Of a stretch of 64,000 nucleotides of DNA, positions 1 through 64,000 are shown piece after piece. The stretch spans positions 1 to 64,000 of the forward strand of contig JABDAZ010000007.1 of the NCBI GenBank assembly GCA_013288945.1. The letters are read 5' to 3'. How positions within the stretch are numbered: position 1 is the first letter of the stretch; every line of letters starts with the position of its first letter. The stretch is from Bacteroidota bacterium. Its GTDB lineage: Bacteria > Bacteroidota > Bacteroidia > Chitinophagales > Chitinophagaceae. The position numbers and the translations under genes were made by a program. The notes below the pieces were generated by a model, which searched no databases, was not told the DNA's origin, and saw nothing but the letters and a program-made list of their open reading frames with translations.

Positions 1-356
1 CGGATATTAAACTATCAAAAAATAAATTTCAATGGAAAAACGATTTAGATGTTGATGAAATTTTTAAAAATTGTTTTGGAATAGCTTCTGCAACCGATGG
101 TAAACCAGAAAAAATAATTTTATCATTCGAGCCTTTGCAAGGCAGGTATATAAAAAGTTTTCCGCTGCATGAATCTCAAAAAATAATTGCAGATGATATA
201 GAAGAATTAAAAATCACTTTGCAACTTTATATCACCCCTGATTTTATTATGAAACTGCTTTCGTATGGTGAAGAAGTTGAAGTAATATCGCCCAATAAAT
301 TAATCGACCAAGTAAAAGGGATTTATAAAAATGCGTTGGGATATTATGAGGAATAA
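1..356 (+). CDS. WYL-domain transcriptional regulator, C-terminal part
   Basis: The frame is open from the window edge (codons from base 3) to a TAA at 354-356, so only about the last 117 residues are visible. The text LSFEPLQGRYIKSFPLHESQ, followed by an alternating beta/helix stretch ending in GIYKNALGYY, matches the WCX C-terminal extension of WYL regulators. These are usually DNA-binding proteins with an N-terminal helix-turn-helix and a ligand- or nucleic-acid-sensing WYL domain, both outside this window. The gene ends 15 bases before a toxin-antitoxin pair on the same strand; WYL regulators often control defence loci, so it may regulate or belong to such a locus. That link is inference. 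Confidence 0.75.
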   Translation, partial: DIKLSKNKFQWKNDLDVDEIFKNCFGIASATDGKPEKIILSFEPLQGRYIKSFPLHESQKIIADDIEELKITLQLYITPDFIMKLLSYGEEVEVISPNKLIDQVKGIYKNALGYYEE

Positions 357-371
357 AATTAAATTTGTTGT

Positions 372-686
372 ATGCAAATCCCCATTATTAATAAAGCATC
401 TTTATTGCAACAACTTGATATAAACAAACACCAAATAAAATCTTTTGGTGTAAAGCGATTGGGATTGTTTGGCTCGTTTGCAAATGATATTGCTATTCAT
501 ACAAAAAGCGATATTGATTTTTTGGTAGAATTTGAACAAGGTAAAAAAACATACGACAATTTCATGGAATTGTCCTTTTACCTCGAAGAATTACTTGGCA
601 GAAAAGTGGAGCTTGTTACTGCACAATCATTAAGCAAATATATTGGCCCTCATATTTTAAAACAAGTTCAAAATGTTGCCTTCTAA
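372..686 (+). CDS. mntA: MntA-type minimal nucleotidyltransferase antitoxin
   Basis: A 104-residue protein with the minimal nucleotidyltransferase (MNT) signature: GSF at residues 34-36, the metal-binding pair D47 and D49 in KSDIDFLVEF, and a third acidic residue E80 in RKVELVT. In MntA/HepT (type VII) toxin-antitoxin systems this enzyme adds AMP to a tyrosine of the HEPN toxin and silences it. The next gene encodes the matching HEPN protein, whose ATG at 673 lies inside the end of this gene, the overlap expected for this pair. The reading frame is complete. The antitoxin catalytic residues are intact although the toxin partner appears frameshifted. Confidence 0.85.
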   Translation: MQIPIINKASLLQQLDINKHQIKSFGVKRLGLFGSFANDIAIHTKSDIDFLVEFEQGKKTYDNFMELSFYLEELLGRKVELVTAQSLSKYIGPHILKQVQNVAF

Positions 687-1007
687 TCTTGAGCTTTTAA
701 GGCACATGTCAGATGAAGTAAATTTTATTCTTAAACAACAAACGGATTGGCAAAAGACGAAATAATTAATAATCCTGTTTTAAGCCGCGCAATAATCAGA
801 AGCCTTGAAATTATTGGAGAAGCTGCAAAAAAAACAGATGCAGAATTTAAGGCAATTTATACGCACATTGAATGGAAAAAAATTGCCGGGACAAGGGACA
901 AACTTATTCATGAATATTTTGGAGTTGATTATGATATTGTATGGGATATCATTGAAAACAAATTGCCTGCATTAAAAGAATATGTGGATGAAATTTTATC
1001 TTCCTAA
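673..1007 (+). pseudogene. hepT: HepT-like HEPN (DUF86) toxin, frameshifted
   Basis: Reading from ATG 673 gives a typical HepT start (MLPSNLELLRHMSDEVNFIL) that hits a stop near 763. The rest of the family sequence, KDEIINNPVLSRAIIRSLEI and onward, continues in another frame to a TAA at 1005-1007. The frames join if one base is restored near 745-750, for example in a T run. The HEPN RNase motif R-x4-H-x-Y is intact in RDKLIHEY, so the catalytic region is undamaged. HepT cleaves RNA and is inactivated by MntA. Either the toxin has decayed or the sequence has a one-base error. The end overlaps the convergent aminotransferase gene by four bases. Confidence 0.8.
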
Positions 1008-2185
1008 TTTTTGTTGATTGCCTCAATAATCATTTCACAAGCCATTTTTATTTCGTCTTCATTAATAATCAACGGTGGCGCGATGCGCATGCATTGTGGT
1101 GCAAAGAGAAACCAGTCTGTCAATATTCCTTGTTCAATACACTTGTCAATTATTTTTTTGTTGAAATCGAAATTTTCAAATTCAACGGCGATTAATAAAC
1201 CATTTGAACGAACTGCTTTTATTTTTGGATGGCTTAATAAACTGCGGAATGATTTTTCTTTTTTATAAACTTCATTAATCATATTTTCTTCAAGCAATAC
1301 TTGCATGGAAGCAAGGCCTGCAGCGCAACACACAGGATGGCCGCCAAATGTTGTTATATGACCAAGCACAGGATTATCTGTAAATAAATCCATCAACTTT
1401 TTATCTGAAATAAATGCACCGAGCGGCATGCCACCGCCGAGCGCTTTGCCCAATAATAAAATATCAGGTATAATATCAAACTGTTGAAATCCCCAAAGTG
1501 TTCCTGTTCTTCCGAAGCCGGTTTGTATTTCATCGAGTATTAATAATGTGCCGGTGTCGTTGCATTTTTTTCTTAATGCTTGCATCCATTCTTTTGTTGG
1601 TGCGTAAACTCCTTTTTCGGCTTGTATTGTTTCTGCAATTATGAAGGCTGTTTTTTCTGTTATACTTTTTAATGAATCAAAGGAATTATAATCGAGATGT
1701 AAAATATCCGGCAATAGCGGACGAAATGCATTGCGCCAGTATTCATCGCCGATAATGCTTAATGCGCCCTGTGTTGAACCGTGATAAGAATCTTTAAACG
1801 CAATTATTTGTGTTCTTCCGGTAACGCGTTTTGCTAATTTCATTGCGCCTTCCACTGCTTCGGCGCCGGAGTTGGTGAAGTAAACGGAATTTAATGTTGA
1901 TGGTAAATTTGCTGCAAGCATTGATGCATATTGAACTTGCGGCGATTGAATAAATTCTCCATACACTAAAACATGTAAATATTCATCAGCTTGTTTTTTT
2001 ATTGCTTCCACTACTTTTGGATGGCGGTGGCCGATATTACAAACACTTATTCCGCCGATGAGATCGAGATATTGTCTGCCATCTGTTGCAAATAATGTTG
2101 TTCCTTCGGCTTTGGCAATTTGTAAAGCGAGTGGCGATGAAGATGTTTGGGCTACATGTTTTAAAAATAATTCGCGCTGGTTCAT
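1004..2185 (-). CDS. Class III PLP-dependent aminotransferase
   Basis: A 393-residue fold-type I aminotransferase. Visible motifs are NSGAEAVEGAMKLAK (about residues 105-119), the cofactor aspartate in LDEIQTGFGRTG (D219) and the PLP lysine in LLLGKALGGG (K247). The group includes acetylornithine, ornithine, 4-aminobutyrate and other omega-aminotransferases. A dedicated argD lies at 26209-27363, so this copy probably serves another substrate such as ornithine or 4-aminobutyrate, which I cannot settle. I chose ATG 2185: the frame stays open to 2302, but that extra N-terminus is translated dispersed repeat and has no family similarity. It ends four bases into the convergent hepT. Confidence 0.88.
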   Translation of the reverse strand: MNQRELFLKHVAQTSSSPLALQIAKAEGTTLFATDGRQYLDLIGGISVCNIGHRHPKVVEAIKKQADEYLHVLVYGEFIQSPQVQYASMLAANLPSTLNSVYFTNSGAEAVEGAMKLAKRVTGRTQIIAFKDSYHGSTQGALSIIGDEYWRNAFRPLLPDILHLDYNSFDSLKSITEKTAFIIAETIQAEKGVYAPTKEWMQALRKKCNDTGTLLILDEIQTGFGRTGTLWGFQQFDIIPDILLLGKALGGGMPLGAFISDKKLMDLFTDNPVLGHITTFGGHPVCCAAGLASMQVLLEENMINEVYKKEKSFRSLLSHPKIKAVRSNGLLIAVEFENFDFNKKIIDKCIEQGILTDWFLFAPQCMRIAPPLIINEDEIKMACEMIIEAINKN

Positions 2186-2213
2186 TAATACAAATGTCGT
2201 GATTTCAAATAAA

Positions 2214-2313
2214 CAAGGAACAAGGTTCAAGATGCAAGGCACAAGAAATGAGGTCAGGAAATTATCATTAATATCGTTACATTCAATATCATAATATCCC
2301 AATATCTGAATAT
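2214..2313. repeat. Iterated-word repeat upstream of the aminotransferase
   Basis: Bases 2214-2245 are built from variants of the word CAAGG/CAAGA (CAAGGTTCAAGATGCAAGG), and 2281-2313 from variants of AATATC. Related words recur elsewhere: AAGGTTCAAG near 48302-48312, and the AATATC words, in reverse complement, near 62423-62445. The copy explains the false N-terminal extension of the aminotransferase frame. No arm-to-arm inverted repeat is obvious here. Confidence 0.5.
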
Positions 2314-2340
2314 CAACTAGAGAAACATGATGTAAGCTGC

Positions 2341-2386
2341 GCTGAATAAAGAACTAAATGTACAAGTGTGCGACGCAACTGGTGCT
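2341..2386. repeat. Dispersed 46-base repeat, copy 1
   Basis: Begins GCTGAATAAAGAAC and contains TGCGACGCAAC. It matches 62692-62737 at 39 of 46 positions by hand alignment, in the same orientation. Both copies are intergenic. No coding potential is shared and no function is known to me. Confidence 0.65.
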
Positions 2387-2427
2387 GAGAAGAGATATAC
2401 TGATCACTAACAAAAAATACTTTTTTT

Positions 2428-2955
2428 ATGGCTATGATTCTTCCGGTTGAAGGGGTGCTTCCGCAAATGGGTGCGAATTGTTTTGTGGCGCCAAATGCAA
2501 CCATTGTTGGCGACGTAATTATGGGCGATGATTGCAGTGTGTGGTTCAATACGGTTATTCGTGGTGATGTGAATAGCATTCGTATTGGTAATAAAGTGAA
2601 CATACAAGATGGCGCTGTATTGCATTGCACGTATCAAAAAACGAAAACGATTATTGGCAATAATGTTTCTATCGGCCATAATGCGATTGTGCATGGTTGC
2701 ACCATTCATGATAATGTGCTGATTGGAATGGGATCTATTGTGATGGATAATGCAGAAGTTGGAAGCAACTCGATAATCGCTGCGGGCGCGGTTGTGCTTG
2801 AAGGGACAAAGATTGAAAGCGGCGTTATTTATGCCGGCGTTCCTGCAAAAAAAATAAAAAACATTAATGAAGAATTGATTAAAGGGCAGATTGATCGCAT
2901 CGCAAATAATTATTTGCATTATGCAAGCTGGTTTAAAAATGAGAATGACATTTAA
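2428..2955 (+). CDS. Gamma-carbonic anhydrase family protein
   Basis: A 175-residue left-handed beta-helix protein of the YrdA/PaaY/CaiE type, built from hexapeptide repeats with bulky aliphatic residues every six positions. The three zinc-binding histidines of the family are present: H66 in AVLHC, and H84 and H89 in SIGHNAIVHGC. The family forms trimers with metal sites between subunits; some members hydrate CO2 and others act on thioesters, so activity cannot be assigned. It is full length, cytosolic, and seems to be a single-gene unit. Start ATG 2428; an upstream in-frame alternative is not needed. Confidence 0.88.
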   Translation: MAMILPVEGVLPQMGANCFVAPNATIVGDVIMGDDCSVWFNTVIRGDVNSIRIGNKVNIQDGAVLHCTYQKTKTIIGNNVSIGHNAIVHGCTIHDNVLIGMGSIVMDNAEVGSNSIIAAGAVVLEGTKIESGVIYAGVPAKKIKNINEELIKGQIDRIANNYLHYASWFKNENDI

Positions 2956-3066
2956 TTTTTATAATGATTTCTTGGCTGCATATTTTTTGGGTTGATTATA
3001 TATTTTATACGGTGCTTGCAAATGACAAATAATATTTGTAGGTTTAAATCGTTTTAATCTAAACCC

Positions 3067-3267
3067 ATGAAACCCGGCCTCAAAATATTAACCCTCCTGC
3101 TATTTATTACTATTAGTTTTAGCACAAGTTCGTGCAGACTTTGGAACAATTTATTCGGACCAAAATATGGATGCCCTAGCAGCGGAAGAAACGTTGGTGC
3201 GGAAAGGATTTTGAGTGGAGAGAAAGTGCCGAAGGCTGGTAAATTCAGGGCATCGCGAAACAGTTAA
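3067..3267 (+). CDS. Small putative lipoprotein
   Basis: A 66-residue protein with a hydrophobic signal sequence ending in a lipobox (STSSC, C23), so the mature form is a lipid-anchored peptide of about 44 residues. The mature part carries YGCPSSGRNVGAERI followed by a basic tail. The CPSSG-NxGAE pattern resembles small uncharacterized Bacteroidota lipoproteins that I recall only in general terms. No function can be assigned. Confidence 0.6.
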   Translation: MKPGLKILTLLLFITISFSTSSCRLWNNLFGPKYGCPSSGRNVGAERILSGEKVPKAGKFRASRNS

Positions 3268-3309
3268 TAATGTCTGAACCTATTTATAAAACCCTAAATC
3301 CCCCACTCT

Positions 3310-3642
3310 ATGAGCCTTACACTCCGTACCGATTTTGGTTGCACAGAAGCTGTTATTGATGATGATTGCGGCCTTAAACGTTTTTATGAAGTTGCAAACA
3401 TTTTAGCAGATGATCTGGATATCCAGTTTACACAAAAAACAGATGATTTCGATTCTGTGATGTGGGACTTTTTATTTAAGAACCATGTGCTTACACTTCA
3501 TTATAATATTTACACAGGCATTTCAATTTATCCAAGAAAATTTCGCGAAGCGCCAAGAAAAGATAATGATGCAGTAGTGGAAGTTGCAAAGTTTTTAGAA
3601 AATAAATTGCTGATTAATACAGCGAAAAGATTTATGTCTTAA
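3310..3642 (+). CDS. Hypothetical protein, 110 residues
   Basis: A soluble, mixed alpha/beta 110-residue protein without signal peptide or membrane segment. It is acidic in the first half and ends in a helix (VVEVAKFLENKLL). I do not recognise the family. Codon use is like its neighbours and it follows the small lipoprotein gene by 42 bases, so the two may be cotranscribed. The stop overlaps the convergent rsgA stop by four bases. Confidence 0.55.
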   Translation: MSLTLRTDFGCTEAVIDDDCGLKRFYEVANILADDLDIQFTQKTDDFDSVMWDFLFKNHVLTLHYNIYTGISIYPRKFREAPRKDNDAVVEVAKFLENKLLINTAKRFMS

Positions 3643-4565
3643 TAATTTTTTTCGCCAACAGAATCAAGAATACTGCAATAACTCACATACCGATCTATAT
3701 GAATTAAGCCGTCGTTGACGGCTTTTTTTATGGCGCAGCCTGGCTCATTAAAGTGCAGGCAATTATTAAACTGGCAATCATTAATGCGGCTGCGCATCTC
3801 AGGAAAATAATGAGAGAGTTCCTGTTTTGAAATATCAACCAAACCAAATTCGCGCATGCCGGGCGTATCAATAATTTGTCCGCCTTCTGGCAAGTCGAAC
3901 ATTTCTGCAAATGTTGTTGTATGAATTCCTTTGCCGCTCCAGCCGCTCACACCGTGGGTTTTGAGAGAAAGCTCTGGAAGAACTGCATTAATAAAAGAAG
4001 ATTTTCCAACACCGGAATGGCCGCTTAATAAAGTGATTTTATTTTTTAATGCTGATTTAATTTCTTCAACGCCATTATTTTCTTTTACACTTATTAATAC
4101 AATTTTATAGCCAATGGATTCATACATTTCTTTCCATTGTTCAAATTTATCCAGCTCTTTTTTTTTGTATAGATCTGCTTTATTTAAAACGATAATGGCG
4201 GAAACATGATACGATTCGCATGCAATAAGAAAACGATCAATAAATCCTTGTGATGTTCTTGGCTCTTTTAAAGTGGCAACCAATAATGACTGATCAACAT
4301 TTGCAGCGATGATGTGGTGCTGCATTTTATGTGAAGGCGATTGGCGATTAATATAATTATTGCGATCATGAATATCGATAATCGTTGCAGATTTTTCAAG
4401 TTCATTTTCTGAATCAATTTCCACATCATCACCAACTGCAATTGGATTGGTTGATGAAATCCCTTCAATTTTAAAAACACCTTTTAAGCGCGCGTTCCAA
4501 AATTCGCCGGTTTCAGTTTTTACAATATACCAGCTGCCTGTTGATTTATAAACTTTTGCTTTCAC
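3639..4565 (-). CDS. rsgA: Ribosome small-subunit-dependent GTPase RsgA
   Basis: A 308-residue circularly permuted GTPase. An N-terminal OB fold is followed by G4 (NKAD, 128-131), then G1 (GHSGVGKSS, 182-190), then G3 (DTPG, 233-236), and a C-terminal zinc knuckle with C264, C269, H271 and C277. RsgA binds the 30S subunit late in assembly and checks the decoding site, releasing when GTP is hydrolysed. Length and motif order are normal. It starts at ATG 4565, two bases from the stop of the upstream batA-like gene, so it may be the last gene of that transcript. Confidence 0.95.
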   Translation of the reverse strand: MKAKVYKSTGSWYIVKTETGEFWNARLKGVFKIEGISSTNPIAVGDDVEIDSENELEKSATIIDIHDRNNYINRQSPSHKMQHHIIAANVDQSLLVATLKEPRTSQGFIDRFLIACESYHVSAIIVLNKADLYKKKELDKFEQWKEMYESIGYKIVLISVKENNGVEEIKSALKNKITLLSGHSGVGKSSFINAVLPELSLKTHGVSGWSGKGIHTTTFAEMFDLPEGGQIIDTPGMREFGLVDISKQELSHYFPEMRSRINDCQFNNCLHFNEPGCAIKKAVNDGLIHIDRYVSYCSILDSVGEKNY

Positions 4566-4567
4566 GC

Positions 4568-5572
4568 TTATGGAAATTTTTTAAATAATGTAAAGCGCAA
4601 AATTAATTCGAGTAATAATAATGCAGCAGCTATTAATGCGAAAGGAAAAAATTGTTCGTTGTATCTTTTAAGTGCAGTTATTTCTACTTTCGATTTTTCG
4701 AGTTTATCAATTTCTGTATAAATATTTTTCAGGCTTTCATTATCTGTTGCACGAAAATATTTTCCGCCGGTTTCATTTGCAATTTGTGTAAGTAACTTTT
4801 CATCAATACTTACTTTTTCTTTTTGCATTACAATGCCGCCAGCTGTTTGCACGGGCATTGGCGCGAAACCTTCTGTACCAACGCCAATTGTATACACACG
4901 AACGCCAACTGATTTTGCAATTTCTTTTGCTGTGTTTGGATCTATTAATCCACCATTATTTTCTCCATCGGTTAATAAAATAATTACTTTACTTTTTGAT
5001 TGTGATGCGCGCAATCTGTCAACGCCTGTAGCCAATCCTGAACCAATCGCAGTTCCATCTTCAAGCAAGCCGCTATGTACATTATAGAGCTGAGATTTTA
5101 AAACATTTCTGTCAGAAGTTAATGGGCACATCGTAAAACTTTCGCCGGAAAAAATGACCAAACCAATTCTGTCTGCCGGACGGTTATCAATAAAATCCGA
5201 AGCAACATTTTTTGCGGCTTCCATTCTGTTTGGCGTAAAATCCTGTGCCAGCATACTTCCGCTGATGTCGAGGCACAAAACAATATCGATGCCTTCGCCA
5301 TTAATTTTTTGTTCATCATAACCAATTTGCGGCCGCGCCAATGCAATTATTATACAAACTGTCATTAATAAACGCAATATAAAAGGCACATGCCTGAATG
5401 TGTTTTTCCATGAACGTGTTGCGCCAAAATTTTTTACTGATGAAACGATTAATGCACCTGAACCCGGGCGCGTTTTTCGCAAGTACCACCAAATCATTAA
5501 TGGTAATAAAATCAGCAACGCGAAAAATGCAGGTTGCGCAAAAGTGATATGTTGAAACCAATCGTACAGCAC
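4568..5572 (-). CDS. VWA-domain membrane protein, BatA type
   Basis: A 334-residue protein with two N-terminal membrane segments (about 10-30 and 62-79), a von Willebrand A domain with the MIDAS motif DISGS at 102-106, and a final membrane helix (about 311-332) ending in a short basic tail. This is the BatA/Aerotolerance architecture, with the metal-dependent adhesion domain facing the periplasm. It is the last of the moxR, DUF58, BatD-like and BatA set on this strand, overlapping the preceding gene by one base. In Bacteroidota these operons are linked to envelope stress and aerotolerance, with MoxR acting as a chaperone-like ATPase on the VWA protein. No BatB follows. Confidence 0.87.
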   Translation of the reverse strand: MLYDWFQHITFAQPAFFALLILLPLMIWWYLRKTRPGSGALIVSSVKNFGATRSWKNTFRHVPFILRLLMTVCIIIALARPQIGYDEQKINGEGIDIVLCLDISGSMLAQDFTPNRMEAAKNVASDFIDNRPADRIGLVIFSGESFTMCPLTSDRNVLKSQLYNVHSGLLEDGTAIGSGLATGVDRLRASQSKSKVIILLTDGENNGGLIDPNTAKEIAKSVGVRVYTIGVGTEGFAPMPVQTAGGIVMQKEKVSIDEKLLTQIANETGGKYFRATDNESLKNIYTEIDKLEKSKVEITALKRYNEQFFPFALIAAALLLLELILRFTLFKKFP

Positions 5573-6489
5573 TATTTTTCTATCTTATTTAAAAGTTCAA
5601 CGGATGAATGAATGATGGAATAATTTTTTTCATTATCGTTTTCGCCAGGCAAATATTTTGCAAATTTTACAAAGTCGCTCATGCGCAATGCTTGTGCAAG
5701 CTGTGTAAATTGTTCGTTTGAAATATTTAATTGTTTCAATTGTAAAATCAGTTCGTCGTTTGTTTTTACCATGCTTGCGATCTGCAATTTGCGCAATACA
5801 AACTGGCGCAGAATATCATTCAACCTTGTATAATATAATTTTGTTTGATTGTTTTGTGTAAGCTTTTGTTGCTTCAATTCTTCCAATGATTTTATTGCTT
5901 CTTCATACGGCGTTAATTTTGAAATGGCCATTTGTTTTTCCATTTCTTTTGTTCCTTTCTTTTTTTGAATGAAGTAAACAACAAGTGCAATGGATAGTAA
6001 TGTAATGGCAACAACAATCCACGGAATATATTTTGCATTCGGGTTTTCTACATCAACAATATCTTTTATATCGTGATAATCTTTTTGCGGATCAAACTTT
6101 GAATAGCCAACTTCTACAATTGCAGAATCTGTAAGATAGGCAACGCCATTAACCGACAAACTTAAACGCGGAAGCACTTGCGTGCCGGAATCAAAACTTG
6201 TAATAATAACATCCTGCCGAAAAGATTTTTGGTCGCCTTTTATTAATGAATCAATTTTTCCTTTTTGAACAAAATCGAAATGCGTGATGGAATCTTCTGC
6301 AACCCACGCCACTTCTGCATTTGAAGGAACGGTAGATTCAATCGTTAACTGGATGGGTTCGCCAATTAAAATTTTATTTTTATTAATGCTTGCTTTTACA
6401 GAAACTGCGTTTTGTGAAAAACCGTTTTGCATTGCAAATAAAAAAATAATAATAATCGAAGCCAGTATGTGTAAAAATATTTTTCTCAT
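5572..6489 (-). CDS. BatD-like membrane protein of the moxR operon
   Basis: A 305-residue protein with a signal peptide (MRKIFLHILASIIIIFLFAM), an Ig-like beta domain in the periplasm, one membrane helix (WIVVAITLLSIALVVYFI, about 157-174) and a cytoplasmic helical tail. The position between the DUF58 and BatA genes and the layout fit the short BatD or DUF4381-like component of these operons; sequence alone is less diagnostic. It follows the DUF58 gene after three bases and overlaps batA by one base, so the three are translationally linked. Confidence 0.7.
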   Translation of the reverse strand: MRKIFLHILASIIIIFLFAMQNGFSQNAVSVKASINKNKILIGEPIQLTIESTVPSNAEVAWVAEDSITHFDFVQKGKIDSLIKGDQKSFRQDVIITSFDSGTQVLPRLSLSVNGVAYLTDSAIVEVGYSKFDPQKDYHDIKDIVDVENPNAKYIPWIVVAITLLSIALVVYFIQKKKGTKEMEKQMAISKLTPYEEAIKSLEELKQQKLTQNNQTKLYYTRLNDILRQFVLRKLQIASMVKTNDELILQLKQLNISNEQFTQLAQALRMSDFVKFAKYLPGENDNEKNYSIIHSSVELLNKIEK

Positions 6490-6492
6490 TTA

Positions 6493-7371
6493 TTATTTCG
6501 GCCGGTTTCGTCCTATAAAAAACTTCTTCAAAACTTTCACGTAATCCTCATCTGTACGAATGTGCAACAAATCTGATCCTGCTTTTAAAAAAATAGTTTT
6601 GCAATATTCCGTTGCATCAAAAAAATGTTGCTGGTAATTTTTTTGCACTAAAAAATCGCTGCTGTCAACCCATTGAATTTTTCCTGTTTCTGCATCTTCC
6701 ACTTCCAGCAAACCTGCGGATGGCAATTGCATATCCATTTTATCGTACACTTTCACGCCAGTAATATCATGTTTTTTTGAAGCCACTTTTAATGCTTCAT
6801 CAAACTTCTCATCTAAAAAATCGCTGAGTATAAAACAAATACTTTTTTGACGGATCGAATTATTAAAAAAGCGAATGGCTTCACTCAATTTTGTGCCTTT
6901 TCTTTTCGGCGTTGCCGTTAATAATTCGCGCACAATAAATAATGCGTGTTGCCTTCCTTTTTTTGGTGGAATATAACTTTCCACTTTATCACTAAATAAA
7001 ATTGCACCAACTTTATCATTGTTATTAATCGCTGAAAACGCAAGCACAGCGCAGATTTCTGTAATCATTTCCTGTTTGCTAGCATGCACCGTTCCGAATA
7101 AAGAACTTGCGCTTACATCAACTAACAACATCACCGTTAATTCTCTTTCTTCTTCAAATAATTTACTAAACGGATGATTGAAACGCGCGGAAACATTCCA
7201 ATCAATAAAACGTACATCATCGCCCGCAGCATATTCGCGCACTTCACGAAAGCTCATGCCGCGGCCTTTAAAAGCGCTGTGATACTCGCCCGTAAAAATA
7301 TGGCGTGTAAGCCTTTTGCTTTTAATCTCCAGCTCGCGGACTTTTTTTAATATTTCTGCGCTTGTTAGCAT
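6493..7371 (-). CDS. DUF58 domain protein of the moxR operon
   Basis: A 292-residue soluble protein with the DUF58 signature GRGMSFREVREYAAGDDVR (about residues 36-54) followed by IDWNVSARF, and a VWA-like fold with DVSAS as a degenerate MIDAS. DUF58 genes almost always follow moxR directly. Here a four-helix-bundle gene and its flanking repeats separate them by nearly 500 bases. The 30 bases upstream of ATG 7371 end in the left repeat arm. Confidence 0.9.
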   Translation of the reverse strand: MLTSAEILKKVRELEIKSKRLTRHIFTGEYHSAFKGRGMSFREVREYAAGDDVRFIDWNVSARFNHPFSKLFEEERELTVMLLVDVSASSLFGTVHASKQEMITEICAVLAFSAINNNDKVGAILFSDKVESYIPPKKGRQHALFIVRELLTATPKRKGTKLSEAIRFFNNSIRQKSICFILSDFLDEKFDEALKVASKKHDITGVKVYDKMDMQLPSAGLLEVEDAETGKIQWVDSSDFLVQKNYQQHFFDATEYCKTIFLKAGSDLLHIRTDEDYVKVLKKFFIGRNRPK

Positions 7372-7401
7372 TTTTATTCTTTACACATATATCATATAAA
7401 A

Positions 7402-7860
7402 GTTGACGGATGACAGTTGACAGATGACGGATTAAAATTTTAATAGGTTATTTCAACTTTTCTTTTTCGAAATAAGTAATTAATCCATTTAATATTCTCA
7501 TGCATTCATCTGTTAATACTGAAATCTCTTTAAATTTTTCTTCGTTAATAATTGCTGTCATTGAAGCAATATTTAATAACGTTTCTACTTCATACAAAGA
7601 TCCTCTGGCTATGTGAAAAAACTGGATGGAATCTTTTTTATAGTTGCGGCCAGAACCTTCAGCAATATTACACGGAACTGAAACTGTAGCTCTTTTTGTT
7701 TGCGCTGTTAAAACAAATAATTCCTCTTGAGGATAAGTTTTTAATAATAAATAAATTGCCTTAACCAATTGCATGGATTTTTTCCATGCTTCAAGGTTTT
7801 TATAATTTGTCATGAACAAGGTTTAATAACTCTATTCTCTGCCAACTGTCATCTGTCAAC
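7402..7860. mobile_element. Putative IVS-like cassette 1 (inverted repeats around a four-helix-bundle gene)
   Basis: Bases 7402-7419 (GTTGACGGATGACAGTTG) are the reverse complement of 7843-7860 with one mismatch in 18, and the left arm continues with a further TTGACAGATGAC to 7428. Between the arms lies only the four-helix-bundle gene. The right arm begins about four bases after the moxR stop. The same word family occurs as empty hairpins at 10754, 46227 and 47132. I infer an inserted unit; there is no transposase and no clear target duplication. Confidence 0.5.
7448..7813 (-). CDS. Four-helix-bundle protein, 23S rRNA IVS (S23) type
   Basis: A 121-residue all-helical protein. It opens YKNLEAWKKSMQLVKAIYLL and carries the family core TKRATVSVPCNIAEGSGR, diagnostic of the four-helix-bundle family named after proteins encoded in 23S rRNA intervening sequences and related to Avd of diversity-generating retroelements. 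The biochemical role is not established; members can bind nucleic acid. I use ATG 7813, not the TTG at 7819. It interrupts the moxR-DUF58 pair on the same strand and lies between inverted repeats. A second copy, about a third to a half similar by eye, is at 27360-27716. Confidence 0.88.
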   Translation of the reverse strand: MTNYKNLEAWKKSMQLVKAIYLLLKTYPQEELFVLTAQTKRATVSVPCNIAEGSGRNYKKDSIQFFHIARGSLYEVETLLNIASMTAIINEEKFKEISVLTDECMRILNGLITYFEKEKLK

Positions 7861-7864
7861 TTCT

Positions 7865-8866
7865 CTACGGCACCTGAATAGCTTTTAATACATCATCAAT
7901 CACAATTTCTACATTCACATTTTCGGCTTCTGCTTCATATGTTAATCCAATTCTGTGGCGCAAAACATCTTTGGAAATTGATCGTACATCTTCCGGAATT
8001 ACATAACCTCTTTTATTTAAAAATGCATTTGCTTTTGCAGCTAACGCAAGATTAATACTCGCACGTGGCGAACCTCCATATGCTATTAATGATTTTAATT
8101 TTTCGAGTTTATATTTTTCCGGAGAACGTGTTGCAAAAACAATATCCAGAATATAATTTTCAATTTTTTCATCCATATAAACCTGGCGGGTTAAATCCCT
8201 TGCCTGCAAAATTTCCTGCGTGGAAACAACTTGCTCAATCTGCGGAGATGTAATGCCCTGCACGTTTTGACGGATAATTAATTGTTCTTCCTGCTTGGTT
8301 GGATAATCAACAATTACTTTCATTATAAAACGATCCTGTTGTGCTTCCGGCAATGGATATGTTCCTTCTTGCTCCAGTGGATTTTGCGTAGCAAGAACTA
8401 AAAATGGTTCTTCTAATTTATAGCTCGTGTCGCCGAGTGTTACTTGTTTTTCCTGCATCGCTTCCAGTAATGCACTTTGCACTTTTGCAGGCGCGCGGTT
8501 TATTTCATCTGCCAAAACAAAATTGGCGAAGATGGGCCCTTTGCGTACTACAAATTCATTTCGTTGCTGATTATAGATCATCGTTCCGACAACATCGGCG
8601 GGCAATAAATCCGGCGTAAATTGAACGCGGCTAAACTTTGCGCGAATGGCTTGTGACAAAGATTTGATGGCAAGCGTTTTTGCCAGTCCTGGCACGCCTT
8701 CCAGCAAAATGTGGCCGCTGCTTAACAAGCCGATTAATAAGCGATCGATCATATAATGTTGCCCAACAATTACACGCGCAACCTCATCGCGCAAGCGATC
8801 AATAAATACACTTTGGTATTGAATTTTTTCATTGAGTTGCCTGATGTCTTCAGCAGTATAAACCAT
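7865..8866 (-). CDS. MoxR-family AAA+ ATPase
   Basis: A 333-residue ATPase with Walker A GVPGLAKT (57-64), Walker B FVLADE (D120, E121) followed by INRAPAKVQSALLEAMQE, and a C-terminal lid with SPRASINLALAAKA. MoxR proteins act as chaperone-like partners of VWA-domain proteins, which follow in this operon (DUF58, BatD-like, BatA). It is the first gene of the minus-strand unit and full length. Transcription should begin in the 224-base spacer shared with the divergent lipoprotein gene; I could not pick a convincing promoter. Confidence 0.92.
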   Translation of the reverse strand: MVYTAEDIRQLNEKIQYQSVFIDRLRDEVARVIVGQHYMIDRLLIGLLSSGHILLEGVPGLAKTLAIKSLSQAIRAKFSRVQFTPDLLPADVVGTMIYNQQRNEFVVRKGPIFANFVLADEINRAPAKVQSALLEAMQEKQVTLGDTSYKLEEPFLVLATQNPLEQEGTYPLPEAQQDRFIMKVIVDYPTKQEEQLIIRQNVQGITSPQIEQVVSTQEILQARDLTRQVYMDEKIENYILDIVFATRSPEKYKLEKLKSLIAYGGSPRASINLALAAKANAFLNKRGYVIPEDVRSISKDVLRHRIGLTYEAEAENVNVEIVIDDVLKAIQVP

Positions 8867-9090
8867 AATTTTATATTAATGTTGCAAAATAACGAATTCA
8901 GTGTGCAAGTTGCTTGCCAAGTTAATGAAAGCCCGCAAATTATATTGTAATTGGCAACTGTATTCATTCTTATTCATTTTTTATACATTTTTTATTAATA
9001 AGAATGGAAATAAAAATCATTAACAAATCATAGAAATTAAATACACAATAAATGAGGCATTAAACTTGTTACACTCGTATAAAATATTTT

Positions 9091-9576
9091 ATGAAAAAAC
9101 AATTGATCTTTTCAGCAGTTTTTGTAGCCGCAATTTTTTTATTAATAAATGCATGCAGCAAAAGCAATTCAAATGCTTCAACGCCTCCAACAAAAATGCA
9201 GTTGCTCACGCAAACTTCCTGGAAATTTGATACTGCAGGATTAGATAATAATAACGATGGATTAATTGATGCGCCATTTCCGACAGGCTACGGAATAAGC
9301 AGTTGCGAATCAGATAATATTCTCACGTTAAAAGCTGACGGCACCGGAACGGTTGATGAAGGCGCAACAAAATGTAATGTAAATGATCCACAAACCACAG
9401 CATTTACCTGGAGCCTGGATAGCGCGCAAACTGCTATCGTTTTATCTGACACAATTTTTAGCGTTATCAGTGGCAATGTAAATATTACAAGTATTAATGC
9501 CACTTCTTTGCATCTTGAAAAAGCCGTTCCCGTTGGGCCGATTTCTGTGAATGTTGCTTTTTATATGAAACATTAA
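9091..9576 (+). CDS. Lipocalin-like lipoprotein
   Basis: A 161-residue protein with a signal sequence and lipobox (LLINAC, C22). The mature part begins with a Ser/Asn-rich linker and reads QLLTQTSWKFDTAG and later LKADGTGTVDEG, a pattern of small lipocalin-like beta-barrel lipoproteins common in Bacteroidota. It is probably anchored in the outer membrane. The ligand is unknown. It is monocistronic, followed by a large inverted-repeat element. Confidence 0.65.
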   Translation: MKKQLIFSAVFVAAIFLLINACSKSNSNASTPPTKMQLLTQTSWKFDTAGLDNNNDGLIDAPFPTGYGISSCESDNILTLKADGTGTVDEGATKCNVNDPQTTAFTWSLDSAQTAIVLSDTIFSVISGNVNITSINATSLHLEKAVPVGPISVNVAFYMKH

Positions 9577-9649
9577 TAAAAATTTGCAAACACTTTTTAA
9601 TGCAGTTCTTTTCTTTTTTTCTTGATAAAAAAAGAAACAAAAAAATCAA

Positions 9650-9802
9650 GGCTGCGAAACAAAAGCTAAAAATTCTGCATAAATCCTAAACCCGGCGAAA
9701 CTCGCCGCAAGATGCTATTAATGCTAACCGCAAATGGCTCAAACAACGCCGGGTTCTTAACGGATTTATTCCGAATTTTCTTAACGCTTTTGTTTCGAGG
9801 CC
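9650..9802. repeat. Large intergenic inverted-repeat element
   Basis: Outer arms 9650-9686 and 9762-9802 pair over about 40 bases with few mismatches (GCGAAACAAAAGC against GCTTTTGTTTCG, AAATCC against GGATTT). A perfect inner pair, AACCCGGCG 9689-9697 and CGCCGGGTT 9747-9755, is G+C rich compared with its surroundings. Just upstream (9610-9650) is an A/T-rich stretch containing CTTGATAAAAAAAG and AAAAAATCAAG, itself an inverted pair. It lies between converging genes, so it may end transcription, but its size and G+C content suggest an inserted element. Confidence 0.6.
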
Positions 9803-9840
9803 GGAGTAAAGCTGATTAAAAAAAATTAATTAAATATTTT

Positions 9841-11589
9841 TTACGATAAATATTTTCCTACAATTGGCATTCTTCTTCCAACGCCAAATGCCTTGCAGCT
9901 TACGCGGATGATTGGGCAAAATTGATTGCGTTTGTATTCGTTTGTATTAACGAGTTTCAAAATACGGTTTACTAAATCTTTATCAATTCCCATGGCAATG
10001 ATTTCTTTTGGGCCCTGTCTTTTTTCAATGTATTGATACAACACTTTATCAAGCACATCATATTCAGGTAAACTATCACTGTCTTTTTGTTCGGGCCGCA
10101 ACTCTGCAGAAGGCGCTTTATCAATTATATTTTGCGGGATGATTTCATCATTTCTATTAATATATTTTGCGAGCGCATATACCTGCATTTTATAAATATC
10201 ACCAAGCACACTCAAGCCGCCAGCCATGTCGCCATACAAAGTTCCATAACCAGTTGAGAGTTCGCTTTTGTTGGAAGTGTTTAATAAAATATATCCAAAC
10301 TTGTTTGCGATTGCCATTAATAAATTTCCGCGCGATCTGCTTTGAATATTTTCTTCAGCAACATTAAAAGGCAAATCTTTAAACACAGGTTTTAGTTCTG
10401 TAAGAAATGCATCATAAATATTTTTTATCGGAATAATATCATATTCATTTCCCAGATTTTTTGACAATAATTCTGCATCACTTACGGAGTGTGTAGTTGA
10501 AAAATGTGAAGGCATTAATATTGCGCGCACGTTTTCTTTTCCCAAAGCTTCACAAGCCAAAGCCAGTACCACAGCGCTGTCTATGCCGCCACTACTTCCA
10601 AGAATTGCTTTTGTAAAACCCATTTTATAAAAATAATCGCGTATGCCAAGTATTAATGCTGCATGAATTTGTGCAATATTATTTTCAGCAGTCAGATAAT
10701 TAATAATGCTTGCCGGATCATTTTGTTTTGACACGCGCATTTCTTTATCGAAAGAGTTGACAGATGATGGTTGACTGTTGACAGACTTATTTTTATCTGT
10801 CATCTGTAAACTGTCAACTGTCAACTCATTTAAATCTTCAAGCACAGTTATAAAAAAGTCTTCTTCAAAAGATTTTAATTCTTTAACAATATTTCCACTC
10901 GCATCATACACTAAACTTCCGCCGTCAAAAACAATTTCTGTTTGCGAACCAACTGCGTTGCAATAAAACATCGGCAATTTATATTTCAGCACATTTGCAC
11001 GCACCACTTCTTTACGATCTTTATCATGATCATAATCGAATGGCGATGCAGAAATATTAATCATCACATCCGGTTGTTGTTTTATTAATTCATCCATCGG
11101 GCAAATTCTGTACAACGGATTATCGCCAAGGTTCCAGATATCTTCGCAAATCGTTAATGCAATTTTTTTGTTTTTAAATTCAATAATATTCCAGTTATAA
11201 GCAGGTTCAAAATATCTATTTTCATCAAACACATCATATGTTGGCAAACATGTTTTATGCGCAACACCTTTCACATCTTTTTCAAATAACAACCATGCAG
11301 CATTAAATAAATCTTTTCCTTCCGCTTGCGGATTTCTCTGCGGGCAACCAACGATTACTCCAATATTTTCTGTGTGCTGTTTTATAATATCAATTGCATT
11401 ATAACAAGCATTAATAAAATCTTCAAACTCCAAAAAATCGCGCGGAGGGTAACCGCAAATGGCGAGCTCGGAAAACACGATCAAATCTGCATTTTCTTTT
11501 TTTGCACGATCAATCGCTTCAATAATTTTACGTGTATTATTTTCGAAATTTCCGATGTGATAATTCTGTTGTGCGAGAACGATTTTCAT
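9841..11589 (-). CDS. nadE: Glutamine-dependent NAD+ synthetase
   Basis: A 582-residue two-domain enzyme. The N-terminal nitrilase-type glutaminase shows the catalytic triad E41 (FSELAICGYPP), K112 (HKTCLPTYDV) and C148 (LTICEDIW). The C-terminal synthetase has the pyrophosphate loop SGGIDS at 333-338. It makes NAD from deamido-NAD, ATP and glutamine-derived ammonia. The linker, residues about 255-280, is coded by a TGACAG-type hairpin repeat that keeps the frame open. The remaining sequence looks complete. It is divergent from gldB, a neighbour often seen in Bacteroidota. Confidence 0.94.
   Translation of the reverse strand: MKIVLAQQNYHIGNFENNTRKIIEAIDRAKKENADLIVFSELAICGYPPRDFLEFEDFINACYNAIDIIKQHTENIGVIVGCPQRNPQAEGKDLFNAAWLLFEKDVKGVAHKTCLPTYDVFDENRYFEPAYNWNIIEFKNKKIALTICEDIWNLGDNPLYRICPMDELIKQQPDVMINISASPFDYDHDKDRKEVVRANVLKYKLPMFYCNAVGSQTEIVFDGGSLVYDASGNIVKELKSFEEDFFITVLEDLNELTVDSLQMTDKNKSVNSQPSSVNSFDKEMRVSKQNDPASIINYLTAENNIAQIHAALILGIRDYFYKMGFTKAILGSSGGIDSAVVLALACEALGKENVRAILMPSHFSTTHSVSDAELLSKNLGNEYDIIPIKNIYDAFLTELKPVFKDLPFNVAEENIQSRSRGNLLMAIANKFGYILLNTSNKSELSTGYGTLYGDMAGGLSVLGDIYKMQVYALAKYINRNDEIIPQNIIDKAPSAELRPEQKDSDSLPEYDVLDKVLYQYIEKRQGPKEIIAMGIDKDLVNRILKLVNTNEYKRNQFCPIIRVSCKAFGVGRRMPIVGKYLS
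10754..10827. repeat. Hairpin repeat inside nadE
   Basis: Left arm 10754-10784 (starting GAGTTGACAGATGATGG) and right arm 10797-10827 are reverse complements at 25 of 31 positions, with a 12-base loop. The words are the TGACAG/TGTCA family found around the four-helix-bundle gene at 7448 and at 43801, 46227 and 47132. Translated in the nadE frame it gives a polar Ser/Asn/Asp/Lys-rich stretch between the two enzyme domains. Confidence 0.75.
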
Positions 11590-11713
11590 AATGCAAATTT
11601 ACAAAAAATCAAATCATTGCTTTCATTAACCAAAACATGCATTGTAAGAAGTTAAAACTAAAATGAAATAGCTTTACTTCGCACTAATTTTTAACCGAGA
11701 TCGTTTAATAAAA

Positions 11714-12736
11714 ATGAAAAAAATAATTTCTGTTTCATTAATAATATTTTTGATCGCATCATGTAAAAATGGAAAAAATATTCCTGATGTTTCCAACATT
11801 CCTGTCACGGTAAAAATTGAACGTTTTGATAATGCATTCTTCGCGCTCGATTCAAATAATTTTGCAGCAGGTTTATATAAACTCAATCAACAGTTTCCCT
11901 ATTTTTTTACAGATTTTACTGCAAACATTTTAGGCGTTGGTATTTTAAGCGATACAAGCAAAATGGCTTTTGCAGCAACGCGCCAATTTCTCACAAGTTA
12001 TTTTCCTGTAAAAGATTCTATTCAATTAAAATTTGAAAAAACTGACTGGCTCGAAAATGATTTGAAAAAAACTTTTCAATATGTAAAATATTATTTTCCA
12101 AAATATCCGCTGCCACAAAAAGTAGTAACATACATCGGCCCGTTTGATGCGCCAAGTGTTGCGATTACAAACTATGCGCTTGGCATCGGTTTGCAATTGT
12201 ATGCAGGAAATAAATTTTCTTTTTATAATAGTATGCAAGGACAGGAAATGTATCCATCCTATATTTCCCGCCGCTTCGAGCCGCAATATATTAATGTGAA
12301 TTGTGCCAAAGCAATTGCTGAAGATTTATATCCGGATAAAAGTGGCGACAAACCTTTGATTGCGCAAATGGTTGAAAAAGGAAAATACTGGTATCTCACC
12401 GATTTGTTTTTGCCTGAAACTGCAGACAGTTTGAAAACAGGCTTCACACAAAAACAATTGGATTGGTGCAAAGCAAATGAAGGATTAATATGGAATTATT
12501 TTTTGCAAGGCGATAATATTTTATATACGATTGATCCGGATGTTATAAAAAATTATATGGGCGATTCGCCAAGTACGCAGGGAATGCCAGACGTTTCTCC
12601 GGGAAATATTGGCCAATGGGTTGGCTGGCAAATTGTAAAAAAATATGTTGAAAATAATCCGTCGATTACTCCTGCGCAATTAATGAAAACTGATCCAAAG
12701 AAAATTTTTGATGAAGCAAAATATAAACCGAGATAA
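11714..12736 (+). CDS. gldB: Gliding-motility lipoprotein GldB
   Basis: A 340-residue lipoprotein (lipobox LIASC, C17) whose early mature part reads VTVKIERFDNAFF and FPYFFTDF, the GldB family signature, and which spans the whole family length. GldB is a membrane-anchored protein needed for gliding and type IX secretion in Flavobacterium, and is widely kept in Bacteroidota that do not glide. Here no gldC follows; the next gene is an ACT-domain gene. It is divergent from nadE with a 124-base shared upstream region. Confidence 0.85.
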   Translation: MKKIISVSLIIFLIASCKNGKNIPDVSNIPVTVKIERFDNAFFALDSNNFAAGLYKLNQQFPYFFTDFTANILGVGILSDTSKMAFAATRQFLTSYFPVKDSIQLKFEKTDWLENDLKKTFQYVKYYFPKYPLPQKVVTYIGPFDAPSVAITNYALGIGLQLYAGNKFSFYNSMQGQEMYPSYISRRFEPQYINVNCAKAIAEDLYPDKSGDKPLIAQMVEKGKYWYLTDLFLPETADSLKTGFTQKQLDWCKANEGLIWNYFLQGDNILYTIDPDVIKNYMGDSPSTQGMPDVSPGNIGQWVGWQIVKKYVENNPSITPAQLMKTDPKKIFDEAKYKPR

Positions 12737-12741
12737 AAATA

Positions 12742-13139
12742 ATGCCGGGAGAAATAAATTTAATTTCTTTATTAAAAACAATGAAGCCAATTCTTAATGA
12801 TGGCGAATACGTTTTTTGTACTGTTGATAAAAAAATAAATTTACAGCAAAAAGAAATTTTATTTTTCTTTAAAGAACAAGAAGGCGATACAATTATTACT
12901 ACAAAAATATTTGCCGACAGTTTACATCTTCCTTATCATTTTATCGCAGCGTGGATAACGCTTACTGTTCATTCTTCTTTAGAGGCTGTTGGATTAACGG
13001 CTGCATTTTCCAAAGCGCTTGCTGATGAAAATATCAGTTGCAATGTTGTTGCTGCTTATATCATGATCATATTTTCGTTGCGAAGAACGATGCTGATAAA
13101 GCGATGAAAGTATTGCAAAACCTTTCTGGTTCTTATTAA
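12742..13139 (+). pseudogene. ACT-domain protein, frameshifted near 13056
   Basis: From ATG 12742 the protein reads like the tandem ACT-domain family (NLISLLKTMKPILNDGEYVF, later LEAVGLTAAFSKALADENIS, CNVVAA). After residue 105 the frame goes wrong and stops at 13107. Restoring one T near 13057 gives AYYHDHIFVAKNDADKAMKV and onward to a TAA at 13137-13139, exactly the family ending. ACT domains bind small ligands such as amino acids. Either the gene has just been inactivated or a base is missing from the sequence. It follows gldB after five bases. Confidence 0.8.
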
Positions 13140-13238
13140 TAAACAAAACCGTTTTATTAATAATCAAAAAATAATTTTCAGAAACTGTGATTTTCTGAAT
13201 CCTTCTGCGAATAATAGATGGAAGAATTTTATTTTTAG

Positions 13239-13745
13239 ATGAACATGCAAACTGATAAAGAATCGTTTTCAAAACTGATGCAGGAAAACAAGGGAATTGT
13301 TTTTAAAGTTTGCAATTCTTATTGCTCAAATAAAAACGATATTGAAGATCTGGCGCAGGAAATTATTTACCAGTTATGGAAATCTTACAGCAGTTATAAT
13401 TCTGAATACAAATTCACAACGTGGATGTATAAAATTGCATTGAACACGGCCATTTCATTTTACAGAAAAGTAAAAAAAACGCGCAACACAATTTCTTTTG
13501 AAGAACATTTAATTGAAATTGAAGATGATAATAATTCATCTGAAACCAATCAAAATATAAATTTATTACAGCAATTTATTAATGAATTAAAAGAGCTTGA
13601 CAAAGCATTAATGATTTTATATCTCGAAGAAAAAAGTTACAAAGAAATTGCAGAAATAATCGGTATTACAGAAACAAATGTGGCAACAAAAATTGGCCGC
13701 ATTAAAGAAAAATTAAAACAAAAATTTTCAACGTATAATTTATAA
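13239..13745 (+). CDS. RNA polymerase sigma-70 family (ECF) factor
   Basis: A 168-residue ECF-type sigma factor. Region 2 shows SNKNDIEDLAQEIIYQLWKS and FTTWMYKIALNTAISFYRK; region 4 shows LYLEEKSYKEIAEIIGITET followed by a recognition helix ending IGRIKEKLKQKF. It directs RNA polymerase to a set of promoters not visible here. The next gene, three bases downstream, encodes a membrane protein that could hold the factor at the membrane, as anti-sigma partners do. Start ATG 13239; ATG 13245 is also possible. Confidence 0.85.
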   Translation: MNMQTDKESFSKLMQENKGIVFKVCNSYCSNKNDIEDLAQEIIYQLWKSYSSYNSEYKFTTWMYKIALNTAISFYRKVKKTRNTISFEEHLIEIEDDNNSSETNQNINLLQQFINELKELDKALMILYLEEKSYKEIAEIIGITETNVATKIGRIKEKLKQKFSTYNL

Positions 13746-13748
13746 AAA

Positions 13749-14393
13749 ATGGAAACGCAGGAATTAAAAAACGCATGGAACGCAAGTGAAAAAAATTTAG
13801 AAAATTTATGGACATTAAATATGCGTTGTATAGAAATGGTGCAAACGCAAAAAGCAAAATCAAAATTAAATGGCTTGGCGGCGTTTAAATCTGTCGCAAT
13901 TATTTTGGGAATATTGTATGTTTTATTTCTTGGAATACTTGTGTATGGCAATCATTTTAAAAATTTATATTTTACTTTTTCTATTGGAATAATAATGGTT
14001 ATTAATATTGTTGCCATTGCAGTTTATATAAAACATCTTGTATTAATTTCTCAAATAAATTTTGGTGAAAGCATTATTAATGCGCAAAAAAAATTAGCTG
14101 AATTGCAAGCTTCAACTATTAATATCACGCGCATTATTTGGTTGCAATTGCCATTCTGGTGCACATGGTTTTGGAGCAGCAATTGGATTAATAATAACAC
14201 GGCAAATTTTTTATTAACGGCTTTTCCGATTGCATTATTTTTTGCAGTTGTTGCAGTGTGGTTGTTTAAAAATATTTCTTTGCAAAACAGTCATAAAAAA
14301 TGGTTCAGGATTTTATTCAGCACAACCGAATGGACTTCTGTTATTAAAGCAATTGAATTTATTAATGAAATTGATGAGTTTAAAAAAGATTAA
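13749..14393 (+). CDS. Four-span membrane protein, possible anti-sigma partner
   Basis: A 214-residue protein. A soluble N-terminal helix (METQELKNAWNASEKNLENL) is followed by four predicted membrane segments near residues 46-65, 75-96, 134-153 and 155-175. Lying three bases behind an ECF sigma gene, it probably shares its transcript and may sequester the sigma factor through its short cytoplasmic N-terminus. There is no ZAS zinc motif, so this is inferred from position only. Confidence 0.6.
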   Translation: METQELKNAWNASEKNLENLWTLNMRCIEMVQTQKAKSKLNGLAAFKSVAIILGILYVLFLGILVYGNHFKNLYFTFSIGIIMVINIVAIAVYIKHLVLISQINFGESIINAQKKLAELQASTINITRIIWLQLPFWCTWFWSSNWINNNTANFLLTAFPIALFFAVVAVWLFKNISLQNSHKKWFRILFSTTEWTSVIKAIEFINEIDEFKKD

Positions 14394-14438
14394 CGGCAAT
14401 AATTTTTTGTAATTTAAATTTATTAATAAAAATATTTT

Positions 14439-14759
14439 ATGCAGGAAAGAATTGTAATTGTTGGTTACAAACCAAAAATTGGTAAAGAAGAAATGTTGAA
14501 ATCACTAATGCGCGAACATCTTTCTACTTTACAAAAATTACATTTGGCTACCGATAGAAATTCCATAATGATGGAAGCTGAGGATGGAACTATTATTGAA
14601 GTGTTTGAATGGAAATCAAAAGCAGCCATTGAAAGCGCGCACACAAATCCGGAAGTATTAAAAATGTGGGCGAAGTATGCAGAATGTTGCGATTATATCC
14701 CGGTTGGAAATGTTGCGGAAATAGCAAATTTGTTTTCTGAATTTACGCCGTTTAGCTAA
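14439..14759 (+). CDS. Antibiotic biosynthesis monooxygenase-like (dimeric alpha/beta barrel) protein
   Basis: A 106-residue protein with the pattern of the ABM/dimeric alpha-beta-barrel fold: a first strand RIVIVGYKPKIGKEEMLKSL, a helix, then DGTIIEVFEWKSKAAIESAH and a final helix. Members are small cytosolic enzymes or heme- or quinone-related proteins. No catalytic residue can be assigned. It ends 21 bases before the convergent desaturase gene. Confidence 0.65.
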   Translation: MQERIVIVGYKPKIGKEEMLKSLMREHLSTLQKLHLATDRNSIMMEAEDGTIIEVFEWKSKAAIESAHTNPEVLKMWAKYAECCDYIPVGNVAEIANLFSEFTPFS

Positions 14760-14780
14760 ACAATTATTAATAAAATAATT

Positions 14781-15869
14781 TTAAGCGTTTGCGTAAACAG
14801 GTTTTTTACCAAACTGTTTCATCATTTTAAAATGAGAACCAATGGCGCTTGTCATTGTTGGAAATTCGTTGTAATTAATATTAAATTGTTCGCAGGTTTG
14901 CTTTACAATTTTGCTGATTGCAGGATAATGAACATGGCTCACGCGCGGAAATAAATGATGTTCAATTTGAAAATTTAAGCCGCCAACATACCAGGAAACC
15001 AATTTATTTTTTGGTGCAAAGTTCGCCGTTGTTTTCACCTGGTGAATCGCCCATTCTTCTTCAATTTTTTTATTGTCGTTTATACCAACATATTCAAATT
15101 CTGCGTGCTCAACAACGTGCGCTAACTGAAATACAAGCGCAAGTGTTAATCCCATGGTTACGTGCATGCATGCAAAACCAACCAGCCATGCTTTCCATCC
15201 AACAAATACAATTGGTAAAGTGATATAAAAAATAAGGTATAGAGCTTTGCTAAACCAGAATACAAAATGCTCGCGCTGATCCATTTTTTGCAATGGTGTA
15301 GATTGGATTTTTTTCTTAAAATATTTATTAAAGTCCATCATCACCACCCAAGCAAAAGATGAAATTGCATAAACCAGCACTACATAATATTGCTGAAACC
15401 TGTGCGCAGGAACCCATTTCTGTGTATCGCATTGGCGCATTAACGGGCTTTTTGCAATATCATCATCAATGCCATCAACGTTTGTATATGTGTGATGAAT
15501 AATGTTGTGTTTAAATTTCCAGATAAAAGCATTTCCACCGAGCGCGTTCAAACTCAAACCCATCATATCATTTACCCAACCTTTACGCGAATAACTTCCG
15601 TGGCAGGCATCGTGCATTACATTAAAACCAATGCTCGCGAGGATTAATCCCAACGCGCAACTTAATACGATACCAACTAGAGCCGGCATGGTAAAAACCA
15701 GTAAAGAAATATAAATAAGAATGGCAGACGGTATTAATATTACACTTTTGGAATACAGTTTCCAGTTGCCGGTTTTTTTAATATTATTAGTGGTAAAATA
15801 TTGTTCTACCGAAGCTTTAAGCGTTGTGTAGAAGGTGGTGTTTTTGTTGTTGAAAGTAACTTTTGACAT
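14781..15869 (-). CDS. Membrane fatty acid desaturase
   Basis: A 362-residue integral membrane di-iron desaturase. The three histidine boxes are visible: HDACHGSY after the second hydrophobic region, HNIIHHTYTNVDGIDDD, and QIEHHLFPRVSH near the C-terminus. Four or more membrane segments lie between them. It introduces double bonds into acyl chains and so tunes membrane fluidity. The sequence reads like the acyl-lipid/linoleoyl-type family in Bacteroidota. I chose ATG 15869 because the frame upstream to 16028 has no similarity. Confidence 0.9.
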   Translation of the reverse strand: MSKVTFNNKNTTFYTTLKASVEQYFTTNNIKKTGNWKLYSKSVILIPSAILIYISLLVFTMPALVGIVLSCALGLILASIGFNVMHDACHGSYSRKGWVNDMMGLSLNALGGNAFIWKFKHNIIHHTYTNVDGIDDDIAKSPLMRQCDTQKWVPAHRFQQYYVVLVYAISSFAWVVMMDFNKYFKKKIQSTPLQKMDQREHFVFWFSKALYLIFYITLPIVFVGWKAWLVGFACMHVTMGLTLALVFQLAHVVEHAEFEYVGINDNKKIEEEWAIHQVKTTANFAPKNKLVSWYVGGLNFQIEHHLFPRVSHVHYPAISKIVKQTCEQFNINYNEFPTMTSAIGSHFKMMKQFGKKPVYANA

Positions 15870-16045
15870 AAAGGAGTAAATTTTACCAACTGTTTTTTCA
15901 TCAGAACGGAACTGCTTATTAATGCTGAAAAAATTTGTTGATTCCGTTAATAACTCTTGTTTAGCAAGGTTATTGTAGCAACGCTGCAAGATATGCAGAT
16001 TTAACTGGGCGCGAAAATTTTTCCACAAGCCAAACTGTTAAATAA

Positions 16046-16522
16046 TCATTTGGCAATCTTGGTGCGGAGCAGGCTGCGCGCAGCCTGGATTTCAGTGAGA
16101 TCTTTAAATGCATCTTTAGGTACCATAAAGAAAGAACGCCGGTTAAAATAGAGCAGGAAAAAAATTTCTGTTTCCTTGTATTCGCTAAAGTTTTTCCATT
16201 GCCAAACCTGTGTGCCGTTTTGCGTTTCAAGCATCACGCCTTTTTCTTCCATGCTCAAAATAAATGTATCTCTAAAAGTTTCTGATTTTTTATAAATACT
16301 TAATGGAAGTAAACGCCTGACAGCAATCCATAATAAAAACCACAATAAAGAAAATATTAAAAAAGGAAATGGCTTTATTATTTTAAAATAAAAAAGCACA
16401 GCAGATAAAATCGCAAACACATTAATAACAATAAATAAAACCCTTATTTCTGCCATTCCAAAAAAATGGCTGCGCAAGCCATCCAACACTTGTTTTTTGT
16501 TATAGCCAAATTGAATCGTCAT
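16046..16522 (-). CDS. YcxB-like membrane protein
   Basis: A 158-residue protein with two adjacent membrane helices (about 30-46 and 52-70) and a soluble C-terminal part reading FSEYKETEIFFLLYFNRRSF followed by MVPKDAF, the YcxB-like C-terminal domain. The domain is found as single-copy small membrane proteins of unknown role. Start ATG 16522 is preferred to 16588, which adds a stretch without similarity. It precedes the desaturase gene on the same strand by 176 bases. Confidence 0.7.
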   Translation of the reverse strand: MTIQFGYNKKQVLDGLRSHFFGMAEIRVLFIVINVFAILSAVLFYFKIIKPFPFLIFSLLWFLLWIAVRRLLPLSIYKKSETFRDTFILSMEEKGVMLETQNGTQVWQWKNFSEYKETEIFFLLYFNRRSFFMVPKDAFKDLTEIQAARSLLRTKIAK

Positions 16523-16628
16523 TCCCTTTCTTTCCGGTAAAAATAGGAAGGTTTTACATAAAAAATGGCTGCCATTAATGACAACCATTTTAAAAATTTT
16601 TATTTAAAAGAAATGAACTTTGGGTAAA

Positions 16629-16745
16629 TTATCTTACGCTTCTGCAATGGCTGTAATGACGGTTTGCTGCTTCATAAGGCGTAACCGATCTGGCGCAAGA
16701 TGCAAAAAAAGACGCGATTAATACAAGGGCTAGGATTTTTTTCAT
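16629..16745 (-). CDS. Very small putative lipoprotein, 38 residues
   Basis: ATG 16745 to TAA 16629 gives a signal sequence MKKILALVLIASFF with lipobox FASC (C17) and a 21-residue mature part RSVTPYEAANRHYSHCRSVR. The good signal peptide, lipobox and end in a stop support a real gene despite its size. The mature part is rich in His, Arg and Cys. Bacteroidota have similar tiny lipoproteins but I cannot name a family. Confidence 0.55.
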   Translation of the reverse strand: MKKILALVLIASFFASCARSVTPYEAANRHYSHCRSVR

Positions 16746-16982
16746 TATTATGTTTTTAGGTGTACGAATTTCAATAACGAAAATAGCGTTCTAAAATTGC
16801 CATGCAAGTAAACAGGCAGAAATTTTTTGCAAAACACCACATTAATAAATAGTATTGGCGTAAACACTTATTGCTTCTGTATAATTGAATTAAAAAATAA
16901 ACATTAATAAATGGTTTTTCATTTTGCGGCGAGTTTGCAATTGTAATTTTTATTATATTTATTCCACTCAAAAACAAACCAA

Positions 16983-17570
16983 ATGAAAAAATTTAAAATC
17001 ATTTCCCTTTTATTTTTTGTATGTATTACTTCGCTTTCTGTTAATGCACAGCGCATTAAATTACTTGATGGCAAACTCGATTTTCTGAAAGGAGAAAAAG
17101 TTATTAATGTAGAATTTACTTACGACAATATGGGCGTTGGTAAATTTCCAAAAGAAGATGATTATGTGGCGAGCAAAAAAGATGAATACAATAAAAAAGA
17201 ATCTGGCCGCGGCGACAACTGGTCGAAAGCCTGGGTAGCCGACAGGCAAAACCGTTTCGAACCAAAGTTTGAAGAGTTATTTGAGAAACACAGCGAAATG
17301 ACGATTAAGAAAGACGCAAAATACACGCTGATATTTCATACCACTTTTACTGAACCAGGTTTTAATGTGGGTGTATGGAAAAAAAATGCGGAGATAACTG
17401 CAGAAGTTTTAATTGTTGAAACTGCCAATAAAGGAAATGTTCTTGCAAAAATATCTGTTCAAAATGCGCCCGGCAGATCTTTCTGGGGAAATGATTATGA
17501 TACCGGCGAAAGGCTTGCCGAAGCTTATGCAACAGCAGGCAAAGGTTTGGGAAAATTTATTAAAAGATAG
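16983..17570 (+). CDS. Secreted hypothetical protein, 195 residues
   Basis: A signal peptide (MKKFKIISLLFFVCITSLSV, then NAQ) precedes a basic, Lys-rich domain with FTYDNMGVGKFPKEDDYVAS and ending GERLAEAYATAGKGLGKFI. The Ala-Gln cleavage site fits Bacteroidota signal peptides; without a cysteine there it is periplasmic or exported, not lipidated. I do not recognise the family. It is monocistronic and followed by a hairpin terminator. Confidence 0.6.
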   Translation: MKKFKIISLLFFVCITSLSVNAQRIKLLDGKLDFLKGEKVINVEFTYDNMGVGKFPKEDDYVASKKDEYNKKESGRGDNWSKAWVADRQNRFEPKFEELFEKHSEMTIKKDAKYTLIFHTTFTEPGFNVGVWKKNAEITAEVLIVETANKGNVLAKISVQNAPGRSFWGNDYDTGERLAEAYATAGKGLGKFIKR

Positions 17571-17655
17571 TCAACTTATTTTTATTAATGAATCAGAAAA
17601 GCTGCTTAATCAGGCAGTCTTTTTTTATTTATAATCTTGTTTATTAATAATAAAA

Positions 17656-17682
17656 AATCCGCCCATAGAAATGAGGCGGATT
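17656..17682. terminator. Bidirectional intrinsic terminator
   Basis: AATCCGCC (17656-17663) pairs with GGCGGATT (17675-17682) around a short loop, flanked by A6 on the left and a T-rich run (GTGTTTTT) on the right. It lies between two convergent genes and could end both transcripts. The loop CATAGAAATGA resembles that of the hairpin at 62517. Confidence 0.75.
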
Positions 17683-17725
17683 GTGTTTTTATGTAAAAAC
17701 CGTCCTAAGAATTCTCTTTAATAAA

Positions 17726-20700
17726 TTAACTGCAACCCATGCTGTTGCCACAGTTCAGGCATTTATAGCAAGTGCCGCTGCGAATGGTTATATGGCCACA
17801 AGTGTTGCAGGCAGGTGCATCGCTTTGCATATTTTTTGCTGCTGCATTTACGGCGCTTAACCCGTTTTCTGGCTTATATGCATTTGCCGGTTTTGTGCTT
17901 TTTGCCGGTTGCTGGCTTGTTCCGTTATTCGCAGCTTTTGCAACAATTCTTACATCACTTAATTCAGGTTTTTTTTTATCGTATTCTAAAGACGTTGGAA
18001 TATCATCCCAGTCATCAGTTCCTGCATTTAATACTTCAGGTTTATCAAGAACATGAACCAAATCAGTTCTTCCCAAATATTCATAAGCCAGTGCGCGGAA
18101 AATAAAATCAACTATAGAAGTCGTGCTTTTAATATTCGGATGGTCAACCATACCGGATGGTTCAAAGCGCGTAAAAACAAATTTTTCTACAAATTCTTCC
18201 AACGGAACGCCGTATTGCAAGCCAATAGAAATGGCAATGGCAAAACAGTTTGACATGCTGCGCATGGTTGCGCCTTCTTTTGCCATGTCAATAAAAATTT
18301 CTCCAACTGTTCCGTCACTGTATTCACCGGTTCTTAAGAAAATGGCCTGGCCATTAATCTTTGCTTTTTGTGTAAAACCGCGGCGTTTTGCAGGCAAAGT
18401 CCTTCTTTCAACAATTGTTGCAAGTGCGCGTTTTAATTTTGTATCGGGAGAAGATTGTACGCGTTTGGTAACTTCCTCCAACAATTCCTGAACAGTCAAT
18501 TTTCCGAGATCAACTATGTTTGATTCGGCAGAAACAGTTTCACTTGTTGCTTGCGCCTTGTCGCTTGTTTCGTCATCAACTTTTTTCTTCTTGTCAGATT
18601 TTGTGCTTAATGGTTGTGATAGTTTTGATCCATCACGATAAAGCGCGCAGGCTTTTAATCCAAGCTGCCAGCTAAGCAAATAAGAATCTGCAATCTCTTC
18701 AATATTTGCTTCGTTGGGAAGATTAATGGTTTTTGAAATAGCGCCGCTGATAAAAGGTTGCGCAGCTCCCATCATGCGAATGTGGCCATGCGCATGGATA
18801 AAGCGTTCGCCTTTTTTACCACATTTATTGGCGCAATCAAAAACAGCAAGGTGTTCGTTCTTTAATAACGGCGCACCTTCAATGGTCATGGTGCCGCAAA
18901 CGTAATTGTTGGCTGCTTCAATTTCTTTGTCAGTAAAACCCAACGCGTCCAGCAAACTCCATTCAAAGTTGTAATACTGTTCGGGTTTAAAACCTAAACG
19001 CTGCAAACATTCTTCACCGAGATTGTACACGTTAAAAACAAAACCAATTTCAAAAGCGGTAGCAACGGCCGTATCTAATTTTTTAAGTTCTTCTGCAATA
19101 AATCCTTTTTCACTTAGTGTTTGGTGGTTAATATTTGGTGCTCCTGCAAAAGTTCCTGAACCAACGGCATATTTAATAATCGCGTCAATTTCTTTTTCGT
19201 TATAATGTAAATTTTTTAAAGCCGCCGGCACTGATTGATTAATGATTTTAAAATAACCACCGCCACTCAGTTTTTTAAATTTTACTAGCGCAAAATCTGG
19301 CTCAACGCCGGTTGTGTCGCAATCCATTACCAAACCGATTGTTCCGGTTGGCGCGATTACTGTTGATTGTGCATTTCTGTAACCAAATTTTTCTCCCAAC
19401 TGCACAGCTTCGTCCCACGCTTTGGTAGCGGCTTTTAATAAATAATCCGGGCAATATTGTGCTTTAATACCCTGCGGTTTAATTTGCAAACCTTCATATT
19501 CATCTGCATCGTAAGCAGCAAGGCGATGGTTGCGCATCACGCGCAACATTTCATCTTTGTTTTCTTCATACCTTGGAAATGCACCAAGTACCCCGGCAAT
19601 TTCTGCAGAAGTTTTGTAAGAAATGCCGGTCATAATCGCGGTTATCGCTCCTGCAATTCCTCTGGCTTCTTCACTATCGTATGGAATACCCATCACCATC
19701 AACATAGAACCAAGGTTTGCATAACCCAAACCAAGTGTTCTGTAGTCGTAAGATAATTGTGCAACTTCTTTTGAAGGAAATTGCGCCATTAATACAGAAA
19801 TTTCAAGTACAGCAGTCCACAAACGGCATGTGTACGAAAAGCCTTCTACATCAATGGTGTTGGTGTCTTCATCATAAAACCGGCGAAGGTTAACAGAGGC
19901 GAGGTTACAGGCCGTATTGTCTAAAAACATATATTCGCTGCAAGGGTTGGAAGCCCGGATGCGGCCACCAGCGGGGCATGTGTGCCACTCATTAATGGTG
20001 GTGTCGTATTGGGTACCCGGGTCAGCGCAACGCCATGCTGCGTAAGCAATCTGGTTCCACACTTCCTTTGCAGGAATGCGCTTCATCACCTTGCCATCGC
20101 TTCTCGCTTTAAGTTCCCAGTCTTCATTATTTGCTAGCTTCTCAAAAAATTCATTGGAAATACGAACAGAGTTATTTGAATTTTGCCCTGAAACAGTTTT
20201 GTATGCTTCGCCTTCATAATCGCTCGGATAACCGGCGGCTATTAATGCGCCTACTTTTTTCTCTTCCTCAACTTTCCAGTTTATAAAGTTTACTATTTCA
20301 GGATGATCTAAATCCAGGCAAACCATTTTCGCTGCGCGACGAGTTGTGCCGCCAGATTTTATTGCGCCTGCTGCGCGATCGCCAATTTTTAAAAAACTCA
20401 TTAACCCGCTGGAAGTTCCACCGCCACTTAGTTTTTCATTTTCGCCACGGATGTTTGAAAAATTTGTTCCAACACCAGAGCCATATTTAAAAATGCGCGC
20501 TTCGCGAACCCATAAATCCATAATACCGCCTTCATTTACCAAATCATCATCCACGCTTAATATAAAACAAGCATGCGGTTGCGGGCGCTCGTATGCAGAA
20601 GTAGATTTTTTTAATTGATTGTCATTCTGGTCCACATAATAATGGCCTTGTGGCTTTCCGGTGATGCCATAACTTTCATATAAACCGGTATTAAACCATT

Positions 20701-21109
20701 GCGGGGAATTAGGAACACAAGCCTGGTTCAAAATACAATACACCAATTCTTCATAAAAAACCTGTGCATCATTTTCGCTTGCAAAATATCCATAACGTTC
20801 GCCCCAAACTTTCCAACAATTGGCCATGCGGTGCGCAACCTGTTTTACTGAACCTTCACGTCCCAACGATCCATCAGCTTGCGGAACACCTGCTTTACGA
20901 AAATATTTTTGTGCAAGAATATCAGTCGCAATCTGGCTCCATTGTTTCGGAACCTCAACATTGTTCATTTCAAAAACAACTTCGCCACTTGGGTTACGAA
21001 TAACAGAAGTACGATAATCATATTCAAACTGGTCGAACACATTTACCGCGTCATTAGTAAAGCGACGGGTAAACTGCAAACCTTTTACAGATTGCTTTTT
21101 ATTTGACAT
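17726..21109 (-). CDS. nrdJ: Adenosylcobalamin-dependent (class II) ribonucleotide reductase
   Basis: A 1127-residue enzyme that reduces ribonucleotides to deoxyribonucleotides using adenosylcobalamin. Visible family text includes NPCSEYMFLDNTACNLASVN in the active-site barrel, PTGTIGLVMDCDTTGVEPDF, a TSCPD-type domain after about residue 880 (AIFLRTGEYSDGTVGEIFID), and a C-terminal zinc ribbon with four Cys-rich turns (CNTCGH, CYKCLNCG) ending GCS. The length is normal for the long NrdJ form. The region upstream lacks a recognisable NrdR box or cobalamin riboswitch. Confidence 0.95.
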   Translation of the reverse strand: MSNKKQSVKGLQFTRRFTNDAVNVFDQFEYDYRTSVIRNPSGEVVFEMNNVEVPKQWSQIATDILAQKYFRKAGVPQADGSLGREGSVKQVAHRMANCWKVWGERYGYFASENDAQVFYEELVYCILNQACVPNSPQWFNTGLYESYGITGKPQGHYYVDQNDNQLKKSTSAYERPQPHACFILSVDDDLVNEGGIMDLWVREARIFKYGSGVGTNFSNIRGENEKLSGGGTSSGLMSFLKIGDRAAGAIKSGGTTRRAAKMVCLDLDHPEIVNFINWKVEEEKKVGALIAAGYPSDYEGEAYKTVSGQNSNNSVRISNEFFEKLANNEDWELKARSDGKVMKRIPAKEVWNQIAYAAWRCADPGTQYDTTINEWHTCPAGGRIRASNPCSEYMFLDNTACNLASVNLRRFYDEDTNTIDVEGFSYTCRLWTAVLEISVLMAQFPSKEVAQLSYDYRTLGLGYANLGSMLMVMGIPYDSEEARGIAGAITAIMTGISYKTSAEIAGVLGAFPRYEENKDEMLRVMRNHRLAAYDADEYEGLQIKPQGIKAQYCPDYLLKAATKAWDEAVQLGEKFGYRNAQSTVIAPTGTIGLVMDCDTTGVEPDFALVKFKKLSGGGYFKIINQSVPAALKNLHYNEKEIDAIIKYAVGSGTFAGAPNINHQTLSEKGFIAEELKKLDTAVATAFEIGFVFNVYNLGEECLQRLGFKPEQYYNFEWSLLDALGFTDKEIEAANNYVCGTMTIEGAPLLKNEHLAVFDCANKCGKKGERFIHAHGHIRMMGAAQPFISGAISKTINLPNEANIEEIADSYLLSWQLGLKACALYRDGSKLSQPLSTKSDKKKKVDDETSDKAQATSETVSAESNIVDLGKLTVQELLEEVTKRVQSSPDTKLKRALATIVERRTLPAKRRGFTQKAKINGQAIFLRTGEYSDGTVGEIFIDMAKEGATMRSMSNCFAIAISIGLQYGVPLEEFVEKFVFTRFEPSGMVDHPNIKSTTSIVDFIFRALAYEYLGRTDLVHVLDKPEVLNAGTDDWDDIPTSLEYDKKKPELSDVRIVAKAANNGTSQQPAKSTKPANAYKPENGLSAVNAAAKNMQSDAPACNTCGHITIRSGTCYKCLNCGNSMGCS

Positions 21110-21540
21110 GGGTTAGTAACGAGTTATTGTTAAGAAAATTAGTATCTAAGGGGTAAACGAAAGTATTTTTTGATTTCGATATTCCCGCTTCTTAAATATC
21201 CCCACGTGTGGAAAAAAACGGTTGATAATTTTTGTATTACAGACCTGTATTGCGTTTGTAGATTTATCAACATACAATACATTTTTTCGGAGAAATTTTT
21301 TTTGGTTTTACGATAAAAAAAAATTACCTGTTAGTAATAAAATCATCTTTCGATTCATTAATAAAAAAATAAAAAATGGCGCGTTTTAATATAGTTTTAC
21401 AATAAGAGTTATTAATAAAACAATCCGTCCACAAAAAAGTTTCGTAATAATACTAAAGGCAAATTGTAAAAAACTTTGCCGCAGAAAACCATAAAGCGGA
21501 AAAGTTTTTGCATTTTTGCAATACGCCAACGGAAAAGCTA
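21110..21540. other. Divergent intergenic region between nrdJ and pcrB
   Basis: 431 bases without an ORF. It must hold the promoters of both divergent genes. TGTGGAAAA at 21207-21215 (reverse complement TTTTCCACA) is one mismatch from a DnaA box, next to GGTTGATAAT; DnaA boxes are known upstream of ribonucleotide reductase genes in other bacteria, but a single near-match is weak. The rest is A/T-rich with several ATTAAT sites. Confidence 0.4.
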
Positions 21541-22296
21541 ATGAAGAAAAACATTTACGAATCTTTAGTGGCAAAAAAAACTGCAGGGCAAAAATCATTT
21601 GCAGTATTAATCGATCCCGATAAAGTAAATGCAGCGAAAATTGAAGAGCTTACCAGCCTTGCCATTAATACCAATGTAGATTATTTATTAATCGGTGGCA
21701 GTTTGGTTATCTCCAATCATCTTGATGATGTTGTTCAGCTCGTTAAAAAAAATTGCAACATTCCCGTAATATTATTTCCCGGCACGCCATCGCAGGTTTC
21801 AAAACATGCAGACGGATTATTATATCTTTCATTAATCTCCGGAAGAAATCCAGAATTATTAATCGGCCAGCATGTAATCTCAGCGCCGTTTGTAAAGCAA
21901 AGCGGTTTAGAAATTATGTCGACCGGTTACATGGTTATAGATGGCGGCGCACCAACAACCGTTTCATATATCAGTAATGCAACGCCCATTCCTGCAGATA
22001 AAAATGAAATTGCAATGTGCACCGCAATGGCTGCAGAAATGCTTGGCATGAAATTAATTTATATGGATGCCGGCAGCGGCGCCAAACGTGCCATTACAGA
22101 AGATATGATTTCAATGGTTTCGAAATGTATTGAAATTCCATTGGTAATTGGCGGCGGCATTAAAGATCCTGAAAAAGCATATCTCAATTGCAAAGCTGGC
22201 GCAGATTTAATTGTAGTAGGCAACGCTATCGAAAAAGATCCTTCATTAATAAAGGAGATGAGCGCGGCGGTGCATGCTGTTCATGCAAAAGTTTGA
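21541..22296 (+). CDS. pcrB: Geranylgeranylglyceryl/heptaprenylglyceryl phosphate synthase (PcrB family)
   Basis: A 251-residue TIM-barrel prenyltransferase. AVLIDPDKVN near the start binds the phosphate-bearing glycerol phosphate, and YMDAGSGAKRAI, LVIGGGIKDPEKA and ADLIVVGNAIEKD are the classic phosphate-binding segments of the PcrB/GGGPS family. It links a polyprenyl diphosphate to sn-glycerol 1-phosphate. Bacteroidota carry the larger type seen here. I use ATG 21541, not the ATG at 21508. The left arm of a hairpin repeat starts at its stop codon. Confidence 0.93.
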   Translation: MKKNIYESLVAKKTAGQKSFAVLIDPDKVNAAKIEELTSLAINTNVDYLLIGGSLVISNHLDDVVQLVKKNCNIPVILFPGTPSQVSKHADGLLYLSLISGRNPELLIGQHVISAPFVKQSGLEIMSTGYMVIDGGAPTTVSYISNATPIPADKNEIAMCTAMAAEMLGMKLIYMDAGSGAKRAITEDMISMVSKCIEIPLVIGGGIKDPEKAYLNCKAGADLIVVGNAIEKDPSLIKEMSAAVHAVHAKV

Positions 22297-22297
22297 T

Positions 22298-22410
22298 GCG
22301 ATAATCGTTGGTACTTGGCCGTTGATGATTTATGTTTTTTATATCCATTAATAAATTATTACATAGCATTTTTTTTATTTCGCCCATCAATCATCGAACA
22401 ACGATCATCG
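22298..22410. repeat. Imperfect hairpin repeat after pcrB
   Basis: Left arm 22298-22327 (GCGATAATCGTTGG and later GGCCGTTGATG) and right arm 22385-22410 (CATCAATCATCG, AACGATCATCG) are imperfect reverse complements around a 57-base A/T-rich loop with one ATTAATAA. The words belong to the GGCCGATGATCGTTGG family also found at 43837, 43919 and 46296. Confidence 0.55.
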
Positions 22411-22563
22411 TTTAATATCTTACAATATTACACTTCCACTAAAGCTTAACATGAATTTTACATTAACTCCAAAGGTTTTCTATAAAAAAGTTCCATTCAT
22501 TTAAAAAATTGTTTTTCTTTGCATCGTTAAAACATTTCCAGTCAATTTTATTTATATACTGAA

Positions 22564-22695
22564 ATGAAAAAAAACTCACCCATATCACACTTATCTCAAG
22601 TGATATTGCACGCCTTCAACAAGCGTGGGTTTTTTGCTATGCCGGTGTGCATGGTTTTTTCTGTTCGCCCTATCCCCTTTTGGGTGCGACGTTGA
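22564..22695 (+). promoter_or_regulatory. Putative leader with attenuator hairpins for the arginine cluster
   Basis: A short ORF (ATG 22564, TGA 22693) encodes a 43-residue peptide beginning MKKNSPISHLSQVILHAFNK. Inside it are hairpin 1, ATATCAC 22582-22588 with GTGATAT 22600-22606, and hairpin 2, CACGC 22609-22613 with GCGTG 22623-22627, followed by GGTTTTTT, an intrinsic-terminator shape. A further perfect pair TTCCTGC/GCAGGAA follows at about 22741-22757. The position ahead of the arginine genes suggests attenuation. The peptide has one Arg before the T run, so the control codon is not obvious. Confidence 0.45.
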
Positions 22696-22810
22696 TACCA
22701 TTAATCTCCCGTGATCGTTGTTATTATCGCAACGCTATCATTCCTGCATGGCAGGAAATTTTACATCAATGATATTTCATTGACAATCGTACATCATTCA
22801 AGAAAAAATA

Positions 22811-23512
22811 ATGGAACAGGAATTTAAGATATTAATCGCCAACCAATCTTACCAGGATTTTGCACAAATTATTTGCGATGAAATGGAATCGTCTGCAAAG
22901 GCACGCGGAACGGGCATTGCAAAGCGAAGCCCTGATTATATTAAAGAAAAAATGCGCGAAGGAAAAGCTGTAATTGCTTTTACAAAAGATAATATATGGG
23001 CAGGCTTTTGTTATATCGAAACATGGAGCCACGGGGAATATGTTGCCAATTCAGGATTAATTGTTGCGCCTGCATTTCGCAAAGGTGGTTTGGCAAAACA
23101 AATTAAAAAGAAAATTTTTGAACTGAGCAGAACGCAATATCCGGAATCAAAAATATTTGGATTAACAACAGGTTTGGCGGTGATGAAAATAAATTCCGAA
23201 CTCGGATATGAACCAGTTACTTATTCTGAACTAACGCAAGACGAAGCATTTTGGGCAGGTTGTAAAAGCTGTGTGAACTATGAAATATTAATGAGCAAAG
23301 AAAGAAAAAATTGCATGTGCACCGCGATGTTGTATGATCCAAAAGATCATTATGAACCCGAAGAAACAAAACAGGATTTTCACCAGCACAGCAAATTGTA
23401 TGAGCGTTTTATGAAAATAAAACAATGGAAATTGCTCAAGCCTTTTTTGAAAAAAGAAACAACTGGAAGCAGCCGATCAAAATCATTATTGCATTATTTT
23501 TTTTCCATCTGA
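22811..23512 (+). CDS. GNAT N-acyltransferase heading the arginine cluster
   Basis: A 233-residue GNAT protein. The acyl-CoA-binding region reads GLIVAPAFRKGGLAKQIKKK (about residues 76-95). The C-terminal part carries four cysteines (GCKSC and NCMC) unusual for the fold. It is the first gene of an arginine cluster that lacks argA and argJ, so it is the best candidate for the enzyme that acylates glutamate in the first step, making N-acetyl- or N-succinylglutamate. That is inferred from position. It lies 126 bases ahead of argG. Confidence 0.7.
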   Translation: MEQEFKILIANQSYQDFAQIICDEMESSAKARGTGIAKRSPDYIKEKMREGKAVIAFTKDNIWAGFCYIETWSHGEYVANSGLIVAPAFRKGGLAKQIKKKIFELSRTQYPESKIFGLTTGLAVMKINSELGYEPVTYSELTQDEAFWAGCKSCVNYEILMSKERKNCMCTAMLYDPKDHYEPEETKQDFHQHSKLYERFMKIKQWKLLKPFLKKETTGSSRSKSLLHYFFSI

Positions 23513-23596
23513 ATTATGTTTTATAGGATTAATTTGATTGATAGATTTTGATTAATAAAATTTTCTTTGCAAATATTAATAACAGAAATCATACTT

Positions 23597-23618
23597 CGTA
23601 CATCTAATATCAAACATT
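23597..23618. repeat. CGTACATC-type dispersed word
   Basis: CGTACATCTAATATCAAACA and the next bases match, in reverse complement, the stretch 63573-63602 (GATGTTTGATTTATGATGTC, then GGATGTACG) with small indels. Both copies lie just upstream of genes (argG here, phoU there). Confidence 0.45.
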
Positions 23619-23638
23619 AAATTTTCAAACTTTCTTCA

Positions 23639-24835
23639 ATGAATAATAAAGTTGTACTCGCATACAGTGGCGGATTGGACACAACCTATTGTGCCATCTA
23701 TTTAAATAAAATAAAAAATTTAGAAGTCCACGCACTAACCGTAAACACTGGAGGTTTCAGCGATGAAGAAATTAAACAGATTGAAACGCGCGCAAAAAAA
23801 TTAGGCGCTGCTTCTTTCAAATGTGTTGATGTTACTAAAGAGTATTATGAAAATTGCATCAAGTATTTAATATTCGGAAACGTTTTAAAAAATGCAACTT
23901 ATCCATTAAGCGTAAGTGCAGAAAGAATGGTGCAAGCCATTGAAGTGGCAAAACATGTGCAGCAAATTGATGCTGCGTATGTGGCGCATGGCAGCACCGG
24001 CGCGGGAAATGATCAGGTTCGTTTTGATATGGTTTTTCAAAGTATGTTACCCGGTGTTGAAATACTTACACCAATAAGAGATTTAAAATTAAGCCGCGAA
24101 GAAGAAATAGATTTTTTGAAAGAGCATGGCGTTGAAATGAATTTTGCCAAAGCGCAATACAGTATTAATAAAGGTTTATGGGGAACATCAGTTGGCGGAA
24201 AAGAAACACTCACATCAAAAGATTATTTGCCCGAAGATGCATGGCCAACAAAAGTTACGGAAACAGAAATAAAAAAAATACAACTGGAATTTGAGAAAGG
24301 AGAACTAACTGCCGTTGATGATAAAAAATTTATTAATAAAGTTGAAGCCATTCAATATTTACAATCTATTGCGCAGCCTTTTGGCATTGGAAGAGACATT
24401 CATATTGGCGATACAATTATCGGTATAAAGGGCCGCGTTGGTTTTGAAGCTGCTGCTCCTATTATTATTATTAAAGCACATCATTTGCTGGAAAAACATA
24501 CACTCACAAAATGGCAATTGTATTGGAAAGATCAATTAAGCGCCTGGTATGGAAACTGGTTGCATGAAGGGCAAATGCTCGATCCAACAATGCGCAACAT
24601 AGAAAAATTTTTAGAAGATACACAAACAACCGTTTCAGGAAAAGTGTTTGTAACGCTGCAGCCATACAGGTTTACAGTCACTGGCATTGAAAGTGCGCAT
24701 GATTTAATGAGCAGCAAATTTGGATCATACGGAGAAATGAATAAAGGCTGGAGCGGTGATGATGTAAAAGGTTTTGCAAAAATTTTCGGCAATCAAACTT
24801 CCATTTTTCATAAAGTAAATGAAGATTTAAAATGA
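23639..24835 (+). CDS. argG: Argininosuccinate synthase
   Basis: A 398-residue enzyme with the N-type ATP loop AYSGGLDTTY (residues 8-17) and the family segment HGSTGAGNDQVRFD in the citrulline/aspartate site. It joins citrulline and aspartate using ATP, the seventh step of arginine synthesis. It is complete and begins the block argG, cupin, argC, argD. Its last four bases overlap the start of the cupin gene (ATGA), so the two are translationally coupled. Confidence 0.95.
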   Translation: MNNKVVLAYSGGLDTTYCAIYLNKIKNLEVHALTVNTGGFSDEEIKQIETRAKKLGAASFKCVDVTKEYYENCIKYLIFGNVLKNATYPLSVSAERMVQAIEVAKHVQQIDAAYVAHGSTGAGNDQVRFDMVFQSMLPGVEILTPIRDLKLSREEEIDFLKEHGVEMNFAKAQYSINKGLWGTSVGGKETLTSKDYLPEDAWPTKVTETEIKKIQLEFEKGELTAVDDKKFINKVEAIQYLQSIAQPFGIGRDIHIGDTIIGIKGRVGFEAAAPIIIIKAHHLLEKHTLTKWQLYWKDQLSAWYGNWLHEGQMLDPTMRNIEKFLEDTQTTVSGKVFVTLQPYRFTVTGIESAHDLMSSKFGSYGEMNKGWSGDDVKGFAKIFGNQTSIFHKVNEDLK

Positions 24836-25179
24836 AAATTCTTTCAAAAGAAAATTCATTAATGCATTACAAATGGGGAGAAAATTGTGATGGCTGGAAT
24901 TTTGTTGATGAAAATTCTTTATCAATAAAACTGGAAAAAATGTTGCCGCAAACAAGTGAACAAAAACATTATCATGAACATGCGCAACAATTTTTTTTCA
25001 TCACAAAAGGAATTGCAAATTTTGAAATTGATGATGAAAATTTTATTGTAAAACAAAATGAAGGCATTCACATTTTGCCAAAGCAAAAACATAAAATAAG
25101 TAACACAGCAAATGAAGATTTGGAATTTATTTTATCATCACAACCTTCTACTGTTAATGACAGGATTAATTGTGATTAA
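24832..25179 (+). CDS. Cupin-domain protein
   Basis: A 115-residue single-domain cupin. Metal-binding motif 1 is EQKHYHEHAQQFFFITKGIA (H43, H45 and nearby residues) and motif 2 is EGIHILPKQKHKI. Small cupins act as isomerases, dioxygenases or ligand sensors; none can be chosen here. It overlaps argG by four bases and sits nine bases before argC, so it belongs to the operon. Confidence 0.7.
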   Translation: MKILSKENSLMHYKWGENCDGWNFVDENSLSIKLEKMLPQTSEQKHYHEHAQQFFFITKGIANFEIDDENFIVKQNEGIHILPKQKHKISNTANEDLEFILSSQPSTVNDRINCD

Positions 25180-25188
25180 TACATTGAC

Positions 25189-26181
25189 ATGAAAAAAATA
25201 AAAGCAGGAATTGTTGGTGGCGCAGGTTACACGGGCGGAGAATTGATCAGGATTTTGATTAATCATCCGCAAGTTGAAATTGATTTTGTGCATAGCAAAA
25301 GCAATGCAAATAAATTTTTGCATGAAGTACATGAAGATTTATTAGGAGAAACAACGCAGCAATTTTCTGATTCAATCAATAATAATATTGATGTTTTGTT
25401 TTTATGTTTTGGCCATGGCGAAGCAAAAAAATTTTTAGAACAAAACACTGATAGTTTTAAAAATATTAAAATAATAGATCTTTCGCAGGATTACAGATTG
25501 CTTGAAAGCGGCCACCCGCCTGCGTTTAATAACCTTCCATTTATTTATGGCTTGCCGGAATTAAATAAAGAACAAATTAAATACGCACAAAATATTGCAA
25601 ATCCCGGTTGTTTTGCAACAGCCATTCAATTGGGATTATTGCCATTGGCAAAAGCAGGTTTGTTAAATAAAGTTTATACAACAGGTATTACGGGATCAAC
25701 TGGTGCGGGACAAAGTTTATCAGCAACATCACATTTTTCATGGCGCGCAAATAATATACAGGCTTATAAAACATTAACGCATCAGCATATAAAAGAGATT
25801 TCGCAATCATTAAATCAGTTACAAAAAAATACAAAAGCCGAAGTAAATTTTGTTCCTTGGCGCGGTGATTTTACAAGAGGGATTTTTATAAGCTCGCAAT
25901 TGAATTGTGATTTGAGTGAAGAAGAACTGAATAAACTATATAATGAATTTTACAAAGATCATCCTTTCACATTCTTGAGCAAAAAACCAATTTCATTAAA
26001 GCAGGTTGTAAATAATAATAAAGCCGTTATTCAATTAGAAAAAGTTGGCAATCATTTAGTAATCCATTCTGCAATCGATAACCTGCTGAAAGGCGCGTCT
26101 GGACAGGCTGTGCAGAATATGAATTTAATGTTTGGATTTGAAGAAACGATCGGCTTAAGGTTTAAGTCTGCTGCTTTTTAA
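25189..26181 (+). CDS. argC: N-acetyl-gamma-glutamyl-phosphate reductase
   Basis: A 330-residue dehydrogenase with an N-terminal NADP-binding loop GIVGGAGYTGGELIRIL (residues 8-24) and the catalytic cysteine C141 in NPGCFATAIQLG. It reduces acylglutamyl phosphate to the semialdehyde, the third step of the pathway. It is full length. If the pathway here runs on succinylated intermediates, the enzyme would use N-succinylglutamyl phosphate. Confidence 0.94.
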   Translation: MKKIKAGIVGGAGYTGGELIRILINHPQVEIDFVHSKSNANKFLHEVHEDLLGETTQQFSDSINNNIDVLFLCFGHGEAKKFLEQNTDSFKNIKIIDLSQDYRLLESGHPPAFNNLPFIYGLPELNKEQIKYAQNIANPGCFATAIQLGLLPLAKAGLLNKVYTTGITGSTGAGQSLSATSHFSWRANNIQAYKTLTHQHIKEISQSLNQLQKNTKAEVNFVPWRGDFTRGIFISSQLNCDLSEEELNKLYNEFYKDHPFTFLSKKPISLKQVVNNNKAVIQLEKVGNHLVIHSAIDNLLKGASGQAVQNMNLMFGFEETIGLRFKSAAF

Positions 26182-26208
26182 TTTTAAAATTTATTAATAA
26201 AAATAGAA

Positions 26209-27363
26209 ATGAATTTATTCGACGTTTATCCAATCAATAATATTGCTATTACAAAAGCAAAAGGTTCTTATGTGTGGGATGAGGAAGGGCAACAATATTT
26301 GGATATGTATGGCGGTCACGCAGTGATTTCTATTGGCCATACGCATCCGCATTATGTGCAGCGAGTTACAGAGCAATTAAATAAAGTAGGATTTTATTCT
26401 AACTCAATTAAAATGCCTTTGCAAGAAGAACTCGCCGAAAAATTAGGAAAGATTTCAGGCAAGGAAGATTACCAATTATTTCTTTGCAACTCTGGTGCAG
26501 AAGCAAATGAAAATGCATTTAAGCTTGCTTCATTTTATAACAACAGAAAAAAAATTGTTGCATTTAAAAAATCATTTCATGGAAGAACTTCGCTTGCAGT
26601 TGCTGCGACTGACAACCCGAATATTATTGCGCCGGTAAATGAAAATGAAAATATTATTTTCTTACCGTTTAATGATGAAGCCGCGCTGGAAGCGTGTTTC
26701 AAAGAAAACGGTGATCAGATTTCTTCTGTAATAATTGAAGGTATTCAAGGCGTTGGTGGTATTAATGAAGCATCAAATTCTTTCTTACAAAAAATAAGCA
26801 GCCTTTGTAAAAAACACAATGCAATTTTTATTGCAGACAGTGTGCAGTGTGGTTATGGCCGCAGCGGAAAATTTTTCTCGCACGATTATGCTGGTGTTGA
26901 TGCAGACATTTATACAATGGCAAAAGGAATGGGCAATGGCTTTCCGGTTGCAGGAATTATTATTGCGCCGCACTTACAACCAAAGCATGGAATGCTTGGT
27001 ACAACTTTCGGTGGCAATCATCTCGCATGTGCTGCTGCGCTTGCTGTGCTTGAAGTTATTGAATCAGAAAACTTGATGAAGAATGCTGAAACGATTGGAA
27101 ATTATTTGATGGATGAATTGAAAAAAATTCCGCAGTTGCAAAATGTGCGCGGCAAAGGATTAATGATTGGTTTTGATGTTCCGGATGAATTAAAAAATTT
27201 GAGAAAAAATTTATTATTTAATCAACATATTTTTACGGGCGAGGCAAAACCGAATGTGATAAGATTATTGCCATCATTGGCTTTGCGGAAAAAAGATGCT
27301 GATGAATTTTTGGAGTCTATAATGTTGGAGCTGGAAGCTGAAAGCATAAAGCTTAAAGCATGA
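26209..27363 (+). CDS. argD: Acylornithine aminotransferase (ArgD)
   Basis: A 384-residue class III PLP aminotransferase. It shows NSGAEANENAFKLA (94-107), D210 in the cofactor loop and the PLP lysine K239 in YTMAKGMGNG. The usual D-E-x-Q of the cofactor loop reads D-S-V-Q. It transfers the amino group to acylglutamate semialdehyde, the fourth step. The final residues (ELEAESIKLKA) are coded by the left arm of the inverted repeat around the next gene, so the original C-terminus may have been replaced. Confidence 0.92.
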   Translation: MNLFDVYPINNIAITKAKGSYVWDEEGQQYLDMYGGHAVISIGHTHPHYVQRVTEQLNKVGFYSNSIKMPLQEELAEKLGKISGKEDYQLFLCNSGAEANENAFKLASFYNNRKKIVAFKKSFHGRTSLAVAATDNPNIIAPVNENENIIFLPFNDEAALEACFKENGDQISSVIIEGIQGVGGINEASNSFLQKISSLCKKHNAIFIADSVQCGYGRSGKFFSHDYAGVDADIYTMAKGMGNGFPVAGIIIAPHLQPKHGMLGTTFGGNHLACAAALAVLEVIESENLMKNAETIGNYLMDELKKIPQLQNVRGKGLMIGFDVPDELKNLRKNLLFNQHIFTGEAKPNVIRLLPSLALRKKDADEFLESIMLELEAESIKLKA

Positions 27364-27738
27364 GAGACTACAAAAAATATAATGTTTGGGAAAAAGGGCA
27401 TCAGCTTGTATTGTTTGTTTATAAAGAAATACTACCGTGTTTTCCAAAAAGCGAACAATTTAATTTGCAATCACAAGCTAAAAGATCTGCTTATTCCATT
27501 CCTTTAAATATCGTAGAAGGCTGCGGAAGAAATACCGATAAAGACTTTGTTCATTTTTTGGATATTTCGCTTGGTTCAGTGCAGGAATTTGAATATTGTA
27601 TTTTACTTGCCTTCGATTTAGGTTATCTTAATGAAGAAAAATATTCTAAAATAAATTTGATGGTAAATGAAGTAAAAGCAATGCTCATCGGATTAATTAA
27701 AACTATTCGAAAATAAAAAGGCTTTATGCTTTCAGCTT
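27335..27738. mobile_element. Putative IVS-like cassette 2 (perfect inverted repeats around a four-helix-bundle gene)
   Basis: AAGCTGAAAGCATAAAGC at 27335-27352 and its exact reverse complement at 27721-27738 form an 18-base perfect inverted repeat with 368 bases between. The only content is the four-helix-bundle gene. The left arm forms the end of argD, so the unit sits in the joint between argD and argF'. There is no transposase or target duplication. The arm sequence differs from that of cassette 1 but the layout is the same. Confidence 0.55.
27360..27716 (+). CDS. Four-helix-bundle protein, 23S rRNA IVS (S23) type
   Basis: A 118-residue helical protein. It opens YKKYNVWEKGHQLVLFVYKE and has the family core QAKRSAYSIPLNIVEGCGRN, the same group as 7448-7813. 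Its ATG overlaps the argD stop (ATGA) so it is coupled to argD translation. It separates argD from argF' and has no expected role in arginine synthesis. Both genes of this family in the window lie between inverted repeats and inside conserved operons, which suggests that the family travels as a cassette. Confidence 0.88.
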   Translation: MRDYKKYNVWEKGHQLVLFVYKEILPCFPKSEQFNLQSQAKRSAYSIPLNIVEGCGRNTDKDFVHFLDISLGSVQEFEYCILLAFDLGYLNEEKYSKINLMVNEVKAMLIGLIKTIRK

Positions 27739-27754
27739 TAAACTTTTAGCTAAA

Positions 27755-28729
27755 ATGAGAAATTTTATTTCTGTTAATGATGTTACTGATATTAATGTTT
27801 TGGTTAAAAAAGCATTGATGTATAAAGCAAATCCCTTTGCTGATAAAATATTGGGTATTAATAAACGTGTTGGTTTATTATTTCTTAACCCAAGTATGCG
27901 CACGCGATTGAGTACACAAATTGCTGCGCAAAATTTAGGTATGGATGTAATTGTTTTTAATGTTGATAAAGATGGCTGGGCGCTGGAGTTTGAAGAAGAA
28001 GCAATAATGAGTGGCAACACGGTTGAACATGTGAAAGATGCCGCGCCGATAATGGGAAAATATTTTGATATACTTTGTATACGCACTTTTCCATCGCTGA
28101 AAAATAAAGAAGATGATTACAGTGAATTGTATATTAAACAATTTATAAAATACTCGGGTATTCCGGTGGTGAGTTTAGAAAGTGCAACGCTGCATCCATT
28201 GCAATCGTTAACGGATATAATTACGATTAATGAAATTGTTGAAAATGAAAAAGTAAAAAGTAAAAAAGAAAAATTAAAAATAGTGCTTACATGGGCGCCG
28301 CATGTAAAGCCGCTTCCACAGTGTGTTGCAAACAGTTTTGCCGAATGGGTTAATAAATGGGGAAATGCAGATTTTGTAATTACGCATCCGGAAGATTACG
28401 ATTTGGATGAACGTTTTACAAAAGGCGCAACAATTATTAATGACCAGGATGAAGCACTGAAAGATGCTGATTTTGTGTATGTAAAAAATTGGAGCACGTA
28501 TAAAGATTACGGAAAAATTTATTGTAATGATCCTGAATGGATGCTTACTGATGAGAAATTAAAATTAACCAACAATGCAAAAGTGATGCATTGTTTGCCC
28601 GTGCGCAGAAATGTAGAATTGAGTGATGAAGTGCTAGACAGTAAAAATAGTATTGTTACACAAGAAGCCGGAAACCGTGTGTGGGCGGCACAAGCGGTGC
28701 TTTCAGAAATATTAAAATCCAATTATTAA
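27755..28729 (+). CDS. argF': N-acyl-L-ornithine carbamoyltransferase (ArgF')
   Basis: A 324-residue transcarbamylase. The carbamoyl-phosphate loop is SMRTRLSTQ (47-55); HPLQSLTD and HCLPVRRN are the other conserved sites. The sequence is of the N-acetyl/N-succinylornithine type, not ordinary ornithine carbamoyltransferase. The position that sets the acyl choice (Pro90 in Bacteroides SOTCase, Glu92 in Xanthomonas AOTCase) is Val90 here; published mutants of AOTCase suggest a non-Glu residue favours succinylornithine. About ten extra residues (VENEKVKSKKEKLK) are coded by an AAAAGTAAAAAGTAAAA repeat at 28249-28265. Confidence 0.9.
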   Translation: MRNFISVNDVTDINVLVKKALMYKANPFADKILGINKRVGLLFLNPSMRTRLSTQIAAQNLGMDVIVFNVDKDGWALEFEEEAIMSGNTVEHVKDAAPIMGKYFDILCIRTFPSLKNKEDDYSELYIKQFIKYSGIPVVSLESATLHPLQSLTDIITINEIVENEKVKSKKEKLKIVLTWAPHVKPLPQCVANSFAEWVNKWGNADFVITHPEDYDLDERFTKGATIINDQDEALKDADFVYVKNWSTYKDYGKIYCNDPEWMLTDEKLKLTNNAKVMHCLPVRRNVELSDEVLDSKNSIVTQEAGNRVWAAQAVLSEILKSNY

Positions 28730-28733
28730 TAGC

Positions 28734-29516
28734 GTGGAAAAATTGTTTGTTATAAAAATTGGTGGAAATATTATTGATGATGAAACAAAATTGGCTTCAT
28801 TCATTAAAGCATTTTCGTTGATTGATGGCAAAAAAATTTTAGTGCATGGCGGTGGAAAGCTGGCAACGAAACTGGCTGATCAATTGGGCATTAACCAGCA
28901 ATTAATTGATGGAAGAAGAATAACAGATGCAGAGACGTTGAAGATCGTAACGATGGTTTATGCAGGTTTTATTAATAAAAATATTGTTGCGCAATTGCAG
29001 TCGCAAAGCTGCAACGCTATTGGGTTGTGTGGCGCTGATGCAAATATTATTATTGCACATAAAAGAAATCATGCGACGATCGATTATGGATTTGTTGGTG
29101 ATGTTGATACTGTTAATACGTCTTTCTTAAAAAATTTATTGGATCAAAATATTGCAATTGTGCTTGCACCAATCACGCATAATAATGAAGGGCAATTATT
29201 AAATACAAATGCTGATACGATTGCGCAGGAAATTGCAAAAGCATTAAGCAAATTGTTTGAAGTGAGTTTAATTTATTCGTTTGAAAAAAGTGGTGTGTTG
29301 AAAAACGCTGATGATGATAATTCTGTTATTTCAACCATTAATGAAATTTCTTATCAAACATTAAAAGAAGAGAAAATAATTTTCGCAGGGATGATACCCA
29401 AGCTGGACAATGCTTTCACGGCATTAAACAGTGGCGTTCATAAAGTAATTATTGGCAAAGCAGAAAATTTACAAGCGTTGATTGAAGGAAATTCAGGAAC
29501 AACTATTAATAAATGA
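28734..29516 (+). CDS. argB: Acylglutamate kinase
   Basis: A 260-residue amino acid kinase. The nucleotide/phosphate loop KIGGNIID is at residues 8-15 and VHGGGK at 38-43, with the C-terminal lysine GMIPKLDNA that contacts the phosphoryl group. It phosphorylates the gamma-carboxylate of N-acylglutamate, the second step. It starts at GTG 28734, five bases after the argF' stop. It is shorter than the arginine-inhibited hexameric form and lacks that N-terminal helix, so feedback inhibition by that route is unlikely. Confidence 0.9.
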   Translation: MEKLFVIKIGGNIIDDETKLASFIKAFSLIDGKKILVHGGGKLATKLADQLGINQQLIDGRRITDAETLKIVTMVYAGFINKNIVAQLQSQSCNAIGLCGADANIIIAHKRNHATIDYGFVGDVDTVNTSFLKNLLDQNIAIVLAPITHNNEGQLLNTNADTIAQEIAKALSKLFEVSLIYSFEKSGVLKNADDDNSVISTINEISYQTLKEEKIIFAGMIPKLDNAFTALNSGVHKVIIGKAENLQALIEGNSGTTINK

Positions 29517-29547
29517 AGATTATAAAACCTTATCGTAAATTTTTAAA

Positions 29548-30621
29548 ATGCGAATTGAAGAAATACAAATATTACAAACAGAAGCTGTTGATTTATTAAA
29601 ACAATTAATTGCAACGCCATCTTTTTCAAAAGAAGAAAATGATACTGCGGAAATTTTGAGTGCGTTTTTTAATAATCACAATATCCCTTTTTCAAGAGTT
29701 GGAAATAATATTTATGCAAAAAATAAATATTACGATGTTGTAAAGCAAAGTATTTTATTAAACTCACACCACGATACAGTGAGGCCCAACAAGGGTTACA
29801 CGCTTGATCCATTTATGCCAATTGAAAAAGATGGAAAAATATTTGGCCTCGGAAGCAATGATGCTGGCGGTTGTTTGGTAAGTTTGATTGCAACTTTTTT
29901 GCATTACTATCATTTGGAAAATTTAAACCACAATGTAGTTTTTGCAGCAAGCGCAGAAGAAGAAATAAGTGGCGTTAATGGAATTGAATTGGTGCTTCCT
30001 TATCTCGGGCAAATTGATTTTGGCATTGTTGGCGAACCAACAAAATTGGAAATGGCTGTTGCAGAGCGCGGATTAATGGTTATTGATTGCATTGCAAATG
30101 GCCGTGCCGGCCACGCTGCGCGCAATGAAGGTGAGAACGCATTATATAAAGCTGTAGATGATATTAACTGGATCCGCAATTATCATTTTGATAAAGTAAG
30201 TCCGTTGCTTGGCGAATCGCGCATGAGCGTTACGATTATTGAAACAGAAAATAAACAACACAATGTTGTTCCTTCGCAATGCAAATTTGTGATTGATGTG
30301 CGCGTGAATGAACTGTATACTTTTGATGAAATATTGGATGCGTTAAAAAATAATTTGAAAAGTAATTACAAACCACGCACAACAAGAATGAAGTCAACGT
30401 CAATTCCTCTGGATCATCCTTTGGTGAAAGCCGGGCTGGCATTGAATCGTGGCTATTATGGTTCGCCTACAACTTCGGATAAAGCATTAATGCCTTTTCC
30501 TGCATTAAAAATGGGGCCGGGCGATTCTGCAAGAAGCCACACTGCTGATGAATATATTTACATCAATGAAATTAAAGAGGGAATTGAAATGTATATTCAA
30601 TTGCTGGATAAAATAATTTAA
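29548..30621 (+). CDS. M20 metallopeptidase, acylornithine/acylcitrulline deacylase (ArgE-like)
   Basis: A 357-residue di-zinc amidohydrolase. Metal ligands and catalytic residues are visible: HHDTVRP (H74, D76), D105 in GSNDAGG, and E137/E138 in SAEEEISG. A lid domain lies between about 170 and 280. In this cluster it should remove the acyl group from the acylated ornithine or citrulline after the carbamoyl transfer by ArgF'. It is related to DapE, so the substrate is inferred from context. It is 12 bases ahead of argH. Confidence 0.85.
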   Translation: MRIEEIQILQTEAVDLLKQLIATPSFSKEENDTAEILSAFFNNHNIPFSRVGNNIYAKNKYYDVVKQSILLNSHHDTVRPNKGYTLDPFMPIEKDGKIFGLGSNDAGGCLVSLIATFLHYYHLENLNHNVVFAASAEEEISGVNGIELVLPYLGQIDFGIVGEPTKLEMAVAERGLMVIDCIANGRAGHAARNEGENALYKAVDDINWIRNYHFDKVSPLLGESRMSVTIIETENKQHNVVPSQCKFVIDVRVNELYTFDEILDALKNNLKSNYKPRTTRMKSTSIPLDHPLVKAGLALNRGYYGSPTTSDKALMPFPALKMGPGDSARSHTADEYIYINEIKEGIEMYIQLLDKII

Positions 30622-30633
30622 TACGCAAACGCC

Positions 30634-31944
30634 ATGAAACTCTGGAGTAAAGAAAGTACAAATACATCGCAACTGATAGAAACTTTTACTGTTGGGCGCG
30701 ATAAAGAATTTGATATCCTGCTTGCAGAATATGATGTGTTGGGATCGCTTGCGCATACGCAAATGCTGGAAAGTGTTGGCTTATTAACGAAAGAAGAATT
30801 GGAAAAAATTCAAATTGGTTTAAAAGAAATTCTTGAACAAATTCACCATTCACAATTCACCATTCACCAAGATGTTGAAGATATACATTCGCAAATAGAA
30901 TTGTTATTAACTCAAAAAATTGGCGAAGCAGGAAAAAAAATTCATAGTGGAAGAAGCCGCAATGATCAGGTTGCTGTTGATATAAAATTATATTTACGCG
31001 CAGAAGTTTTATTAATAAAAGAAGAAGCAAAACAACTGTTTGATTTATTAATATCGCAAAGCGAAAAATATAAAAATAATTTATTACCAGGCTACACGCA
31101 CTTGCAAATTGCCATGCCATCATCGTTCGGTTTGTGGTTCGGCGCTTATGCAGAAAGTTTGGTTGATGATTTGGAATTGCTTGCAGCTTCATATCATATC
31201 ACAAACAAAAATCCGCTTGGAAGCGGCGCTGGCTACGGTTCTTCGTTTCCATTGAACAGAACAGCAACTACTCAAACATTAAACTTTCAAACATTAAATT
31301 ATAATTCTGTTTACGCACAAATAAGCCGTGGCAAAACAGAAAAAATTGTTGCCGTTGGATTAAGCACGATTGCTGCAACACTTAGCAAACTTGCCATGGA
31401 TTGTTGTTTGTTTATTAATCAAAACTTCGGTTTTATTTCTTTTCCAAATGAACTGACAACGGGCAGCAGCATTATGCCGCATAAAAAAAATCCTGATGTT
31501 TTTGAATTGATTCGTGCAAAATGCAACCGCATTCAATCGATTCCAAATGAGTTGACTTTATTAATAAATAATTTGCCGTCGGGCTATCACCGCGATTTAC
31601 AATTAACGAAGGAAATTCTTTTTCCTGCAATAGAAGAGTTGAAAGCTTGTTTGCAAATGACAAGATTAATGTTGTCAAATATTATTATTAAAGACAACAT
31701 TTTGAACGACGAAAAATATAAATATTTATTTAGTGTTGAAGCCGTTAATGAATTAGTAAATAAAGGAGTTTCATTTCGCGAAGCCTACAAACAAGTTGGA
31801 AACGATATTGAAAAAGGCGAATTTAATTTCGATTATAAAAAACAATTGCACCACACGCACGAGGGAAGCATCGGCAATTTATGCAATGATAAAATTGAAG
31901 AAGAAATGAGTAAGGTGTTAAAAAAATTTATTAACGGCAAATAA
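30634..31944 (+). CDS. argH: Argininosuccinate lyase
   Basis: A 436-residue fumarase/aspartase-superfamily enzyme. It has HSGRSRNDQV, the TNKNPLGSGAGYGSSFPLNR region, and the catalytic loop TTGSSIMPHKKNPD. It cleaves argininosuccinate to arginine and fumarate, the last step. The segment at 30841-30868 (ATTCACCATTCAC twice) codes for IHHSQFTIHQ, where relatives have acidic or charged residues, yet length is unchanged. Another repeat word, TCAAACATT, appears twice around 31274-31297. Confidence 0.93.
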   Translation: MKLWSKESTNTSQLIETFTVGRDKEFDILLAEYDVLGSLAHTQMLESVGLLTKEELEKIQIGLKEILEQIHHSQFTIHQDVEDIHSQIELLLTQKIGEAGKKIHSGRSRNDQVAVDIKLYLRAEVLLIKEEAKQLFDLLISQSEKYKNNLLPGYTHLQIAMPSSFGLWFGAYAESLVDDLELLAASYHITNKNPLGSGAGYGSSFPLNRTATTQTLNFQTLNYNSVYAQISRGKTEKIVAVGLSTIAATLSKLAMDCCLFINQNFGFISFPNELTTGSSIMPHKKNPDVFELIRAKCNRIQSIPNELTLLINNLPSGYHRDLQLTKEILFPAIEELKACLQMTRLMLSNIIIKDNILNDEKYKYLFSVEAVNELVNKGVSFREAYKQVGNDIEKGEFNFDYKKQLHHTHEGSIGNLCNDKIEEEMSKVLKKFINGK

Positions 31945-31957
31945 AATTAGGTATAGT

Positions 31958-31965
31958 TATATTTG
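31958..31965 (+). promoter_or_regulatory. Bacteroidota-type -7 promoter element TATATTTG
   Basis: TATATTTG fits the TAnnTTTG element of Bacteroidota housekeeping promoters and lies 17 bases before the ATG of the DUF4251 gene. No clear -33 TTTG could be placed at the usual spacing. Confidence 0.4.
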
Positions 31966-31982
31966 ATTAAAATTTTTATACA

Positions 31983-32471
31983 ATGAAAAAGATAGCAGCC
32001 ATTCTTTTACTGTCATTATCTTTTACCTTAATAAATTCAGCTCTGCAGGCACAGGATGTAACGCCGTCAGAAAAAGAATTACAAACTAATCAAATAAAAT
32101 CATTAATAGATTCACAGTTGTATGTGTTTGCAGCTAAAACTGTAATTCCTTTGAGCATGCAAAGTAAATCGCTTTTGTCTACCTATGAGCTAAAAGTGAG
32201 CAAGGATACAATACAAGCAAATCTTCCTTACGTAGGTAAAACAAATTCTTTTGAAGTTGGTGCGTCAGAAAGTGGTATAGTTTTTAAGTCGACAAATTTT
32301 AAATATACATTGCAGGAAAAGAAAAAAGGAGGATGGAATATTAAAATTGTTTTTAAAGATGCAGGCGACGTAAAACAAATGTTCTTAAGTGTTTCTTCTA
32401 CCGGTTACTCAACCCTGCAGGTAACATGTCAAGCCAAAGAATCCATTTCTTATAACGGCTTCGTACAATAG
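31983..32471 (+). CDS. DUF4251 secreted protein, copy 1
   Basis: A 162-residue protein with a signal peptide (MKKIAAILLLSLSFTLI) and a beta-rich domain that reads LIDSQLYVFAAKTVIP and ends with KKKGGWNIKIVFKDAGDVKQ, typical of DUF4251 in Bacteroidota. It is exported to the periplasm. Function is unknown. A second copy in tandem lies at 32541-33057 and shares the KKGGW motif. It is intact here. Confidence 0.8.
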   Translation: MKKIAAILLLSLSFTLINSALQAQDVTPSEKELQTNQIKSLIDSQLYVFAAKTVIPLSMQSKSLLSTYELKVSKDTIQANLPYVGKTNSFEVGASESGIVFKSTNFKYTLQEKKKGGWNIKIVFKDAGDVKQMFLSVSSTGYSTLQVTCQAKESISYNGFVQ

Positions 32472-32540
32472 AAATCAAATCTTGTTTTAAAAATTATTTT
32501 CTGCTTGTATACAATTAAGATTTTATTTTAAAATAATGAA

Positions 32541-33057
32541 ATGAAAGAATCAACCTTTCCTGTTTTATCAATATTTTTGCGGCATTATTAATATCATTTT
32601 CTTTTATTAATAATTTACAAGCGCAGGATACAAAACAACAAAACAAAATGCTAAAGAATCTGCTATTCAAATGATGATCGATTCGCAGCGTTTTATATTT
32701 GATGCAGAGACTGCAACAACAATGGGCGGCCGTACGCGGCAACTTACCTATGGTTATGATTTAATAATAAAGAAAGATTCTATAGAAGCTTATCTTCCCT
32801 ATTTTGGCGTTGCGTATACTGGAACAATTGGTTCTTCAGATGATGGCGGAATTAAATTTAAAACCGCTGATTTTGATTACACCATTAAAGATGCAAAAAA
32901 AGGCGGCTGGGATATTTTAATCAAGCCAAAAAATATTACTGATGCCACGCAGATTACTATGAATATTTCAAAAGCCGGTTATACAACGGTGCAGGTTAAC
33001 AGCACCAATCGTGGAATGATTTCTTTTTATGGATCTATAAGAGCTATAAAACATTAA
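32541..33057 (+). pseudogene. DUF4251 protein, copy 2, with two frameshifts in its N-terminus
   Basis: The C-terminal domain is open from 32671 to 33057 and ends like copy 1 (DAKKGGWDILIKPKNITDAT). Upstream, a signal peptide can be rebuilt only by adding one A in an A run near 32545 and one A near 32650, giving MKRINLSCFINIFAALLISF and then the linker QDTKQQNKNAKESA. Each is a one-base loss in an A run. The conserved remainder argues that the gene was recently intact, or that the sequence has two homopolymer errors. Confidence 0.7.
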
Positions 33058-33071
33058 TAAAATTGCAGCAG

Positions 33072-34379
33072 TTATTTTTTCAATTGATCGGCAACTACTC
33101 TTGTTGGTGTATCTTTTCCTGCAATAATTGATGAAGAACTTATTGCAATTGCTTTTATAATCTCAGCCATATTTTTCATATCAAGCGTTCCGATTTCATC
33201 ACTTTGTTTATGATAGTTTGGTTCATCGTTTGGTTTCTCTTCCATCTTTGATGTAGAAATGGTATGCGCCGGAACGCCTTGCCTGGCAAGGGTTGCATTG
33301 TCTGAACGATAAAATAAATTTTGTGGCGTATACGGATCGGGATGAAATTCAAACTTGCTTCCCTGTAAATTTTTTTCTAAAATTTTTCCCATATCCGTTT
33401 TTTCATAACCAGTTATGTACGCAGAATTATTACCCCATTTACTATCCGTTCCAATCATTTCAATATTAAACATCGCAACCACTTTTGATGCATCATATTG
33501 TTTGGAAAAATATTGCGAACCATAACCGCCAATTTCTTCTGCAGTAAATGCAACAAATATTAATGTGCGCTCATTATTATCTAATTGCTTAAAATATTTT
33601 GCTAGCATAATAACAGCCGTTGTTCCGGATGCATCATCGTTTGCACCGTTATAAATTGAATCGCCTTTGTCATCTGGCTTGCCAATACCAAGATGATCAT
33701 AATGGCCGGAAAAAATTACGTATTCATTGCTCTTGCTTTTTCCAGGTAAAATACCAACAACGTTTGCCAATTTCAATTTTGAAACTTCATGTTTTATTTC
33801 AATTTCGTATTGTTTGGGATCTATTGTGGTTATAATAAATACTGTGCTGCGCTGCGTTTTAAATGCAGCGCGTTTCATTGCCCCCATTCTTTTTATATCT
33901 TTTGAAAAAGACGTATCAACAAGTACTAAATAACTTTTTTCGCTCTGCACATATTTAGAAACCTGTTCACGAAAATTATCACCAGCTTTAATAAAAACTT
34001 TTGTGTAACCGCTGTCTTGGTTAATATACAAATCAGGGTTTGATGTAAATGCAACAATATTATTTTTATCAATCACCTGCCCGTCCAGCAATGCTTTTGC
34101 ATCAATAAATTTTGATTTGGTAAGATAAAAATCCTGGATGTAAGATCCGCTGTTGTTGGGCGTTTCAAGCCCTGTCTTTTTAAATTCCTGTTTAATAAAA
34201 TCTGCTGCGCGATCAATGCCGGCGCTAAAAGTTGCGCGGCCTTGCATATCATCTGCGGATAAAATTTTTTCTATGCGTTCAACTTCTGTAGCGTTTATAA
34301 TTTTATTAATATCCTGCGCATTAATAAAAGTGATTATTGAAAACAATAATCCTGTTAATAGAAATTTCTTATTAATCAT
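33072..34379 (-). CDS. M28 family zinc metallopeptidase
   Basis: A 435-residue protein with a signal peptide (MINKKFLLTGLLFSIITFIN), so periplasmic or exported. The two-zinc site is visible: SGHYDHLG (His), GANDDASG (bridging Asp), FTAEEIGGYGS (Glu pair), and a late DPYTP/HTIS region. Residues 45-200 hold an inserted PA-like domain. M28 enzymes are aminopeptidases or carboxypeptidases. It is transcribed behind the LytTR regulator gene with a 16-base gap, so the two may be in one unit. Confidence 0.9.
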   Translation of the reverse strand: MINKKFLLTGLLFSIITFINAQDINKIINATEVERIEKILSADDMQGRATFSAGIDRAADFIKQEFKKTGLETPNNSGSYIQDFYLTKSKFIDAKALLDGQVIDKNNIVAFTSNPDLYINQDSGYTKVFIKAGDNFREQVSKYVQSEKSYLVLVDTSFSKDIKRMGAMKRAAFKTQRSTVFIITTIDPKQYEIEIKHEVSKLKLANVVGILPGKSKSNEYVIFSGHYDHLGIGKPDDKGDSIYNGANDDASGTTAVIMLAKYFKQLDNNERTLIFVAFTAEEIGGYGSQYFSKQYDASKVVAMFNIEMIGTDSKWGNNSAYITGYEKTDMGKILEKNLQGSKFEFHPDPYTPQNLFYRSDNATLARQGVPAHTISTSKMEEKPNDEPNYHKQSDEIGTLDMKNMAEIIKAIAISSSSIIAGKDTPTRVVADQLKK

Positions 34380-34395
34380 TTGAAAATTTACATTT

Positions 34396-35136
34396 TTATA
34401 AACTCATCATTTCTTTAAACTTCACGGTTTGCCTGCGGCTTACTTCTATTTTTTCTCCGCCTTTTAATTCTAATAATAATCCGCCATTAAAATAGGGTTC
34501 TATTTTTTCTATTAATCGCAAATTCACAATGTGTTTTCTATTTGCACGAAAAAATATTTTTTCATCCAGCCTTTCTTCTAATGCATTTAATGATTTTAAT
34601 ATTAATGGTTTGTTCGGGCCAAAGTAAACTTTTGCATAATTTCCAACACTTTCGAATAAACGTATATCTGACAGTTTTACGAACCAGCAACGTTCTCCGT
34701 CTTTTACAAAAACCTGGTCGTTTTCATTTAAAATACTTTTGTTGGTAGAAATGTCACTATCATCAATGGGTTCTTTATCTTCTTCTACATGCAATTTTTG
34801 TATTGCATCGGCAAGCCTTTTTGGTTCAACGGGTTTTAATAAATAATCAAGTGCATTAACTTCAAAAGCTTTCAATGCATATTCATCGTAAGCGGTTGTA
34901 AAAATTACGAAAGGCGTTTTATCTAATTCCGCAAGCATATCAAAACCGGTTTTGCCGGGCATTTGTATATCCAAAAAAATTAAATCAGGATTAAGGCTGT
35001 CGATTTTTTCAATTCCTTCTGCGGCATTTGCAGCTTCTGCAACAACTTCTATTTCAGGAAAATCAAGCAGCAATTTTTTCAATTCATTTCTTGCCAACCT
35101 TTCGTCGTCGATGATAACTGTTTTTATCATGTTCAT
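34396..35136 (-). CDS. LytTR-type response regulator
   Basis: A 246-residue regulator. The receiver domain has the acidic pair D10/D11, the phosphoacceptor D56 (LIFLDIQMP) and the conserved lysine in LLKPVEP. The C-terminal LytTR DNA-binding domain spans about 145-245 and ends in RRQTVKFKEMM. LytTR regulators usually pair with a histidine kinase of the LytS/AlgZ group. None is adjacent here, so the kinase must lie elsewhere or is unrecognised. Confidence 0.9.
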   Translation of the reverse strand: MNMIKTVIIDDERLARNELKKLLLDFPEIEVVAEAANAAEGIEKIDSLNPDLIFLDIQMPGKTGFDMLAELDKTPFVIFTTAYDEYALKAFEVNALDYLLKPVEPKRLADAIQKLHVEEDKEPIDDSDISTNKSILNENDQVFVKDGERCWFVKLSDIRLFESVGNYAKVYFGPNKPLILKSLNALEERLDEKIFFRANRKHIVNLRLIEKIEPYFNGGLLLELKGGEKIEVSRRQTVKFKEMMSL

Positions 35137-35264
35137 TTTTTTTACATTAAATGTATAATAGGTTTTGCGGGAATGTGCATATTCATCAGCTAATGTAGTA
35201 AAAATGAAGATGAACTTATTTATAAAATGATTATTGGTAAACGTTTATTATTATTAATAAAAAA

Positions 35265-35288
35265 AGCCAGGCTTAGAAAAGCCCGGCT
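35265..35288 (-). terminator. Intrinsic terminator
   Basis: AGCCAGGCT (35265-35273) pairs with AGCCCGGCT (35280-35288), one mismatch. Read on the minus strand, the stem is followed by a T run (A6 on the plus strand). It lies 113 bases past the stop of the 35401-35940 gene. Confidence 0.65.
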
Positions 35289-35400
35289 GTTGTTGATCGT
35301 ACCCTTTAAAACTAAACTCGTGAATTATATTATTAATGATTTTTAATTTGTTCTATTTGTCTTTTGTTGTTCTATTAAGCTTTAAGGGCTATGTTGTAGA

Positions 35401-35940
35401 TTATTGTTTGGTTGTGCTTGCAGCACCATATTTTATAATTACCGTATCGTTTGGTGTATTTAAATCGTTGGCAGCAATTTCAGCTTCCATCTTTTTATCT
35501 ACTTTAATTATTTCAATTTTTGAGTATTCTGTTTTGCCATTAAGGCCTACAATTTTAAGGCGGTAATACAACATGCCGGTATCAATTGAACTGATGTTAT
35601 CAGCATATCTGTAATTTTCTTTTGCATTTTCAACATCAGTAAAAATAACTGCTGCATCATCAAAACTGTTGCCGTCGCTGCTGCGTTGTATAATAAAATG
35701 GCTTGTATTTTTATCAGTAGCTAATCCCCAGTTCAGCACAACTTTAAAGTTTTTTAAAGTTGCAATAAAAGATAAAGGATAAGATGAATTATCGTTCACT
35801 GCATAGCTTGCCCTGCTGCTGGTTTGCAAAGTATTTTGCGAAAAAGAATGAAATGCAAGGGAAATAATTGCAACTGTAATTGTTGCGTGTTTAATAAAAA
35901 CTGAATAATTTTTTTTGGGTGTTTGGTACAGATGTTTCAT
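35401..35940 (-). CDS. Secreted hypothetical protein with a fibronectin-like fold
   Basis: A 179-residue protein with a basic N-terminus and hydrophobic signal core (ATITVAIISLAFHSFS). The mature part reads VVLNWGLATDKNTSHFIIQR and SDTGMLYYRLKIVGLNGKTE-like strands, as in fibronectin-type modules next to C-terminal domains in Bacteroidota secreted proteins. There is no type IX sorting tail at its end. I use ATG 35940; the 35967 start adds nine residues without support. Function unknown. Confidence 0.6.
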   Translation of the reverse strand: MKHLYQTPKKNYSVFIKHATITVAIISLAFHSFSQNTLQTSSRASYAVNDNSSYPLSFIATLKNFKVVLNWGLATDKNTSHFIIQRSSDGNSFDDAAVIFTDVENAKENYRYADNISSIDTGMLYYRLKIVGLNGKTEYSKIEIIKVDKKMEAEIAANDLNTPNDTVIIKYGAASTTKQ

Positions 35941-36365
35941 AACAAATAATTTAAAGTACGTGATCAACTGTTGTTACAAGAAATCCATAGTGGTAGTGGA
36001 AAGAATTAATTATTCAGAGTTATTGGAAGAAAAATATAGAAAGAAAAAAAGATAAACTTAATACTAAATAAGGAGGATTGGAGAAATTTGGTTGATTAGG
36101 AAGATTGGGTAAGGACCGTGTGCGATTTGATGATGTAAAGATGGCACCCATTTTTGAATAATGCAAGCGATTCGTAAAAAAAATTTTAGAAAGCAATGTC
36201 ATTTTGTTTTAAGTAATTGATTATTAGAAACTCTTAGTAATCGAAATTTTTTTTTCTGCAAGATTAAAAATTCAAGTGTTTATTAATAAATAAAATCCGT
36301 GTTTTTAAATTTGCAAAACTGTGATTATATAAAAGATAGAAAGTTTAAAACCAGTTTACAAAATA
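35941..36365. other. Long intergenic region with iterated words, upstream of the atp terminator
   Basis: About 425 bases without a credible gene. Bases 36067-36112 are variants of one word (AGGATTGGAG, GGTTGATTAGG, AAGATTGGG), another iterated-word repeat of the kind seen elsewhere. A 60-codon frame at 36020-36202 on the minus strand is only the translation of this repeat. The rest is A/T rich with one ATTAATAA near 36281. Confidence 0.5.
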
Positions 36366-36394
36366 AAAATCCCCGCAAAATTTGCAGGGATTTT
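36366..36394 (-). terminator. Intrinsic terminator of the atp operon
   Basis: AAAATCCCCGCAAA pairs with TTTGCAGGGATTTT (one mismatch in 14), followed on the minus strand by a T-rich tail. It begins 18 bases past the atpA stop, so transcription of the atp genes seems to end after atpA with no atpG. Confidence 0.75.
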
Positions 36395-36411
36395 CTATTC
36401 ATTTATTAATA

Positions 36412-37989
36412 TTATTTGTACTGAGGAATTAACCCGTTTGCCAGTTCAACCATTTTTTTAACGCCATCATCCGGCAGGTTTCCTTTTTTAAATTCAGCTA
36501 ACACTTCAGGCAATTTGTTTTCCATTTCCAATAAAAAATGTTCTTCAAATTCCTTTACTTTTTTAACTGCAACGCCTCGTAATAAACCTTGTGTACCAAG
36601 ATAAATTATCGCAACCTGTTTTTCAACCGGCACCGGGGAATACTGAGGCTGTTTAAGGATTTCCACGTTACGTGCACCTTTGTCAATTACCACTTTTGTA
36701 GCAGCATCCAAATCGCCACCAAACTTTGAAAATGCTTCCATTTCACGGTATAATGCCTGGTCAAGTTTCAACGTACCAGAAACTTTTTTCATTGATTTAA
36801 TCTGCGCATTGCCACCAACGCGGCTTACAGAAATACCCACGTTAATCGCCGGGCGGATACCTGCATTAAACAAGTTACCTTCCAGGAAAATTTGTCCGTC
36901 GGTAATAGAAATTACGTTTGTAGGAATGTAAGCAGATACGTCACCAGCCTGGGTTTCAATAATCGGCAAGGCTGTTAATGAGCCACCGCCTTTTACCAAA
37001 TGTTTGATGGAATCCGGCAAATCATTCATGTTTTTTGCAACGCCATCATCATTAATAACTTTTGCTGCGCGTTCCAATAAACGGCTGTGCAAATAAAACA
37101 CATCACCAGGATATGCTTCCCGGCCTGGCGGGCGGCGGAGCAATAAAGAAACTTCACGGTAAGCAACGGCTTGTTTTGACAAATCATCATAAATGATTAA
37201 TGCAGGCCTTCCGGTGTCGCGGAAAAATTCGCCAATGGCAGCGCCTGCAAATGGTGCATAGAATTGTAAAGGTGCAGGGTCAGAAGCAGATGCAGCAACA
37301 ATAATAGAATATTGCAACGCATCATTATCAGCCAGCGTTTTCATTACGTTTGCAATGGTAGAAGCTTTCTGGCCGATTGCAACATAAATACAATAAACAG
37401 GTTTGCCTGCTTTATAAAATTCTTTCTGATTAATAATTGTATCAACCGCAATTGCAGTTTTACCAGTCTGGCGATCACCAATAATCAACTCACGTTGCCC
37501 GCGGCCAATTGGGATCATCGCATCAATCGCTTTAATACCAGTTTGCAATGGTTCTTTAACCGGTTCGCGAAAAATTACACCGGGCGCTTTACGCTCCAGC
37601 GGCATTTCATATTTTTCTCCCGTTATTGGGCCTTTGCCATCAATTGGTTCACCCAATGTATTTACAACGCGGCCAACCATGCCTTCGCCCACATTAATAG
37701 AAGCGATTTTTCCGGTGCGGCGCACTTTTGATCCTTCTTTAATATTGCCACTTTCGCCCATTAATACCACGCCCACATTGTCTTCTTCCAGGTTAAGCGC
37801 AATGGCGCGAATGCCATTTTCAAATTCAACCAATTCGCCGCTGCTTACATTGTTCAATCCGTAAACGCGGGCAATTCCATCGCCCACCTGCAATACAGTT
37901 CCAACTTCTTCCAGATCTGCCGAAACATTGAAATTGCTTAATTGCTGGCGCAATATCGCCGAAATTTCATCTGGTTTAATATCTGCCAT
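36412..37989 (-). CDS. atpA: F1F0 ATP synthase alpha subunit
   Basis: A 525-residue alpha subunit with the P loop GDRQTGKT (171-178), the [12 protein letters not shown] lead-in and the interface segment containing [10 protein letters not shown]. Alpha subunits alternate with beta in the catalytic head and carry the non-catalytic nucleotide sites. It ends the atpB-E-F-H-A unit, and a terminator follows without atpG. The 106-base spacer to atpH is full of repeat words. Confidence 0.97.
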
Positions 37990-38000
37990 AGTTTATCAAT

Positions 38001-38086
38001 TAAAAAGTAAAAATTTAAAAGTAAAAAGTAAAACTAATAATATCTGTAAGACGACGGTTTTCACATTTTCATATTATCAAATTTCC
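38001..38086. repeat. Iterated-word spacer between atpH and atpA
   Basis: 38001-38034 is a string of AAAAAGTAAAA words containing the 17-mer AAAAGTAAAAAGTAAAA, also found inside argF' (28249-28265). 38061-38086 (TCACATTTTCATATTATC and onward) belongs to the word family of the hairpin at 38676-38750. Confidence 0.6.
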
Positions 38087-38095
38087 GCGTTAACC

Positions 38096-38659
38096 TTATC
38101 TCAATTTATAAATAAAATCATTGTTCTGAAACTGCATTTTTATATTATTCAGTTCGTAAGCAATGCTTGCATCAACAAGCTGGTCGCCAACTTCAAGTAT
38201 AAACCCGCCGATAATATCTTCTTTCACTTCCGTTTTCAATTCAATATTTTGCATGGAAGTGCTTGCTTTCATTTTATCAACTATATTTTTTTTCAACTCT
38301 TCGCTAACCCGCGTTGCTGTTGTTAATGTAACAATATGAATGCCTTTGTAATCTTTGTATTGCTGAATAAAAGCGGTTATTATTTCGGGTAAAAAAGTTT
38401 CGCGGTTTTTTTGTATTAATAATTTATTAAACGTGGCAATCATCGTGCTCACTTTGCCTGCAGTTATTGCATCTAATATTTTTTCTTTTTTTTCTGATGG
38501 AATAACAGGGCTTTTCAACAGGCTCACAAAATCTTTACTGCTGTTGCAAACAGATTGCAAAAACAGCATATCATTATAGGTGCCTTCCAATTCATTCCGT
38601 TCGAGGGATAAATTTATGAGGCTCTTCGCGTACCTGCCTGCTAAACGTGGATTAAGCAT
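38096..38659 (-). CDS. atpH: F1F0 ATP synthase delta subunit
   Basis: A 187-residue OSCP/delta subunit. The N-terminal helical domain begins AGRYAKSLINLSLE, and the C-terminal strand region reads HIVTLTTATRVSEELKKNIV followed by GGFILEVGDQLVDASI, the family signature. It joins the top of the alpha3beta3 head to subunit b. Length is normal. Confidence 0.94.
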   Translation of the reverse strand: MLNPRLAGRYAKSLINLSLERNELEGTYNDMLFLQSVCNSSKDFVSLLKSPVIPSEKKEKILDAITAGKVSTMIATFNKLLIQKNRETFLPEIITAFIQQYKDYKGIHIVTLTTATRVSEELKKNIVDKMKASTSMQNIELKTEVKEDIIGGFILEVGDQLVDASIAYELNNIKMQFQNNDFIYKLR

Positions 38660-38675
38660 AGTTTAATTTGAAAAT

Positions 38676-38750
38676 TTGAAAATGTGGGCAATGTGAAATT
38701 GAATACAAATAAAATTATTCTCACATTTCATATTGCCGCATTTTTCATAT
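38676..38750. repeat. Hairpin repeat between atpF and atpH
   Basis: Left arm 38676-38700 (TTGAAAATGTGGGCAATGTG) and right arm 38721-38750 (TCACATTTCATATTGCCGCA) are imperfect reverse complements around a 20-base loop. The element separates two genes that normally abut in atp operons. Confidence 0.55.
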
Positions 38751-39244
38751 TAATTCAGTTTTACTTCGTTTGTTAATTGCGTAATATAATTTTCCTGTTC
38801 TGATTTATTGGCCAGTTCACGGCGCAATATTTTTTCAGAAACTTCTATTACCAAACTTCCAACTTGGTTTTTTACTTCTGTTAATGCAGCCATTTTTTGT
38901 TGTTCAATAACAGCCTGCGCATCAGTTATAATTTTTGATGACTCTATTTTCGCCTGTTCTTTTGCTTCATTAATAATCTTGTCTTTTATATCGCGTGCTT
39001 CCTTTAGCATTTGCGCTCTTTCTTCACGGGCTTTTGCAAGCAGTTCTTCATTTTCATTTTTCAACTGTGCCATTTCTGCTTTTATTTTTTCAGCAGTTGC
39101 AAGCGAATCTGCAATACCGGTTTCCCTTTCTTTTAAAGAACCAAGAATGGGTTTCCATGCAAATTTTTTAAGAATAAAAAACACAATCAGGAAGGCTAGT
39201 AAATTCCAGGTAAACAATCCTAAATCGGGCGTTAATAAATTCAT
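38750..39244 (-). CDS. atpF: F1F0 ATP synthase b subunit
   Basis: A 164-residue subunit: one N-terminal membrane helix (FTWNLLAFLIVFFILKKFAW, about 11-30) followed by a long charged coiled coil rich in Lys, Glu and Ala. Two copies form the peripheral stalk that holds the head against rotation. Its stop lies at 38750, within the right end of the repeat arm. Confidence 0.94.
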   Translation of the reverse strand: MNLLTPDLGLFTWNLLAFLIVFFILKKFAWKPILGSLKERETGIADSLATAEKIKAEMAQLKNENEELLAKAREERAQMLKEARDIKDKIINEAKEQAKIESSKIITDAQAVIEQQKMAALTEVKNQVGSLVIEVSEKILRRELANKSEQENYITQLTNEVKLN

Positions 39245-39344
39245 ACAAAATTATTTTATCAGTATAAAATACGTCAGTTGATTTTTTAAAAATACTGCAT
39301 CCTTTGCCCTGTGCATCAGATGCAGTATAAGTTTTACGTGCTGC

Positions 39345-39614
<270 letters not shown>

Positions 39615-39622
39615 TTAATAAA

Positions 39623-40777
39623 TTAAATTACTATTGCGTCATTATGTTCGCTAAGATCATCATGGCTGCCTTCAAATGCCTGGCCGATAAATACTGCTGT
39701 AAGATTTGCAAAAATGAAAGCCTGGATAAATGCCACCAATATTTCCAGCAAATAAATAAATACAGAAAAGAAAACGAATAACGGCGATGTTCCCCAACCC
39801 AAACCTGCATTCATCGCGCCGAAAATAAAAATCAAAATAATAAAACTCAATACGATAATGTGGCCGGAAATCATATTTGCAAACAAACGGATTATTAATG
39901 CAAATGGCTTGGTGAAAATGCCAAGGATTTCTATCGGAACCATAATAAATTTAATTGCAAAAGGAACTGGCGGATTAATAATATGCCCCCAATAATGTTT
40001 ATTGGAACTGAACAAAATAATTACAAAAGAAATAATACCAAGGCAAGCTGTAAAAGCAATATTGCCTGTAACATTCGCCGTGCCCGGAATTAAGCCAACC
40101 AAATTATTAATAAGAATAAAGAAAAATACAGTAAGCAAATAAGGCATGTATTTTTCATATTTATGGCCAAGGTTTGGTTTGCCCACTTCATCCCTTACAA
40201 AAGTAATAACCGGCTCAACGGCATTTTGAAAACCTGATGGCGCAGTTTTTACACCGTGGCCTTTTGAATATTTTTTGGCCACATTCGTCATTAACCAAAC
40301 CAATAATATTAAAGAGATGATAAGTTGAACAACATTGCGCGTTAGCGAAAAATCATACACTTTTACAGAAGCATCAGGCATGCCGGAAGCGTCCGCTACA
40401 TAAATTTTTCCTGTTTGATAAACCGGCTGGCCTTTTGGTGTTTTTATTTCTTCCAGTTTATTATCCGACATATATTTTTCTTCGAGCAAACGGTAACCGT
40501 CGTGCACTTCAGTCCCTTCTTCAAAAGCAGAAGACATAAAAACAGAAAAACCCTTACCCGGAGAATATAGAATTACAGGCAACGGAATAGAAACTCTTTT
40601 ATCGTTCAAAGTAAAAAAATGGAACTCATGCCCGTCGGAAACGTGTTCCATAATAATTTTTGCAGGATCGAGTTTTTTACCATCTTCCTGCGCAAATAAT
40701 GCATTGCAAAAAAACACCATGCCTAAGCTGAAAACCGCTACCAATAAAGATTTGAGGCATTTTGACACCATAGACAT
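39623..40777 (-). CDS. atpB: F1F0 ATP synthase a subunit with secreted N-terminus
   Basis: A 384-residue protein: a signal-like start (LLVAVFSLGMVFFCNALFAQ), a periplasmic extension of about 130 residues, then the membrane bundle. The essential arginine is in IIRLFANMISGHIIVLSF. The long exported N-terminus is typical of Bacteroidota a subunits. It forms the two ion half-channels with the c ring. It is the first gene of the unit, behind a TATCTTTG promoter element. Confidence 0.95.
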   Translation of the reverse strand: MSMVSKCLKSLLVAVFSLGMVFFCNALFAQEDGKKLDPAKIIMEHVSDGHEFHFFTLNDKRVSIPLPVILYSPGKGFSVFMSSAFEEGTEVHDGYRLLEEKYMSDNKLEEIKTPKGQPVYQTGKIYVADASGMPDASVKVYDFSLTRNVVQLIISLILLVWLMTNVAKKYSKGHGVKTAPSGFQNAVEPVITFVRDEVGKPNLGHKYEKYMPYLLTVFFFILINNLVGLIPGTANVTGNIAFTACLGIISFVIILFSSNKHYWGHIINPPVPFAIKFIMVPIEILGIFTKPFALIIRLFANMISGHIIVLSFIILIFIFGAMNAGLGWGTSPLFVFFSVFIYLLEILVAFIQAFIFANLTAVFIGQAFEGSHDDLSEHNDAIVI

Positions 40778-40791
40778 CCTGTAATTTTGCG

Positions 40792-40799
40792 CAAAGATA
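40792..40799 (-). promoter_or_regulatory. Bacteroidota -7 element TATCTTTG upstream of atpB
   Basis: On the minus strand the sequence reads TATCTTTGC, a perfect TAnnTTTG, ending 14 bases before the atpB ATG. The same octamer occurs 19 bases upstream of the gene at 43979-46195, so this is probably the atp operon promoter. The -33 half is not certain. Confidence 0.55.
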
Positions 40800-40968
40800 C
40801 GGGTGCTGCATCAAAATATAAAATCGGAATGCTTCATTTGAAAAAGAAGGTTATTAATGTGGTTTTTTTAAACATAAATCTGAACATGAAAGAGAATATT
40901 TTTTAATAAAAAACGTTTATGAAGGTTAATAATAAAAAATCAAACAAATATTCTTTAAAAAAGCAACT

Positions 40969-41877
40969 ATGAAAATGAATAAAATAATTGTACGTGCAAC
41001 GATGATTGTAAGTGTTATAACGGCGGTATTAATGATTAATGCCTGCAAAAAAAGCAGCAGTTCAAATGGCGGCACACCGGCGGATAATAATGGCGCCGCA
41101 TCCTTATCTGCAAACGGCGCATCAACAGATAACGCGTTTGATGATGTTTTAAATGTAAGTATCCAAACGAACCAGGATCATTCATTAAATAGTTTTATTG
41201 AACATCAAAACGGAACAATAACAAATGGCGCCGGAACAACGCAGCCACTTGGTTTTTTTTACTGCGCAAATGTGACAGTAACACCGGCAGATACTACAAC
41301 TTACCCAAAAACTATTGTTGTTGATTTTGGAACAGGTTGCTCAAGTGCAGATAACATCACGCGTTCTGGTTCTATCACTTATACTTTATCAGAAAGGTTT
41401 CGCAATCCGGGAGCTATCATTTCAGCTACTTTCAGCAATTATAAAGTAAATGGCTACCAGCTTGGCGGAACGTATACGCTTACCAACCAAACGTCATTGT
41501 CAGGTGTTGCTTACACAAGTTCGGTAAGCAATGGTTCAATTGTTTATCCAAACGATTCTTCTTATACTTTTTCTGGAACAAAAACAGTTACGCAAACTGC
41601 TGGCATTGGTTCAACAGATCTATCAACTTATGTATTCAGCGTAACTGGTAATTATACAATTTCCAATACAAATAATGGTGCATCTCTTTCTGCAAAAGTT
41701 ACTACGCCACTTGTTAAGCAGGAAACTTGCCCAAACATTGTTTCCGGCATTGAATCGTTTACTTACAAAAAAGGCAGCGCAAGTTTAAGCGGCACGTTAG
41801 ATTTTGGCGGTGGAACTTGTGACGCTTTAGCAACTGTAACCATTGGTGCTTTTACAAGTTCTGTTACATTGCATTAA
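40969..41877 (+). CDS. Putative outer-membrane lipoprotein, 302 residues
   Basis: A lipoprotein (lipobox MINAC, C26) with a Ser/Gly/Asn-rich linker and then a long beta-rich domain with repeated Thr/Ser-rich strands (SGSITYTLSERF, TYTLTNQTSLSG, SGIESFTYKKGSA). Two cysteine positions, in PLGFFYCANVT and DFGTGCSS, and two near the end (QETCP, GGTCD) may form disulfides. I recognise the layout from Bacteroidota surface proteins but no named family. Confidence 0.65.
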   Translation: MKMNKIIVRATMIVSVITAVLMINACKKSSSSNGGTPADNNGAASLSANGASTDNAFDDVLNVSIQTNQDHSLNSFIEHQNGTITNGAGTTQPLGFFYCANVTVTPADTTTYPKTIVVDFGTGCSSADNITRSGSITYTLSERFRNPGAIISATFSNYKVNGYQLGGTYTLTNQTSLSGVAYTSSVSNGSIVYPNDSSYTFSGTKTVTQTAGIGSTDLSTYVFSVTGNYTISNTNNGASLSAKVTTPLVKQETCPNIVSGIESFTYKKGSASLSGTLDFGGGTCDALATVTIGAFTSSVTLH

Positions 41878-41901
41878 TCAAATAAAATTTTATTAATAAA
41901 C

Positions 41902-41930
41902 AAAATGGATTGCAAACTGCAATCCATTTT
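41902..41930. terminator. Bidirectional terminator
   Basis: AAAATGGATTGCA and its exact reverse complement TGCAATCCATTTT flank a three-base loop, a 13-base perfect stem with A/T-rich ends. It lies between two convergent genes. Confidence 0.8.
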
Positions 41931-41964
41931 TATTTTATAGATTAATATGATTTATAAATAAATG

Positions 41965-43779
41965 TTACGCAACTTTTTCCTGCTTCTCAAATTGCAATTG
42001 ATGAAGTTTATAATAAAATCCTTGCTTTTCCATCAGTTCTTCGTGCGTGCCTTTTTCTTTAATTTCGCCTTTATCAAGCACGATAATCTGACTGGCTTTT
42101 CTTATTGTTGAAAGGCGGTGTGCAATTACAATTGACGTTCTTCCCGCAATTAATTTATCGATTGCATGTTGTATTAATAATTCAGATTCTGTATCAACAG
42201 ATGAAGTTGCTTCATCAAGAATTAATATAGATGGATTGTATAATAATGCACGGATGAATGATAACAACTGCCGCTGGCCGAGTGATAATGAACTTCCGCG
42301 TTCCATCACATTATAATCATAACCTTCGGGAAGGCGCATAATAAAATCGTGCATTCCGATTAATTTGGCAGCTTCAATTACTTTTTCGCGCGGCACATCT
42401 TCATTGCGCAATGTAATATTATCGAGTACAGATCCGGAGAAAAGAAATACATCCTGCAACACAACGCCAATATCTTTTCTTAATAAATCCAATTTATAAT
42501 CTTCAATATTTACATCATCAATTTTTATTTCTCCTTTTTGAATATGGTATAAACGATTTAATAAACTGATGATTGAAGTTTTGCCGCTTCCTGTATGGCC
42601 GACAATGGCAATTGTTTCTCCGGGTTGCACTTCAAAAGAAATATTTTTCAACACATAGCGGTCATCAACATAAGCAAATGAAACATTATCAAATTCCAAT
42701 TTTCCTTTTATTTTTTCGGGAGAATAATTGCCTTCTGTTTTTATAAAATCATCGTTATCCAAAATTTTAAAAACGCGTTCGCTTGCAACCATTCCCATTT
42801 GCAGCACATTAAATTTATCTGCAATCACGCGCAACGGGCGGAATAATAAATTGAGGTATAAAAAGAATGAAATGATTTTTCCTGTCAATTCTTTTGCTTC
42901 TTGCTCGGGTATTAATAACACCTGGCGCGCGCCCCACCAAACCAATAATCCGGTTGAGAATGCCATAATAATTTCTACAAAAGGAAAGAAAACAGAGTAT
43001 GCAAAAATCGCGTTGATGTTTGCATTGCGGTGTTCTTTATTAATGTTTTTAAATTTTGAAAATTCACGTTCTTCCGCAGCAAAAGCCTGCACCATTTGCA
43101 CGCCGGTAATATGTTCCTGCACAAATGCATTTAATGCAGCCACTGCATTTCTTACTCTTATAAAAGATTTATTAACGCTTTCTTTAAAAATATACGTGGC
43201 AACTATTAATAATGGAAATGGTGCAATGCAAATTAAAGTCAACCGCCAGTCCACATAAAACATACATATTAAAATAGAAATGATAGAAAGCAAATCTGCA
43301 ATGATGGGAATTAATCCGTCGGAAAAAATATCATTAATAGATTCAATATCATTAATCGTTCTTGTCGTTAATGTTCCTATCGGTGTTTTATCAAACTGAG
43401 AAAGATTTAAACCCAATATCTTTTTATAAACAGCCACGCGCAAATCCTTTACAACTCTTTGTCCGAGCCATGCCGTGATGAATGAAAAATAAAAACGCGC
43501 AATTGTTTCTATTAATAAAACTACAACCTGGATGATCGTTATCCAGATTAATAATTCAATCATTTTATTTTTTATACCAAGATTTTCTGTAACGCCTTTT
43601 TTTATATAATCATTAATAGTAACCTGGATTAAAAACGGGCGAAGCGGAGAAACAATAGCGAGTAAAATTGATAATGCGATAGACCAATACAGCCGGGTTT
43701 TATACGGAGATGCATAATAAAAAACGCGCCGCAACAAACTGAAATCAAAAATTTTTTTACCCTTTACTTTTTCTGCCAT
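41965..43779 (-). CDS. ABC exporter, fused permease and ATPase (MsbA-like)
   Basis: A 604-residue half-transporter that works as a homodimer or heterodimer. Six membrane helices fill about 20-320; the ATPase domain has Walker A GHTGSGKTS, the signature LSLGQRQL, Walker B ILILDEATSSVD and the H-loop AHRLST. It resembles lipid- or multidrug-type exporters (MsbA/BmrA group). Substrate unknown. It is followed by a terminator and preceded by a TATCTTCG element. Confidence 0.93.
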   Translation of the reverse strand: MAEKVKGKKIFDFSLLRRVFYYASPYKTRLYWSIALSILLAIVSPLRPFLIQVTINDYIKKGVTENLGIKNKMIELLIWITIIQVVVLLIETIARFYFSFITAWLGQRVVKDLRVAVYKKILGLNLSQFDKTPIGTLTTRTINDIESINDIFSDGLIPIIADLLSIISILICMFYVDWRLTLICIAPFPLLIVATYIFKESVNKSFIRVRNAVAALNAFVQEHITGVQMVQAFAAEEREFSKFKNINKEHRNANINAIFAYSVFFPFVEIIMAFSTGLLVWWGARQVLLIPEQEAKELTGKIISFFLYLNLLFRPLRVIADKFNVLQMGMVASERVFKILDNDDFIKTEGNYSPEKIKGKLEFDNVSFAYVDDRYVLKNISFEVQPGETIAIVGHTGSGKTSIISLLNRLYHIQKGEIKIDDVNIEDYKLDLLRKDIGVVLQDVFLFSGSVLDNITLRNEDVPREKVIEAAKLIGMHDFIMRLPEGYDYNVMERGSSLSLGQRQLLSFIRALLYNPSILILDEATSSVDTESELLIQHAIDKLIAGRTSIVIAHRLSTIRKASQIIVLDKGEIKEKGTHEELMEKQGFYYKLHQLQFEKQEKVA

Positions 43780-43787
43780 ACGATGCG

Positions 43788-43795
43788 CGAAGATA
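43788..43795 (-). promoter_or_regulatory. -7-like element TATCTTCG upstream of the ABC exporter
   Basis: TATCTTCGC on the minus strand matches seven of eight TAnnTTTG positions and ends eight bases before the ATG at 43779. A TGACAG repeat starts immediately upstream. Confidence 0.35.
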
Positions 43796-43800
43796 CGAAA

Positions 43801-43980
43801 GAGATGACAGTTGGCAGATGACGGATGACAGAAAATAATGGCCGATGATCGTTGGCCGATGAGCGAAAGAAATTTTTAATGGATAATTGATAATTTATTA
43901 ATGGATAATAAAAACAGAATCGGCCAACGGCCATCAAATAACGATCAACGTAAAATACTGTTAACTGCGAACCGTCAACT
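43801..43980. repeat. Nested composite hairpin element
   Basis: Five blocks in mirror order: TGACAG words 43801-43831, GGCCGATGATCGTTGG words 43837-43865, TAATGGATAATTGATAA words about 43878-43908 in the middle, GGCC/CGATC words 43919-43950, and TGTTAACTG words 43958-43980. Outer and inner pairs are imperfect reverse complements. The right end overlaps the stop codon (TAG, 43979-43981) of the next gene. It looks like two hairpin families nested in each other. Confidence 0.6.
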
Positions 43981-46195
43981 ATTCATCATCTCCCATCGCT
44001 TTGCGGTAAGCTTTTATAAAAATGGCGCCGAGGTTTTTGTATGGCGGAATGTAATCGTCAAATTTATCTTTGGCTGCGCTGCCGGCTTTAAATTTTCCGC
44101 CGAGGTTTTTCCACATGTTCAGCCAGTCGATATTTCTTCCTGAAAGCAATGTGTTATTAATTGCTTCCAAAATTGGTTCGTTCACCGTTTTTGTGCCAAC
44201 CTGTTTGGATGAAATGATATGTGCGTCTTCACTTATTTTTAAAACTTCACTTAAATTATTATAGCCGCCGCAGGAGCCTAAAACAACAATGCGCGCTGTT
44301 GGCGCCAATTGTTCAATCGTATATTTTACATGATAACTATGGCCTCGATGAATAACGATTGTTGGTTTCAATTTATGATCCGATAAATAATCGCTTAAAT
44401 GCAATTGTGCTTTTGCGTCAGGATCATCATCGCCTAATAAAGGACGGTTTGCAAAAATTAAAACAGGTTTTCCATGTGTTGATGAAATGCTTACCCATTC
44501 AGGGTTTTCAGTAATTTTCCATTCCGATTTTCCTCGAAAGAGCGCCATATAATCTGCAAAAGAATTTTGCCCGTCTTTATCCTGATCTCCATAAAAAAAC
44601 ACTTGTTCAACAACGCGGCCTTCTGCATCTTTCAATGCATTATAATCAACTGTATAAATTGGCGGAATGCCGAGTTGTGCGGAAATGTCAATCTTTTTTG
44701 TTGTGTCTGCAGATTCAAATAATGTTTGTAATAAATTATAAATAATTGTTCCGCGCTTATTATTGTTAGCTACATTTTTTTGATAATTCCATTTTACCAC
44801 ACGCAAAACATATGCTGCGAGATCCGCATTTTTTTCAAAAATACTACTGTAAGAATCTGCTACATCAACGGCTTCTTCTTCGTTCGATTTCTCCAATCCA
44901 AATACAAAATAATACATCACCGCATTTGCGTGTTCTTTATCCATCGTTCCCAAAAAATGATCAAGCTTATTATAAGCCGCAGCCATCTTAATAAACTTGC
45001 GGAAATAATCTCCATGCACGCGCATTATCAAACTGTCGCCACGCGGGCTCGCCATGCGTTGAAAAATACGATCGTACACACCGAGATAACTCGATGTATA
45101 AATTTCGTTTTCATTCAACACTACGAGATAATATAATTCTTCCGGCGTTAATGGTTCAAGGATTTTAAAACGCAGCGTTGGGTTTTCCTGCGTGTGCAAT
45201 GCATTAATCGTATTCACAAAAACATCGCGGCCTTTTTTTGCAAGCATTTGTTTTAGCGCATCCATTTCAAGCGCAGTATCGCGCGCCGGCGGCAATAATC
45301 TTGCAGCATAATCCATGCGCGTTTTTACCAGCAAACGATAATAAGCCAAGTCATCATCTTTAATGCGGTTAATATCATCAATCGTAATTTTTCCTTTCAT
45401 TAAATTATCTAAAAAAGGAAAAAACAATTGCCCGCTTTTGCTGTTTGCCATTTGCGAAACAATATGCACAAGCGGATCATAATTGTTTTTTATACGCCAG
45501 CCCAACGCATCGTTTGATGCTGCATAATTATACAATTGTTTTATGTCATTATGCCCAGCAACCATAATCAAACTGTCTGCAAAAGGCATGTCCAAATTGT
45601 TTCTTAATAAAGAAAAAATTTCGTTGGGATGAAGCGCGCAATATTTTCTGAAGAGAATAATTTTAGCAGGTTTTACGCCCGCATTTTCCGAAGGGTATAA
45701 AAAACAGTCGTTTAAAATTTTGCCAATGCCGTAATTATTTTCTGCAATTATTGGTTCAATGCTTTCATTTTTTTTGTCGAGCTGCATGGCTTTTTCAAAA
45801 CCAGTTACCAAACCTGGCGCAATGGCCAATGTAAATTCCGGCCTGGAATAATTTTCCATAAACCGCATTAATAAATATTTCAGACCAATCAAGTAACGCT
45901 TTTTCACATTTGTATTAAGCGTTGTATCCAGTTCAATTTGTTTTTGGATTTCATTTACGCGCGTTATTAATGCATCATAAACCTGCTTATTAATATTTTC
46001 ATCTTTCGAAAGCGTGAATTTATCATCTGCATTTCCATCAAGGGCAAGTAAATGTTTTTGTTCTTTATCAATATCATCATGAAAAAGCATGCGGTCCTGC
46101 GCCACCGGATATGGATAAGGATTCGACTGCGCAATTGCACGCTGCAAGCCAATTGTGAGAGATAGTAATAATAATGCGTGTACGATTTGTTTCAT
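43979..46195 (-). CDS. Secreted protein with a possible caspase-fold (clan CD) C-terminal domain
   Basis: A 738-residue protein with a signal peptide (MKQIVHALLLLSLTIGLQRA, then IAQ) and a long helical region of unrecognised fold. Near the C-terminus PTIVIHRGHSYH and, about 35 residues on, ARIVVLGSCGGYNNL show two hydrophobic blocks ending in His and Cys, the spacing of the catalytic dyad of clan CD cysteine peptidases. After it come SEDAHIISSKQVGTKTVNEP and LEAINNTLLSGRNIDWLN. The peptidase idea is inference. The ATG at 46195 is preferred over the 46306 start, which runs through repeat sequence. Confidence 0.6.
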   Translation of the reverse strand: MKQIVHALLLLSLTIGLQRAIAQSNPYPYPVAQDRMLFHDDIDKEQKHLLALDGNADDKFTLSKDENINKQVYDALITRVNEIQKQIELDTTLNTNVKKRYLIGLKYLLMRFMENYSRPEFTLAIAPGLVTGFEKAMQLDKKNESIEPIIAENNYGIGKILNDCFLYPSENAGVKPAKIILFRKYCALHPNEIFSLLRNNLDMPFADSLIMVAGHNDIKQLYNYAASNDALGWRIKNNYDPLVHIVSQMANSKSGQLFFPFLDNLMKGKITIDDINRIKDDDLAYYRLLVKTRMDYAARLLPPARDTALEMDALKQMLAKKGRDVFVNTINALHTQENPTLRFKILEPLTPEELYYLVVLNENEIYTSSYLGVYDRIFQRMASPRGDSLIMRVHGDYFRKFIKMAAAYNKLDHFLGTMDKEHANAVMYYFVFGLEKSNEEEAVDVADSYSSIFEKNADLAAYVLRVVKWNYQKNVANNNKRGTIIYNLLQTLFESADTTKKIDISAQLGIPPIYTVDYNALKDAEGRVVEQVFFYGDQDKDGQNSFADYMALFRGKSEWKITENPEWVSISSTHGKPVLIFANRPLLGDDDPDAKAQLHLSDYLSDHKLKPTIVIHRGHSYHVKYTIEQLAPTARIVVLGSCGGYNNLSEVLKISEDAHIISSKQVGTKTVNEPILEAINNTLLSGRNIDWLNMWKNLGGKFKAGSAAKDKFDDYIPPYKNLGAIFIKAYRKAMGDDE

Positions 46196-46213
46196 AAGAT
46201 TTCTCCGTGTTTG

Positions 46214-46221
46214 CAAAGATA
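46214..46221 (-). promoter_or_regulatory. Bacteroidota -7 element TATCTTTG
   Basis: Minus-strand TATCTTTGC, perfect TAnnTTTG, 19 bases before ATG 46195. The TGACAG repeat begins about five bases upstream, so the repeat lies in the promoter region. Confidence 0.5.
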
Positions 46222-46226
46222 CAAAA

Positions 46227-46335
46227 GAGATGACAGATGGCAGTTGACCGGCGACATAAGTGATTTTTAATTGATAATGGATAATAAAATAAAATCCGGC
46301 GATCATCGAAATCTGTCATCCGTCAATTGTCAACT
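46227..46335. repeat. Hairpin repeat between the 46195 gene and the response regulator
   Basis: Left arm 46227-46255 (GAGATGACAGATGGCAGTTG, then ACCGGCGAC) and right arm 46296-46335 (CCGGCGATCATCG, CTGTCATCCGTCAATTGTCA) pair in reverse complement. The centre, about 46269-46288, holds AATTGATAATGGATAAT, the word also central to the 43801 element. Confidence 0.65.
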
Positions 46336-46416
46336 TTATTAATAACGCTAAAATTATTTTTATATTAAGAAATTGTGAACTCATTGCTGCAAACCTGCGC
46401 TACGCTTTATTTACAG

Positions 46417-46424
46417 TAATTTTG
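46417..46424 (+). promoter_or_regulatory. -7 element TAATTTTG upstream of the response regulator
   Basis: TAATTTTG fits TAnnTTTG and lies 11 bases before ATG 46436. No matching -33 element was seen. Confidence 0.4.
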
Positions 46425-46435
46425 CAAAAAAATTC

Positions 46436-47116
46436 ATGGAATCAAAAGGCAAAAAAATATTGATTGCAGATGATGAACCGGATATTTTAGAAATTATTGA
46501 ATACAACCTTGTGCGCGAAGGCTATGAAGTTTTTACTGCAAAAGATGGCAATGAAGCTTTGGAAAAAGCAAAATCTGCCAAGCCTGATTTGATTATTTTA
46601 GACATCATGATGCCGAAAAAAACAGGCATGGAAGTTTGTGAAATATTAAGATCGCAATCTGCTTTTAAAGATACCTTAATTATTTTTTTAACTGCGCTTA
46701 ACGACGAAAGCTCGCACATTAAAGGATTGGAAACCGGCGCAGATGATTTTGTAAATAAACCCATCAGCCCGAAAGTATTAATAAGCCGCGTGAATGCATT
46801 ATTCCGCAGAACGAGTAAAGAACCAGAAGGCAAAGCATTAAAGATTGAAAATATTTCTATCGATCCCGAAAAGTTTGAAGTGCTTGTGGATGATAAAGAC
46901 ATTACGCTTGCGAAAAAAGAATTTGAATTGTTGTACTTGCTAGCATCAAGGCCCGGCCGTGTTTTTTTGCGCAATGAAATATTGAACCAGGTTTGGGGAA
47001 ACGATGTAATAGTTGGCGACAGAACAATTGATGTGCACATCCGTAAAATACGCCAGAAACTCGGCCTGGATTGCATTACAACGATTAAAGGAGTTGGTTA
47101 TAAGTTTGATCTCTAA
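46436..47116 (+). CDS. OmpR/PhoB-family response regulator
   Basis: A 226-residue regulator: receiver domain with the acidic pair (ADDEP), phosphoacceptor D56 in LIILDIMMP, the conserved Thr in FLTALND and Lys in VNKPISP, then a winged-helix output domain with GNDVIVGDRTIDVHIRKIRQ and KGVGYKF. It pairs with the kinase at 47234-48283 on the same strand. The 117-base gap between them is mostly a hairpin repeat. It resembles PhoB-type regulators but target genes are unknown. Confidence 0.93.
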   Translation: MESKGKKILIADDEPDILEIIEYNLVREGYEVFTAKDGNEALEKAKSAKPDLIILDIMMPKKTGMEVCEILRSQSAFKDTLIIFLTALNDESSHIKGLETGADDFVNKPISPKVLISRVNALFRRTSKEPEGKALKIENISIDPEKFEVLVDDKDITLAKKEFELLYLLASRPGRVFLRNEILNQVWGNDVIVGDRTIDVHIRKIRQKLGLDCITTIKGVGYKFDL

Positions 47117-47131
47117 AGAATATTTCACGAA

Positions 47132-47209
47132 GAGTTGACAGACGACTGTTGACAGAAAATAGCTCGTTGGTTTCATCTATCTGTCAACCGTTAACTGTCA
47201 TCTGTCAAC
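47132..47209. repeat. Hairpin repeat in the regulator-kinase spacer
   Basis: Left arm 47132-47155 (GAGTTGACAGACGACTGTTG) and right arm 47181-47209 (CTGTCAACCGTTAACTGTCA) are reverse complements with a few gaps around a 25-base loop. It is the TGACAG family and would form a strong stem in the shared mRNA. Confidence 0.7.
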
Positions 47210-47233
47210 AAAAAATCGGAACTTGCAAATACA

Positions 47234-48283
47234 ATGTTTTCTACAAAAAGCCTTTCTCCGCGACAATTATCTGCATTCACTGCCGGCGTTTTAGCAATTC
47301 CTGTTGCTATTGGTGCGTATTTTTTAACGAGTAATTTATTGATTGGCGCATGTTCGTTTATTATTGTTTTTGCGGGCACTTACGGTTTAATTTTATTTAC
47401 GCTCGAACGTTTTATTTACCGAAAAATAAAATTGATTTACAAACTCATTCATCAAACAAAAGCAACTAAAAAAGAAGAAGTTTATTTTAAATACATTCTA
47501 CCACAAAAAAGTATTGATGAAGTGCGCGAAGACGTTGAAAAATGGGGCGAAAAAAGAAATGAAGAAATTGAAGTGCTGAAAAAAAATGAAGCATACAGAA
47601 AAGAATTTTTACAAAATTTAGCGCACGAATTTAAAACGCCAATTTTTTCCATACAAGGGTATGTAGATACTTTATTAAGCGGTGCAATGGAAGAACCAGA
47701 AGTAAGAAAAAAATTTTTAGAAAGCGCTGCAAAAAATGTTGATCGTTTGGTAAACCTGATGAATGATTTGGATGAAATTTCGCGGCTGGAAAGAGGCGAA
47801 CAATTATTGTACAAACAAAATTTTGTAATGCAGGATTTGATAAGAGAAGTGTTCGAATCTCTTGCATTGAAAGCTGGTGAAAAAAATATAAAACCATTTA
47901 TTAAAAAGGGTTGCGAATTTCCAATTGTTGTTTTTGCAGATAAAGAAAAAATAAGAATGGTGCTTACCAATTTAGTAGAGAACGCGCTCAAATACGGGCG
48001 CAGCAACGGTTCCATCATGGCAAGCGTTTATAAAACAGACGAAAGCCATGTGCTTGTAGAAATAAGCGACGATGGAATTGGCATTGAAGAAGAACATTTA
48101 TCACGCATTTTCGAACGCTTTTATAGAACTGATGCAGCACGCAGCAGGGACCGCGGCGGCACAGGTTTGGGCTTGGCCATTTGCAAACACATTATTGAAG
48201 CACACGAACAAAGAATACACGTAAGAAGCACGCCAGATGTTGGAACGACAATTGGATTTACATTAGAAGCTAAACGGGAGTAA
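47234..48283 (+). CDS. Sensor histidine kinase
   Basis: A 349-residue kinase with two N-terminal membrane helices (about 12-31 and 34-56), a short linker coiled coil, the phosphorylated histidine H131 in LAHEFKTPIFSI, and the ATPase boxes NLVENALKYG, DDGIGI and GGTGLGLAI. There is almost no periplasmic domain, so it may sense within the membrane. It partners with the regulator at 46436. ATG 47234 lies 25 bases past the hairpin repeat. Confidence 0.92.
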   Translation: MFSTKSLSPRQLSAFTAGVLAIPVAIGAYFLTSNLLIGACSFIIVFAGTYGLILFTLERFIYRKIKLIYKLIHQTKATKKEEVYFKYILPQKSIDEVREDVEKWGEKRNEEIEVLKKNEAYRKEFLQNLAHEFKTPIFSIQGYVDTLLSGAMEEPEVRKKFLESAAKNVDRLVNLMNDLDEISRLERGEQLLYKQNFVMQDLIREVFESLALKAGEKNIKPFIKKGCEFPIVVFADKEKIRMVLTNLVENALKYGRSNGSIMASVYKTDESHVLVEISDDGIGIEEEHLSRIFERFYRTDAARSRDRGGTGLGLAICKHIIEAHEQRIHVRSTPDVGTTIGFTLEAKRE

Positions 48284-48373
48284 GGCACAAAAATCAAGAA
48301 AAGGTTCAAGAAATTTCAAAATACAATATCTAAAAAACAAGGTTTATTAATCGAACTTGCACTACAATTTTAA

Positions 48374-48407
<34 letters not shown>

Positions 48408-48408
48408 A

Positions 48409-49974
48409 CTATCTGCTTTTCTCATCATTAATAACTCCATCATCATTCAATCCACCTTTGTAATTGTGCAGGCGAATCATTACAAAATCACGCACATGAA
48501 TGTTTGATCGGAATTGTGGTATTAATGAAGCGCTATCCGTTTTTTCAAAATAGTTTTTCAAATTATCTTTTGGCGCATTATAATAATTGGATGGAAAAAT
48601 AAAATACGCATCATCGCCTTTTATTAATGGCTTTCTTTTTTTATTCAGCCATGCGTAATTATGTATGTCCATTATTTTTCCTGCCGCAAAAAAATTTATA
48701 TCAAATGGATTGGCGATATAATAATCAAGGTTTGCTGCAGGAAACCATTTGTCGGAAATGATGGAAGAATTTTTTTTCATTAATCCTTCTTTAATATCCT
48801 GGTTTCGTAATGTATAAAATTCGCTGGCAAAATTTCTCCAGCCAACCATATCCAATGTTACATCGCCATCACCTAAAATTTTTTCCTTTTTATTTCCCAA
48901 TTGAATGGGTAAATATCTTATCACAATTATTCCTGCAATGGCAACAAACAACAATAAATAATTTGCAGCCAAAATGCCGCGCGGAATTTTTGCGGATAAA
49001 TTTTTTTTAGAAAAATAAACTGACGTTATTAATAAAATACTGATGTAAGCCGGGCCAGACCAATGCGGAAGCGTTTCATTAAACAACGACATTATTATTA
49101 AAACAATTATCAATGGCAAGCCCAATAATAAAAACAGCCGCAAATAATTATTGCTGATAAAATTTTTATGCTTGATAATTCCCGTAATTCCGATAACGTA
49201 TAATATAAAATTGATAGGATTATTATAAGCGATGGAACCAAGAACCTGTTGCAAAAAACTATCCCAATCCAAGTGCTTATTAAAAAAACCAACACGGTTT
49301 TCATGAAAGGAATATGTGATAAAATTGTTTTGAATATTCCATATTAATATTGGTGAAACAATTATTGCAGTAAGTAAAACAGCGCCGTACAATGCAGGCT
49401 GCGCAAGCATTTTGCGGTTGTATAATAAAATATACAAACCAAATCCACCCCACAAAAAAATGCCGTGCACTTTGCTCATGATGCACAAGCCAATCGCAAT
49501 TCCCATTAACAATAATACACCGCTTTTATTTTTATTATCATTTTTCTCATCAATAATTTCAACCATTAAAAAAATACTAATCATCCAAAATAAAACCTGT
49601 GGCGAATCTGGTAAAATAAATGTGCCGGCAATAATGCTGCAATAAAAAGAAGATGTATATAATAACGCGGCGCACCAGCCAGCTTTTTCATCGCTTATTT
49701 TTTTTCCAATTAAAAAAACGAGCCACGTATTAATAGCTGCGCAAATGATTGAACCGGCGCGCACGAATAATTCATTATGCAAATGCAAATTGAACGTTCC
49801 CAATCTTATTAATAACGCAACCATCGGCGGATGATCAAAGTAGTTCCATTGCAAATGTTGCGCGTAGGTCCAGTAATACACTTCGTCATTTCCAAACTCT
49901 AAAAAATAAGCAACCGCACAGCGAACAACCGCAGAAAATAGTATTAATAAGAAAACTTTTTTTCGTGTATCCAA
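48409..49974 (-). CDS. Family 39-type membrane glycosyltransferase
   Basis: A 521-residue integral membrane protein with about ten membrane helices. Its first periplasmic loop shows FGNDEVYYWTYAQHLQWNYF and then DHPPMVALLIRLGT, the catalytic acidic region of the ArnT/PMT-like fold. These enzymes transfer a sugar from a polyprenyl phosphate carrier to a protein or lipid. The soluble C-terminal part (about 380-510) is periplasmic. It is followed in the same direction by the PAP2 gene, six bases upstream, as expected for a polyprenyl-phosphate pathway pair. Confidence 0.88.
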   Translation of the reverse strand: MDTRKKVFLLILFSAVVRCAVAYFLEFGNDEVYYWTYAQHLQWNYFDHPPMVALLIRLGTFNLHLHNELFVRAGSIICAAINTWLVFLIGKKISDEKAGWCAALLYTSSFYCSIIAGTFILPDSPQVLFWMISIFLMVEIIDEKNDNKNKSGVLLLMGIAIGLCIMSKVHGIFLWGGFGLYILLYNRKMLAQPALYGAVLLTAIIVSPILIWNIQNNFITYSFHENRVGFFNKHLDWDSFLQQVLGSIAYNNPINFILYVIGITGIIKHKNFISNNYLRLFLLLGLPLIIVLIIMSLFNETLPHWSGPAYISILLITSVYFSKKNLSAKIPRGILAANYLLLFVAIAGIIVIRYLPIQLGNKKEKILGDGDVTLDMVGWRNFASEFYTLRNQDIKEGLMKKNSSIISDKWFPAANLDYYIANPFDINFFAAGKIMDIHNYAWLNKKRKPLIKGDDAYFIFPSNYYNAPKDNLKNYFEKTDSASLIPQFRSNIHVRDFVMIRLHNYKGGLNDDGVINDEKSR

Positions 49975-49979
49975 GACGT

Positions 49980-50645
49980 TTAAATATTATTGATTTGAAT
50001 TTTATTTTCTGCTTCTTTCATCTTTTTAAACCAGGAAGTTTTTTTATCAATCACTATATAAACTATTAATGCACTTGCAACGCCAATGATGGCGCCGGCT
50101 AAAACATCCTGCAAAAAATGTTGCCCCAAATAAATTCTTGAGTAACCAACAAGCATCGCAAGCAGCAAATAAACAATGCTCCACTTTTTATTTTTTGCAA
50201 ATAAAGAAAGTATTGTTGCCAGCCCAAACGCACTCGCAGTGTGGCCTGAAGGAAAACTTGCATGCCCAACATGCGTGTAGCCATTAATAAAATATGCATA
50301 ATGTTCATCGCCTAAAAGCGTTTTTGGTCGCGGCATCGGGAAAGCATTTTTTAATATTTGCGCTATCAATCCTGATAATAAAAAAGTGATTACAATTTCC
50401 CAGCCTATTAATGCGCGTTTGTAAAATAAGAGTAATAAAAATATTGCAATTGAAAAAAGCCCATCGCCAACGTTGGTATAAATCATAAAAAATACATTGA
50501 GTATTTTATGATGATATGGATTTAGAAAAACAAATCCATCAGTTTTTGATTTGATAAAAAGAAAAGAAACAACAGCGATGAGAAATAAAAAATATCCAAT
50601 AAAATAAGCCTGGTTTACTGAAAATATTTTCCTGATTTTTTGCAT
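49980..50645 (-). CDS. PAP2-family membrane phosphatase
   Basis: A 221-residue membrane phosphatase with the three-part signature: K and RP in AFPMPRPKTLLG, PSGH in ASFPSGHTASAFG, and SRIYLGQHFLQDV. Six membrane helices. It likely dephosphorylates undecaprenyl diphosphate or a lipid phosphate. Directly upstream of the GT39-type gene with a five-base gap, it probably recycles the carrier used there. Confidence 0.9.
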   Translation of the reverse strand: MQKIRKIFSVNQAYFIGYFLFLIAVVSFLFIKSKTDGFVFLNPYHHKILNVFFMIYTNVGDGLFSIAIFLLLLFYKRALIGWEIVITFLLSGLIAQILKNAFPMPRPKTLLGDEHYAYFINGYTHVGHASFPSGHTASAFGLATILSLFAKNKKWSIVYLLLAMLVGYSRIYLGQHFLQDVLAGAIIGVASALIVYIVIDKKTSWFKKMKEAENKIQINNI

Positions 50646-50760
50646 GCTGAACTAAACGTTTATAAAAATGGTTTGTAGTTAACAGCGCAAAAATATACTT
50701 TATTAAAAGAATGGTTTCAATTGTGTGATAGATGAATGCAGTTATAGGAATATTAATAAA

Positions 50761-51888
50761 TTAAAAATTCGCCAGCGCTTCTTCCGCATAGCCGAAAGAT
50801 AACGTCATACCTGCGCCGCCGAGTCCGTTTACAATATACACAGATGCATCGGGCGAAAAGAACAAATCATTTTCACCGCTGGTAAGTTTTGGATAAATCC
50901 CGTTCCAGCTTTCTATTAATTGCGGGTTTTTAAATTGCGCAAATTTTTTAAGATAATCCAAAATCATTTTATTAATAAAATCTTTATCGAAAGGATCATG
51001 CGTTAATCCATATTCGTGCGAATCGCCAACAGTTAATTCACCTTTTGCATTTTGCGAAACCATCACATGAATGCCCCATTTTAAATAATCGGGCATTTCT
51101 TCTTCATATCTTTTTTTTAATTGCTGCAATGAAGATGCAGCTTTAAAACTTGCATAATGTATTAATGATAAGCCGCCGCACAATGCAGGCCCGATGCGCC
51201 ATTCCTCAGGTTGGGCAACCATGCGCATCATTTGCAATTTGCATTTTGTTAATGCAAGTTTTGAAAATTCTAATGGATACAATGTTTCAAAATCTGCACC
51301 GCTGCAAACAAAAATTAAATCTGCCTTGTGTTCTTCATTTCCAATATAAATTGTTTGGTTTGCAATGCGCGAAATACATTTTCCCCAGTTAAATTCAATC
51401 TGATATTTTTCAGTAAAATAGCCTGGCAAATTTGCAATCGCTTCGCGCGGATCTATTATTAATTCTTCTGCGCTGTATAACCCGCCGAGTAAATTTTGTT
51501 GCACAACAGCTTCTGATCTTTTTGCGATTTCCTCTTTATTTAATAACTCTACTTTTCTTCCTTCTTGTAAAAATGCTTCATGCAATTCCTGCAACACATT
51601 CCATTCATCATCATGATAAGCAACATGCAAACTGCCTGCATTTTCACTCCATATATTACTGTTGTCAGAAATTTCTTTCCAAATATTTCTGCTTCTTATT
51701 GCGCGGTTGTATAATGTTCCCGCGGGTTGGCCGATTGGCCATATCATTCCAAAATTTCTTATAGATGCGCCAACTGCTTTTTGTGTGCGTTCAAAAACTT
51801 TTACTGAATATCCTTTAATAGCCAACGCGCGTGCAGTTGCCAAACCAACGATACCCGCACCAATAACAATGGCAGATTTTTTATCCAT
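50761..51888 (-). CDS. FAD-dependent amine oxidoreductase, TIGR03364-like
   Basis: A 375-residue DAO-type flavoprotein: FAD loop AIVIGAGIVGLATARALA (about 6-23) and a C-terminal NGLGGAGMTLSFG that closes over the flavin. Its length and motifs fit the TIGR03364 group, found in phosphonate-use clusters, where members oxidise amino groups of aminophosphonates. It is cytosolic. It sits 13 bases from the DUF5690 gene, which is followed upstream by a PhnZ-like gene, supporting that context. Confidence 0.8.
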   Translation of the reverse strand: MDKKSAIVIGAGIVGLATARALAIKGYSVKVFERTQKAVGASIRNFGMIWPIGQPAGTLYNRAIRSRNIWKEISDNSNIWSENAGSLHVAYHDDEWNVLQELHEAFLQEGRKVELLNKEEIAKRSEAVVQQNLLGGLYSAEELIIDPREAIANLPGYFTEKYQIEFNWGKCISRIANQTIYIGNEEHKADLIFVCSGADFETLYPLEFSKLALTKCKLQMMRMVAQPEEWRIGPALCGGLSLIHYASFKAASSLQQLKKRYEEEMPDYLKWGIHVMVSQNAKGELTVGDSHEYGLTHDPFDKDFINKMILDYLKKFAQFKNPQLIESWNGIYPKLTSGENDLFFSPDASVYIVNGLGGAGMTLSFGYAEEALANF

Positions 51889-51901
51889 AAAAAATCATTA
51901 A

Positions 51902-53164
51902 TTAATTGTTGTTTTTATAAATTTTTGCAAACAAAGCAGAACCCCACAATACCAATACAATTCCTAATGCTGCTGCTATATAAAACATCCATGTAAAAAA
52001 ATCTACCCACGAATATTTGATGGAAATAAATTCTTTCACCAATAAAACCGTGACTGTTCCGAGATAACCGAATGCGTCTGCGATGTAAATTAAAAACCCA
52101 ACATTGCCTGGCACTTTGTATGCAGCAAGCATTCTTTCAAAATAAAAACAATTGTATGGAACGTAGCCAAGATATAATCCTGACGCTGCCATTATAATCC
52201 AGATAACAGGAGAAATTAAATGCAGGTGAAATAATGTTGTTGATAATGCAGCAAGCAAAAATCCAAATATTACTATCACATTGTTTAATTGAAAAGCGCG
52301 GTAATTATTTTTTATAAGAAAAAAACCACCGATTGCTGCAAGCACGATTAATGAAATGATAGTACTTGTTTGCGCAAAAATCCCGGCGTTGTTTTGATAT
52401 CCCGTTTCTATCCATAATTCATTAGAAAAATCTTCGCTGAAATCGCGCAAAATAGTAAGCATTACATATGCAATAATTACAGGTATTAATGCAACGCCGA
52501 AACGGCTTATAAATACTTTTCTTTCTGCTTTGTCCATTGGTTTGCGAATGGTTCTTGCGGCAACATCTTCGGGAGTTGGCGGCGGCGTTTGATTGAGCAA
52601 CCACGTACTTATTAATAGAGGAATAATAAATAAAGTGCCTGCTGCAAAAGGCATCCACCACTCGCTGATTTTAAGATCTATCATCAACCATTTACCTGCA
52701 GTTTTTGCAAGCCCGGATGCAAAAATAAAACTGGTTGCAAGTACGGCGCCCATTATTTCAGTCACTTTTCTTCCTTCTAAAAAACCAAATACCAAACCCC
52801 AAACCATTGCCAATGGAAAGCCATTAATAAAAAGAAAAATAAAATTATACGGTGCGGGAACGATGGCAAATAAGAATAAAGAAACCCATGCAGTTGCTAT
52901 TAATTTAATAATTGTTACAGCACGTTTAGCAGGTTGCAATGATGCAATAAAACGTATACCATAAAATTTACCAAGCATATAACCAAACACCTGCGAAATA
53001 ACAAGCACAACTTTATAAGAAATACCAAATAAATGATACCCTCTAAAAGTGGCTGCTGTAAAGGGTTTGCGAAAACCATACATACATGAATACACAACAA
53101 ATGCAGACAATGAAACATACAACACAAAAACCCATGAAGGCGAATTTTTTAATTTAGATTTCAT
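51902..53164 (-). CDS. DUF5690 membrane protein, major-facilitator-like transporter
   Basis: A 420-residue protein with about twelve membrane helices and MFS-like character (YGFRKPFTAATFRGY in the first loop). The DUF5690 family is often beside TIGR03364 flavoproteins in Bacteroidota, so it probably imports the phosphonate or amine substrate. I use ATG 53164; the 53200 start adds 12 residues without support. Confidence 0.75.
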   Translation of the reverse strand: MKSKLKNSPSWVFVLYVSLSAFVVYSCMYGFRKPFTAATFRGYHLFGISYKVVLVISQVFGYMLGKFYGIRFIASLQPAKRAVTIIKLIATAWVSLFLFAIVPAPYNFIFLFINGFPLAMVWGLVFGFLEGRKVTEIMGAVLATSFIFASGLAKTAGKWLMIDLKISEWWMPFAAGTLFIIPLLISTWLLNQTPPPTPEDVAARTIRKPMDKAERKVFISRFGVALIPVIIAYVMLTILRDFSEDFSNELWIETGYQNNAGIFAQTSTIISLIVLAAIGGFFLIKNNYRAFQLNNVIVIFGFLLAALSTTLFHLHLISPVIWIIMAASGLYLGYVPYNCFYFERMLAAYKVPGNVGFLIYIADAFGYLGTVTVLLVKEFISIKYSWVDFFTWMFYIAAALGIVLVLWGSALFAKIYKNNN

Positions 53165-53233
53165 CGTTATATCCTTGCCCGGCAATGGAATTGTTTGCAT
53201 TGATTTTTATTAATTGCAATTATAAAAACGTAA

Positions 53234-53812
53234 TTAATTTTTTTGATTTTGCAAATGATGTAAAATCATTTCGCGGTAATGGGAAAGGTCAGGCAATGGT
53301 TTATGTTCAATCTTTGCTTCTTCATCCCAACGGCGCATTTGTATTATTAAACTGAACAATGGATATTGCTCAAATGCAAGCGCTTCATCTTCTGGCATTC
53401 TTCCACCCTGGTATTCTAATGTTTTTTTGCTTGCTCCTGAAAGCTGATCATAATATTCAGGATATTTATAGGTAAGGTATCTTTTTGCTTCCACATGCGA
53501 CTCAACAAGCCGGACAACTTTTTTTGAGAAGCCTTTGCTTTTTAAAAAATCGGCGCCAATTTGTTCATGATCTTTTATACCAAATTCTCCCATTTCATTA
53601 TCACCATGGCCGTCTTCGCAAATGTGGCCAATATCATGTAAAAATGCAGCGAGAATAACTTCTTCATCATAACCTTGTTCTTCTGCGAGCTGCGCAGCCT
53701 GCACCATGTGTTCGAGCTGTGTTACTTTTTCACCCGCATATTCTTCGCCGCCATGCTGTTCATAAAAACTCATTATCTGGTTAGTGGTTTCTGTTGCTTC
53801 TGCTGTGTTCAT
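53234..53812 (-). CDS. PhnZ-like HD-domain di-iron oxygenase
   Basis: A 192-residue HD-domain protein. Metal ligands line up with published PhnZ: H35, H59, D60, H82, H106 and D163, with H63 next to the site. Two residues known as PhnZ substrate contacts, Tyr24 and Glu27, have counterparts Y25 and E28 here. PhnZ oxidises 2-amino-1-hydroxyethylphosphonate to glycine and phosphate. No PhnY hydroxylase is present in the window. It could also be a related di-iron oxygenase for another substrate. Confidence 0.78.
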   Translation of the reverse strand: MNTAEATETTNQIMSFYEQHGGEEYAGEKVTQLEHMVQAAQLAEEQGYDEEVILAAFLHDIGHICEDGHGDNEMGEFGIKDHEQIGADFLKSKGFSKKVVRLVESHVEAKRYLTYKYPEYYDQLSGASKKTLEYQGGRMPEDEALAFEQYPLFSLIIQMRRWDEEAKIEHKPLPDLSHYREMILHHLQNQKN

Positions 53813-53820
53813 TATTATTT

Positions 53821-54897
53821 TTATTTTATTAATGTTGAAATCGGATCGGCCGTTCCATGATCAGGAATAAATTTAAAACCAAGCAATGCAGCAAACGTTG
53901 CGGCCAATTGTTTTTGATACAATGTTGTCTGCGTTTTCATTTCTCCCAAAGGTTTTGTATCCGGGCCAATCGCTGCAATCCAGATGTGGCCTGCATCTGC
54001 AACATCCTGACCATGATCTCTCCATTGATCTTTTATTTTATCACCACGCCCATGATCGCATGTAACTATTAATGTTGTTTTGTTATTATATTCTGGCAAC
54101 GACTGAACCAAATTCCAAATGTCGGCAAGCATCGCATCTTCTCCGTGTGCAGCAGCAAGATAATGATCATACTCTCCGTGATGCGCATATTCATATGTTT
54201 CATCAAAAGAAATGTACAACACTTTTGGTTTATATTCTTTCAAATATTCTCTTGCTGAAATGTACGTTAATACATCAAGCCGTTCGCCATTTGGCTTTAA
54301 TGATAATACCTGTATATCATTAATAAGTTTTGCAGAAGTATTATTAAATGCAATCGAATCATAATCTGCATTGGTAAATATACCGCTGCGCCATTTGTTT
54401 AAAAAATATGGCATCACATCCCATGTGCTGAATGCAGCAACTTTATTTTCGTAGCCTTTTTGTTTATTAATAAATTCAAGAACGTTAGTGTTTTTGTTTT
54501 TTATTTTATCGTTTGAATTTACAGTTGTGTCGGGATAACCTGTAAAAATTTCATTGTAACCGGGATAAGAAAATTTATATGGATTTGCATTGTCAACATT
54601 GTTGCCAATATTTCGGTTGCCATACAATTGCCCTTGTGATAAAACGGTTGTCCATAAAAAAGGAAACAGTTTTTTTCGTCTTTCATTCACATCATCACTC
54701 CAATATAATTTGTCAATTTCTTTTTTTGAATGCGTGTATTTTGGATTATTAATAAGCACAGAATCTGCGCCGCCAAATACTTCCTGCCAGCGCATTCCAT
54801 CAAGCGTTACAATGATTATATTTTCGGTTTTGTGGGATTGTGCATTAACAGAAATTATTTTTAAAAGAACGATTAACAAAATAACCTTTTTCATCAT
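53821..54897 (-). CDS. Secreted alkaline-phosphatase-superfamily enzyme
   Basis: A 358-residue protein with signal peptide (MMKKVILLIVLLKIISVNAQ). Two-metal sites are visible: IIIVTLDGMRWQEVFGG at the start, a nucleophile Ser or Tyr region FSYPGYNEIFTG, CDHGRGDK and RDHG. It resembles the NPP/phosphopentomutase branch, so it could hydrolyse a phosphodiester, phosphomonoester or phosphonate ester in the periplasm. It ends nine bases before the PhnZ-like gene. Confidence 0.75.
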   Translation of the reverse strand: MMKKVILLIVLLKIISVNAQSHKTENIIIVTLDGMRWQEVFGGADSVLINNPKYTHSKKEIDKLYWSDDVNERRKKLFPFLWTTVLSQGQLYGNRNIGNNVDNANPYKFSYPGYNEIFTGYPDTTVNSNDKIKNKNTNVLEFINKQKGYENKVAAFSTWDVMPYFLNKWRSGIFTNADYDSIAFNNTSAKLINDIQVLSLKPNGERLDVLTYISAREYLKEYKPKVLYISFDETYEYAHHGEYDHYLAAAHGEDAMLADIWNLVQSLPEYNNKTTLIVTCDHGRGDKIKDQWRDHGQDVADAGHIWIAAIGPDTKPLGEMKTQTTLYQKQLAATFAALLGFKFIPDHGTADPISTLIK

Positions 54898-55104
54898 TAA
54901 TTTTTTATGATGATTTAAAAATTGTAAATCTATAAGTGAAAATTTTTATAAGAATTTTTCGATTGATATTAATAAAATTTATCGCGATAGTTTTTTTAAA
55001 TATTGTTAATGCCTAGCTTAGTTGTTACCAATAAAATAGCATGTCATATTATTCGTTCTATTAAATTTTAAAAAATATTTTCGCTGAATAAGATTCATAA
55101 AAGA

Positions 55105-55130
55105 AGGCGAAACTTAGATAAGTTCCGCCT
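55105..55130 (-). terminator. Intrinsic terminator of the SusC/SusD unit
   Basis: AGGCGAAACTT (55105-55115) pairs with AAGTTCCGCCT (55120-55130), one mismatch, followed on the minus strand by a T-rich tail. It lies 45 bases past the SusD stop. The 277-base gap up to the phosphatase gene contains nothing else I can name. Confidence 0.6.
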
Positions 55131-55174
55131 CGCATTCATTACAAATTTGAATACTGTAAAACTATATCAACAAA

Positions 55175-56794
55175 TTATTTTATTAACCACATTGTCTGGT
55201 TAAGATCATCAGCCGAAAATTGTTGTGCAGCGAGTGCGGCGCTCCAATTTGCTTTGTTTTGCGATTGTTCTGTTACAGGATAAGCCCATCTTTTTGCAAC
55301 CGCGCCATTATTTCCAACACCATTGCCGCCTTCGAATGCCGGAGTGCCAGTTCTGCGATAATTATAATATGCTTCGTAACCTGAATTTTCAAACATAGTT
55401 ATGTATTTCTGAAGCACTATTTGATTGATAGCTGTTGCCGGAGTAGCTGAAAGATGAACTGCTGGCTGTGCGTAATACATTGCAAAATTGAAAGCAAATG
55501 GATATGGTTGTACCTGTGTAATCGCGTTTGCAGTTGGAGGCAGAAAATAAGCAGTAAAGTTTGTCTGCGTTATATCAATACCATAAAAAGCCATTGAGGT
55601 GCTGATGCCAAGTTTGTAAAACGTTTCTGCATCACCAGCAACCCAACCGCGTTCCATTGCTTCAGCAATATTGAAAAGCATTTCTTTATATCCAACCAAA
55701 ACATCAGGGTCTCCGGTAAAATTTGAATAATATCTTTTTCTTCCAATAAATGAATATTTATTGGCACTTGCGTTTGCATACATCGTCCCAAGATCGAGGC
55801 CAGAACTTGCTCCAACAAAATATTTATACTGAGCTGGGTTTGGATCGCTTGCGACAAGCGCCCACGCAGGATCGCAAGTTATAAAAACACGGGGATCGTT
55901 TATTGTTGTCAAAGCACTTACATAAGTATCAGCCATATTATAACGGCCTGCTATTGATCCAAAATTGCTTGGGTTAAAAGGATAAGTAGTATACGTATTT
56001 GAACCACCCGGATTATATACAAGCTGGAAATCATCTGCTTCACTTGTGAAGATTGGATATTTTGTAGGGTTATTATAAATGTTTGCAAATTGGGTCGGCA
56101 CATTTAAAGTTGCATCAGAAGCTTGCATGCTTAAACTAACCAATACTCTTAACTTAAATGAGTTTACCAATTTTTGCCATTTTGAAAGATTTCCCTGATA
56201 ATAGAGATCCTGCGCAGCAGACAATGAATTGTCGTTGCTCGCAATTAATGCAGCAAAGTCTGTATTTGCTGAATCCAAAATATTAAGCACATATTGGAAT
56301 ACCTGTTCTTGCGATGTATAAGCCGGATTTTGATTGACAGCACCTTGCAATGCATCTACCTGAGGAACATCACCGAACATAGATGTGAGATTATAATAGT
56401 AATAGGCTCTTACAAATTTTCCTACTGCCTCATACGGATTTACAGCGGCACCGCCTCTTGATAGTACTTCTTTTTCCATCTGAACAACATTTTTTAAAAC
56501 CAGATACGGATCGAAAGAGCCGTTGGTCCAGCTGTAAATATTGTTGCCGTAATAGTTATAATTCTGGCAATGGTATTGGTTCCAGTCATGAACATTACTC
56601 CACGAATTGATACCACCCAAGCTGCCTTGACTGCCGTTTCCAGCCATGTCATTTAGGACAGTGCCTAATACCAAACTTGGCGGTACACTGGTAGGATTGT
56701 TGGGATCCGTTTGCTTTTCCAGAATTTGTTTTTTGCAGGAAACCACCAGCAAAGTTGCCAAAATAATTAATAATATATTTTTTATCTGTTTCAT
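55175..56794 (-). CDS. SusD/RagB-family surface lipoprotein
   Basis: A 539-residue lipoprotein (lipobox LLVVSC, C20). It carries alpha-helical TPR-type segments with MEKEVLSRGGAAVNPYEAVG, YYYNLTSMFGDVP and a C-terminal WAYPVTEQSQNKANW. The layout is the SusD_2-like group. It sits on the cell surface and delivers nutrients to its SusC partner, encoded 17 bases upstream. The substrate (peptide, glycan or other) cannot be told from the sequence. No glycoside hydrolase or peptidase lies next to it. Confidence 0.88.
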   Translation of the reverse strand: MKQIKNILLIILATLLVVSCKKQILEKQTDPNNPTSVPPSLVLGTVLNDMAGNGSQGSLGGINSWSNVHDWNQYHCQNYNYYGNNIYSWTNGSFDPYLVLKNVVQMEKEVLSRGGAAVNPYEAVGKFVRAYYYYNLTSMFGDVPQVDALQGAVNQNPAYTSQEQVFQYVLNILDSANTDFAALIASNDNSLSAAQDLYYQGNLSKWQKLVNSFKLRVLVSLSMQASDATLNVPTQFANIYNNPTKYPIFTSEADDFQLVYNPGGSNTYTTYPFNPSNFGSIAGRYNMADTYVSALTTINDPRVFITCDPAWALVASDPNPAQYKYFVGASSGLDLGTMYANASANKYSFIGRKRYYSNFTGDPDVLVGYKEMLFNIAEAMERGWVAGDAETFYKLGISTSMAFYGIDITQTNFTAYFLPPTANAITQVQPYPFAFNFAMYYAQPAVHLSATPATAINQIVLQKYITMFENSGYEAYYNYRRTGTPAFEGGNGVGNNGAVAKRWAYPVTEQSQNKANWSAALAAQQFSADDLNQTMWLIK

Positions 56795-56811
56795 ATTTTT
56801 TTATTGATGAT

Positions 56812-59800
56812 TTAAAAAGTAATGTTGAGGTTGAAGCCATAACTTCTTGTAGTTGGAGTTTGCAAACCAGAACCTGCATCTTGTGTATACTGATCTACAT
56901 CCAAATCTTTGTACTTGTTTGGAAAGAAATATAACAAGTTCCTTCCCACAAGTGAAACGCTTGCACCCTGGATAAATCCTTTTTTGCCAAACAAGCTGGA
57001 TGATAAATTATAAGTAAGAGTTACTTCCCTCAATTTAACATAAGTCTTTTTAATTGTTGTTAAATCCTGAATTGATGCGTCATTATAAACAAACGGCTGA
57101 ACTAGGCTTTTTGTAGTATTTTTTGTTTCTGTCAAATCCTTAAAATTGGTAATGGCACCCGTAATAGGATCTAGCTGAATGGCAGCTCCAGTAAGGTTTA
57201 CACCTTGTCCAGTATAGGCTGCAATGTTAGCTTCGTCAGAAGGCCGTGCTGCGCCAAGTGCACCTGTAGCAGCTTCTATATGGCGACCTCCTTGCAATGT
57301 TTTCTGTCTTACATAGTCATTAACAACGCCACCAACTAAACCATCAAACTGGAAACGCAATGAAAGCGCTTTATAGCTCACCATATTCACCACACCCCAT
57401 TGCCAGTCTGGATCAGAGTGTCCATAAATCCTATTTGCAGGGCTTCCACCTTCTTCCTGGATACGCATATGCAAGCCAGAAGTTTTGTCAATCACCATTT
57501 GTCCGTCCGGAGTGCGGATAAAGCCATCACCATAATCAAGATCTATTCTTTTACCATTAAATTCATAATTATTAGGGTTGGAATTATGCACCCACTTTCT
57601 AATATAAGTTGAGAAATTCGCGGTAATAGTCCAGCCAAATCCTCTTGGATTTGTAATAGGATGGGCTGAAAGAACAGCTTCCCAGCCATCATTAGTATAT
57701 ACATTACCGTTAGTTACGTAAGAAGAATAACCAGAAGAAGAAGAAATACCTTGAGCAACAATACCAGTGTTTTTATAATGATAATGTGTTACGTCAAGTC
57801 CAATCTTGTTCTTCATGAAACGAATATCCGCTCCAAACTCAGTGGCTTGTCTTTTAGAAGTATAGATATCAGGGCTAAACACCTGATCTGTGTATTGTGC
57901 GCTCGTTTGTGCAGAATAGGTAGGAGACAAAGTATATGTCTGTGCAAATGGATAAACATTTGATACAGCGCCTCCACCAGGTCCTCCATAAGCCGATTTC
58001 CAAGCGAAGCCATAACCGCTTGCAGCAGGAACGCCTGCTAAATTAGGCGAAAACAACGGAGCTGTTCCACCATCTTTGCTGGTTGCGTAAGAACCTTTAA
58101 TTTTTAGAAATGATATTACACTTGGCAAAGACACATAATCCGATACTACAGTCGCCAAATTGAACGATGGATAATAATAACTGTTCGTATTTGAAGGCAA
58201 AGCCGATGATTTATCTACGCGGCCTGTAATATTTGCTGTCAGGTAAGATTTGAAACCTAAGTCTACTGAATAATAAGCGCTCAATACCAACATGCTCGAT
58301 CTAAAACCAGTTGCCTGAACTGGATTCAAAGAATTTGAAAAAGCATAAATTCCCGGAACATTTAAATAATTTGTTGAAGTAAAGCTGGAATTGAAATTTA
58401 AATTTCTTGCTGTTGCACCACCCAATGCCTGCACATCAAGAAAGCCAGCAATATTGCTTTTATGATATCTTACCTGGAGATCTTCATTTGATTCAAATAA
58501 AGATCTTCTGTCTTCACGGTAATCGCCCTGGCGAAGTGGCCTGCTGTAAGAACCTGCCGAATAAGGCATTTTCTCAGAATTAAGCATATCATAGGTATTT
58601 GCGCTCGGCCTGAACTGCACATCAAAATTGTCATTAATCTTATAATTCAATGACAAATAACCATAAATATTATTTTGATAATGTCCTCTAAGCCATTCGT
58701 ACGACATGAACCATGGATTATTGTAGCGGTAATATTCTTCATAATTTTGTTGAAGCCCCACTTTGCCTGGCTGCCAATAATTACGGATATTAGGATCTTT
58801 TACGCTCCAATCTGCACCACCCCAAATAATAATATTATAAATAATACTGTTTGGACCGTATTGAACATCCGGAACATTTGGCGACGACTGCCTGCTATAA
58901 TTAAAATAGGCGCTCAGGCTTAATTTATTATTAAACCTTTGTGTGATGCTTCCTGTAAAATTGCCATTGTTCAATTGAGTGTTTGGTACGATGCCCTGTT
59001 GATACGTATTACCAACCGAAAGCCTTAAGTCTGTTTTTTCAGTTGAAGAACTTACTGAAATACTATTTGAAGACAGCAAACCTGCCTGTATGAAATTTTT
59101 CAGATTATCTTTCCCTCTTGCAACCCACGGTGTTGGTGTTACGTGGCCTGTATAAGTGCTGCCATCCGCATATGTAGTAGTAAAAGATTGTGTTGGATCA
59201 TATTTGCCATCGTATTGTGGTAATAACTGGCCCCTAAATTGAGGACCCCAAACATCGTAATCATAATCATTAACACCAACACCTACTGCACCATTTCCAA
59301 AATATGATGAGGCGCTTGAACCGCCGCCTCCAAAAGCATATTTTCCATTGTCACCAGGGCCATAAGAATCATTATATTTTGGGAGCGCTATAAAGCCTTT
59401 GCTCATTTGCGTACTTGAATTAAAGTTTATCACAACACCTCTTTTATCCTTTGTCCCTTTTTTTGTATTGATGATAATTGCGCCATTTTTTCCCTGGAAA
59501 CCATATAGCGCTGCTGCGTTCGGGCCTTTCAAAATAGTGAACGACTCAATATCATCGGGGTTGATATTATAAGTATCCGATGCGATAGCAACACCGTCAA
59601 CCACAAACATTGGGCGATCTGTAGCTGCATTTTCACCGCGCATAATCACATCAGGCGAATGACCCATTTCCGAATTAATATTTACCGCAAGGCCAGCTGC
59701 ATTTCCTTTTAATGAGTTAATAGGATCAGGCTCACGCGCTTGCGTTAGCGACGAAGCATCAATTGTTTGAATCGCATATGCCAGACGTTTTGATTCTTTT

Positions 59801-60147
59801 TTAATTCCCGTTGCAGTAACAACAACTTCATTTAAATTCTTGGAATCTGTTACAACATTAATAGATATGTTGTCTTTTCCATTTATAAAAACCTCCTGTT
59901 TTGTAACGCCGATTCCAGTAATAACAAGAATATCTTCTTCTTTTGCTTTAATAGAAAATTTTCCATCCAAGCCGGTTGATGTTCCTGTTTTTGTTCCTTT
60001 AATAATAACCGTTGCTCCTGCAACCGGTGTTTGATCTGTTTTGGAAAGCACTTGTCCGGTAATCAATTTCTGTGCGTAGCAAATGTTTGCTGTTGCCATC
60101 AAAAGCAGTAGCAGCAACATTCGCACAGGGTGTGCGATGCGTGTCAT
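56812..60147 (-). CDS. SusC/RagA-family TonB-dependent outer-membrane transporter
   Basis: A 1111-residue protein: signal peptide, a carboxypeptidase-regulatory-like domain (GQVLSKTDQTPVAGATVIIK), a TonB box and plug (LNEVVVTATGIKKESKRLAY, and ESFTILKGPNAAALYGFQGK), and a beta barrel ending RSYGFNLNITF. It imports large nutrients with SusD. There is no ECF sigma/anti-sigma pair next to it. The gene pair holds only about one ATTAAT per kb, unlike neighbours. Confidence 0.95.
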   Translation of the reverse strand: MTRIAHPVRMLLLLLLMATANICYAQKLITGQVLSKTDQTPVAGATVIIKGTKTGTSTGLDGKFSIKAKEEDILVITGIGVTKQEVFINGKDNISINVVTDSKNLNEVVVTATGIKKESKRLAYAIQTIDASSLTQAREPDPINSLKGNAAGLAVNINSEMGHSPDVIMRGENAATDRPMFVVDGVAIASDTYNINPDDIESFTILKGPNAAALYGFQGKNGAIIINTKKGTKDKRGVVINFNSSTQMSKGFIALPKYNDSYGPGDNGKYAFGGGGSSASSYFGNGAVGVGVNDYDYDVWGPQFRGQLLPQYDGKYDPTQSFTTTYADGSTYTGHVTPTPWVARGKDNLKNFIQAGLLSSNSISVSSSTEKTDLRLSVGNTYQQGIVPNTQLNNGNFTGSITQRFNNKLSLSAYFNYSRQSSPNVPDVQYGPNSIIYNIIIWGGADWSVKDPNIRNYWQPGKVGLQQNYEEYYRYNNPWFMSYEWLRGHYQNNIYGYLSLNYKINDNFDVQFRPSANTYDMLNSEKMPYSAGSYSRPLRQGDYREDRRSLFESNEDLQVRYHKSNIAGFLDVQALGGATARNLNFNSSFTSTNYLNVPGIYAFSNSLNPVQATGFRSSMLVLSAYYSVDLGFKSYLTANITGRVDKSSALPSNTNSYYYPSFNLATVVSDYVSLPSVISFLKIKGSYATSKDGGTAPLFSPNLAGVPAASGYGFAWKSAYGGPGGGAVSNVYPFAQTYTLSPTYSAQTSAQYTDQVFSPDIYTSKRQATEFGADIRFMKNKIGLDVTHYHYKNTGIVAQGISSSSGYSSYVTNGNVYTNDGWEAVLSAHPITNPRGFGWTITANFSTYIRKWVHNSNPNNYEFNGKRIDLDYGDGFIRTPDGQMVIDKTSGLHMRIQEEGGSPANRIYGHSDPDWQWGVVNMVSYKALSLRFQFDGLVGGVVNDYVRQKTLQGGRHIEAATGALGAARPSDEANIAAYTGQGVNLTGAAIQLDPITGAITNFKDLTETKNTTKSLVQPFVYNDASIQDLTTIKKTYVKLREVTLTYNLSSSLFGKKGFIQGASVSLVGRNLLYFFPNKYKDLDVDQYTQDAGSGLQTPTTRSYGFNLNITF

Positions 60148-60508
60148 AAGTAGTAGTTTAGTTTTTAAGAATGTTTAAAAAAAATTAATCGTTGTAATCC
60201 ATCAAATGAATATGGCTTTGAAATAAAATTTCACGCAACCGCTTTTCTTTACTGTAAATATTAATTGAAAAGGTTCCAGATTATTTACACAGGAGGTTTA
60301 AAAAAAATAATCTGGTGCAAAACTATCTTCATTGCATTAACGCAGTCTTAACGCAACATGAAGGAATAGTTACGCTAATGTATCCGCATTATTAACAAAC
60401 TTAATGTTGATGATTAAACGCTTTTATTTTGTTATAGACATTACAATTACTTAACAACTGCATAAGACTGAAGTAATACTGTAATGCGAACTTTGAAAAA
60501 CCACACGA
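60148..60508. other. Intergenic region upstream of SusC
   Basis: 361 bases that separate the divergent SusC and metallophosphoesterase genes. It holds the hairpin at 60276-60315 and must hold both promoters. The part 60330-60480 is A/T rich and contains direct words ACGCA and TTAACGCA/CTTAACGCA. I see no gene. Confidence 0.45.
60276..60315. promoter_or_regulatory. Inverted repeat in the SusC leader
   Basis: CCAGATTATT (60276-60285) and AATAATCTGG (60306-60315) are a perfect 10-base inverted repeat with a 20-base loop. On the SusC mRNA strand the loop contains ACCTCC, resembling the anti-Shine-Dalgarno sequence. It could be a regulator-binding site or an mRNA hairpin. It lies about 130 bases from the SusC start. 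Confidence 0.4.
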
Positions 60509-61345
60509 ATGGAAAAACGTCCGCTTGATGTTGCAGTTATTTCAGATGTTCACCTCGGAACATATGGCTGCCGCGCAAAAGAACTGGCAAACTATCTCAA
60601 AAGTATTTCACCAAATATTTTAATTCTTAACGGAGATATTATTGATGGCTGGCAATTCAGCAAACGATATTTTCCTGTTGCACACATACAGGTTATTAAA
60701 GAAATTATGCAGCTCATCACCAGCGGCACGCGCGTATTTTACATCACCGGCAACCACGATGAAATGATGCGCCGCTACACGGATTTACAAATTGGCAATT
60801 TCACATTAACAGACAAACTTGTTTTAGAAATTGATAATAAAATGACATGGGTTTTTCATGGAGATGTGTTTGATAATACCACAAAAGGCGGTGCAAAAAC
60901 TTTGGCAAAACTCGGAAGCAGCGGTTATAGTTTATTAATACGTTTCAACCGTTTTGTAAATTTTATTTTAAAAATTTTCGGGCAGGAAAGAGTTTCAATT
61001 TCCAAACGTGTGATGGCCGGCGTTAATAAGGCAGTAAGTAAAATAAATGATTTTGAAATGATAGCTGCAGAACTCGCTATCGAAAAAAAATATGATTATG
61101 TAATCTGCGGGCACATCCATCAGCCACAAAAAAAAGTAGTTGAAAATAAAGATGGAAAAGTTACTTATCTAAACTCCGGCGATTGGGTTGAACACCTTAC
61201 CGCGCTTGAATATCAACAAAGCGAGTGGACCATTTTTGAATACGATGAAAAGAATTTTCCAGCAACAAATGAAAAAGAACTGAAACCAAAACTGGATGTA
61301 ATAACAGACCAGATAAATTTTTATATAAACTCATTGGCTATTTAA
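60509..61345 (+). CDS. LpxH-like metallophosphoesterase
   Basis: A 278-residue calcineurin-like phosphoesterase with its metal motifs: DVHLG (D13, H15), NGDIID (D43), GNHDE (N82, H83), HGDVFD, and GHIHQP. The layout is of the UDP-2,3-diacylglucosamine diphosphatase LpxH group found widely in Bacteroidota, but this form may act on other lipid or nucleotide diphosphates. It is followed after 11 bases by a glycosyltransferase, suggesting a common role in envelope sugar-lipid metabolism. Confidence 0.85.
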   Translation: MEKRPLDVAVISDVHLGTYGCRAKELANYLKSISPNILILNGDIIDGWQFSKRYFPVAHIQVIKEIMQLITSGTRVFYITGNHDEMMRRYTDLQIGNFTLTDKLVLEIDNKMTWVFHGDVFDNTTKGGAKTLAKLGSSGYSLLIRFNRFVNFILKIFGQERVSISKRVMAGVNKAVSKINDFEMIAAELAIEKKYDYVICGHIHQPQKKVVENKDGKVTYLNSGDWVEHLTALEYQQSEWTIFEYDEKNFPATNEKELKPKLDVITDQINFYINSLAI

Positions 61346-61356
61346 ATTTTACAATT

Positions 61357-62394
61357 ATGAAAATATTTTATGCAGTACAGGCAACAGGCAACGGCCACAT
61401 CAGCCGCGCCATGGAAATACTTCCTTACCTGGAGCGGTATGGTAGCGTTGATCTTTTTTTAAGTGGAGAAAATAATACGCTGCAATTAAATGCACCAGTA
61501 AAATACAGAAGCAAGGGTTTGAGTTTTTTTTATACATGCACCGGCGGATTAAATTACTTGGATACGATTAAAAAATTTTCACCACTGCGTGTTATTAATG
61601 AAGTAAAAAATTTACCGGTAGAAAAATATGATTTAGTGATTAATGATTTTGAATGCATCACTGCATTGGCATGTGCGCATAAAAAAATTCCTTCGGTAAA
61701 TTTTGGGCACCAGGCAAGTTTTATGTCAGACAAAACACCCAGGCCAATCAAAAAAGAATTTTTAGGTGAATGGATTTTGCACAATTATGCGCGCGCTTCT
61801 CAATATGTGGGTTTGCATTTTAATGCGTATGATAATTTTATTTTGCCACCAGTTATTAAGAAAGATATTTTGCAGGCAGAGCCGCATGATAAAGGGCACA
61901 TCACAGTTTATCTTCCTTCATTTTGTGATGAGATTATTGAAAATAATTTATCATTAATAAAAGATTTTCGCTTCCAGGTTTTTTCTAAAGAAGTAACGCA
62001 ACCTGTACAGAAAGGAAATATTTTACTTATACCTGTTGATAAAACAAAGTTTAATAAAAGTTTGATCAGTTGCGCAGGAATCATTACCAGCGCGGGTTTT
62101 GAAACACCGGCAGAAGCTTTGTATCTCGGAAAAAAATTGTTGGCCATTCCTATTAAAGGGCAATATGAACAACTATGCAACGCAGCTGCTTTAGAAAAAA
62201 TGGGCGTAACGTGCATTAATAAAATTGATAAAAATTTTCCAGCGATTTTTAATAAATGGATAAATGAGAAAAATAAAATTTCTCTTTCACTTGATCATTC
62301 AACAGAATCTATTATCAGTTTTATGATGCACAATTGCACTGGAAGAAAAAAATATGAATTGGATTTAATTTATCCGGAACTGACATTTAATTAG
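61357..62394 (+). CDS. MJ1255/VC2487-type glycosyltransferase
   Basis: A 345-residue GT-B-like protein starting IFYAVQATGNGHISRAMEIL, the glycine-rich donor/acceptor loop of the MJ1255/VC2487 family, related to MurG. The C-terminal half shows CAGIITSAGFETPAEALYLG and KLLAIPIKGQYEQLCNAAAL, the sugar-nucleotide site. Activity is unproven. It is encoded with the LpxH-like gene upstream. Confidence 0.82.
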   Translation: MKIFYAVQATGNGHISRAMEILPYLERYGSVDLFLSGENNTLQLNAPVKYRSKGLSFFYTCTGGLNYLDTIKKFSPLRVINEVKNLPVEKYDLVINDFECITALACAHKKIPSVNFGHQASFMSDKTPRPIKKEFLGEWILHNYARASQYVGLHFNAYDNFILPPVIKKDILQAEPHDKGHITVYLPSFCDEIIENNLSLIKDFRFQVFSKEVTQPVQKGNILLIPVDKTKFNKSLISCAGIITSAGFETPAEALYLGKKLLAIPIKGQYEQLCNAAALEKMGVTCINKIDKNFPAIFNKWINEKNKISLSLDHSTESIISFMMHNCTGRKKYELDLIYPELTFN

Positions 62395-62400
62395 TTTAAG

Positions 62401-62512
62401 GAGAAATGCGAGATAAGGGATTTGGATATTGAGATATTCCGATATTAATGATTGTTATTTTCGCATCCATCTCCCCGCATCTTTTATCGCGCATCTTGCA
62501 GCATCGCAAATA
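62401..62512. repeat. Iterated-word repeat with mirror words
   Basis: GAGAAATGCGAGATAAGGGA at 62401-62420 is followed by AATATC-type words (62423-62445) and then ATCCATCTCCCCGCATC and GCGCATCTTGCAGCATCGC at about 62464-62509. The GCGAGAT words are reverse complement to GCATCT words, giving a loose inverted repeat. The words are those of the heptamer array at 48374. Confidence 0.5.
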
Positions 62513-62516
62513 AAAA

Positions 62517-62542
62517 AGCCACCGCATGGAAATGAAGTGGCT
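62517..62542. terminator. Weak hairpin with terminator shape
   Basis: AGCCAC (62517-62522) pairs with GTGGCT (62537-62542), preceded on the plus strand by A6. Read on the minus strand it has a T run after it. The loop CGCATGGAAATGAA resembles the loop of the 17656 terminator. No gene on the minus strand ends nearby except phoU, about 360 bases away. Confidence 0.35.
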
Positions 62543-62691
62543 ACTGCATGAGAAAATTCTAACGTTTGCTTTATAAAATCATTCTTATTATTTATTTCTT
62601 TATTGGCTGCAAGATAGATGGCTGTTGTTACGAAGTTTTTACCACAACGTTATCGTAGTATTATTAATAAATTTTCCAATTATAAAATATT

Positions 62692-62737
62692 GCTGAATAA
62701 AGAACCAACCGTACAAGAGTGCGACGCAACGGGAGCC
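62692..62737. repeat. Dispersed 46-base repeat, copy 2
   Basis: Begins GCTGAATAAAGAACC and contains TGCGACGCAAC. It matches 2341-2386 at 39 of 46 positions. It lies in the 513-base gap (62395-62907) that also holds other repeat words, such as TGTCAGATGACAGTTGACTG at 62777-62796, and the terminator at 62839. Confidence 0.65.
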
Positions 62738-62838
62738 TAATAGAAATTCAAATGCTTGGTACAAAAAGTTTACAAGTGTCAGATGACAGTTGACTGAATA
62801 AATTTTGAGGTTTCCGATTTGAGGTTTGTTGTGTGTAA

Positions 62839-62883
62839 TTAAAAAGAGATGGCATCTTTTTGAAAGACGACATCTCTTTTTAA
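62839..62883. terminator. Intrinsic terminator beside phoU
   Basis: TTAAAAAGAGATG (62839-62851) pairs perfectly with CATCTCTTTTTAA (62871-62883). The U run is within the stem, so the terminator can work in both directions. It begins 25 bases past the phoU stop. Confidence 0.7.
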
Positions 62884-62907
62884 TTTTTACTTTTTATTTT
62901 TTACTTA

Positions 62908-63570
62908 TTAATGAGAGTGTTTATGTTTCAACACTTTTGCTTCGAGATAAAAAATAATTTCTTCTGAAATATTTTTTGATTGATCGCCAACACGCTCTAA
63001 TTTTCTGATGATGGAATGAATGTATAATGCCTGATCAAGATCTTCCGGATGATCTTTTAAATAAGCTTCAATCAATTCATTTGCGCGGCGGTTAATATCA
63101 TCCAGAAATTCATCTTTTTGAAAAACCTGGCGCGCTAAAATAGTGTCTTCATTTTCAAACGCAGATAATGTATCGTCAAGAATGCTGATTGACTGATCAA
63201 ACATTTTCATTACACAACTTGCTTCCAGCAAATCGCGCTTGAAAGAACTTTCTGCACTTAAAATATATTTTGCAATGCCTTCTGCAATATCTCCAATACG
63301 TTCCAGGTTTGAATTGATTTTTAATACCGCAAGCACAAAGCGTAAATCAACAGCAACGGGCGTTAGCAAGGCAAAAATATTTTCGCAGTCGCGATCAATT
63401 TTTAATTCGGCGCCATTAACGCGGCGTTCTTTTAATAATATTTCGCGCGATAAATCTTTATCAAATTCAAGCATCGAAGTTTTTGCTTTTACCATTTGCG
63501 ATTGCACTAAACTCCACATATTAATCACTTCTTTTTTCAGCAACTGCAATTCTATTTCTAATTGTGTCAT
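62908..63570 (-). CDS. phoU: Phosphate-transport regulator PhoU
   Basis: A 220-residue all-helical protein made of two PhoU repeats. Metal-cluster acidic motifs are visible in VNGAELKIDRDCE (about 50-62) and RRANELIEAYLKD. PhoU shuts down the Pho regulon and damps phosphate uptake by PstSCAB. It lies 98 bases downstream of pstB, the usual order pst-phoU. No PhoR/PhoB pair is adjacent, though the two-component system at 46436-48283 resembles it. Confidence 0.92.
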   Translation of the reverse strand: MTQLEIELQLLKKEVINMWSLVQSQMVKAKTSMLEFDKDLSREILLKERRVNGAELKIDRDCENIFALLTPVAVDLRFVLAVLKINSNLERIGDIAEGIAKYILSAESSFKRDLLEASCVMKMFDQSISILDDTLSAFENEDTILARQVFQKDEFLDDINRRANELIEAYLKDHPEDLDQALYIHSIIRKLERVGDQSKNISEEIIFYLEAKVLKHKHSH

Positions 63571-63572
63571 TT

Positions 63573-63602
63573 GATGTTTGATTTATGATGTCGGATGTAC
63601 GA
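63573..63602. repeat. CGTACATC-type dispersed word, inverted copy
   Basis: GATGTTTGATTTATGATGTC and following GGATGTACG are the reverse complement, with small indels, of the words at 23597-23618. Further iterated words (TTTCTCAGTG, TTTCTCAATG, TCTCAATT) continue to about 63650. All lie between pstB and phoU. Confidence 0.45.
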
Positions 63603-63668
63603 TGTGTACGGTTTTAATTTCTCAGTGTGAAATTTCTCAATGTCTCAATTATGTTATTGAGCTATGGC

Positions 63669-64000
63669 TTAACTGAACCTTCCTGTAATATAATTCTGCG
63701 TTCGTTTATCTCTTGGGTTGGTGAACATTCTTTTTGTTTCATCATATTCAACCAATTCTCCCATATAAAAAAATGCAGTGCGATCGCTTACGCGCGCGGC
63801 TTGCTGCATGTTGTGTGTTACGATTATTAATGTATAATTTTTTTTCAACTCGTGAAATAATTCTTCAACAGTGGAAGTTGAAATTGGATCAAGTGCGGAT
63901 GTTGGTTCATCAAATAATAAAACTTCTGGCGCCATTGCCACTGCGCGTGCAATGCACAAACGTTGCTGTTGCCCGCCGGAAAGAAAGGAACCTTTTTTCG
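63669..64000 (-). CDS. pstB: Phosphate ABC transporter ATP-binding protein PstB, C-terminal part
   Basis: The frame is open to the window edge. The visible part has the signature [18 protein letters not shown], Walker [15 protein letters not shown] and the H-loop [14 protein letters not shown], ending [10 protein letters not shown]. It is the ATPase of the Pst high-affinity phosphate importer. Upstream pst genes are beyond the window. phoU follows after 98 bases that contain repeat words. Confidence 0.95.

Follow-up and report, generated by a model that had tools for sequence, protein, structure and literature searches.

PF05635 four-helix-bundle genes framed by inverted 7- to 9-base arrays: a candidate spreading element in bacteria

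Two cassettes in a 64-kb window

The window, the whole 64 kb stretch of DNA analysed here, contains a compact cassette within an arginine operon. It lies between an argD-type aminotransferase gene (26209–27363, plus strand), named by an earlier sequence-only reading and from its place in the operon, and an argF'-type carbamoyltransferase gene (27755–28729, plus strand), whose name is that reading's own. The cassette consists of an upstream heptamer array (27329–27359, plus strand) that overlaps the 3' end of argD, one gene (27360–27716, plus strand; 118 aa) and a downstream array (27721–27751, plus strand) inverted relative to the first. As the sequence-only reading had pointed out, the arrays hold the arms of a perfect inverted repeat (27335–27352 and 27721–27738; 18 nt each, 100% complementary, separation 368 nt). 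This is the sole perfect 18-mer inverted pair in the window with starts at most 450 bases apart, and 60 first-order Markov sequences of window length contained none. The assignment of the only gene between the arms to the PF05635/TIGR02436 family was borne out by a profile search, with E=1.5e-35 for PF05635 (122.1 bits against a curated cut-off of 33.8) and E=1.7e-33 for TIGR02436 (115.1 against 24 bits). The AlphaFold model of the protein shows four helices at a mean pLDDT of 97.9. It was also right that the left arm supplies the last codons of argD: these come from the left array, and the argD ORF stops at 27363, at the junction of array and gene, overlapping the start codon of the cassette gene (ATGA). 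The site lies outside any 23S rRNA gene, and an Rfam search of the window returned no family over cut-off.

The arms in the window are parts of degenerate 7-base tandem arrays (AAGCTGA AAGCATA AAGCTTA AAGC, and TGACGGA TGACAGT TGACAGA TGACGGA). Among periodic segments of the window with a score of at least 12, lag 7 accounts for 10 and its harmonic, lag 14, for 6; the other lags from 2 to 19 gave 0–3. A second gene, described in the sequence-only reading as having the same layout, indeed has it: this PF05635 gene (7448–7813, minus strand; E=1.4e-35 in the profile search) sits between 30-nt arms (7395–7424 and 7838–7867) that are 87% complementary. Its upstream array spans 7838–7867 (minus strand) and its downstream array 7395–7436 (minus strand). 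Arrays without a gene are present as well. Two have the unit of the second cassette, one inside a mechanically called ORF (10795–10826, ATCTGTCATCTGTAAACTGTCAACTGTCAACT) and one intergenic and judged alike by eye (43802–43832, AGATGACAGTTGGCAGATGACGGATGACAGA). An AAAAGTA-type heptamer array (28242–28281) lies inside argF', in a loop of variable length among relatives, and an (ATTCACC)n array (30841–30869) lies inside the ORF 30634–31944. The arrays of 7-, 8- or 9-base units, the gene-less arrays elsewhere and the family-wide rule across phyla had all escaped the sequence-only reading.

Inverted arrays around PF05635 genes across phyla

The family-wide analysis started from 146 loci. Three of them (L021, L162 and L201) yielded no ORF hit and the other 143 yielded 150, from which six ORFs were removed for being too short or having too little flank; 144 genes at 138 loci remained. 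One peptide pattern gave 591 confirmed candidates, and the best 80 of these make up the named loci, which therefore favour canonical members. Arms were considered significant when their score exceeded the 95th percentile of mismatched-locus pairs. By this measure inverted arms were found at 128 of the 144 genes, in many phyla, and direct-orientation arms over the same threshold at 18 of 144. On inspection by eye, the top-scoring pair of arms in a few of the 128 (e.g. L153, L157 and L184) is something other than the array; conversely, three of the 16 genes without significant arms (L014, L026 and L205) show arrays by eye. A survey of the window's own genome, suggested by the sequence-only reading, found significant inverted arms at all nine PF05635 copies, each with its own unit.

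The period of the arrays was 7 in 96 of the 128 genes, 8 in 29, 9 in two and 5 in one. The best lag is the same on both sides in 113 of the 128 (7-7 in 85, 8-8 in 27, 9-9 in one) and unequal in 15; the mixture 7-8 did not occur and 8-7 occurred twice (Fisher P=4e-24 for 7 versus 8). A lag-7 score of at least 9 on both sides was reached by 26 of 35 PF05635 genes versus 1 of 25 control ORFs of the same loci. On the protein tree, which kept 117 proteins after loci with a period margin below 4, other periods and duplicate proteins were left out, the array period changes 8 times, versus 24.5 expected and a minimum of 19 in 500 shuffles. Inverted arrays of 7-, 8- or 9-base units are thus a rule of the PF05635 family across phyla and not a peculiarity of the arginine operon, and the period is stably tied to the protein lineage.

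The number of PF05635 genes ranges from 0 to 17 across related genomes (17 copies in G203), and some copies are broken. A tblastn search with one query gave no PF05635 match in phages. To our knowledge, the family has neither a catalytic motif nor an assigned function.

Empty sites, shared arrays and gene-less relatives

Among 32 relatives searched for the argD-argF' site, three gave no locus, and in all 29 with a fetched locus the spacer does not exceed 183 nt and could not accommodate the gene. The sequence-only reading had held against its own proposal the case that relatives all keep the gene at this site, or that most copies in this genome lack inverted repeats at their edges; with 29 of 29 empty sites and nine of nine copies with arms, neither is so.

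Cassettes whose proteins are alike also have arrays that are alike, even at unrelated sites, and gene and arrays therefore travel together. In locus pairs without any shared flanking gene, array likeness (score of at least 13) was seen in 2% of pairs at 30–40% protein identity, in 33% at 60–65% (n=105), in 78% at 65–70% (n=18) and in 11 of 11 above 70%, these 11 pairs coming from four groups of loci, with 8 pairs among six loci. The gene and both arrays are thus one unit present at unrelated sites, although the different-site pairs may alternatively stem from entire regions having been transferred horizontally, with later divergence of their flanks. This binned comparison was used in place of a Mantel-type test over all pairs, which gave r=0.078 (9 of 1000 permutations as high); r is low because arrays begin to resemble each other only once proteins share more than about 60% identity.

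The presence of a cassette at one site varies between close species, and units are unlike at orthologous sites of different species. Mean own-arm scores were higher than cross-species scores at four of four orthologous sites (24.0/12.4, 19.3/13.6, 18.0/11.7 and 18.7/14.3), while in only 10 of 24 rows did the own arm score above all foreign ones. This pattern in the arm sequences is suggestive of a concerted, if not uniform, change of both arms. Both neighbours were present in 28 of the 30 loci of the filled and unfilled site comparison (not in L265 and L283). The gmk-nadD spacers with and without a cassette differ from end to end, so that a target-site duplication is not definable there, and no transposition event was observed in the genomes compared. 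An apparently flipped cassette (G007 versus G026; L028/L029) was left out of the analysis because of NN at one array edge, and because arrays in inverted orientation can lead to misassembly.

Arrays of the resident gene's unit also occur away from the gene. Gene-less inverted pairs of period 7 or 8 numbered 10 in 700 kb, in six of 26 gene-bearing genomes (four of the ten in G013), and 730 kb from 24 genomes lacking a PF05635 gene contained none, the gene-bearing and gene-less stretches having a G+C of 0.40 and 0.48, respectively. Within the genus, 379 kb of gene-bearing sequence, the window among it, contained 22 lag-7 segments, 400 kb without the gene contained 1, and 80 kb from two genomes that each had a single match contained none. 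In G013, 58 of 72 arrays had their best match in a cassette of the same genome, with 17.4 expected. With two random cassettes per genome this advantage was gone (own 11.5, G012 13.5, window's genome, G000, 12.7), because the arrays match particular cassettes. The gene-less arrays of the window's own genome match its cassettes weakly (3.5 of 7 versus 2.2 expected). An inverted partner was present for 1 of 9 gene-less arrays in the window's genome, 33 of 74 in G013 and 6 of 15 in G019; completeness is 73% for the window's genome and 74% for G013. Several gene-less arrays are intergenic and others lie inside coding genes.

Two genomes with a single PF05635 gene each were tried in opposite directions, and in both the unit at the gene's flanks is that of the scattered arrays. 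In G453, the unit taken from the flanks has 124+122 (246) pattern matches, and 0–1 in 15 other genomes. For G665, the published Xanthomonas GGGAATC repeats led to the prediction that the gene would lie inside such arrays; the genome has them, with at least six array places listed, and its gene sits among them. Several genomes thus also have the resident gene's unit dispersed in arrays without a gene, some of which form inverted pairs.

Interpretation and known systems

These results suggest that the four-helix gene and its heptamer arrays are an overlooked kind of spreading element. We consider it probable, at about 0.58, that a compact cassette, with a PF05635 gene placed in sense in an operon and framed by inverted short-unit arrays, spreads in a REPIN/RAYT-like manner. 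The PF05635 protein would recognise the repeated unit in the array or in an array hairpin, conceivably with one protein subunit per repeat unit, and this recognition would let host replication enzymes copy or move the cassette and the gene-less arrays alike. The outcome would be a REPIN/RAYT-like pair of one protein and many small dependants. The rRNA intervening sequences (IVSs) would be the case in which the element had inserted into a 23S rRNA gene, and sense placement would be kept since the gene would rely for expression solely on the transcript of its insertion site.

A bolder version is possible, but we hold it only tentatively. It would make the cassette a new class of element, in which a four-helix protein assembling in fives writes, maintains and spreads 7–9-base arrays without a known nuclease, transposase or polymerase partner. 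Two solved relatives of the protein have five chains each in their crystal entries, and one is described as a five-bundle assembly. On the same tentative footing, the protein lineage might dictate unit length and sequence both around the gene and in gene-less arrays in trans. The rRNA IVSs and the published heptamer families (Xanthomonas, perhaps Nostoc and Calothrix) might then, just as tentatively, be its visible traces.

The sequence-only reading had proposed an IVS-like element in mRNA. Its mobile cassette with inverted repeats, found in operons and absent from the site in relatives, is supported; its RNase III mechanism at the mRNA level is not. In such a mechanism the gene's message would be cut out by RNase III once the arms had paired in the transcript, so that the insertion is harmless and selection acts on the RNA. 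Genes between co-directional neighbours are indeed in sense in 97 cases versus 5 antisense, and the upstream neighbour is on the same strand in 124:9 and the downstream one in 106:23, as counted from mechanical longest ORFs. In the fold predicted for the transcript of the window cassette the two arms pair with each other (z=-3.56), and none of 100 shuffled sequences was as stable; the Coxiella IVS, with heptamers in its stem region, is cut by RNase III in vitro (PMC4990558, in the part available). Although the transcript can fold into a stem, the arm mismatches show no excess of G.U over A.C (208 versus 221; 35 versus 50 for isolated mismatches), which leaves selection for a cut RNA stem unsupported, and gene-less arrays of the same unit elsewhere, like those inside coding genes, are left unexplained. 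We therefore regard this explanation as unlikely.

It is also doubtful that the protein is a domesticated regulator, which would bind array hairpins in several mRNAs and affect their stability or translation, with the arrays as dispersed operators and the gene autoregulated. One gene with many cognate arrays in G453, the array places of G665, the intergenic position of several arrays and the sense placement of the genes would fit. However, gene number and site presence change between related genomes, orthologous sites carry different units and broken copies occur, all of which points to selfish DNA rather than a conserved regulator, and the symmetry of the arm mismatches speaks against RNA pairing.

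We give very little credence to an accessory role in trans, either for a reverse transcriptase (Avd-like, as in diversity-generating retroelements) or for a Y1 (HUH) transposase. The cassette protein does match the Avd models, at scores below their cut-offs (PF22296 bAvd, 24.0 against 40 bits; NF033474, 30.3 against 80 bits), a likeness of PF05635 to Avd is stated in the part of PMC10053308 available, and the single reverse transcriptase match of the window's genome (G000:C50:9608-10156) lies about 2 kb from a PF05635 copy (C50:7222-7536). Yet among 20 gene-bearing genomes searched at E<=0.001, 13 had no match to PF00078 (reverse transcriptase), including G203 with its 17 copies, and 7 had none to PF01797 (Y1_Tnp); G029, 99% complete, matched neither. 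Neither protein, as defined by these two models, is thus an obligate partner, a role refuted by the gene-bearing genomes without matches, and no partner was found. Equally improbable is neutral slippage, in which arrays arise anywhere by replication slippage and palindrome correction and PF05635 genes are merely located there: heptamers are over-represented in many bacterial genomes with no gene link (PMC4692102, available part), their number differs between Coxiella strains (PMC4990558, likewise) and some window arrays match no cassette of its genome well, but control ORFs and the stretches analysed from genomes without the gene are nearly free of arrays, the dispersed unit is that of the resident gene in G013, G453 and G665, and the period follows the protein tree.

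REPIN/RAYT-like spread can be set beside the systems already described. The accessible part of PMC4990558 reports tandem heptamers just upstream of the S23p ORF in the Coxiella IVS, in a copy number variable between strains, and calls the function and origin of rRNA IVSs unclear in 2016, more than 25 years after their discovery. The likeness is a PF05635-type gene between complementary arms with tandem heptamers beside it and, together with the sense placement, strengthens the link to rRNA IVSs drawn by the sequence-only reading. The known IVSs are in 23S rRNA genes, whereas the present cassettes are found between protein-coding genes, number up to 17 per searched genome and have gene-less array relatives.

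RAYT/REPIN systems (REPtrons) combine a repeat beside a protein gene, many gene-less inverted doublets and co-evolution of repeat and protein, according to the available parts of PMC3116915 and PMC8266576. The layout resembles them, in that a PF05635 gene is flanked by its repeat (128 of 144) and gene-less inverted doublets are dispersed in other genomes, weakly so in the window's own, yet the protein is no known transposase. RAYTs are Y1/HUH transposases, whereas the PF05635 protein is a four-helix bundle matching PF05635 (weakly bAvd) only, and the tandem 7–9-base units differ from a palindrome of 20–40 bp, a size taken from an abstract. The rule would give the RAYT/REPIN way of life a second protein, unrelated to the first. 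To Avd/bAvd the likeness is one of related four-helix proteins, with the difference from diversity-generating retroelements that no reverse transcriptase is needed.

Heptamer repeats themselves have been described before. Three tandem heptanucleotides were reported in the cyanobacterium Calothrix (PMC4692102, part available). In our data arrays also surround PF05635 genes at 8 of 8 cyanobacterial plasmid loci inspected (of 32 hits; two near-identical). We take the Calothrix heptanucleotides to be STRR and know of no gene linked to them. The available text of PMC4692102 further describes intergenic heptamer arrays, of GGGGA(C/T)T in Nostoc and of GGGAATC in Xanthomonas, where many form inverted pairs (one strain has 70); it treats both as G-quadruplex sequences and contains none of the words tried for a PF05635-type gene. 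The single PF05635 gene of G665 is framed by GGGAATC arrays. A simple genome test follows, namely to compare the unit at the gene's flanks with that of the scattered arrays, and the gene-array rule gives the family a testable function. PF05635 genes are common and many-copied, and heptamer repeats in bacteria have so far been without a cause; one rule, a gene within inverted 7/8/9-base arrays with the same unit in trans, would tie this family, the rRNA IVSs and the heptamer repeats together.

Inverted arrays around PF05635 genes

Comparison of the arms confirmed that the 18-base inverted repeat described around the gene between argD and argF' is exact. No other perfect 18-mer inverted pair in the window has starts at most 450 bases apart, and none of 60 simulated first-order Markov sequences contained one. 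Profile searches assigned the enclosed gene (27360-27716) to PF05635/TIGR02436. Its protein model has four helices (mean pLDDT 97.9); two solved structures match the PF05635 profile, 2rld and 2gsc, with five chains in either entry, and the title of the 2gsc paper, as cited in PMC10053308, names five four-helix bundles. The ATG of the gene overlaps the argD stop, and the ORF ends bear out that the left array supplies the last argD codons. Both arms consist of degenerate tandem repeats with a 7-base unit. In a window scan for periodic segments scoring at least 12, lag 7 gave 10 and its harmonic lag 14 gave 6; the remaining lags in 2-19 gave 0-3 each. The second gene (7448-7813, minus strand) has the like layout attributed to it, with 30-nt arms (87%). 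The genome of the window (assembly 73% complete) holds nine PF05635 matches, and inverted arms, which the sequence-only reading had tied to this family, were significant at all nine; by eye, the units of these cassettes are mutually different.

Other arrays were seen in the window. One lies inside argF' (28242-28281), in a loop after ..TINE and before KIVLTWAPH whose length varies across 26 aligned sequences, the window's own among them. Another consists of four and a half perfect CATCTCG units between convergent ORFs (48374-48405); no inverted partner reached the threshold over the next 700 bases downstream.

For 35 PF05635 genes of the genus, each flank was scored at lags 4-12. Lag 7 came out best on 30 left and on 30 right flanks, and lag 8 on both flanks of two genes. 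A lag-7 score of at least 9 on both sides was reached by 26 of the 35, versus 1 of 25 control ORFs from the same loci. We then combined the genus loci with 30 loci of the taxonomic family and 80 named loci (the best 80 of 591), the record titles of which include Bacteroidota, Clostridia, Planctomycetes, Nitrospirae, Desulfobacteraceae, Acidobacteria, Verrucomicrobia, candidate phyla, a methanophagalean archaeon and others. Arms counted as significant when their score exceeded the 95th percentile obtained by pairing arms across different loci. Inverted arms were significant in 128 of 144 usable genes (genus 32/34, family 29/30, named loci, as the best 80 of 591, 67/80), and direct ones in 18 of 144. 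The period in the 128 genes was 7 in 96, 8 in 29, 9 in 2 and 5 in 1. Left and right lags were equal in 113 (7-7 in 85, 8-8 in 27, 9-9 in 1); the mixed combination 8-7 occurred in 2 loci and 7-8 in none. On the protein tree the 7/8 period state requires 8 changes, with shuffled labels averaging 24.5 (minimum 19). Arrays also surround the gene in all 8 cyanobacterial plasmid loci inspected, out of 32 hits. Inverted tandem arrays around the gene are thus a rule of the PF05635 family.

Single loci showed further arrangements. Two of the inspected cyanobacterial plasmid cassettes sit in CRISPR operons, L218 between cas6 and cas4 and L221 between cas10/cmr2 and a cmr3-type gene. Nine-base units flank the cassette of L208, from a Muribaculaceae-titled record, and L170 was also assigned period 9. 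Locus L026 reads array, gene, direct-orientation array and the apparent start of a second PF05635 copy, and L215 and L216 each carry two PF05635 genes close together.

The survey PMC4692102 reports that Xanthomonas carries GGGAATC heptamers, of which 70 form inverted pairs in a single strain, and gives no cause for them. Xcc0516 of Xanthomonas campestris is a PF05635 protein. We predicted that a genome with GGGAATC arrays has its PF05635 gene among them, and this held. Across 369 genomes of the class that includes G295 (the source of locus L206), three-unit GGGAATC arrays occurred in G665 only, which we infer to be a Xanthomonas relative; the reversed control gave 8 matches in another genome, G453. 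Each of these two genomes has exactly one PF05635 match. That of G665 is frameshifted, with CGGGAATCGGCAATGGGGAATCGGGAATCG upstream and TCCCTACTCCCCATTCCCGATTCCCG downstream, between neighbours read as accB and accC. That of G453 has inverted AGGGCYR arrays at both sides. This unit matched G453 124 times in forward and 122 times in reverse orientation, with matches that overlap, so that arrays are fewer; in 15 other genomes, including the gene-bearing G665 and G295, it gave 0 in 14 and 1 in one. Its reversed control gave 0 in G453 and 12 in G665.

Probable joint mobility of gene and arrays

The proposal of a mobile cassette gained support from comparison of sites. Of 32 relatives searched, 29 yielded an argD-argF' spacer, and it was gene-less and at most 183 nt long in all 29. 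Four of them have a related gene directly upstream of argD instead. By eye, the spacer of L039 contains a gene-less inverted array. Between gmk and nadD, 28 Flavobacterium genomes with both neighbours carried the cassette in 6 cases, other DNA in 2 and no gene in 20. PF05635 copy number ranges from 0 to 17 per genome in 195 genomes of the taxonomic family.

We further compared cassettes that had no neighbouring gene in common over the flank fetched (at most 2.5 kb), calling arrays alike at a score of at least 13. The alike fraction increased with protein identity from 2% (30-40% identity) through 4%, 5% (50-55%) and 10% to 33% at 60-65% (n=105), and 78% at 65-70% (n=18); above 70% identity all 11 pairs, from four groups of loci, were alike (100%). 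Since array likeness rises with protein identity at unrelated sites, gene and arrays probably travel together. They would do so across phyla for the AGGCACAA octamer group, which spans Nitrospirae, Desulfobacteraceae and KSB1 titles and a Chitinophagaceae genome. In the sister genomes G007 and G026, the same cassette (L028, L029) is oppositely oriented relative to its flanks; an NN stands at one array edge, and an assembly error is possible.

Gene-less arrays

Hairpins reached by at most 2 of 200 shuffles were present in 17 of the 20 gene-less gmk-nadD spacers, and in 7 of these the best-fitting period was 7 or 8, scoring at least 7.8 (e.g. L284, L276). Some of the remaining hairpins may be ordinary terminators. 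In the Flavobacterium loci L256 and L258-L263 this spacer is filled by gene-less hairpins whose unit is decamer-like, CACAGAGATT CGC..., with a weak period-10 signal. The spacer of L279 holds a different type of repeat, several tandem copies of a hairpin whose arms are of GAGACGCGAT type.

Random stretches of genomes with at least three PF05635 genes (700 kb, 26 genomes) contained 10 inverted arrays of period 7 or 8, spread over 6 genomes with 4 in G013. None was found in 730 kb from 24 genomes without the gene, nor in three genomes with a single match (95 kb); G+C differs between these sets (0.40, 0.48 and 0.42, respectively) and is a confounder. Inverted arrays of other periods numbered 3, 0 and 0.

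We matched gene-less arrays against a pool of 29 cassettes from G013, G019 and the window's genome. G013 has 74 such arrays in 340 kb, and an own-genome cassette was best for 58 of 72 scorable ones (17.4 expected). The corresponding values were 10 of 12 in G019 (5.4 expected) and a weak 3.5 of 7 in the window's genome (2.2 expected). When each genome is represented by two random cassettes, the own-genome advantage disappears, because gene-less arrays match particular cassettes. A partner in inverted orientation lay within 300 nt in 33/74, 6/15 and 1/9 cases, respectively; most gene-less arrays of the window's genome are therefore single.

Level of action and known systems

A reverse transcriptase or a Y1 transposase as obligate partner is excluded by gene-bearing genomes with no match to the one or the other. 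At E<=0.001, 13 of the 20 gene-bearing genomes searched had no match to PF00078 (8 of 14 when only those at least 90% complete are counted), and 7 of 20 had none to PF01797; G029 (99% complete) matched neither. On contig C50 of the window's genome, about 2 kb separate a PF05635 gene (7222-7536) from the sole reverse transcriptase match of that genome (9608-10156).

The sequence-only reading had placed these cassettes as IVS-like elements in mRNA. The arm stem can form in the predicted window transcript (z=-3.56), and between co-directional genes the orientation is 97 sense to 5 antisense. Upstream neighbours lie on the same versus the opposite strand in 124 to 9 cases and downstream ones in 106 to 23; adjacent control pairs were 209 same and 65 different. 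However, A.C arm mismatches are as frequent as G.U ones (221 vs 208; isolated ones 50 vs 35), so the trait being kept does not appear to be pairing in sense RNA. The IVS likeness stood and extends to the heptamers; a kept RNA stem cut by RNase III was not supported. In left arms G outnumbers C (1564 to 553), which gives the arrays polarity. We read this as the unit being recognised at DNA level, or as copying of DNA between the arms; sense placement would be retained because the gene depends on the operon transcript.

The wider result is a system of gene plus arrays across the family, and in some genomes gene-less arrays are dispersed as well. We favour a mobile PF05635 gene with inverted arrays, RAYT/REPIN-like with gene-less dependants, at somewhat better than even odds (roughly 0.6), slightly reduced by the mostly single gene-less arrays of the window's genome. 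Beyond the Coxiella paper PMC4990558, we found no literature linking PF05635 to heptamer arrays, in a search of titles, abstracts and passages mostly from outside subscription journals. PF05635 genes and dispersed arrays appear to work like RAYT/REPIN, but the transposase of RAYT is missing here, and the system is therefore not a member. With the rRNA IVS, gene and arms are common to both, although the cassette between argD and argF' is not an IVS by location. According to PMC4990558, the Coxiella IVS has three tandem GACAGAT heptamers and a variant directly upstream of its S23p ORF, in numbers that differ among strains; heptamers beside the gene are thus a trait common to this IVS and the PF05635 cassettes.
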